DNA of 32,012 nucleotides from Pirellulaceae bacterium. GTDB taxonomy: Bacteria; Planctomycetota; Planctomycetia; Pirellulales; Pirellulaceae. The position numbers and the translations under genes were made by a program. The DNA is taken from NCBI GenBank assembly GCA_028066335.1, contig JALCBQ010000021.1, positions 1-32,012 on the forward strand, given 5' to 3'. This document shows, one piece after another, positions 1 to 32,012 of the stretch. The notes beneath the pieces are model-generated. The model was not told the DNA's origin and ran no database searches. It saw only the letters and a list, made by a program, of their open reading frames with translations. The stretch's first letter is position 1. Each line of letters opens with the position of its first letter.

Positions 1-733
1 CTTTTGCGATCCTCTCAGCGATGCTCGTTTTGCCATTTCCAGGAGCGCCATAAAGAAAGAGTCCACGCCCCGAGTTTACGGCAGGGCCTAGGCGGAAAAG
101 CATTTCTTCACTAAGAAAAAGGTCGCTAAAAGCTGCTTTAAGTTCCTGAGGACCAGGACGTTCGTCTTCAAGGGCCTGCTTTTCGATGCTATGAAGATAG
201 TCTTCGACGGAAACTGGTGCTGTACCAAAATAGGTACAGTGTTCTGAAAGCCGCTTTGCTTTCTCTCGGCCTATTTCCGTTAGGGCGTAGACATAGTCCC
301 CCATTTCTGCCGCACTACGGTAAGCCAAATGTTGATTATGTTTGAGAGCCTGTAAGAGCGGCTCGACAATTTTGTATGGTAATTTAATCTGCTCAACGAC
401 ATCTCTTCCGGAGGCATCACCTTTAGTAAGAAGGAACTTCAAGATCAAAGACTCAACCTCACTGGGGTTTAGCCCTGTTTCTTCGAGGCTATCGGGTTCA
501 CGTGGGTAATATTGCCCCTTGATAGCTTTTGTTGAAGAAGAACGAGGGGAAACGGGTGGTTCCGGCGATACTTTTTCCTCTCTTAGCTCCGGCGTTGGTA
601 AAGGGCCTGTAGATGGAGATCCATTGCACTCCTCATCTTGATGAGACTCTGGTTCTCCCTCTGAGAGTCTTTCAATGCGACGTAGCAAGTCTTCAAGACT
701 TGTGTCTATTGCTCGATTCTGTGTATCCGTCAT
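1..733 (-). CDS. AAA+ ATPase with N-terminal winged-helix domain, 3' part outside window
   Basis: An open minus-strand frame begins with ATG at 733 and runs off the left edge, giving 244 codons. A GAAGGA Shine-Dalgarno lies about 8 bases upstream. Residues 1-90 are Pro/Glu/Ser-rich and probably disordered. Residues 93-155 look like a winged helix-turn-helix (LILKFLLTKGDASGRDVVEQ, then the turn and wing). A linker follows, and the start of an AAA+ domain appears with the Walker A motif GAPGNGKT at residues 229-236 (Lys235). Walker B, sensors and arginine finger lie outside the window. An ATP-driven remodelling or regulatory role is likely for the family, but the substrate cannot be read here. 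It is divergent from the MerR gene. The ATPase call is firm because of Walker A; the winged helix is inferred from pattern. Confidence 0.8.
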   Translation of the reverse strand, partial: MTDTQNRAIDTSLEDLLRRIERLSEGEPESHQDEECNGSPSTGPLPTPELREEKVSPEPPVSPRSSSTKAIKGQYYPREPDSLEETGLNPSEVESLILKFLLTKGDASGRDVVEQIKLPYKIVEPLLQALKHNQHLAYRSAAEMGDYVYALTEIGREKAKRLSEHCTYFGTAPVSVEDYLHSIEKQALEDERPGPQELKAAFSDLFLSEEMLFRLGPAVNSGRGLFLYGAPGNGKTSIAERIAK

Positions 734-904
734 ACGAAATCCTTCGGCGGCGTTTCATGAGATACTCACATTCATACCGACATACCCTTAAGAAACTCTA
801 GGTTGAAACAGGTGATTTGTCAAATTCTCTTTCCCATGTCTTTACATTCCGAAAAATAAGAAATATCGGAACCTTAGAAAATTGACTATAATAAAATTTT
901 CTCC

Positions 905-935
905 TTGACCCTCCACTAACTGGAGACCGTACGAT
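905..935 (+). promoter_or_regulatory. MerR-type promoter with 19-bp spacer and operator dyad
   Basis: TTGACC at 905-910 and TACGAT at 930-935 are separated by 19 bases. This is the over-long spacer characteristic of promoters controlled by MerR-family proteins. Between them is a dyad, CTCCA (911-915) and TGGAG (921-925). The first base of the merR gene is 29 bases beyond the -10, with GAGG at 956-959 as ribosome site. Autoregulation of the downstream merR gene is the natural inference. Confidence 0.6.
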
Positions 936-964
936 AACGAAAATGTTTTATAGTTGAGGTCGCA

Positions 965-1777
965 ATGTTATCTATTGGTGAATTTTCCAGAGCGACAGGA
1001 ATCACGGTAAAAACACTCCGTTTTTATCATGAAAAAGGCCTTTTAGTCCCCGATCATATCGATGCCGATTCCAGCTATCGATATTATCGCAAAGAGAAAA
1101 TCGATACGGCCAAGGTTATTACGACCTTGCGAAAATTAGAGCTGCCTTTACGAGAAATCGAGAGCATCCTTCTTTCGTATCAAGCCGATCTCGATATCCT
1201 CTCCTTTTTGGAGACCCATCAGAAGAACTTACATCAGCGCCTCAGTGATTTACAAACCGCCTCAAACTCACTTGAGGCACTCATTCGTATCGAAAAGGAG
1301 CAAAGAAACCCAATGCCAACAACCGACTTTACGATTCAAGAAAAAGAGTTGCCGACCCAATTGATCGCCTCAATCACCATGCGGGGAAAGTACTCTGATT
1401 GCAGCAAAGGCTTTGCCAAGCTTGGCAAATATTTTTGGAGCCAAGCCAATGGCAAGCCATTTATGCTTTATTATGACAAAGAGTACAAAGAAGACGATGC
1501 CCACTTTGCAACCTGCTTTCCAATAAAAAAGGGGACCTCGAAAGATGATATCGAGGTATGGGAATTACCCGCCGGCAAATGCCTCTCTCTTATGCATAAG
1601 GGGTGCTACGACACCCTTCGAAACTCCTATGAAAAGATCATCCCCGCTGTAAAAGAGCGAGGGAACCTGGTCTGCCCTTCACGCGAAATCTACCACAAAG
1701 GGCCTGGAATGCTCTTTAAAGGAAATCCTAAAAACTACCTCACCGAAATTCAGATCCTTTTTACCGAGACATGTTAA
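965..1777 (+). CDS. MerR-family transcriptional regulator with GyrI-like effector domain
   Basis: This 270-residue protein has the MerR winged-helix DNA-binding domain at residues 1-70, starting MLSIGEFSRATGITVKTLRF and followed by YHEKGLL and YRYY. A dimerising coiled coil covers about 75-115, and a GyrI-like/SOUL-type effector-binding domain covers about 125-270. This is the BmrR-like architecture, in which small hydrophobic or cationic ligands bind the C-terminal domain and untwist a 19-bp-spaced promoter. Such a promoter lies directly in front of the gene. ATG 965 has GAGG upstream. No transporter gene is adjacent, so the target other than itself is unknown. The last 17 bases overlap the tail of the convergent membrane-protein gene. 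Family assignment is strong; the ligand is unknown. Confidence 0.88.
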   Translation: MLSIGEFSRATGITVKTLRFYHEKGLLVPDHIDADSSYRYYRKEKIDTAKVITTLRKLELPLREIESILLSYQADLDILSFLETHQKNLHQRLSDLQTASNSLEALIRIEKEQRNPMPTTDFTIQEKELPTQLIASITMRGKYSDCSKGFAKLGKYFWSQANGKPFMLYYDKEYKEDDAHFATCFPIKKGTSKDDIEVWELPAGKCLSLMHKGCYDTLRNSYEKIIPAVKERGNLVCPSREIYHKGPGMLFKGNPKNYLTEIQILFTETC

Positions 1778-3446
1778 ACCTGTCAGGAATGGCGAGATAG
1801 AGAGCATAGTCTTTGTTCTCTGTCTTGCCTTTTTTCGGGTATATTTGCTTGAATGTTGTTGGGACAATCGTGTCGTGCCTTGTTTTATCGAGAAGAAAAT
1901 AGTCGCACTCATATTTTTTCAGCAGCACGCGCAACTTCTCATCGCCGAGTGTATGCCATGCGCCTCCTTCCGGACCACACCATAAAGTCGCCTGGACCCG
2001 ACTTTTCCATTCGAGGACCGCTGTAGGGTCTTGGGGCATATCTTTGTAGGTAACGACCTCAGCCCGTTTTGCATACCATTTAAAGGTTTGTTGATGACGT
2101 GGTGTCAAAATGAGAGAATCATTGGGAATGTTGTTGTCGATCCATTGGCAAGTGGCTCGCCATGAGGCCGCCTGGCTGATCTGACGATCGTACCCTTTGG
2201 GGTCGTTTGCAATTCGCCCTTGTCCCTGAGCAATCGACTTCGGACGTGGATCTCGCCAATTTTCGTAAACTGGGCCAGAAATGACATAAACCCCAGTAAA
2301 AAGGAGAATTCCCCAAGCGACTCGCTGAGCACGGGGCCACTTTGTTCCATAAAGGAAAGCAACTATCGGCATTAAAAGACCGACTTGCATCGAAACGATA
2401 ACTTCTGAAAGACGAAACCAATAAAACCGGAGGAGGTTTACCTCTAACCATGAGCGGTCGGCCAGAAATTTATCAATACAAATCCCTGCAAAAGTAATTC
2501 CAAGGGTTGCCCCAGTAAAAAGAGTAAGTCTTTTTACTTTAAATCGAATCTCTTCCGAGATATTCTTCGATTCGCCCTGGAAAAAAAGACATGTTAAAAT
2601 TCCCCAAATAGCAACAAGAACAGCTTGCCGAAGAACATGGTGCGACGGCATTTTTGAAAAAAGAAGATGGTGTGGCAACCGTTCGTAGACCTGAATACGA
2701 TAGGCAGTTAGAAGAGTCTCTGCCGTCTCCCCTCCCGACATTTCAATTGCAGGTAGTAAACCACCAAGACTAAACACTCCCCCTAATAGCAGTGAGGGCA
2801 ACATTTTTGGGAACGAAATTTCTCTTCTTCCAGCTATCCCCCAAACGGCAAAGGCTGCAATGGCACCCCATCCACCAACGACGACGTGCCATGCTGAAGC
2901 AATTCCCAGTAGTGGCCAGGCAATTTTCCAGCGGTTGGCGAGAATAGCTTCTAGACCATAAAGTAAGAAGATATATGCAAAACATTTCGCTTCAATCCCA
3001 CCAATAACCCATTCACCAGCCATATGGTAACGAGATAGAATCCCCATAAAGAGTCCAAGGGTTAACACAGAGAGACCGGCAGGAAACCTCATTTGCCGGT
3101 TCAGTCTTTGCCAGGCGTGTGCCAACAATAACCAAGACAAAATGCGTCCTATCCAGGCCGTCGTTTCTAAGGAGAAAATGGTCGTACAAAGGCCGATTGT
3201 CCAGTAAAAAACCAGGTGTGTATCATGGGTGTCCAGAAAAAAGTCACCCTCACAAAAGGTAGCATCCCAATAATGTTTTGCCTTGCAAAGATAGTGCGCT
3301 TCGTTATCGCCGGGCGCTGCTCGTCCAGCAAATACAAATAGAATTAAAACAAGAAGGCTAAATTCAACCCATTTTTTCCATGTGGCGACAGGGGAGGGGG
3401 ACTCTTGAAAAAGTTTAGAGGAAAACCAACTATCAAAAAAGCTCAT
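1761..3446 (-). CDS. DUF6798-type polytopic membrane protein (GT-C-like)
   Basis: This 561-residue protein has many hydrophobic segments between residues 28 and 395 (for example 28-44, 95-112, 122-138, 183-205, 215-233, 275-290, 308-325, 345-365, 376-392) and a soluble C-terminal domain at about 425-561. The first loop carries acidic GDNEAHYL near residue 46. HDTHLVFYW (74-82) and WHVVVGGW (186-193) recall the planctomycete DUF6798 family. The soluble part includes LTPRHQQTFKWYAKR (447-461), as found outside the membrane in GT-C-type glycosyltransferases such as mannosyltransferases. Family membership is from memory of conserved motifs and the glycosyltransferase idea is inference only. The start ATG 3446 has no good ribosome site. 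The gene is divergent from prpB and overlaps merR tail to tail. Confidence 0.7.
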   Translation of the reverse strand: MSFFDSWFSSKLFQESPSPVATWKKWVEFSLLVLILFVFAGRAAPGDNEAHYLCKAKHYWDATFCEGDFFLDTHDTHLVFYWTIGLCTTIFSLETTAWIGRILSWLLLAHAWQRLNRQMRFPAGLSVLTLGLFMGILSRYHMAGEWVIGGIEAKCFAYIFLLYGLEAILANRWKIAWPLLGIASAWHVVVGGWGAIAAFAVWGIAGRREISFPKMLPSLLLGGVFSLGGLLPAIEMSGGETAETLLTAYRIQVYERLPHHLLFSKMPSHHVLRQAVLVAIWGILTCLFFQGESKNISEEIRFKVKRLTLFTGATLGITFAGICIDKFLADRSWLEVNLLRFYWFRLSEVIVSMQVGLLMPIVAFLYGTKWPRAQRVAWGILLFTGVYVISGPVYENWRDPRPKSIAQGQGRIANDPKGYDRQISQAASWRATCQWIDNNIPNDSLILTPRHQQTFKWYAKRAEVVTYKDMPQDPTAVLEWKSRVQATLWCGPEGGAWHTLGDEKLRVLLKKYECDYFLLDKTRHDTIVPTTFKQIYPKKGKTENKDYALYLAIPDRFNMSR

Positions 3447-3517
3447 AGGGCGGGCTATCTTGTCGAGGTGGGAACTGAGTCTTCGGGTGTCTAATTCCGA
3501 AAAACAAAAGGGGAGGC

Positions 3518-3554
3518 GGTATTGTATTGGGTATAGGGAAAAAGTTACAATACC
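3518..3554. promoter_or_regulatory. Perfect 9-bp inverted repeat in DUF6798/prpB divergent region
   Basis: GGTATTGTA at 3518-3526 is matched by its exact reverse complement TACAATACC at 3546-3554, separated by 19 bases. The dyad sits between the divergent starts at 3446 and 3582, ending 27 bases before prpB. The placement fits an operator for a dimeric regulator, or a hairpin in the prpB leader. No regulator gene is adjacent. Confidence 0.4.
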
Positions 3555-3581
3555 ACTACGACTGCTTTCAAAAATTTTATA

Positions 3582-4463
3582 ATGGAAACAATGACCACAA
3601 CACCATCTTTAGCGAAGGGGCTTCGTGAAAAGGTCGCCCAGGGAACACTCCAGGTTCCTGGTGCCCCTAACGCACTTGCTGCAAAACTTATTGAAAAACT
3701 TGGGTTCCCGGCTCTATATCTCTCAGGAGGTGCTTTTTCGGCAGGGACTCTTGCGTTCCCTGACATTGGCCTTTTTACCCTGACCGAGCTTGTTCAAGAA
3801 ACACGTCGTATTGCCAGTAGTACGACTCTACCCCTTCTCGTCGATGCCGACACCGGTTTTGGCAGTGAGGTCAACGTAAGAAGAACGGTCGAAGAACTCG
3901 AACAGGCGGGCGCTAGCGCCATTCAGCTAGAAGACCAAACGCTTCCTAAACGTTGTGGCCACCTTTCTGGAAAGACGCTCGTCCCTATCGAAGAAATGTG
4001 TCAGAAAATCGCAGCGGCAAAGAGAGCTCAGAAAAATCCTGAAACCGTTCTTATCGCCCGAACGGACGGTTGTGGTGTCGAAGGCTTCGAGTCGGCCATT
4101 ACCCGGGCCAAGGCTTATGTAAGTGCAGGAGCCGACTGGATTTTTCCAGAAGCACTTCAGACAAAGACAGAATTCGAAAATTTTTCAAGAGAAGTCTCGG
4201 TTCCTCTCTTGGCAAATATGACCGAATTTGGCAAAAGTCCACTTCTTACTTCAAATGAATTAAAAGCTTTGGGCTACCGTATTGTTTTGTATCCTGTTTC
4301 CCTCTTGCGAGCTGCAATGTTCTCCATGGAGCAACTTCTCACAACAATAAAAGAGCATGGTACCCAACAGCCGATGCTCAAGCAAATGCAAACACGAGAA
4401 GAACTTTACGATCTTCTCGGCTACCACGACCATCCTCCCGAAGATTCTCGCCATTTTTCCTAA
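3582..4463 (+). CDS. prpB: Methylisocitrate lyase
   Basis: PrpB cleaves 2-methylisocitrate to pyruvate and succinate in the cytoplasmic methylcitrate cycle for propionyl-CoA. The 293-residue product has the isocitrate-lyase/PEP-mutase fold. VPGAPNALAAKL (25-36) and YLSGGAFSA (46-54) are substrate-loop motifs. VDADTGFG (87-94) holds the metal-binding acidic residues. KRCGH (123-127) has the catalytic Cys125, in the form typical of PrpB rather than the longer glyoxylate-cycle AceA. Length is normal for PrpB. ATG 3582 has little ribosome site; ATG 3591 has GGA upstream and is an alternative. It is followed after 95 bases by a citrate-synthase gene, which supports the methylcitrate role. Confidence 0.92.
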   Translation: METMTTTPSLAKGLREKVAQGTLQVPGAPNALAAKLIEKLGFPALYLSGGAFSAGTLAFPDIGLFTLTELVQETRRIASSTTLPLLVDADTGFGSEVNVRRTVEELEQAGASAIQLEDQTLPKRCGHLSGKTLVPIEEMCQKIAAAKRAQKNPETVLIARTDGCGVEGFESAITRAKAYVSAGADWIFPEALQTKTEFENFSREVSVPLLANMTEFGKSPLLTSNELKALGYRIVLYPVSLLRAAMFSMEQLLTTIKEHGTQQPMLKQMQTREELYDLLGYHDHPPEDSRHFS

Positions 4464-4558
4464 TAATATTGGCATAAGAGGCCTGACGGTAGTATTCCAT
4501 CCATTTTTATATATAAAGAAAATTCTCAATTTTTACAATAAACAAGAAGGGGAAACCG

Positions 4559-5668
4559 ATGGCTGAAATGATCTATTCACCAGGTTTAGAAGGGGTTATC
4601 GCAGGTGAAACTGCAGTCTGTACGATTTCAGGAGGCCTCTCTTATCGTGGCTATTCAATTGACGATTTATGTGAAAATGCGACTTTTGAAGAGGTCGCTT
4701 ATCTCCTCTTGGAAAACACTCCACCAGACAGCAGCCAGCTAAAAAAATTTAAAGCCGATTTGGCCGAAAACTATCGCCTTGACCCTCAATTAGAAGAGCT
4801 CATTCGCAAGTTACCTTCGGATATTCCAATGATGGACTATATGAGAACTGCCGTTAGCCTTGTAGCCCACTTTGACAGAGAGGTTGGCGATGATTCTCCC
4901 GAGGCGAGCTTGCGCAAGGCGACCCGACTTGTTGCTCAACTTCCTATTCTTTTGGCCTTCTACCACCGTCTTCGCCAAGGAAAAGAGCCTCTTGAACCAA
5001 GGGCAGAGGACTCATACGCCAAAAATTTACTACGGCTTCTTACCGGAAAAGAGCCGACTGCAGCCCACATTAAAGCAATGGATGTCTCATTAATTCTCTA
5101 TGCAGAACATGAGTTCAATGCCTCAACCTTTGCGACTCGGATCGTTTGCTCGACCTTGTCAGATTTGCATTCAGCAATTACTGCTGGCGTTGGAACTCTT
5201 AAGGGACCACTACACGGTGGAGCGAATGAACGTGTCATGGAAGTTCTCAGTGAAGTCGGCTCTTCTGAAAATGCCCCATCATGGGTGAGTGAGGCGTTGG
5301 CTCAAAAGCGACGCATTATGGGCTTTGGCCACCGTGTTTACAAAGAGGGAGACCCTCGAGCCAAAATACTCAAAGCGTACTGTGTCCCTCTTGCAAACGA
5401 AACCAATAACCAGGAAATGGAGACAATTGCCGACATTATTGAACAAGCTGTCAGCTCTGAAAAAGGGCTCCCACCTAATCTCGATTGGCCGAGTGCCCGC
5501 CTCTATTACTATATGGGGTTACCAATTGACATTTATACCCCACTTTTTGTTCTTAGTCGTGTCACTGGTTGGTCGGCTCACTATTTGGAGCAACAGGCGA
5601 ACAATCGCCTTATCCGCCCTCGCTCCAAATACACAGGAAAAGAAGGACTCAGGTGGCCAGCTAACTAA
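4559..5668 (+). CDS. prpC: 2-methylcitrate synthase / citrate synthase
   Basis: This is a 369-residue type II citrate synthase. The catalytic triad is visible as His219 in LHGGANE, His258 in GFGHRVYK and Asp309 in NLDWPSA. It condenses an acyl-CoA with oxaloacetate. The placement behind prpB argues that propionyl-CoA is the substrate, giving 2-methylcitrate. Sequence alone cannot exclude the TCA-cycle citrate synthase, and many family members accept both acyl-CoAs. The short form of about 370 residues matches PrpC and Gram-positive or archaeal citrate synthases rather than the 430-residue hexameric GltA. The ribosome site AAGGGG precedes ATG 4559 by about 7 bases. No prpD or acnD follows in the window. 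Confidence 0.85.
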   Translation: MAEMIYSPGLEGVIAGETAVCTISGGLSYRGYSIDDLCENATFEEVAYLLLENTPPDSSQLKKFKADLAENYRLDPQLEELIRKLPSDIPMMDYMRTAVSLVAHFDREVGDDSPEASLRKATRLVAQLPILLAFYHRLRQGKEPLEPRAEDSYAKNLLRLLTGKEPTAAHIKAMDVSLILYAEHEFNASTFATRIVCSTLSDLHSAITAGVGTLKGPLHGGANERVMEVLSEVGSSENAPSWVSEALAQKRRIMGFGHRVYKEGDPRAKILKAYCVPLANETNNQEMETIADIIEQAVSSEKGLPPNLDWPSARLYYYMGLPIDIYTPLFVLSRVTGWSAHYLEQQANNRLIRPRSKYTGKEGLRWPAN

Positions 5669-5893
5669 CTTGGAATAGCGATAGAGTATCTAAGGTTAAA
5701 AAAGTCCCGGTATAATTGATCTAATCGGACTCATTCTTCATGCCCCCAAATATTTTTCTCCTTCTTTTTTCCAGGTGATCGGGACCTTAGCTCGTGTCCC
5801 AACTGTATGCTACTGTAGATCAAACTCAGACCGATACAATCCAAAGAAGCTCCCGTCTGGCTGTTCCACAGAAGAAATCAAAGGATAACGAGC

Positions 5894-7006
5894 GTGACCA
5901 AATCAAATATTCGAGTCCTTGTCGTTGACGATTCTCCATTGATGCGTGCAATGATCGAAGATTGTATCGACGAAGCTCCAGGAATGGAAGTCGTTGGAAT
6001 GGCTGAAGATGGACAACATGCTGTTGAGCTCTCTGAAAAAATTCAGCCCGATGTAATAACTCTTGATGTTGAAATGCCCAAGATGAATGGGCTTGAAGCG
6101 TTGGACTTAATCTTTGCCCAAAAACCGATCGCTGTAATCGTTGTGAGCGCTCTTACCTCTTTTGGGGCAAATATCACCCTAGAGGCTCTTGAGCGCGGGG
6201 CAATTGACTTCATTCCTAAACCTTCGACCGAGCTTGGTTCGATCGAATCATGGCAAAACGAACTAACTCAAAAAATAAAATCGGCTTCCAAGACCGATCT
6301 CCAAAAAATTAGTGAACGCAGAGAACGTCACCAAGGTTCAAACTATAAATCAACACAGATTCAGGAGCCAGTAAAAAGTATTCCAGCGAATAACTACGGT
6401 GACAAAGTGATCGTCATTGGAATTTCAACTGGAGGCCCTCCTGCTTTGACCTCGTTGTTCGAAAATCTACGAGGCTCTCTACCACCAATTGTTATCGTCC
6501 AACACATGCCCAAAAGCTTTACAACCCCTTTTGCGGCCCGTCTAAACTCAATTACTGACCTTGAAGTCAAAGAGGCTACAACCGGGGACAAACTCGAGTC
6601 AAACTACGTTTACATTGCACCCGGTGGACAACATCTCTATATCCGTCCACACAAGGACGGTCGCACAGGCAGGTTAATTGTCAAAGGTGGAGAGTTAGTA
6701 AGTGGCCACATTCCTTCGGCCGATTTGACGTTTGAATGTGCTGCCGACGTCTATGGAGACCGGTGTCTTGGAGTCATCATGACTGGCATGGGCCGAGATG
6801 GTGCAACTGGCTGTGGTTATATTCGAAAAAAGGGTGGGTTTGTTCTCGGCCAAAACGAAAAAAGCTCTAGCGTTTATGGAATGAATAAAGCCGCTTTTAT
6901 CGAGGGCCATGTTGATCGACAATTCGACCTTGATTCTGCCTCTGATACTATCTGTGAACAGATTGAATCCCTGTGGGATGATCAACGTAATCAAGTTGCT
7001 CGATGA
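5894..7006 (+). CDS. cheB: Chemotaxis response regulator protein-glutamate methylesterase
   Basis: CheB demethylates (and deamidates) receptor glutamates for chemotactic adaptation. The 370-residue protein has a receiver domain (about 5-125) with DDSP (12-15), phospho-acceptor Asp58 in TLDVEMP and the conserved Lys109 in PKP. A linker at about 130-165 leads to a methylesterase domain (170-355) with Ser178 in GISTGG, His204 in VQHMP and Asp302 in TGMGRDGA. The full catalytic set is present. The start is GTG 5894 with AAGGA at 5881-5885. The neighbours are prpC upstream and a convergent thiO-like gene downstream. No cheA, cheR, cheW or receptor gene is in the window, so its partners must be elsewhere. 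Confidence 0.93.
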   Translation: MTKSNIRVLVVDDSPLMRAMIEDCIDEAPGMEVVGMAEDGQHAVELSEKIQPDVITLDVEMPKMNGLEALDLIFAQKPIAVIVVSALTSFGANITLEALERGAIDFIPKPSTELGSIESWQNELTQKIKSASKTDLQKISERRERHQGSNYKSTQIQEPVKSIPANNYGDKVIVIGISTGGPPALTSLFENLRGSLPPIVIVQHMPKSFTTPFAARLNSITDLEVKEATTGDKLESNYVYIAPGGQHLYIRPHKDGRTGRLIVKGGELVSGHIPSADLTFECAADVYGDRCLGVIMTGMGRDGATGCGYIRKKGGFVLGQNEKSSSVYGMNKAAFIEGHVDRQFDLDSASDTICEQIESLWDDQRNQVAR

Positions 7007-7035
7007 TCAGCGTGCTTCTTAAACAGTATACATAG

Positions 7036-8184
7036 TTAGATTTTAAGCTTTCCCAAGCGGCTGGGGGAAAAGGGAGCCAATTCAAAAGGCGAGGAATTCC
7101 CTGACATGAGCTCACCAATGGCCGCAGCGCAGGCAGGGGCTAGGTGAAGCCCACTTCTAAAATGTCCCGAACAACTAAATACATTCTCAAAACCAAAAAC
7201 CTTTCCCAAATAGGGCTGAGCATCAAGGGTATGTGGACGTAATCCTGACCACTGCTTTAGAATATCACCTTCTTTCAAACTGGGTAAAAGGCTTTGAGCA
7301 AATTGGAGTAAAACCTTCCGCCCCTCCTGCGTTGTTGACTTATCGAAACCGACATCCTCTAAAGTCGAGCCGACCAGAACATAACCGTCATCACGTGATA
7401 CAAGATAGTGGTCACCTTCACATAGAATCGTTTGAAAAGGGGCTTTTTTCCGATGAAATAACAATATCTGGCCACGGATTGGCCCGATACAGTTCGAAAC
7501 TCCTAGCTGTTTTAGCAACCCGCCACTCCATGCCCCCGCTGCAATACAGAGTTGGCCAACAGGTAACCTTCCCCGTGTTGTCTCAATTGACAGGACTCGT
7601 TCTTTTTCTTTGTGGAAATCAGTTACCGTACAATGTGTGATGACCTCAACACCTAGCTTTTCGCATGCCATCGACAATGCACGTAAAAAATAAGGGTTTC
7701 GAACTTGGGCCATACCCGGCAAAAAGTACGCAAATGAGAGGTCATTTTCAGAGACTGCCTGCCCTAAAAGTGGCTCTTTTTTTATGAGCTCCTGCCAAGT
7801 AAGTGGTTCGATTTCAATTCGTCGTTCTTGAAGTTCTAAAAACTCACCTTTTAACGCCGCTCCCTCTGAGGGAGTTCGCCCTAAAAAAATCCCTCCCGTC
7901 TGGCGATAGCCAACATCAATGCCGGTAAGCTCCTCTAATTCTTTTGCCCAAACGGGATATTGCTCATGGCTATACCCTCGCAATTTATCCATAACATCAA
8001 AGGCTGAATCTAGGCGTGCCGCTGGCAAAATCCCTGCCCCTGACCATGAGGCCTCTTTTCCTGGCTCATTTTTCTCAAGAAGAGCCACCTTTTTTCCTTG
8101 CTTGGCTAGGTAGAAGGCCAGTGACATTCCAAGAACGCCTGCACCAACAATCGTGTAATCAGCAGATGTATGACGAAAAGTCAC
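7036..8184 (-). CDS. FAD-dependent amino-acid oxidase, glycine oxidase ThiO-like
   Basis: This 382-residue protein of the DAO family has the N-terminal FAD-binding motif GAGVLG at 14-19, LLEKNEPGKEASWSGAG following it, and the C-terminal WSGLRPHTLDAQPYLG and GHFRSGLHLAP typical of ThiO. ThiO oxidises glycine to iminoacetate, which supplies the thiazole ring of thiamine. Related enzymes oxidise other small amino acids, so the substrate is inferred. The start is GTG 8184 (GTG ACT TTT CGT) with no clear Shine-Dalgarno. There are no thiG, thiS or thiE neighbours. The divergent gene at 8364 encodes a threonine aldolase that yields glycine, which fits a glycine substrate. Confidence 0.75.
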   Translation of the reverse strand: MTFRHTSADYTIVGAGVLGMSLAFYLAKQGKKVALLEKNEPGKEASWSGAGILPAARLDSAFDVMDKLRGYSHEQYPVWAKELEELTGIDVGYRQTGGIFLGRTPSEGAALKGEFLELQERRIEIEPLTWQELIKKEPLLGQAVSENDLSFAYFLPGMAQVRNPYFLRALSMACEKLGVEVITHCTVTDFHKEKERVLSIETTRGRLPVGQLCIAAGAWSGGLLKQLGVSNCIGPIRGQILLFHRKKAPFQTILCEGDHYLVSRDDGYVLVGSTLEDVGFDKSTTQEGRKVLLQFAQSLLPSLKEGDILKQWSGLRPHTLDAQPYLGKVFGFENVFSCSGHFRSGLHLAPACAAAIGELMSGNSSPFELAPFSPSRLGKLKI

Positions 8185-8363
8185 AGTAAATTGTTTCTCT
8201 ATTAAAATAGCGAGTGGTTGAGAGAAAAATAGATTTTGTCATAATGGGAGTAAAAGCAGTCGCAAAGGCACTCACCGATAAACATAAAAACCAACATCAA
8301 TTATAAGCCATTTTCCTGTTTGAAAAACTAGAGCGACATTCCGCATAAAGAAAGTATTCCAAA

Positions 8364-9443
8364 ATGTTTCCAACTGTTGATCTTCGAAGCGATACAATAA
8401 CTCAGCCAACTCTCGAAATGCGCCAAGCAATTGTATCGGCAACACTAGGCGATGATGTCCTAGGAGATGATCCAACCGTAAAACAGCTAGAAGAGACGAT
8501 CGCCTCGCTACTTGGAAAAGAGGCCGCCCTTTTTGTCCCTTCAGGAACGATGGCAAACCAAATTGCCATTAAAATTCACTGCCGACCAGGGGACGAGATA
8601 CTAGCCGAAGCGACAAGCCATATTCTCCTTTACGAACAAGGAGGCTATGCCCAATTGGCAGGTGCTTCAGTCGATCCAATTGATGGCGAATTTGGCATCT
8701 TTCACATCGATCAACTCAGGGAAAAAATCAAACGAGACGATCCTCATTTTTGTAACACGCGCCTTGTTGTGCTAGAAAATACGCATAACCGTGGTGGGGG
8801 AACCCTTTGGCAAATTGAGCAAGTCGAAAAAATTAGCCATTGGGCGAAAGAAAATGGGTTGGCAATGCATCTTGATGGTGCGCGTTTATTTAACGCCGAG
8901 GCAGCGACCAATATTTCTGTATCTCAATGGGCAGAACATTTTGATACGGTGAGCCTCTGTTTTAGCAAAGGGCTCGGCGCCCCCGTCGGCTCTGTCCTCC
9001 TGGGCACTCAAAAAACGATCACCAGCGCTCGGAGAATTCGTAAAGTCCTAGGGGGCGGTATGCGTCAATCAGGGCTTTTAGCAGCGGCAGCTCTTTACAG
9101 CCTAAAACACCATCGTAAGCGCCTTGTCGAAGATCACCACGCAGCGCAAGAAATGGGAAAAGCGATCAACCAAGAGGAAGGACTCTCCCTTGTCGGCAGA
9201 GGGCCAGAAACGAATATCGTCCTTTTTGAGGTCGACCCCGCTCTTGCCACAGCGGCTGAACTCGTTGGACTTTTAGAAGAGAGAAAAATTCGAGCTTTAG
9301 CTATGGGAAAACAGCAAATACGTCTTGTAACTCACCTGGAAATTACCCCAGAAATGGTCGATTATTTTTGTGTAACTTTACCCAAAGTCATTAGTGACCG
9401 CAAAGCGGGCAAGCTACCCAAGAACCTTGCAACAGCCTATTAA
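8364..9443 (+). CDS. ltaE: Low-specificity L-threonine aldolase
   Basis: This cytoplasmic PLP enzyme (fold type I, beta-eliminating lyase family) cleaves L-threonine or L-allo-threonine to glycine and acetaldehyde. The 359-residue protein begins with [12 protein letters not shown] and contains [15 protein letters not shown] (29-43), [12 protein letters not shown] (57-68) for PLP phosphate binding, [10 protein letters not shown] (169-178) with PLP-ring Asp171, and the Schiff-base Lys202 in [12 protein letters not shown]. All expected residues are present and length is normal. ATG 8364 has only a weak purine-rich stretch upstream. It is divergent from the glycine-oxidase-like gene across 179 bases and convergent with the AhpD-like gene. 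Stereospecificity cannot be told from sequence. Confidence 0.9.
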
Positions 9444-9483
9444 AAAACGGCAACTACATAGGCAAAAAGCTCTGCTTTATGAA

Positions 9484-10086
9484 CTAGGAATGTCGAAAAC
9501 CTTCTTCATCCTCACTAGGATGAAGACCAAGGGGCTCACCGTGAATATCAACACCGAGGCCAAGAACCATTCGATTAACATAAGCGAAGTAAGCAACAAT
9601 CTGGTTTAAGTCCAATATACCTGCCTCAGAGAGCCCATGCTCACGTAATGGAAGGATGTCTTCTTCAACCATCTCTTCCGGACTCCGGGTTAACTTTGTA
9701 GCGTACAGACTGAGTGCCTTCTCCCGAGCCGTTAAGCTTTCGCTTGCTACATTTCCAGTGGCCGCCTGAACCAACTCATCAGCGAGTGCAGAGTCATTAT
9801 CTAAATGACGAGTTAGGCCAGCCTGATGATGCTCTTTGCAATAATGGCATCCATTAAGGGCCGAAACAACAGTTCCGACAAGCTCGCGCTCACGTGGAGA
9901 AAGATCATTGGGGCGACTGTGGATCGCTGCTTTATAGAGTGCTAAATGAGCAGCAAGAGTCCGTGGACGAAGGCTGTGGATCGTTAGAACATTGTCGATA
10001 TGTCCATCAGGGGTTTTAATTTGCTCGTATAGTTCGGCCAGTTTTCCCGTTGCATTCTGGGGTGAAATTGTTTCAATCCATGCCAT
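9484..10086 (-). CDS. AhpD-like peroxidase-related protein (carboxymuconolactone decarboxylase family)
   Basis: This 200-residue helical protein has the AhpD core: Glu68 in PRERELV, then Cys80-x-x-Cys83-x-x-x-His87 in NGCHYCKEHH. In AhpD-type proteins these residues form a redox-active disulfide and proton relay. The family includes alkylhydroperoxidase-like and uncharacterised peroxidase-related enzymes, and the natural substrate is usually unknown. The two-cysteine motif is intact, so thiol redox activity is plausible. It starts 75 bases after the end of the glutamate dehydrogenase gene on the same strand and may be co-transcribed with it. ATG 10086 follows an AAAGA-rich stretch. Confidence 0.85.
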   Translation of the reverse strand: MAWIETISPQNATGKLAELYEQIKTPDGHIDNVLTIHSLRPRTLAAHLALYKAAIHSRPNDLSPRERELVGTVVSALNGCHYCKEHHQAGLTRHLDNDSALADELVQAATGNVASESLTAREKALSLYATKLTRSPEEMVEEDILPLREHGLSEAGILDLNQIVAYFAYVNRMVLGLGVDIHGEPLGLHPSEDEEGFRHS

Positions 10087-10161
10087 TTTATCTTTGCTCT
10101 CTTTCGTTCCAATAGAAAAAGCCTTCTATTTGCAGATTAACCTAAAAGCAAAAACTCACCG

Positions 10162-11397
10162 TTAGCTAAAGCCAGCGAGTTCTGTCGCCCGCTTAACCCG
10201 TTTAATCGCTAAAATATAGGCAGCCGTTCGAAGAGGCACCTCGTATTCTCGCGAAGCTTGCCACACCTCTTCAAAGGCACGGGCAAGAACCTGCTCAAGT
10301 TCCTGACGGACTCGGTTTAGTCCCCATGAATAATGTTGAAGATTTTGCACCCATTCAAAATAACTGACCGTTACACCACCAGCGTTGGCCAAAATATCGG
10401 GCAAAACGATCGCACCATTTTTTTCAAGTATCTCGTCAGCCCCCGGATCGACAGGGCCATTTGCCGCTTCAACAATGAGAGAGGCTGTTACACGCGGCGC
10501 ATTCTCTTTAGTGATAACACCCCCAATGGCAGCCGGAACAAGTAGCTCAACGTCAAGTTCCAAGAGCTCTGCGTTGGTGATTTTTGTCGCCTTCTCGTAA
10601 CCTTCAATTGTATTCCCATTTTCAAAATTATAAGTAAGCATTTCAGGGATATTGAGCCCATCCGCATTATAAAAACCTCCGCCAACATTGCTCACAGCGA
10701 CAACTTTAAAATCGGCTTCGTGAAGATATTTGGCCGCATGAATCCCGACATTCCCGAATCCTTGAATAGCGACCCGTGTTTCGTTCGCCTTACGTCCAAG
10801 GCGTCCCAACATTTTGACAATAAGAATGCCGACTCCCCGTCCAGTCGCCTCTTCACGACCGACAGCACCATAATGTTCAACCGGTTTTCCGGTAATACAC
10901 GCCGGATTGAAGCCATGGTATTTTTCCCACTGGTTTCGAATCCACGCCATCTCTTCGGCACCTGTTCCCATATCAGGGGCAGGAATATCGGTCACTGGCC
11001 CGACAACATCGTGAATTTGATCGATAAAGCTACGAGTTACACTCTCAATTTCAGTACGGCTATGGGCACGGGGATCGATAGCAACCCCTCCCTTGGCCCC
11101 ACCATAAGGAATATCAACAACGGCGGTTTTCCACGTCATTAAAGTGGCAAGCGATCGGACATCATCAAGATCAACTGCAGGATGAAAGCGTAATCCACCC
11201 TTCATGGGGCCACGTGAATTGTTATGCTGAACTCGGTAACCTAAAAAAGAGACGATTCGGCCATCATCAAGCTTTGCAGGTATTTGAACCTGAACCTCTC
11301 TTTTAGGGGTAAGTAATAGACCTCGAATGTCATCGTGCAGATCAAGGTAGTTCGCCGCCGTGTCGAAATAATGCCGAACAGCTTCAAAAGCCTTCAT
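10162..11397 (-). CDS. gdhA: Glutamate dehydrogenase (Glu/Leu/Phe/Val dehydrogenase family)
   Basis: This 411-residue enzyme catalyses reversible oxidative deamination of glutamate to 2-oxoglutarate and ammonia. The substrate domain has PMKGGLRF (64-71) with Lys66, Lys90, catalytic Lys102 in YGGAKGGV, and Asp142 in DIPAPDMGT. The Rossmann domain has GFGNVG (IQGFGNVGIHAA). Length and motif forms match the catabolic hexameric RocG/GudB-like class. Coenzyme choice cannot be fixed by eye, and other family members act on leucine or phenylalanine. The complete hut operon in the same window makes glutamate a sensible substrate. ATG 11397 has AAAGG upstream. Confidence 0.88.
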   Translation of the reverse strand: MKAFEAVRHYFDTAANYLDLHDDIRGLLLTPKREVQVQIPAKLDDGRIVSFLGYRVQHNNSRGPMKGGLRFHPAVDLDDVRSLATLMTWKTAVVDIPYGGAKGGVAIDPRAHSRTEIESVTRSFIDQIHDVVGPVTDIPAPDMGTGAEEMAWIRNQWEKYHGFNPACITGKPVEHYGAVGREEATGRGVGILIVKMLGRLGRKANETRVAIQGFGNVGIHAAKYLHEADFKVVAVSNVGGGFYNADGLNIPEMLTYNFENGNTIEGYEKATKITNAELLELDVELLVPAAIGGVITKENAPRVTASLIVEAANGPVDPGADEILEKNGAIVLPDILANAGGVTVSYFEWVQNLQHYSWGLNRVRQELEQVLARAFEEVWQASREYEVPLRTAAYILAIKRVKRATELAGFS

Positions 11398-11849
11398 TTA
11401 TAAAACCTTTATCAAGGTGGATCGGCCTCTCTACAGCTTTGACTTTCAAGCACTAAATTGATACCTCTATGAAATAAAGGGGTGAGGAAACCAAACACCC
11501 AAAATATTTCAAAAAGAAACCGTTTTACAGCTCATTGATAGTCCAAAGCTCCCAATCCCGTTGGTGTAAATTATCAACCAAAATAATACTTAATGGGCCG
11601 GAACGGCCCACTAGGTGAATTTCATTATATTACCCTCAAAGATCTATTCTGCCATACCATCTTTTGAGATTTTACGGGAAAATTCAGGTTATCATCAAAT
11701 AGTCCCTTTATCGAAACAGGTCAACCTCGCCGAGGAACAACTTTTGACTTTTGTCCCCATTCAGTGTAGATTGTCGGTGGCTTACCTCTTGATACTTTAG
11801 AGAGATAACGATCAGCCTTTTAAATTTCTCCAAGTGATATTCAAATTGT
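11398..11849. other. 452-bp divergent intergenic region with a GC hairpin
   Basis: This lies between gdhA (-) and the membrane-protein gene at 11850 (+). It must hold both promoters, but I cannot assign -35/-10 boxes with confidence. The one clear structure is TGGGCC (11594-11599) / GGCCCA (11605-11610) with loop GGAAC. It lacks a following T-run, so it does not look like a normal terminator. A 61-codon GTG-started frame at 11615-11800 has no supporting signal. Confidence 0.5.
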
Positions 11850-13913
11850 ATGAACGAAGTTGAACACTTTTGGGCACTCACTATTCGCCTCGGCATTTTT
11901 TCTAAAGAACAATGTCAACAGCTTTATACAAAGTATCGAAAACAGGGAGGGCTTCCAGAAGCCGCCTCTCTCGGGGCGACTCTCCATAAAAATGACCTTC
12001 TGACCAAAGAACAACTCGATAAAATTGAGCAAGCACTCAACGTCGGTTTTTCTCAACAACAGACAAAAGACGATGGACGGTTTGCCCACGAGAGCTTTTC
12101 ATTAGAGATGCTTGACGAGGAAGAAGATAGCTTTAACCACGAAGAGAGTATTTCTGATAACCGATGGCTTACAACACCAACTCTCAAGGCACAGAGCCAG
12201 AGCCCTCAATGGGAAGAACCCCAAACGATTGCAGAGCGATTTTCAAAAAAGGAAACAACCAAAAGCCCACTTCTATGGTTCGGGGCAGGTAGTGGAATTT
12301 TACTGGTTGGTCTCTTGGCCGGCCTAACGGTCTTTCTCACCTCTGAAAAGCCTAAAAAGAAGGAAACGCCATCAACCGTCAATACGAAAGAACTTGCCCA
12401 ATTACGCCAACAAATTGAAGAAAAGAAGAAACAAAGTGGACAAGAATCAGTTAAAGAGACAACCTTCCTACCCGATGATGGCCACATGTTATGGGCTCCT
12501 CCCTTTCAAGGACAGCCAATCGATTTGACGAATGTTTTGCCCGGGGCTCAGGTCTATTGCGTTCTTCGAGTCGACCAACTCTTCGAATCACCTGAAGGAA
12601 CTCTTATTTTACGCGCATTAGGCCCTCAGCTAGAAAGTTGGAAAAGCGAGCTTCAAGAAAAAACAAAATTTTCTCTTGAAGAGTTTCGTCAAATAGTCGT
12701 TTCGGTACACCATGATCAAGACAATTTCTTACGACTTGGTTACCGAATTAAGCTGAAAAAGAGTTACAAAAGAGCTGATTTGCTTGGCAAGCTCGAGCTG
12801 CCTCAAAATACCGAAAACCGCCTTTTCCAACAAGGCGAGACGGCTTTCTGGATTCCAAAATCTGCTGAAGTTTCGACCTTTGTATTGGGAAATCCAGACG
12901 ATGTTCTCCGCCTTGAGGAAGCCCCGAATGTACCACCTCTTCTAAGACGTGAGCTTCAAAAACTTCTTCAAAAATCTGACTCGCGAATGCTTTTTACAGC
13001 CCTTTTTTCGCCGAGATATTTCTTTGGAAGTGGATATCGGCTCTTTGAAGGAGATTTAGAACTATTGAAAAAACCACTCGAAGATTTCTTTGGTGAAGAG
13101 CTTCAGGGGGCTTTGCTGACGATTCATTCAGCTGAAAACGTCTATGCTGAGATACGTTTTGAGGGAACTTTAAGTAAACCAGCTCGACAATTAGTCCAGG
13201 AATTTTCCCCCCGTTTTATTGCTATTCCGGATGGGGTTGAAGACTATCTTATCTCTCTTACACCCGACCCACATTGGCGCAAACTAGCAATTCGCATACC
13301 TCAGATGCTCCGATTTCTCGCCTCTAATGTACGCTTGGGAACCGAAGAGGATCAGATGGTTTCAAATGTCATTTTACCCGAAAACTCACTCCATAACTTT
13401 TTGGCAGGGGCCGAGCTTCTTGTTTGGCAACCACGAAACTCGAATGTGATCATCACAGACCCCAGGGTATCAGCAACGGCTCCTTCACAATTAACACTTA
13501 CAAAACTACTTGAGAAAGAATTTACAATATCTTTCGGACAAAAATCACTTGAGCTGTCCTTACAAGAGGTTGAAGAGGTCGTGAACGCCGCTTATCCCCA
13601 TTTGGATCCCCCGTTTGAGATCGAAATATTGGGACAAGACCTCAAAGAGGAGGGGATCACCAAGAATCAACAGATCCGTGATTTTGACCAACAGGGGGTT
13701 AGCCTAGCCGACATATTGACAACGATTGTCATGAAAGGAAATCCGGTGACCACCGTTCTCAAGGCAAATGAAACAGACCAGAAGCTTGTTTGGTTGGTAC
13801 CTCCTGGCAATCCCTCGGATAGCTCGGTAGAAAAACAAGGGCGAAAAATTATTGTAACGACTCGCAACGCCGCGAAAAGAAAAAAACAACTATTACCTAA
13901 GGTATTCCAGTAG
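11850..13913 (+). CDS. Single-span membrane protein with cytoplasmic helical domain, function unknown
   Basis: This 687-residue protein opens with a helical domain (about 5-70: RLGIFSKEQC, GATLHKNDLLTKEQLDKIEQ). It is built like the short 'levels of L-x-x-x-G-L-L-T-x-x-Q' helices found near kinases and GspE-type proteins in planctomycetes. An acidic linker (80-135) and one transmembrane helix at 141-163 (LLWFGAGSGILLVGLLAGLTVFL, broken here as LLWFGAGSGI and following) come next. A Lys/Gln-rich coiled stretch lies at 168-200 and a large extracytoplasmic domain at about 210-670 matches no family I can name. There is no cleavable signal peptide. A basic tail, RKKQLL, ends the protein. It is followed after 65 bases by another single-span protein, probably in one operon. 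Confidence 0.7.
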   Translation: MNEVEHFWALTIRLGIFSKEQCQQLYTKYRKQGGLPEAASLGATLHKNDLLTKEQLDKIEQALNVGFSQQQTKDDGRFAHESFSLEMLDEEEDSFNHEESISDNRWLTTPTLKAQSQSPQWEEPQTIAERFSKKETTKSPLLWFGAGSGILLVGLLAGLTVFLTSEKPKKKETPSTVNTKELAQLRQQIEEKKKQSGQESVKETTFLPDDGHMLWAPPFQGQPIDLTNVLPGAQVYCVLRVDQLFESPEGTLILRALGPQLESWKSELQEKTKFSLEEFRQIVVSVHHDQDNFLRLGYRIKLKKSYKRADLLGKLELPQNTENRLFQQGETAFWIPKSAEVSTFVLGNPDDVLRLEEAPNVPPLLRRELQKLLQKSDSRMLFTALFSPRYFFGSGYRLFEGDLELLKKPLEDFFGEELQGALLTIHSAENVYAEIRFEGTLSKPARQLVQEFSPRFIAIPDGVEDYLISLTPDPHWRKLAIRIPQMLRFLASNVRLGTEEDQMVSNVILPENSLHNFLAGAELLVWQPRNSNVIITDPRVSATAPSQLTLTKLLEKEFTISFGQKSLELSLQEVEEVVNAAYPHLDPPFEIEILGQDLKEEGITKNQQIRDFDQQGVSLADILTTIVMKGNPVTTVLKANETDQKLVWLVPPGNPSDSSVEKQGRKIIVTTRNAAKRKKQLLPKVFQ

Positions 13914-13978
13914 TCATAAGGTATAATAAACCTAGAAAACGTCCTTATCTCTTAGACGTCCTCTAAAAAGGTCGATTT

Positions 13979-16039
13979 GTGGAAGAAATCATTACACACT
14001 GTGCAACTTGTCAGGCGAACATTCGGGTAAAAAACTTGGCCCTACTGGGCCAAATTGTCTCCTGTCCAAAGTGTTCGAGTATGATGCAAATCCCAACCGA
14101 ACAAGAGTTGTTGGATCAGGGCAAAATTTTGCAAGCGGATTTGGCACAACGAACGGCTGCAAAACCAGCAACTTCTCCAGAGCAGACGATCCAGACCTCC
14201 AGAAATCAGAAAGAGAGCGAAGAGGCGACTCAGCCCATGTCGCCAGCCCTCCCTACGTCACCGGCTCCGGTTACCTCTTCTTCAACAAAGTGGGTTTTTT
14301 TAGGGGGTGGCTTCGCTGTTGGCTCAACCCTTTTAGCCGGGATTCTCTATTTTTCATTGACAGCGACAAACGAAGAACCACTCGCTCAGAACGATCCTAG
14401 TCAAGTCGGCTCAAAGCTTAATCAGAATGAACAGCAGAGAGTCGACCAAGAGCAGGGCTCTGTTAAGAAAACCGATGAAGGTTCAAAACCTGTAAAAAAA
14501 GGCTCCGTTGATAAAGAGACGACTTCGGGCATTACTGTTGATCGGGGCACAACTTCGGAAGAAGGGGCAGGCACTACGATCCAAAGTACGAAAGAGGATG
14601 CAAATCAAACCAAACTTGAAGAAAGTACAGATTCCAAAACTGAGGAGCTTATGGGGAATCCTCTCAATAAACTAGAGACTCTCATTAAGGAACAGGACAA
14701 GATCGTTAAGGCTGAGGAAGAAGCGGCCAAACAAGAAAAAACGCAACGTGAAAAAATGGTTGGCCAAACAAGCCTGCTTGGCCAGTATCAATCATTCCTT
14801 GAGCAGGATAGTCAATTCCTAACCCAGGTGAGGGAACAAAACAGTCGACGAGTTAACGAGGACGAAATAGATAAAAAGACAGAGACTAATCTAAATCAGG
14901 CGGATGCAACACCTGAAACTCCCTTAGAAACAAACCATTCCTCATTTCCACTTTTAACCCCGATCGATCTACAGCGTCGCCTTCAGTTTTCTATGCCCAA
15001 AATCGATTTTTCAGAAACGACGCTATCTCAATTGTTCGATCTATTTACTCAGATCACCGGGGCTCCCGTATCAATTTCATCAGAACTTTATATTGAAAAA
15101 CAAGAGCTCTTCCAAAAAACTTTTTCTCTACAACAACAAGAAACAACTCTTGGAGAGCTCTTCGGACAACTCCTACAAAAAGAGGGGCTCCAACTCGAAC
15201 CAAGGCGACACTACTGGCTCCTTGTTTCAACAGATCCAAAGAAACAAAGTGCCTATTTAGTCGAAGATCTGGTAACAAGTGGTGGAGAAAGCAACGCCGA
15301 CCTTCTTTCTCTTCTGCAACCTTTTCAAAAACATTGGAGAGACCCTGCTCTTTCGGAAAAAGCAGCGAACGAACTTACTGCAAATCCGTTCATAAATCTT
15401 AATAAAAAAACTCAAACTCTAACCGTTGGTAAAGAGATTGCACACTTGAACTTCGTTGTTCTCTTCTTGGAAAAACTGCGATCAGCCCGAGGGATCGACC
15501 GTAAAACAAGCCAATCACTCGACCGCTATTCCCTTGAATACCTTCAGAACCAACAAGAAGCCCTTTTAAACTTAACGGTTACTACCGATCATATGGTACC
15601 CCAAAACTTGACGACCGTCTCACAGAGCTTTTTCAAACAGACTGGGGCTACGATATTGGTCGACTGGGAAAATGTTTTACCTCAACTTCGCACAGGAGAA
15701 CGGAAAATCCTCTTTCCAACGAAGGAAAACACTCTTCGGGAGGCCATCGATTTACTCTGTAAATCGGAGAATCTAGTTTCTTATCCCCTTGGTCCCAAAG
15801 GGATCTATCTGACAACACCGACGAGCCCTAACCAACTAAAGTTCCTTGAGTTCTACCAAGTCGGTGACCTCGTTGAAAAGTACACTGAAGCTTCTCGTCT
15901 AACCGATCGATTAAAAGCGACTTTATCTACCGAAGTAGCAATGACTTTTGATCCTATAAGCAAAACACTGATTTTTTCGGGGATCGCTGAGAGCCATCAA
16001 CAACTTGAAGAGACTCTTAAAACGTTGCGCATGCAATAA
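13979..16039 (+). CDS. Zinc-ribbon, single-span membrane protein with two STN/secretin-like modules
   Basis: The start is GTG 13979 with AAAAGG about 8 bases upstream. The 686-residue product has an N-terminal zinc ribbon with Cys8, Cys11, Cys29 and Cys32, a Ser/Pro/Glu linker, and a transmembrane helix at 105-127. A long charged and coiled-coil-prone region covers 130-320. Two related modules follow: A (340-505) has an STN-like part (FSETTLSQLFDLFTQITGAP) then DLVTSGGES...LTVGKEIAHLNFVVLFLEKL; B (540-686) has LTTVSQSFFKQTGATILVDW then the same ending (LIFSGIAESHQQLEETLKTL). Such modules resemble secretin N-domains and the planctomycete repeats with 'H-x-x-I-x-x-x-L-x-x-L-R' ends. Function is unknown; an envelope scaffold or sensor is inferred. 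Same strand and close to the previous gene. Confidence 0.7.
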   Translation: MEEIITHCATCQANIRVKNLALLGQIVSCPKCSSMMQIPTEQELLDQGKILQADLAQRTAAKPATSPEQTIQTSRNQKESEEATQPMSPALPTSPAPVTSSSTKWVFLGGGFAVGSTLLAGILYFSLTATNEEPLAQNDPSQVGSKLNQNEQQRVDQEQGSVKKTDEGSKPVKKGSVDKETTSGITVDRGTTSEEGAGTTIQSTKEDANQTKLEESTDSKTEELMGNPLNKLETLIKEQDKIVKAEEEAAKQEKTQREKMVGQTSLLGQYQSFLEQDSQFLTQVREQNSRRVNEDEIDKKTETNLNQADATPETPLETNHSSFPLLTPIDLQRRLQFSMPKIDFSETTLSQLFDLFTQITGAPVSISSELYIEKQELFQKTFSLQQQETTLGELFGQLLQKEGLQLEPRRHYWLLVSTDPKKQSAYLVEDLVTSGGESNADLLSLLQPFQKHWRDPALSEKAANELTANPFINLNKKTQTLTVGKEIAHLNFVVLFLEKLRSARGIDRKTSQSLDRYSLEYLQNQQEALLNLTVTTDHMVPQNLTTVSQSFFKQTGATILVDWENVLPQLRTGERKILFPTKENTLREAIDLLCKSENLVSYPLGPKGIYLTTPTSPNQLKFLEFYQVGDLVEKYTEASRLTDRLKATLSTEVAMTFDPISKTLIFSGIAESHQQLEETLKTLRMQ

Positions 16040-16043
16040 GCAA

Positions 16044-16084
16044 AATCTTTTTTTGTCGGGCAAGAACTACTTAAAAAAAAGATT
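16044..16084. terminator. AT-rich 11-bp inverted repeat between convergent genes
   Basis: AATCTTTTTTT (16044-16054) pairs exactly with AAAAAAAGATT (16074-16084) across a 19-base loop in the 57-base gap between two converging genes. Each strand shows a T-run, so it may end transcription in both directions. The stem has almost no GC, so the call is weak. Confidence 0.35.
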
Positions 16085-16096
16085 CAAGAAGAGCAA

Positions 16097-17788
16097 TCAA
16101 ACAAGGTCGATACTTTTAACCCCATGTCCACCAGTCTGCCTTGCCGCATAAAGACATCGTTGTGCCTTTTCAACCATTTCTTGTGCTGGAAAGTTTTTAG
16201 GAACTTGGCTCAGAGAAGAAATCCCTACGCATAAATGCAACTCTTCTGGAAAATGCAAGGCCGTTACCTTTAAGGTACAGTGTTCCATTTTTGCGAGCAA
16301 CTCTTTGGCATATTGATTAGCGTTTTGCCGATCGTAACCGACCAGAGTTTGAAGATATTCACCTTCTCTTACCTCTAGACAATCGCTGTTTTCTTGGTCG
16401 ATACTAGTTGATACCGTTTTCAACATCTGATAAAGAGTAGTCAGGCCCTGTGGACCGTTCACCAATAGATACTCAGAGAGAGGTTCCCACGCCATAGCAA
16501 GAACACAAAGACCTTCTTTCTCCTTGCGGCTCTTTTGAAGTGCTTGTCGAACTTTCCCCAAAACGACCGACTCAGAGGCATAGTCGTAGCCATTGGACTT
16601 AGAGCTGCCACTAGATTGCCCGTTATCTGAGGAACTTCGGGACGGAGCAGGCGCAGTCGATTTCTCTGAAAATCTACCTTCGGTTTGAACTTTCCCTTCT
16701 GATTCTGGTAATACTTTTTCAGTTTTCTCTGACAATTGAGAAAAATTCTTGATGGTATTTGCCAGACGGCTCGCCTCTTTGAGAAGCCCCTCTTCTTTCT
16801 CGGGCTGATTTCCGATATTTTCTAACGCCAGTTCTTCAGCAAGCTGACTTAAGTGATGATGAGCCTGAACAATTGCAAGGGGAGAATCCCCTTTTTCGAC
16901 AAGTTGGATATCCAAAACATCGGCAAGCTGATAAAGGCTGTCCTGAAAGTCAGTAAAGAGGGCCGAAAAATCTTCCCATTTCGTGTCAAATTGATTTTCT
17001 AACATCTCTGTAATGGTGACTGATCGATCACTCTGATGATGGAACAGAAAGTCAACAAGGTGGCTCGATAATGAAACAACGGCCGCTAACCTTTCCTCAA
17101 CATCTCCTTCTTTTGAGAAAACAGGAGAGCAACTGGCTAAAAAGACAGCCTTAACAATTTCTTGTGGGAGGTGCCATTTTTCGAGTAGTTTGGCACTGAA
17201 AACGACATGGTCAAATCCTAGAGTATCTATCTCTTGTTCACATAGAGGCAAACGTTGCTCTAACACTTGAATTAAAAAGGTTGAATAAGGCTCCCCCAAC
17301 TCTTGCAATAACATAAGCTGGCCGATCGAATAAAGAAGGCCGACAAGAAAAGCCTCATCCTCTTCTGGAAGCTGGAAGTATTGGCAGATTTTACGCGCTA
17401 GGATTGCCCTCGCCAGCGAATCGCGCCAATAGTTCGCTAGCAGTTCCTCGTTTTGTCCACGAAAGAGGCCGTCGGGTAAGCTAAACCCTAAAACTAAAAG
17501 TTTGAGTGGTTTCGTCCCTAGAAGGGCCAAAGCCTCATTAAGGTTCGTAATCGTCCTTGTAAAACCATAGATAGAGCTATTGACAACCCGTAAAATTTTG
17601 GCGGTTAGGGCTGGATCTTTCTCAATACATTCTTTGAGAGCTCGAACGTCTATCGACTCTTGTTCGGTAAGGCGCAAAACCTCAACTGCCACTGTCGGTA
17701 GTGTATAGAGCGGGTTATCCTTCTGTAGAAGCTGCTCCAATATCTCTCTCGTTTCGTCGTCCTTTTGGGTTGACATCATTTTGGTCAT
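16097..17788 (-). CDS. HDOD-domain signalling protein with degenerate C-terminal GGDEF-like domain
   Basis: This 563-residue cytoplasmic protein has an HDOD domain at about 22-220 (LPTVAVEVLRL, DPALTAKILRVVNSSIYGF, NLNEALALLG, VGLLYSIGQLML). HDOD is a catalytically dead relative of HD hydrolases. A helical region runs to 345, then a Ser/Pro/Gly-rich linker at 355-405. Residues 406-563 follow the outline of a GGDEF domain, ending CVGISSL, AQEMVEKAQRCLYAARQTGGHGV. The signature site, however, reads REGEY (474-478) instead of GG[DE]EF, so diguanylate cyclase activity is unlikely. The protein may bind a nucleotide or act as a scaffold. The start near 17788 has three clustered ATGs (residues 1, 4, 5) and no good ribosome site. 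Confidence 0.85.
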   Translation of the reverse strand: MTKMMSTQKDDETREILEQLLQKDNPLYTLPTVAVEVLRLTEQESIDVRALKECIEKDPALTAKILRVVNSSIYGFTRTITNLNEALALLGTKPLKLLVLGFSLPDGLFRGQNEELLANYWRDSLARAILARKICQYFQLPEEDEAFLVGLLYSIGQLMLLQELGEPYSTFLIQVLEQRLPLCEQEIDTLGFDHVVFSAKLLEKWHLPQEIVKAVFLASCSPVFSKEGDVEERLAAVVSLSSHLVDFLFHHQSDRSVTITEMLENQFDTKWEDFSALFTDFQDSLYQLADVLDIQLVEKGDSPLAIVQAHHHLSQLAEELALENIGNQPEKEEGLLKEASRLANTIKNFSQLSEKTEKVLPESEGKVQTEGRFSEKSTAPAPSRSSSDNGQSSGSSKSNGYDYASESVVLGKVRQALQKSRKEKEGLCVLAMAWEPLSEYLLVNGPQGLTTLYQMLKTVSTSIDQENSDCLEVREGEYLQTLVGYDRQNANQYAKELLAKMEHCTLKVTALHFPEELHLCVGISSLSQVPKNFPAQEMVEKAQRCLYAARQTGGHGVKSIDLV

Positions 17789-17901
17789 TAGTTGCGAATA
17801 TTTAGAATGGTAAAACCTGTTTTTACAGTGAGAAGCAGGCCCTTAAACATACTTTACTAAATCAGACCATCTCCTAATTTTCATAAGGAAAGCGGAAAAA
17901 C

Positions 17902-17939
17902 AAAAAAAACCTGTCCGCCAAATAATTGGAAAAACAGGT
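17902..17939 (-). terminator. Rho-independent terminator for the LRR gene
   Basis: Read on the minus strand, ACCTGT and ACAGGT enclose an inner CCAA/TTGG pairing and are followed at once by eight T residues (plus-strand A-run 17902-17909). It lies 69-107 bases beyond the stop of the LRR gene. Confidence 0.5.
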
Positions 17940-18008
17940 ATAAACGGACCTTATTCTAAGAAAGAGGCAGAAACATCCCCTTACAGGATTCTCTTCTCCT
18001 AACTGAAA

Positions 18009-19397
18009 CTAGGGGCCAATAATTTTGGTACTAGGCAGCGTCTTGCGGAGTTGCTCAAGGCCTTCAGATGAAACTTGGGTAAAGCTGAGATCAAGGTCTT
18101 TCAAATTCGTTAACTGAGATAATACCTTCAAACTTTCATCTGTGAGCCTCGTTTGACCGAGGTTCAGCCACTCCAGGTTTGGTAGCTTGGTCAGTTCGAG
18201 CATATTTTCGTCGGTTATCTGGGTATTTTGAAGGTTGAGCCATTTAAGCTCCTGAAATTTTGCAATGGTCACCAGCCCCTCACTAGTAACATCAGTCGAC
18301 CACAGATTGAGTTTATCTAACTTTTGGCGGTCACCAAGGTGGATAAGGGCAAGGTCTGAGGTCAAGGTTTCACTAAGATCCAGGTCGGTGAGTTTTTCCA
18401 TATGGGCAAAACTTTTGAGCCCTTCGTCTTCTATGTAACTACCTCTCAACATAAGGCGTTTCATCCCTTTGAATTTTTGTAGTTCAGCAATTCCGACGTC
18501 AGTGATAGCTGTTTCAAAGAGGTAAACCTGTTCAAGCTTCTCAAGCTGTCGTAAAGCGACCATTCCTTCATCTGAAATATTTGTCCGGTAGAGCCCCAAA
18601 ACCTTAAGTTCTTTCATTTTTGAGACCCCCTCCATTGCGCCATCTGTGATCTGCCTCCCATAAAATTTGAGGTCTTTCAGTTTTTTGCAAGTGGCTAAAT
18701 AGTTGATCCCCTGGTTCGTAACCTGCACCGACTCCCGGATATCTAAGACCTGCAAGTTTTCTACCTGACTCAGGTAACGCAAACCTTCATCACCAATATT
18801 TGTTTTTGGTAATAAGACCGCTCTTAGTTTTGGTAAAGTCGCTAATGTCTTCATCCCCTGATCGGTAACATCGGTCCGGTGAAGTCGTAAGCTCTCAAGA
18901 GATTGAATCTTTGCTAGTGTTAAAAGGCCTTCATCGGTAATTGAACCATCTTCTAAACCTATCGTTTTAAGTCTCTTATGATTCACAAAAAGGAGGAGAC
19001 TTTCGTCGGTAACCTGAGGGCCTTTCAGCAAAACTGTATCAAGATAAGGAAAATGTTTAAGGCTTCTCAGATCGTCACCTTCAAACAAGATTTTACGAAA
19101 ATCGACTTTGGTCAATTGACCTTTATCATTAAAGGTTAAAGCGACCTTAAGCTTCTTAAGGCGATCAAGTGCTTTTTCTTTTTCGTCGGACTTATCTTGT
19201 GGTACCTCAGGAAAGGGCAGGGAAGTGAAGAGATTTTTCTTATGTACAATGTTCGCGGGGGCTATGGGGCAAGAGCTCTCTGTGGCACCACCCCAAAGAG
19301 CTGTCTGGATTGGACAGTTACCCTCAGAGCAATAGGGGCCCATATAGGCCATCGCTGCTCCACCTGCAATCAATAAAGAGCCAAGCAACATTTTCAT
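18009..19397 (-). CDS. Exported leucine-rich-repeat protein (14 repeats of 24 residues)
   Basis: I place the start at ATG 19397, since the longer frame to 19412 needs TTG. The product is about 462 residues. An N-terminal hydrophobic segment (MLLGSLLIAGGAAMAYMG) is a signal peptide or anchor, followed by a Cys cluster (YCSEGNCPIQ, SSCPIAP). From about residue 115 to the end there are 14 consecutive LRRs with the pattern L-x-x-L-x-L-x-x-T-x-[IV]-[TS]-D-E-G-[LM]-x-x-L, 24 residues each except one of 25. This is the ribonuclease-inhibitor-like/AMN1-like form common in planctomycetes. LRRs bind proteins; the partner is unknown. The gene is followed by a terminator and stands alone on its strand. 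Confidence 0.85.
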   Translation of the reverse strand: MKMLLGSLLIAGGAAMAYMGPYCSEGNCPIQTALWGGATESSCPIAPANIVHKKNLFTSLPFPEVPQDKSDEKEKALDRLKKLKVALTFNDKGQLTKVDFRKILFEGDDLRSLKHFPYLDTVLLKGPQVTDESLLLFVNHKRLKTIGLEDGSITDEGLLTLAKIQSLESLRLHRTDVTDQGMKTLATLPKLRAVLLPKTNIGDEGLRYLSQVENLQVLDIRESVQVTNQGINYLATCKKLKDLKFYGRQITDGAMEGVSKMKELKVLGLYRTNISDEGMVALRQLEKLEQVYLFETAITDVGIAELQKFKGMKRLMLRGSYIEDEGLKSFAHMEKLTDLDLSETLTSDLALIHLGDRQKLDKLNLWSTDVTSEGLVTIAKFQELKWLNLQNTQITDENMLELTKLPNLEWLNLGQTRLTDESLKVLSQLTNLKDLDLSFTQVSSEGLEQLRKTLPSTKIIGP

Positions 19398-19439
19398 GTG
19401 ACGATCTTTCAATGTTGTTTTTTAGTTAAATACGGAATA

Positions 19440-19604
19440 ATGAGTGACAAGATAATGACTTGTCATCATAAAGACTTCTACCCTATGGCTTTAAAATGTT
19501 CTCTTTCAGCGAGAGGCTGGCATCCAAGAATACCAGCCTATTATGGCTTGCCTTTCTGTAAAAATCCAGAATTAAAAGGAGCCTGTCACCTTAAAATTGG
19601 ATGA
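19440..19604 (+). CDS. Candidate small Cys/His-rich protein
   Basis: This 54-codon frame runs from ATG 19440 to TGA 19604, with an alternative ATG at 19485 giving 39 residues. It contains CHH, ALKCS, GLPFCKN and GACHL, so four Cys and several His are spaced as in a metal-binding or disulfide-rich peptide. RIPAYYGLPFCKNPELKG reads like constrained coding sequence rather than noise. It lies in a 305-bp gap that has no other gene, and a strong terminator hairpin follows 48 bases after its stop. Against it, the ribosome site is poor and the divergent LRR start is only about 43 bases away for the longer form. I do not recognise the family. Confidence 0.45.
   Translation: MSDKIMTCHHKDFYPMALKCSLSARGWHPRIPAYYGLPFCKNPELKGACHLKIG
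19445..19465. promoter_or_regulatory. 7-bp perfect dyad upstream of or within the small ORF
   Basis: TGACAAG (19445-19451) and CTTGTCA (19459-19465) are exact reverse complements with a 7-base spacer, together 21 bases. The site lies between the LRR start and the inner ATG 19485, a position suited to an operator for either gene. Confidence 0.3.
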
Positions 19605-19651
19605 AGAGGAAGTCTGTTGACGGTTACAGAAACCACTGTTTCTAAACGACA

Positions 19652-19684
19652 AAAAGGCCAGCCTTGTAAAAAAGCTGGCCTTTT
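19652..19684. terminator. Strong bidirectional rho-independent terminator
   Basis: AAAAGGCCAGC (19652-19662) and GCTGGCCTTTT (19674-19684) pair perfectly around an 11-base loop. T-runs occur on both strands. It lies 34 bases beyond the stop of the FKBP gene (minus) and 48 bases beyond the small ORF (plus), and can serve both. Confidence 0.8.
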
Positions 19685-19717
19685 ACTTCTATCTGCCCTA
19701 CTATAACAAAAAAATTG

Positions 19718-20401
19718 TTATTTAACAATTTCGAGTAACTCGACCTCAAAAACCAAAACTGCGTTTGGAGGGATTGGCCCCGATCCCCGAGGACCATAAG
19801 CGATATTGCTAGGGAGGACAATTTGCCACTTCGAACCGACCGGCATGAGTTGCAACGCCTCTGTCCAACCTGGAATCACTTGAGTGACACCAAAGGTAGC
19901 CGGTTGTCCACGACGAACCGAACTATCGAACTCTGTTCCATCAATAAGAGTACCCACATAGTGGACTTTGACTGTGTCACTTTGGGTCGGCTTAGGACCT
20001 GTACCCGCCTTGAGGATTTTATACTGTAGGCCACTGGCTGTAACAGCTACGCCCGCATTTGCCTTATTGGTTGCCAAAAAAGCATCTCCTTTTGTCTTTT
20101 GTTCGCTCGCCATGGCAGCCCGCTGAGCCTCCTGTTGTTTGAGTAGTTCTTCTTGAAAAGCTGTTATGGCCTCTTGCATTTCTGCATCGGTTAGGAGAAG
20201 CTCCTTCTTTGCAAGAGTGTCCAGGAGCCCTTTGGCAATTAACTCGCCGTTGAGATCAACTCCATCGGCTAGCATCTCTTTGCCGATTTGGCATCCGATG
20301 GTATAGCTTGCCTTATCACCGAGAGTTTTTAGCTCTTGAGCCGAGATATTCGAGGTAAGCCCCAAAAAACAGGCTCCCAAAACAAATAGTCGAAAACGCA
20401 T
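19718..20401 (-). CDS. Secreted FKBP-type peptidyl-prolyl cis-trans isomerase (Mip/FkpA/FklB-like)
   Basis: This 227-residue protein has a signal peptide at 1-21 (MRFRLFVLGACFLGLTSNIS, cut before QE). An N-terminal helical dimerisation domain covers about 24-110 (ASYTIGCQIGKEM, long amphipathic helix at 75-105). The C-terminal FKBP domain covers 124-227. Active-site residues are visible as Tyr148, Phe158-Asp159 in EFDSS, Val175-Ile176-Pro-Gly-Trp179 and Tyr202. It should catalyse proline isomerisation and chaperone folding of exported proteins in the periplasm-like space. ATG 20401 has AAGGAAC about 8 bases upstream, and the gene ends at a strong terminator. Which named member it equals (fkpA, fklB, mip) cannot be settled. 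Confidence 0.92.
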   Translation of the reverse strand: MRFRLFVLGACFLGLTSNISAQELKTLGDKASYTIGCQIGKEMLADGVDLNGELIAKGLLDTLAKKELLLTDAEMQEAITAFQEELLKQQEAQRAAMASEQKTKGDAFLATNKANAGVAVTASGLQYKILKAGTGPKPTQSDTVKVHYVGTLIDGTEFDSSVRRGQPATFGVTQVIPGWTEALQLMPVGSKWQIVLPSNIAYGPRGSGPIPPNAVLVFEVELLEIVK

Positions 20402-21092
20402 TCTGTCGTTCCTTTTATAAATCGAAAATCAAAACAAATTTCTCTGCACAGACAAATACCAATTATATACGAACTAGTAACCTAGAAAAACAGCGTCTTT
20501 AGACATTTCCCAATAAATCAACAGCTTTCAATGTGTGGGCAATTTGTACACTCTCTTTCGATGGCCCCTTACGTTTCAAACACATATCCATTTTGTTGAC
20601 CAGAACTTCAAAGAGTTTAACTATCTTCATGGCAGAAAACAACTTACACTCACTCGCTATCGCAAACCAAACTGACACACGCTTGGTATTCTTACCAAAC
20701 CTTCACAGCTAGCACCCGTTGTCAGCCCCTTTGTCAACCCATTTCTTTTGGTCAGTTAAATGATGCGAAATCTCGTTTGTGTTTCGCTTGGTAAATCCAA
20801 AACACTTCTTTTGCTGTTTGTACGCCACCAATAGGGGTAGAAAAATCGCCCTGTTTTCGCCAATTTTTGGATGTTTTTTGAAGATATTACTCACTTTCTT
20901 GCTCCTTTCCGGTACTCAGGTGGCAGAAACTGACTCGCTCTCAATCCTCCCTAAACGAACCTGGGGAAAAGAGGGCTTCTGTGAGACCCAGGACAGTCTA
21001 GGGAAAGTAAAAAGAATGCGAGATATCACCCTCGTCCCTTTAGTATCTACTTTTGGCCAAAAGTGCCCCATCCAAAATTGGCTTCTTCTTGA
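20402..21092. other. 691-bp intergenic region upstream of the FKBP gene
   Basis: No convincing gene is seen. Reading on the minus strand, TATAAT occurs at 20467-20462, about 60 bases before the FKBP start, but a good -35 is missing. A small dyad TTGGTA/TACCAA lies at 20683-20698. A perfect 16-base palindrome, ACTTTTGGCCAAAAGT, lies at 21049-21064, just past the hutG stop. Frames at 20709-20894 (-) and 20779-21231 (+) lack support. Confidence 0.5.
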
Positions 21093-22127
21093 CTACCGCT
21101 CAGAGAGCCCTTGGAATATTTTCCAAATCGTAAGCGCTCCCAAACGGGCCGTTTGCCGATCAATATCAACTCGTGGATTGATCTCGACAAGATCAAACGA
21201 AGAACACATTTTGGACCGGCCAGCACAATAGGCCACCCTGAGCCAACGCTCTTTTGAAAGCCCCACCGCTGCCGGGGCACTCACACCTGGTGCAAAGGCT
21301 TGATCGACAGAATCCATGTCGAAAGTCACCATTTGAGGAGAGTCCATGTTACGATAAACCTTCTCAATAAACTCGTCGGTTACCTCCTCACAAAAGGCAT
21401 ACTCTCTCTTTGGCTCGCGCAAAAAGTCGAGTTGATCTTGCCCAACAGCAAAGGGGTTAAGACCATAAACACTATACTTAGAACAGACAGAATTCTCTAA
21501 AAAAAGGGCCTGACGAAATGGTGAACCACTATGCCCTTTTTTGACTTCATTCTCTTTCCCTCTTTTCAACGGCCTAACGTCGGTGTGGACATCCCAATTA
21601 ACGATTGACACTTCTTTTTGAGCTTTCTGGTATCCCAAAAAATGTCCATAAGCCGTTTCATGGCCACCACCCAAAATGATCGGCACAATCTCTCGTGACA
21701 ACAAAAAGGCGACGATTGCCCCTAGCTTTTCCTGAGCTTCTTCCATCGGTAACGCAAAAGGGTCGACCTTTCCCAGCGTAGTTAACGAGGCTTGTGCCAA
21801 CGACAAGTTACCCAAATCGACCGTACGAGACAAAATATTTTCAAACCGACCCTCTAATCGCACATCGGGGGTCATTTTATAGAGTTGCTCTCTGATTTCG
21901 TTTGGTGCATTCGCTGCACCGACACGTCCTCCATTTCGGCCAACACCAATATCACAGGGAAAGCCGACCAAGGCAAACTGATATTTGGCCCAATCGACCT
22001 CTTCGATACTTAAAGGACGAGAAATCCAATGTCCCAGACGCCGATCGGCTTCTGTTGTTGAAACCAGCGGGATCTTAGCGACAGAGGAGAGCGAAAATTC
22101 AGTACTCATAACAAAGCCATCGATCAA
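21093..22127 (-). CDS. hutG: Formimidoylglutamase (arginase/ureohydrolase family), last hut step
   Basis: This enzyme hydrolyses N-formimidoyl-L-glutamate to glutamate and formamide using a binuclear Mn centre. The 344-residue protein has the ureohydrolase metal ligands His156 in GGGHE, Asp179, His181 and Asp183 in NWDVHTDVRP, and Asp270/Asp272 in TFDMDSVD. GFPCDIGVGRNGGRVGA (55-71) is the family N-terminal motif. Agmatinase or arginase would share these residues. Its place as the last gene behind hutU, hutH and hutI makes formimidoylglutamase the best call. A gap of 91 bases separates it from hutI. The start could be ATG 22127 or the ATG at 22109; neither has a good ribosome site. Confidence 0.88.
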   Translation of the reverse strand: MIDGFVMSTEFSLSSVAKIPLVSTTEADRRLGHWISRPLSIEEVDWAKYQFALVGFPCDIGVGRNGGRVGAANAPNEIREQLYKMTPDVRLEGRFENILSRTVDLGNLSLAQASLTTLGKVDPFALPMEEAQEKLGAIVAFLLSREIVPIILGGGHETAYGHFLGYQKAQKEVSIVNWDVHTDVRPLKRGKENEVKKGHSGSPFRQALFLENSVCSKYSVYGLNPFAVGQDQLDFLREPKREYAFCEEVTDEFIEKVYRNMDSPQMVTFDMDSVDQAFAPGVSAPAAVGLSKERWLRVAYCAGRSKMCSSFDLVEINPRVDIDRQTARLGALTIWKIFQGLSER

Positions 22128-22218
22128 GTAAGACGTAACTCAACAATCTTCAAACAAACCCATTCTTTCAAAACCAATTTGCCAACAAATATGTTTTAGA
22201 ACGTTTTAGACAACTGAT

Positions 22219-23454
22219 CTAGACAAGGTCACCGTTGGCAACAACTTGTTTTCCCGAAATAAAAACGTCCGAAGTCCGATTCGGTTCAAAATGATAAAGC
22301 CAATGATCGATCGAAGGCGAATCTAAAATGACAAGGTCAGCTTTCTTACCAACCTCAAGAGAGCCTATCTCTTCCTCAAGGCCGATCGCTTTCGCCCCAT
22401 AAATCGTCGCCCCCTTAAGAGATTGCTCCGGGGTCATGTAACTCATAACGCAAGAGAGCATCATTGCTAAAGGTAAGTGGTAACTCGGCGCACTACCTGG
22501 GTTAAAATCGGTTGCTACGGCGACTTTGCCACCGGCACGAATCCATTTTCGTGAGTCAAGAGGTGGTTGTTTCAGATACAGGGAAGCGAGGGGTAGATTA
22601 ACGGCGACGACACCCGCCTCTACCATTTTTTCAATCCCCTCTTCAGAAGCAAATTCTAAATGATCGGCCGAAACCGCTCTCATTTCGGCAGCAAGCTCGG
22701 CTCCACCTCCCGAGGTGAGTTGATCAACGTGAAGCTTTGCCTTTAGACCATATTTCTGCCCACAGGTTAAAAAGCGGCGCCCCTGATCTATCGAATAGGC
22801 TCCCTCTTCCACAAAAACATCACAAAAGGTCGCTAGTTTTTCCTCGGCGACCTGAGGCAACAACTCTTCACACAACAGGTCAAGGTAACCATCAGGGTCT
22901 CTTTTGTACTCTGTAGGAACGACGTGGGCCCCTAAGAATGTCGAGACAATTGTTTGAGGGACAATTTTGGAAAGTTGTTGATAAACACGGAGGGTCTTTA
23001 ATTCAGACTCGGTTGAAAGGCCATACCCCGACTTGCACTCGATCGTCGTCACTCCCAACTTTGCCATTTTTTGGGACTGCTCCTGGCAATGGGCCAAAAG
23101 AGTCTCTTCACTCGCCCCACGAAGCTGTTCGACCGAACAGGCAATTCCACCACCTCTTTTCGCAATTTCAAGATAACCAACCCCTTGGCATCTCATGGCA
23201 AATTCGTTCTCCCGCCATCCACCAAATGCAAGGTGCGTATGACAATCGACCAAACCCGGAATGACAATCTGCCCTTTAGCGTCAATAACCTCTTCGGTGT
23301 GAGGGAGATCGGCAGGAAGGTCTGCCTCCTGGCCTACCCAGATGATTTTTCTGCCATGCCATACGATCGCCGCATGATCGATCGTTCCGATTTCGTTGGC
23401 CTCTCCATGGAGAGGGCAGGTGTAAAGCGTTTTAATATTTTTAAGAAGAGTCAC
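22219..23454 (-). CDS. hutI: Imidazolonepropionase
   Basis: HutI opens the imidazolone ring of 4-imidazolone-5-propionate to give formimidoylglutamate. This 411-residue amidohydrolase has GLVDCHTHLAFGG with metal ligands His72 and His74, GAHVVP (His177), KLHVDQL (His242) and the metal Asp316 in ATDFNPG. All match the family. The start is GTG 23454, only two bases after the hutH stop, so translation is likely coupled. The ribosome site GAGG lies inside the end of hutH. Length is standard. Confidence 0.95.
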   Translation of the reverse strand: MTLLKNIKTLYTCPLHGEANEIGTIDHAAIVWHGRKIIWVGQEADLPADLPHTEEVIDAKGQIVIPGLVDCHTHLAFGGWRENEFAMRCQGVGYLEIAKRGGGIACSVEQLRGASEETLLAHCQEQSQKMAKLGVTTIECKSGYGLSTESELKTLRVYQQLSKIVPQTIVSTFLGAHVVPTEYKRDPDGYLDLLCEELLPQVAEEKLATFCDVFVEEGAYSIDQGRRFLTCGQKYGLKAKLHVDQLTSGGGAELAAEMRAVSADHLEFASEEGIEKMVEAGVVAVNLPLASLYLKQPPLDSRKWIRAGGKVAVATDFNPGSAPSYHLPLAMMLSCVMSYMTPEQSLKGATIYGAKAIGLEEEIGSLEVGKKADLVILDSPSIDHWLYHFEPNRTSDVFISGKQVVANGDLV

Positions 23455-23456
23455 GG

Positions 23457-24968
23457 TTAGACGACCTCAATATTATGTTCGGCGAAAAGGTCTAAAACAG
23501 TGCAGGAGCGAACAATCGAGAGCGCTTCATGGAGTTCGTCTTGAAAAATATAATCGGCTTCACGGTGAGGGATTTGGCGACGGATATGTCGGTGCATAAG
23601 CTCGACACCATGACCTGGCCGTAAGGGATGACGGAAATCAAGTGCTTGTGCTGCGGTGAGAAGTTCAATCGCAAAGATATGCTCGACATTCTCAAGGACT
23701 TGCAACAACTTGACTGCACCGATAGAGCCCATACTGACATGATCTTCTTGACCGAGGCACGTCGGTATAGAATCGACAGAGGCAGGATGGCAAAGGACTT
23801 TATTTTCAGAGACGAGCGACGCAGCCGTATATTGGGGGATCATAAAACCCGAATTAATACCGGTCTCTTTCATCAGGAGGGTCGGCAAACCATCGTGCCC
23901 TTCAAGCAAAAGGTAAATCCGACGTTCCGAAATCGAGGCCAGCTCGGCAAGGGCGATCGCCGCCTGGTCAAGTACAAGTGCCAATGGTTGGCCATGAAAA
24001 TTACCACCACTAATAATGTCGCCGTTTGGGAAAACGAGTGGATTGTCTGTCACCGAGTTGATCTCGGTCTCCACAACACCCTGACAATAGGCCAAACTTT
24101 CACGACTAGCGCCATGAACCTGAGGAATACAACGGAGGCTGTAGGGGTCTTGAACTTTACCACAATGACGATGAGATTCGAGGATTTCACTACCGGCAAG
24201 GAGATTACGAAGGTTTTGCGCCACCTGCTGTTGGCCGGCGTGGGGACGAATTTCGTGAACTCGCGCGTCGTACGGTGCGACACTTCCCTGGAGCGCTTCC
24301 AGAGAAAGGGCTGCCAATATATCGGCCATCGAAACAAGTCGCAAAGCTCTCTCTAGCACATAAGCACCGTGAGCCGACATGAGCTGTGTCCCGTTAATGA
24401 GCGAAAGACCATCTTTGGCCTGAAGGTCGATCGGAGAGATTTTTTTCTGTGTAAAGATCTCTGCTGTCGGAATCGTCGCTGTACCGGCTTCGTTCCACAC
24501 CTCACCGAGCCCCAGAAGTGGCAAACTTAAATGGGCCAACGGAGCAAGATCACCCGAAGCGCCGACCGAGCCTCGTTTGGGTATGGCTGGCACCAGGTCA
24601 TGTTGGGCCAACGTTATAAGTTGCTCAAACGTCTCTACAGAAATTCCTGAAAAACCAAGTCCAAGGGCATGTATTTTCAGTTTGAGCATAAGGCGGCTGA
24701 TCTCTTTGGAAACAAAGTCGCCAACTCCGACCGCATGACTTAAAATCAGATTCCGCTGAAGTTGCCCCAACTCGTCGCTGTTAATCCGCTTCTGCGCTAA
24801 AATACCAAAACCGGTATTAATGCCGTAGTAGGCTTTGCCATCTTCGATTGCCCGCTGAACAACCTGGCGCGACCGAACAACAGGCTCAGGATTCTTGCCC
24901 AGCTCATCAATTCGGCTCTTGAGGTCTTTATAAAGACTTCTTAAAGAAATATGGTTTGTCATTGTCAT
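23457..24968 (-). CDS. hutH: Histidine ammonia-lyase
   Basis: HutH deaminates L-histidine non-oxidatively to urocanate and ammonia. The 503-residue protein has the Ala137-Ser138-Gly139 tripeptide in GSVGASGDLAPLAH, which cyclises to the MIO electrophile. YGINTGFG (48-55), the QEDHVSMGS stretch and SVTDNPL are also present, all hallmarks of the aromatic-amino-acid lyase family. Length matches HutH (about 500) rather than PAL or TAL, and the hut neighbours confirm histidine as substrate. ATG 24968 or the ATG two codons later may be used. It lies 116 bases after hutU and abuts hutI. Confidence 0.96.
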   Translation of the reverse strand: MTMTNHISLRSLYKDLKSRIDELGKNPEPVVRSRQVVQRAIEDGKAYYGINTGFGILAQKRINSDELGQLQRNLILSHAVGVGDFVSKEISRLMLKLKIHALGLGFSGISVETFEQLITLAQHDLVPAIPKRGSVGASGDLAPLAHLSLPLLGLGEVWNEAGTATIPTAEIFTQKKISPIDLQAKDGLSLINGTQLMSAHGAYVLERALRLVSMADILAALSLEALQGSVAPYDARVHEIRPHAGQQQVAQNLRNLLAGSEILESHRHCGKVQDPYSLRCIPQVHGASRESLAYCQGVVETEINSVTDNPLVFPNGDIISGGNFHGQPLALVLDQAAIALAELASISERRIYLLLEGHDGLPTLLMKETGINSGFMIPQYTAASLVSENKVLCHPASVDSIPTCLGQEDHVSMGSIGAVKLLQVLENVEHIFAIELLTAAQALDFRHPLRPGHGVELMHRHIRRQIPHREADYIFQDELHEALSIVRSCTVLDLFAEHNIEVV

Positions 24969-25084
24969 TCGTTATTAGTCCGCCCTTATAGGCAAATTTC
25001 TTAGGGCTAATCAAGAAAATAAAAGGGGAACAAATTCCACGGCCTCAGCTTAAGGAGAAGCTAGCAAGACGAAGGACCCTAAAA

Positions 25085-26758
25085 CTACTTTTTCAACATG
25101 GGAATATCGACTCCCAAGTCTCGAGCCGTCTGTTTGGCTATCTCGTAACCAGCGTCAGCGTGTCGGGCAACTCCCATCCCTGGATCACAAGTCAAAACCC
25201 GCTCAAGCCGTTCATCGGCCATTGTTGTTCCATCGGCGACAGAGACCATTCCGGCATGGATCGAGTAACCAATACCGACTCCACCACCATGATGGAGCGA
25301 GACCCAACTAGCACCACTAATCGAGTTGATCATTGCATTAAGAAGTGGCCAGTCGGCAATCGCGTCTGAACCATCTTTCATCGCTTCGGTTTCGCGATTG
25401 GGCGAAGCGACCGAACCACTATCGAGGTGATCTCGCCCAATGACGATCGGCGCTTTTACTTTTCCCTTTTTAACGAGCCAATTAAACTTGGCCCCCATTT
25501 CAGCCCGTTCTCCGTACGAAAGCCAACAAATTCGGGCCGGTAACCCCTGGAACTGGACCTTCTCCTGGGCCTTGTGAATCCAACGGGCAAGGGACTCGTT
25601 CCCTGGAAACGTTTCGAGAAGGGCAGCATCGGTCACGGCGATATCATTTGGATCACCCGACAGGGCGGCCCAACGGAACGGCCCCGAACCTTTACAAAAA
25701 AGAGGACGGATAAAGGCTGGCACAAAACCTGGAAAATCGAAGGCATCTTTCATATTTCGAAGATCGTGAACTTGACCACGGAGGTTGTTCCCATAGTCAA
25801 AGGTAACAGCCCCTTGTTTTTGCAGATCAAGCATGGCACGTACATGAACCTCCATTGAGTCCAAAACGGCCGATTCGTAACCTTCTGGATCGTTAGTGCG
25901 GAACGTTGCCGCTTCTTCCAGTGAATAGCCGACCGGTATATAACCTTGCCGCAGGTCGTGTGCCGAAGTTTGGTCGGTCAAAACATCAGGGCAAATGCCA
26001 CGATTAACAAGCTCTGGCACAACCTCAGCAATATTTCCAACAAGGCCGACCGATAGAGGAGTACCCTCCTTTTTTGCTTTCTCTAGTAGAGAGAGAGCTT
26101 CGTTAAGGTCTCTGGAAAGGATGTCACAATACCCCGTCTCGACACGGCGTTGAATACGGGTCTCATCAACATCGACCCCTAAAAAGGCAGCCCCCATAAG
26201 AGTTGCCGCAAGTGGTTGGGCACCACCCATTCCTCCAAGGCCACCAGTAACGACGAGTCGGCCGGTCAGGGTACCACCATAATGTTGTCTTGCACATTCA
26301 GCAAAAGTCTCGTAAGTCCCCTGAAGAATCCCTTGAGAACCGATATATATCCATGAACCGGCTGTCATTTGGCCGTACATCGTCAGCTCAAGTTGCTCGA
26401 GCCGTCGGAATTCTTTCCAGTCCGCCCAGTTCGGCACCAAATGAGAGTTGGCAATCAACACACGGGGAGAATGTTCATAAGTTCGGAAAACAGCGACTGG
26501 CTTCCCACTTTGAACCAACAGTGTTTCGTCATTTTCAAGACGTTTCATGGTATTAATAATTGCATGGTAAGACTCCCAGTTTCTTGCCGCTTTACCCGAA
26601 CCTCCATAGACAATTAAGTCTTCGGGGTGTTCAGCAACATTTGGATCGAGGTTATTCATTAACATCCTCATTGCTGCCTCTTGGTGCCACCCCTTGCATT
26701 GCAGAGTCGATCCATGAGGAGCCGTTATTGGTGTATGAGGATTTGAAAGGGTAGACAT
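25085..26758 (-). CDS. hutU: Urocanate hydratase
   Basis: HutU adds water to urocanate, giving imidazolonepropionate, with tightly bound NAD+ acting as electrophile. The 557-residue protein has [11 protein letters not shown] (51-61), the NAD-binding [14 protein letters not shown] (171-184), active-site Cys411 in [10 protein letters not shown] and the signature [20 protein letters not shown]. Length is typical. It is the first gene of the hut cluster, so the operon promoter should be upstream of 26758. AAGGA/AGG sequences precede the ATG. No hutC- or hutP-type regulator and no histidine transporter is seen in the window. Confidence 0.97.
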
Positions 26759-27340
26759 CTATACCTATTCCTTTTTATTTGTCGATCAGAAATGTGTCAC
26801 CTGGAACACGCCAGTGAAGAGGGCTCTCGATTGGTAATGGAACGGCCTCATATTTACCATGGATATCTATCCTTCAGATCGCCCAGATTAACAAACTGAA
26901 TTAACAAACTGCCAGACTGGAAGATAAAAGTTTAGAGGATAAAATCAGGGTAAAAATAGGGTCGATGAGGGGGATTTTCCTTACCTATCGATACTCTTCC
27001 TGTTCGCCTCCTAAGATACTAACAGGGGGGGATTCGTAAAGAGAAGAAATCTGATACGGAGGGAATCTCTGAGGAAATTATTGTAAAATCGTAAGATATT
27101 CGAAAATTTCTCTAGGCAATGGAAATCTATTTTCGTTATATTGGGCTCGTGCTAGGGTATTTCGCTTGGGAAAATGGGAACCCTTCTCATTTTGGCACGT
27201 ACATAGTAGAACGGGTTCAAAAGCTGCTGATAATCTTGTTCAACCGACCTGAACGCCCTTTATCTATCATCAATCCTGTGACCGGGGACTAAAATCGGTC
27301 AATTTTTGTTTTATTCGAATTTGTTTCAAAGGGACTTACG
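26759..27340. other. 582-bp divergent region between hutU and the thioredoxin-fold gene
   Basis: This should contain the hut promoter (minus) and the promoter of the gene at 27341 (plus). I cannot assign -35/-10 boxes with confidence. Notable are the 12-base direct repeat at 26887-26911, a 6-bp hairpin TGACCG/CGGTCA (27279-27284, 27296-27301) followed by ATTTTTG just before the plus-strand gene, and several G-runs near 27027. No coding frame is supported. Confidence 0.5.
26887..26911. repeat. Two direct copies of ATTAACAAACTG upstream of hutU
   Basis: ATTAACAAACTG occurs exactly at 26887-26898 and 26900-26911, a 13-base period. It lies about 130 bases upstream of the hutU start. It may be a tandem regulator site or a chance duplication. 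Confidence 0.5.
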
Positions 27341-28360
27341 ATGAAGAAAACTGACCTCCTGAAAGGTATGTTCACCTTTCTTGCCGTTTTCACCTTGGCT
27401 ATTCCAACAGTTTTTGCTGGTAGTGATGGCTGGGAAACGGACATGAAAAAGGCAAAGGCAAGAGCGGCTGCTGAAGGCAAAGACCTTCTTATCGACTTTA
27501 CCGGCTCCGACTGGTGTGGTTGGTGCATTAAGCTTGATGAGGAAGTCTTTAGCCAAGACGAGTTCAAGAATGTTTCACCAAAGAACTTTGTCCTTGTCGA
27601 GCTCGACTTTCCTAGAAAAACAGTTCTCTCCGACGAATTGAGGGCTCAAAATGCCGCGATGGCAAAAGAGATGAATGTCAGAGGGTACCCAACGATTATT
27701 CTCGCTGATGCCACTGGTAAACCGTATGCCAAGACTGGCTACAAACCTGGTGGTCCGGTCCCGTACAACGAGCACCTGGCTGAACTTCGTGAAAAACGAA
27801 TTGCTCGTGACGAAGCACTCGCAACTGCCGAAGAAAAATCGGGGGCAGATCGAGCGAAACACCTCGCCTTGGCACTTAAGGCTGTTGGAAACGAACTCGC
27901 TTTTTCGAGTCACTATTCCGAACTCGTTGACGAGGTTATCTCTCTTGATGCCGAAGGTGCTGGTGCTCCTCTCGTAGCAGAAAGAAAAGCGGTCGAGTTC
28001 AAAAAGGTTCTTACTAAAGCTACCCGTACCAGAGATCCAGAAGTAGGTCTCAAAAACATTGATGACCTTATTGCCAGTAGTGGTGCCACGGGCAAAGCCC
28101 TTCAAGAAGCCTACATGGCCAAGGTCAACTTTTACATTGCACTTGATAATGAAACAGAAGCTCTTAAAGCTATTGATGCAGCCGTTGCTGTCAAAGATGG
28201 AGATCCAGCAATGGCGGCCCAGGGCGCAGCATTTAAAACCCGAATACAGGGAATTTTCGCCCGAAACCGTCAAGCTGAAGAGAGAAGGAATGCCCAAAAA
28301 GGGAATGATGCCAAAAAAGGAGATGGCAAAAAAGGGGACGGTAAAAAAGGGGACAAATAG
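27341..28360 (+). CDS. Exported thioredoxin-fold protein with CxxC and Lys/Gly/Asp tail
   Basis: This 339-residue protein has a signal peptide at 1-26 (hydrophobic FTFLAVFTLAIPTVFA). A thioredoxin-like domain (about 30-150) contains the redox motif DWCGWC with Cys59 and Cys62, and the cis-proline loop RGYPTIIL. A helical region (about 160-300) with TPR-like regularity follows (EAYMAKVNFYIALDNETEALKAIDAAV), ending in a basic tail of repeated KKGDG units. It is likely a thiol oxidoreductase in the extracytoplasmic space, of the thioredoxin_7/DUF255-like type common in planctomycetes; the substrate is unknown. The ribosome site AAGGGA precedes ATG 27341. A clear terminator follows. The next gene is a paralogue. 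Confidence 0.87.
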   Translation: MKKTDLLKGMFTFLAVFTLAIPTVFAGSDGWETDMKKAKARAAAEGKDLLIDFTGSDWCGWCIKLDEEVFSQDEFKNVSPKNFVLVELDFPRKTVLSDELRAQNAAMAKEMNVRGYPTIILADATGKPYAKTGYKPGGPVPYNEHLAELREKRIARDEALATAEEKSGADRAKHLALALKAVGNELAFSSHYSELVDEVISLDAEGAGAPLVAERKAVEFKKVLTKATRTRDPEVGLKNIDDLIASSGATGKALQEAYMAKVNFYIALDNETEALKAIDAAVAVKDGDPAMAAQGAAFKTRIQGIFARNRQAEERRNAQKGNDAKKGDGKKGDGKKGDK

Positions 28361-28420
28361 TCACCGTTACCTCCCAAACATCAACAAACGAATAACCTGT
28401 TGATAACTTGGCAATGAATT

Positions 28421-28454
28421 AAAGAGAGCCTAGGGAATACCTTGGGCTCTCTTT
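28421..28454 (+). terminator. Rho-independent terminator after the CxxC thioredoxin-fold gene
   Basis: AAAGAGAGCC (28421-28430) pairs exactly with GGCTCTCTTT (28445-28454) about 60 bases after the stop codon, with a further pairing AGG/CCT inside. The T-run is short. Confidence 0.65.
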
Positions 28455-28493
28455 CTAATTCTAACTCTCTTTCTAATTCCAACTTTCTAATTC
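28452..28493 (+). repeat. Three copies of TTTCTAATTC
   Basis: Exact copies lie at 28452-28461, 28470-28479 and 28484-28493, immediately after the terminator stem. They form a short imperfect tandem repeat, probably from slippage. Confidence 0.6.
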
Positions 28494-28740
28494 TAAATTA
28501 GAGCCCTTCTGGTGTAGAAATCCCTAAACCTAACTAAATAGATACAAATCTTTTCGAAAATAGCGACAGGAAAGGGCGACTCGTGGATACGTCCGTGCAG
28601 ACAGGGGAAGCCTCTCGTTTATCTTTCTCTATTTTGATAAGATAATCGGCGTGATAACGAAGAGCGAATTCGCTTCTGATCCTAGCCTATTAACAACACA
28701 TTTATAACAATACATTTACCTTTTGCATTGTACGGCAAAA

Positions 28741-28745
28741 AGGAG
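28741..28745 (+). promoter_or_regulatory. Ribosome binding site AGGAG fixing the start at 28752
   Basis: AGGAG lies 6 bases before ATG 28752. The longer frame would need TTG 28728 and would add eight polar residues before the signal peptide, so 28752 is preferred. Confidence 0.75.
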
Positions 28746-28751
28746 CCACCG

Positions 28752-29816
28752 ATGGGATCTCGATTTTTTCAGATAGTTATTTTGGGAACACTCGTTACTT
28801 TGACCTTGGGCCTAGCCTCTGTTAGAGCAGACGAAGGCTTTTGGCAGACTGACTATCTCAAGGCAAAAGAGGCTGCCAAGACACAAGAAAAAGATTTATT
28901 CCTCTGCTTCTCTGGCTCAGATTGGGACGGTTGGTCGATTGAGCTAGAGGAAAAAATTTTGAGCAATACCGATTTCCAGAAAAAAATTGGTGAACGATAT
29001 GTTCCGGTCAAAGTCGATTTTCCGCAAGAGATTGAGCAAACTCAAAAGCTCAAAATCCAAAACAAAGAGCTCGGACAAAAATTTGAAGTTAACGACTACC
29101 CGGTTATTTTGTTACTCGATACCCAAGAACGTCCCTTTGCCCGAACTGGCTATCGCGAAGGGGGTATTTCTGCCGTTGAGCGATTTTTAGCTCAAGGAGC
29201 ACAAAATAAACTCCGGCGTGACGAAGCCTTTTCCAAGGCAAAGAACGAAACCGGCCTGGCGAAAGCTCGCCTCCTTGACAGCGCACTCTCTGCCATTGGC
29301 GGGCTCGTAACCCACTCTAGTTACCAAACGACAATCGACCAGATCCTTGCCCTTGATACCCAAAACGAAGCGTTACTTTTTGCTAAATATTCCGAGATAA
29401 TCCGCGCGACCGAATTTCAACGTGGCATGACAGCTGCCCAGACATTGGCACCTGCCACAGGGCTCGCCGAAATCGAAAGACTTATCGAAAAATATGCTCC
29501 AACGGAGCGAGAAATGGTTCAAGTCAACAACGTCCAATTCTTTTTACATGTTGCAATGGTAGACGCATATGACCTGCAGAAAGAGCACAAAAAGTCGGTC
29601 GATAGTCGTAAAAAGGGGATCGCCTCTATCGAAGCGATTCTTAATAACCGATATCTCCCGCCACAACTCGCTGGCGACTACACCCGCCTGCGAGACTTTC
29701 TAAAACAAGATTTAAAAGAAGAGCTCGCCTGGCAGGAAAAAGTAGCTCGCACAAAAAAAATGAAAAAAGATGACTCGGAGCAGAAGGGGAATATTAAAAA
29801 GAATGAGGCAACCTAG
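28752..29816 (+). CDS. Exported thioredoxin-fold paralogue lacking the active-site cysteines
   Basis: The product is about 354 residues with a signal peptide (FFQIVILGTLVTLTLGLAS, cut near VRADEG). The domain order copies the preceding gene: thioredoxin-like domain, helical region, basic tail. The active-site segment reads SGSDWDGWSIEL where the neighbour has TGSDWCGWCIKL, so both redox cysteines are replaced (Cys to Asp and Cys to Ser). The cis-proline segment NDYPVILL is kept. It cannot work as a dithiol oxidoreductase, so a binding, chaperone or regulatory role is inferred. It has its own AGGAG ribosome site and is separated from its paralogue by a terminator, so it is probably transcribed alone. 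Confidence 0.85.
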   Translation: MGSRFFQIVILGTLVTLTLGLASVRADEGFWQTDYLKAKEAAKTQEKDLFLCFSGSDWDGWSIELEEKILSNTDFQKKIGERYVPVKVDFPQEIEQTQKLKIQNKELGQKFEVNDYPVILLLDTQERPFARTGYREGGISAVERFLAQGAQNKLRRDEAFSKAKNETGLAKARLLDSALSAIGGLVTHSSYQTTIDQILALDTQNEALLFAKYSEIIRATEFQRGMTAAQTLAPATGLAEIERLIEKYAPTEREMVQVNNVQFFLHVAMVDAYDLQKEHKKSVDSRKKGIASIEAILNNRYLPPQLAGDYTRLRDFLKQDLKEELAWQEKVARTKKMKKDDSEQKGNIKKNEAT

Positions 29817-29860
29817 CTCTAGCTTTTTCTTTCAAAGTGCTCTCTTTAACAGTGCCAATC

Positions 29861-31165
29861 TTATCGACGTAAAAGAAAGCCTCTTCGAAAAAGAGTCGCC
29901 TTGGTCGTACCCCCTTCGAAAGTAACGCTCTCATCCTCTTCCTCTTGATCTGGTGGAAGTAACCTTACTTGCTGGCGTTCGGTTTCTAATTCTCGTTTTA
30001 GCGTTTCGGTCAGGCGTTTCCAACTTTCCCCGGTTTTTACTTTGCCGTTTTCGGGAAATGTGGCTGAATCTAAACGTACCGTTTCGAGTCTGGTTGTCGA
30101 AATTGTAGATTTCTCACTTGGCAGAGTTTTGTTGCTTGCCGATCTCTTCTCTCCTGAGGTAAGCATCTCTGGTAACTCGGATGTGGACAACTCAACAAGG
30201 GCAGGTTCGGCCTCTCTTGTGGTAACGGCCGTTAAAATCTCTTTTTCATGAACCATGGCCGAAAGTGTTGCAAACTGGTTCTGCACTGTTGGTGCAACAT
30301 TGCTAAGACGACGGGCAAGCTGCCCCATGCCAGTCCCGTTGTTTTGCGCTGTCCGATGAAGGCGTTCTACAAACTTTATAATCTGATTAAAATTATGTTC
30401 TGACGTTTTTTCAAAAACAGGATATAGTGCCCTGACCAGAAAATCAGCTCCTCCTCCCTCAACTTTGACAAAAGCATCGGCTTTATTGACGACCTGAATC
30501 GTACCGTCTGCCATTTTTTGATAAGTTGAGCGAAGAAGAAAGACCGACTTTCCCACAATTTTCCGTCGGAACAACGGGCCTTCATAATAACCTTCAGCAT
30601 AGACTAAATGGAGGTTTGGCGATCCATAAATCAGCTGTACTTTACCTTTGGCCCCTGTTGAGTCTTTGATTTCGTATCGGTAATCTGCCAGTTTCTTAAT
30701 TTCAAACCTGCTCGCACCCATTAGCTCCCAAATATTGACAACAACCTCAGGGTTTCGAATAAGGAAAAGATAATAATCGGGGTCGTTTTCGATCGTGGTC
30801 GTTGGCAGGGTTTGATGGAGAGTCGAATTGTTGACGACTTCTCGCAGAACTGCTTGTGTCGACTCTTTCAACTTATCAAAAGGGATCGCTGCTAAAGCCT
30901 CTTGCTTCGTCGTCGATCGGCTTGCCAATTTCTGGGCGAAGGCCGGTTGAGAGAGGAAGACCCAAACCCCAGTTAGGAGAATAAGCGACTGAATCCCTTT
31001 ACCAAGAGAGACAAGGCGGCTTTCGTTAGTAAATAGCCGCCAACAAAGGTGACCGTGAATATTGACCATTCGTGGAAACAACCGGTAGAGGAAAATCATC
31101 CCAAGAGCCAAACATGTCGGCAACCAACTCTCTTCATCGGACCCATCGATTGGGTGAACCAGCAA
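29861..31165 (-). CDS. Conserved exported protein of unknown function (planctomycete type)
   Basis: The longest frame is 434 residues but starts with TTG at 31165; in-frame ATGs at 31099 and 31069 are more likely. None has a clear ribosome site. A hydrophobic stretch at residues 57-77 of the long form (GIQSLILLTGVWVFLSQPAFA) looks like a signal peptide cut before QK. The folded part (about 95-320) holds PDYYLFLIRNPEVVVNIWELMG, FEIKKLADYRYEIKD, HLVYAEGYYEGPLFRRKIVG and FNQIIKFVERLHRTAQNNG. These blocks recall a planctomycete hypothetical family I know only by pattern. The last 100 residues are Ser/Thr/Glu-rich and disordered, ending in a basic RRGFLLRR. No function can be given. Confidence 0.75.
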   Translation of the reverse strand: MLVHPIDGSDEESWLPTCLALGMIFLYRLFPRMVNIHGHLCWRLFTNESRLVSLGKGIQSLILLTGVWVFLSQPAFAQKLASRSTTKQEALAAIPFDKLKESTQAVLREVVNNSTLHQTLPTTTIENDPDYYLFLIRNPEVVVNIWELMGASRFEIKKLADYRYEIKDSTGAKGKVQLIYGSPNLHLVYAEGYYEGPLFRRKIVGKSVFLLRSTYQKMADGTIQVVNKADAFVKVEGGGADFLVRALYPVFEKTSEHNFNQIIKFVERLHRTAQNNGTGMGQLARRLSNVAPTVQNQFATLSAMVHEKEILTAVTTREAEPALVELSTSELPEMLTSGEKRSASNKTLPSEKSTISTTRLETVRLDSATFPENGKVKTGESWKRLTETLKRELETERQQVRLLPPDQEEEDESVTFEGGTTKATLFRRGFLLRR

Positions 31166-31309
31166 AAAAGGGGGTAAAGCCAGATTTTCGTCAATGCAAT
31201 TTGTAAGGTATTTCGGTGGGTTAAACTGCCCTTGCCTTTCGAGCGATTATTCCGCACAATAGGCACGTTTTTTTTTTATTGACTTAGTCCGCACAAATTA
31301 CCTAACCAT

Positions 31310-32012
31310 ATGAACATTCACTGGCGTTTTAGTTTTGGTTTAGCTCTACTGGCCCTCTCGGCGATGGGTGGCCTTAGCTGGTCGTTACAATATAGCCCAA
31401 GAACGTCTCTTCGCGACCACTGGCGAGCTGAATTGCTCAATGACGACTCCGACAAGCGACTTTTATTGGGTCAGCTCGCCGAATTGACGCCCCCCGACAT
31501 TGCAACGCTGGTAAAATATGCGGGCAGCGCCGACCCTCTTTTGGCCGACCACTCGCAGCGTCTTCTCAATGAGCTAGTTGTAAAATTTCAACACCACTCC
31601 TCTGAATACCAAGAGAACAATCTGTCCACCCTTATTCACGAAATTAAAAAACAATATGCTTCAACGAAGGCCACCTCTCACCCCTTCTTTTACAATTTGG
31701 TATTTCAACTGCTCGAAGATTCGACATTAAATGAGACGAAGAGCCAAAAAAATTTCCTGGCCGATTGTCGTTCGATTTTAGAAATGTATGGAAAAGACCC
31801 CTACCCCAAAGAACACTTGGTGGCGAGCCACCAAGAGCTCGATCCCGTGAGGCGTTTAACCGAACTACAAGAGTTGATCAACGAACTTGAACGCCAAAGT
31901 CACCTTGCTGGAGGGCAGTTAGGAATTGAGCCTGTCACTCCGAAATCGCCTTTTGAAATTGTTACGCCGATAATCTCGGAGAATGAGATGAAAGAACAAA
32001 CAATCTTCAAAG
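31310..32012 (+). CDS. Exported or membrane-anchored protein, 3' part outside window
   Basis: An open frame from ATG 31310 continues to the window end (234 complete codons, no stop). Residues 1-28 are a signal peptide or anchor (FSFGLALLALSAMGGLSWSL). The rest is helical and charged, with HEAT-like leucine spacing (LLLGQLAELTPPDIATLVKY, DHSQRLLNELVVKF) and a coiled stretch near RLTELQELINELERQ. No family is recognised. It is divergent from the gene at 29861-31165 across about 144 bases. That gap contains a run of ten T (31268-31277) next to TTGACT (31279-31284), a possible -35, although no matching -10 is clear. No good ribosome site precedes the ATG. Confidence 0.65.
   Translation, partial: MNIHWRFSFGLALLALSAMGGLSWSLQYSPRTSLRDHWRAELLNDDSDKRLLLGQLAELTPPDIATLVKYAGSADPLLADHSQRLLNELVVKFQHHSSEYQENNLSTLIHEIKKQYASTKATSHPFFYNLVFQLLEDSTLNETKSQKNFLADCRSILEMYGKDPYPKEHLVASHQELDPVRRLTELQELINELERQSHLAGGQLGIEPVTPKSPFEIVTPIISENEMKEQTIFK

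Follow-up and report, generated by a model that had tools for sequence, protein, structure and literature searches.

Our analysis revealed that, within the 32,012-nucleotide stretch of DNA examined here (the window), two adjacent genes encode homologous thioredoxin-fold proteins, P0001 and P0002, of which the second has lost its redox site; comparison of the two established their homology, the loss of that site, the retention of the predicted fold and long-term constraint on P0002. The explanation that we favor, and to which we would give an even chance, is that P0001 is a DsbD-fed thiol reductase and P0002 a redox-dead paralogue retained to bind clients, the two having arisen by an old tandem duplication. 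Such a pair would represent a rare bacterial case of an exported thiol oxidoreductase beside a redox-dead paralogue of the same architecture, and it offers a direct route to ask, in an abundant and uncharacterised class of thioredoxin-TPR proteins, if clients are bound by the TPR and groove parts independently of redox chemistry.

Gene arrangement and divergence of P0001 and P0002

The gene for P0001 (27341..28360, plus strand; 339 aa) is an intact open reading frame preceded by a Shine-Dalgarno-like AAAGGGA (27328..27334, plus strand; 6 nt 5' of the ATG at 27341), and its product, with CxxC intact, comprises a DsbH-like thioredoxin domain (approximately residues 28 to 146), a TPR-like helical domain and a Lys-rich tail. 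The gene for P0002 (28752..29816, plus strand; 354 aa) is likewise intact, and encodes a paralogue without CxxC that has a thioredoxin fold, a helical domain and a Lys-rich C terminus. In its longest form this second frame opens with TTG at 28728; we took ATG 28752 as the preferred start because a perfect Shine-Dalgarno sequence, AAGGAG (28740..28745, plus strand), lies 6 nt upstream. Read by eye, both N-termini are signal-peptide-like, so that both proteins appear to be exported. Between the genes lies a 15-bp stem-loop (28421..28454, plus strand; -24.2 kcal/mol, z -5.8), probably a transcription terminator; no shuffled sequence was as good, its T-tract is short, and it was absent from the output of a consensus terminator scan. 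A separate ribosome site for each gene and a terminator between them, as proposed in an earlier sequence-only reading of this DNA, were therefore both recovered, the terminator as a probable one. At 21093-26758 of the window, on the minus strand, are genes that resemble a histidine utilisation cluster by sequence reading only (formimidoylglutamase-like, imidazolonepropionase-like, histidine ammonia-lyase-like and urocanase-like).

This arrangement bears on whether P0002 serves specifically to partner or regulate P0001, either as a heterodimer or as a competitor for P0001 clients or for DsbD. We regard such a role as possible but rather unlikely: the two genes are adjacent, in the same orientation and of the same architecture, as a partnership would predict, whereas the individual Shine-Dalgarno sequences and the probable terminator argue against one operon.

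P0001 and P0002 were 32% identical over 275 aa (151 bits, far over chance), with 37% identity in the thioredoxin domain and 26% in the helical domain, confirming that their similarity extends beyond the thioredoxin fold. The sequence-only reading had signal peptide, cis-Pro segment, helical domain and basic tail all conserved; the cis-Pro and the helical domain are indeed kept in both proteins and both N-termini look like signal peptides, but the Lys-rich tails are alike in character and not alignable. More specifically for divergence, identity at codon positions 1, 2 and 3 was 0.49, 0.61 and 0.30, respectively; of the 41 fourfold sites in residues common to both proteins, 17 were equal. Both replacements at the former CxxC, Cys to Asp (GAC) and Cys to Ser (TCG), lie at least 2 base changes from either Cys codon. 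Because second positions remain 61% identical although silent changes have almost reached saturation, P0002 is, on this codon evidence, neither a pseudogene nor a recent lesion, but an old duplicate under protein-level selection.

Redox site and predicted structure

The motif DWCGWC of P0001 (27509..27526, plus strand) aligns with a degenerate DWDGWS at the same place in P0002 (28920..28937, plus strand), as had been noticed previously. To count conserved positions, we used 47 columns conserved at ≥90% in 55 relatives, a set that left out P0001, P0002 and a cysteine-less protein described below (L157). P0001 retained 45 of these 47 columns and P0002 36, the losses of the latter being L50F, D52C, T54S, C59D, C62S, E68K, V69I, F70L, G115D, G126E and Y142V. 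Retained in P0002 are W31, D57, W58, W61, the GY..GG loop and the cis-Pro, P117 (29100..29102, plus strand; 27689..27691, plus strand, in P0001), with Gly115, two residues earlier, changed to Asp.

Asp52 of P0001 (27494..27496, plus strand) is the Asp of DFTGSDWC, and we take it, from motif alignment and general knowledge, to be the equivalent of thioredoxin D26; the buried Asp of thioredoxins has a supporting role in the redox site. In P0002 this position is occupied by Cys52 (28905..28907, plus strand). Thus, P0001 has all three features of an oxidoreductase that we considered (CxxC, supporting Asp and cis-Pro), and P0002 has the cis-Pro only. With both cysteines, the Asp-equivalent and neighboring residues gone, P0002 is, judging from its residues, incapable of dithiol-disulphide exchange at its former CxxC site. 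Since further redox-pocket residues have been lost and the scaffold kept, we consider it a maintained redox-dead paralogue rather than the product of a local mutation. The earlier claim that both CxxC cysteines are lost therefore holds, but it made no mention of C52, the sole cysteine in P0002. This residue could provide a thiol for protection or sensing, as in E. coli CnoX, which forms mixed disulphides via a cysteine outside its SXXC (PMC6282202). We consider that role improbable, as residue 52 lies in the modeled strand before the active-site loop (E48-54), where it is expected to be buried, and the other members without both cysteines carry L or N, not C, at position 52.

Both proteins matched the Pfam families Thioredoxin_7 and Thioredoxin_2 above cut-off (for Thioredoxin_7, PF13899, 52.5 bits for P0001 and 33.3 for P0002 against a gathering cut-off of 27). 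Their top NCBIfam model was DsbH (NF043050), at scores of 100 and 83 bits, respectively, neither of which reaches the equivalog cut-off of 190; the CxxC of DsbH-type proteins is present in P0001 and absent from P0002. Chlamydia DsbH (PDB 2ju5) was the best solved relative by sequence for both. AlphaFold models (mean pLDDT 92.5 for P0001 and 90.7 for P0002) predicted a thioredoxin fold followed by stacked helical hairpins in each case, and 2ju5 ranked first in Foldseek for both models, consistent with a DsbH-type thioredoxin fold; VIA-align placed the P0002 model on 2ju5 with a Z of 18.7 and an rmsd of 1.8 over 123 residues. The second rank for P0001 was the thioredoxin-TPR protein YbbN/CnoX (PDB 3qou), the YbbN-type match of P0002 was weaker (E 4e-3), and AGR2/AGR3 chains were among the structural matches of P0002. 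In both models the TPR domain thus comes C-terminal to the thioredoxin domain, as in CnoX/YbbN, a likeness of architecture only and not of sequence membership.

Proposed roles and comparison with known systems

In the explanation that we favor, an exported DsbH-like thioredoxin-TPR gene, presumably the common ancestor of the pair, would have been duplicated in tandem long ago. P0001, with its whole redox site, would be a thiol reductase acting outside the cytoplasm, with DsbD recharging it, assuming export and DsbD coupling. P0002, after the loss of both cysteines, the Asp-equivalent and neighbors, would perform no dithiol-disulphide exchange at that site; with fold, cis-Pro groove and helical domain kept, it would probably work by binding clients or partners, with no redox chemistry involved, in the manner of a holdase or adaptor. 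The genome yielded five Thioredoxin_7 matches, namely, P0001, P0002, DsbD, a YyaL/DUF255-like protein (SSCHWC) and a 459-aa protein (SCPPC), of which only P0002 lacks CxxC. The DsbD combines its transmembrane domain with a thioredoxin domain that has the motif DWCGNC, and hence a possible reductant for P0001 is encoded. The idea of a neofunctionalised non-redox protein is partly supported: the data support a maintained redox-dead paralogue, with binding as its putative role.

Among known systems, Chlamydia DsbH is closest to both proteins in family and structure, being of the same thioredoxin subtype (30-34% identity, rmsd 1.2-1.8 A). In contrast to it, P0001 and P0002 possess an added TPR-like helical domain and a tail and score well under the equivalog cut-off, and P0002 is without CxxC. 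The cysteine-deficient PDI-family proteins AGR2 and AGR3 resemble P0002 in that the thioredoxin fold is kept, CxxC is wholly or partly lost and, as proposed for P0002, the roles are in binding, but they are eukaryotic ER proteins with no TPR domain and no close sequence kinship. ERp29 and calsequestrin are further cysteine-deficient members of that family. The chaperedoxin YbbN/CnoX, like our pair, joins an N-terminal thioredoxin domain to C-terminal TPR-type helices; however, it passes clients to DnaK and GroEL and is thus cytoplasmic, whereas the sequences of P0001 and P0002 place them in the DsbH group and their N-termini suggest export. E. coli CnoX, a thioredoxin-TPR protein with SXXC, is a holdase with no oxidoreductase activity, while Caulobacter CnoX has reductase activity (PMC6282202). 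We take the E. coli protein as the precedent for the role proposed for P0002. A literature search on planctomycete periplasmic thioredoxins found nothing of use.

Relatives and cysteine loss elsewhere

We searched for orthologues of P0002 in a genome set that included no congener of the window genome. None was found in 241 same-family genomes, in an order sample of 397 genomes, in species-level genome contigs searched with P0002 alone, among the best 80 loci of an alignment search of species-level genome contigs, or in viral contigs; the L157 protein was the sole member without both cysteines in those best 80 loci. Outside its own genome, the best match of P0002 among the 241 family genomes was a CxxC protein of genome G100 (35%, 155 bits), which was also the best match of P0001 (50%, 210 bits) and whose gene neighborhood had no neighbors in common with the window. 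The match tables of the 241 genomes contained no other P0001/P0002-like tandem, so that synteny of the pair was not borne out in these family genomes.

The P0002 branch is long (1.57-2.28), and its exact position in the tree is tentative. These features, together with the lack of an orthologue in our searches and the weaker YbbN-type match of P0002, count against the favored explanation. Two unconstrained trees paired P0002 weakly with the G100 CxxC protein; a pairing with the long-branch L014 in a first tree was treated as long-branch attraction. Constraining P0001 and P0002 together raised the likelihood by 6.4 log units relative to the unconstrained quick tree (p-AU 0.61), and a tandem origin is thus plausible and compatible with the trees, the AU test not being proof of a clade. 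The fast branch and the lack of an orthologue in the family, order, species-level and viral searches would also suit a decaying duplicate heading to a pseudogene. We find this highly improbable, given the intact 354-codon frame with its Shine-Dalgarno sequence, the near-saturated silent sites set against conserved second positions, the 36 of 47 conserved positions kept, losses that include a redox-pocket cluster, and the confidently predicted fold.

After removal of duplicates, both cysteines were absent in 4 of ~180 relatives, a rough rate since these relatives are the best matches to our queries. The four are P0002 (DxxS), L039 of G170 (PWDETS, also DxxS), L157 (DWSSGS) and L025 (DWSRES), the last fused to a protease-like domain. 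By parsimony, the first cysteine changed no fewer than 4 times on the sampled tree, which shows that pseudo-enzymes of this type arise repeatedly, and a single ancestral loss common to P0002, G170 L039 and L157 was rejected (p-AU 0.005). Complete cysteine loss is thus rare yet recurrent in the sampled relatives. Cysteine loss was associated with loss of the Asp (Asp present in 114/171 with CxxC versus 1/11, Fisher p 2e-4), an association that partly reflects relatedness because 25 of the 171 CxxC relatives also carry Leu there.

At the L157 locus (Akkermansiaceae bacterium SS_bin_91, 3259-5900), the gene for an SxxS thioredoxin-TPR protein lies immediately upstream of one for a paralogue with DWCGWC. 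By the sequence comparisons, this CxxC/SxxS tandem is independent of the P0001/P0002 pair. Its SxxS protein has also lost the equivalents of D52, T54, C59, C62 and G115; beyond the cysteines, 4 lost conserved positions are common to P0002 (9 lost) and L157 (8 lost), an overlap that is suggestive only (p ~0.04, by hand count). A second such tandem, in another phylum, adds to the case for P0002 as a dedicated partner of P0001, whereas G170 L039 is a cysteine-less member with no tandem partner. The latter (L039/L214, G170:C4) is a family relative, a long DsbH-like protein whose congeners carry DWCPPC. Three other Akkermansiaceae tandems of DsbH-like genes (L212, L210 and L211, in G600, G549 and G559, respectively) have CxxC in both copies. 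One might generalize that, among exported thioredoxin-TPR proteins of planctomycetes and verrucomicrobia, tandem duplication has repeatedly yielded an active reductase alongside a binder that is redox-dead. This would mirror the CnoX split outside the cytoplasm, with the two jobs in two proteins of one cell; we think this unlikely.

Several further observations concern individual relatives. The upstream frame of L157 runs on into a Pro-rich, coiled-coil-like C terminus. The motif SYSSFP of L020 was discounted as a cysteine loss, since it belongs to a weak second stretch within a protein that does have CxxC. L015, L018 and L025 are large fusions in which the DsbH-like thioredoxin domain has degenerate cysteines, and L015 and L025 additionally appear to carry a zinc-ribbon-like N terminus and a trypsin-like protease domain.
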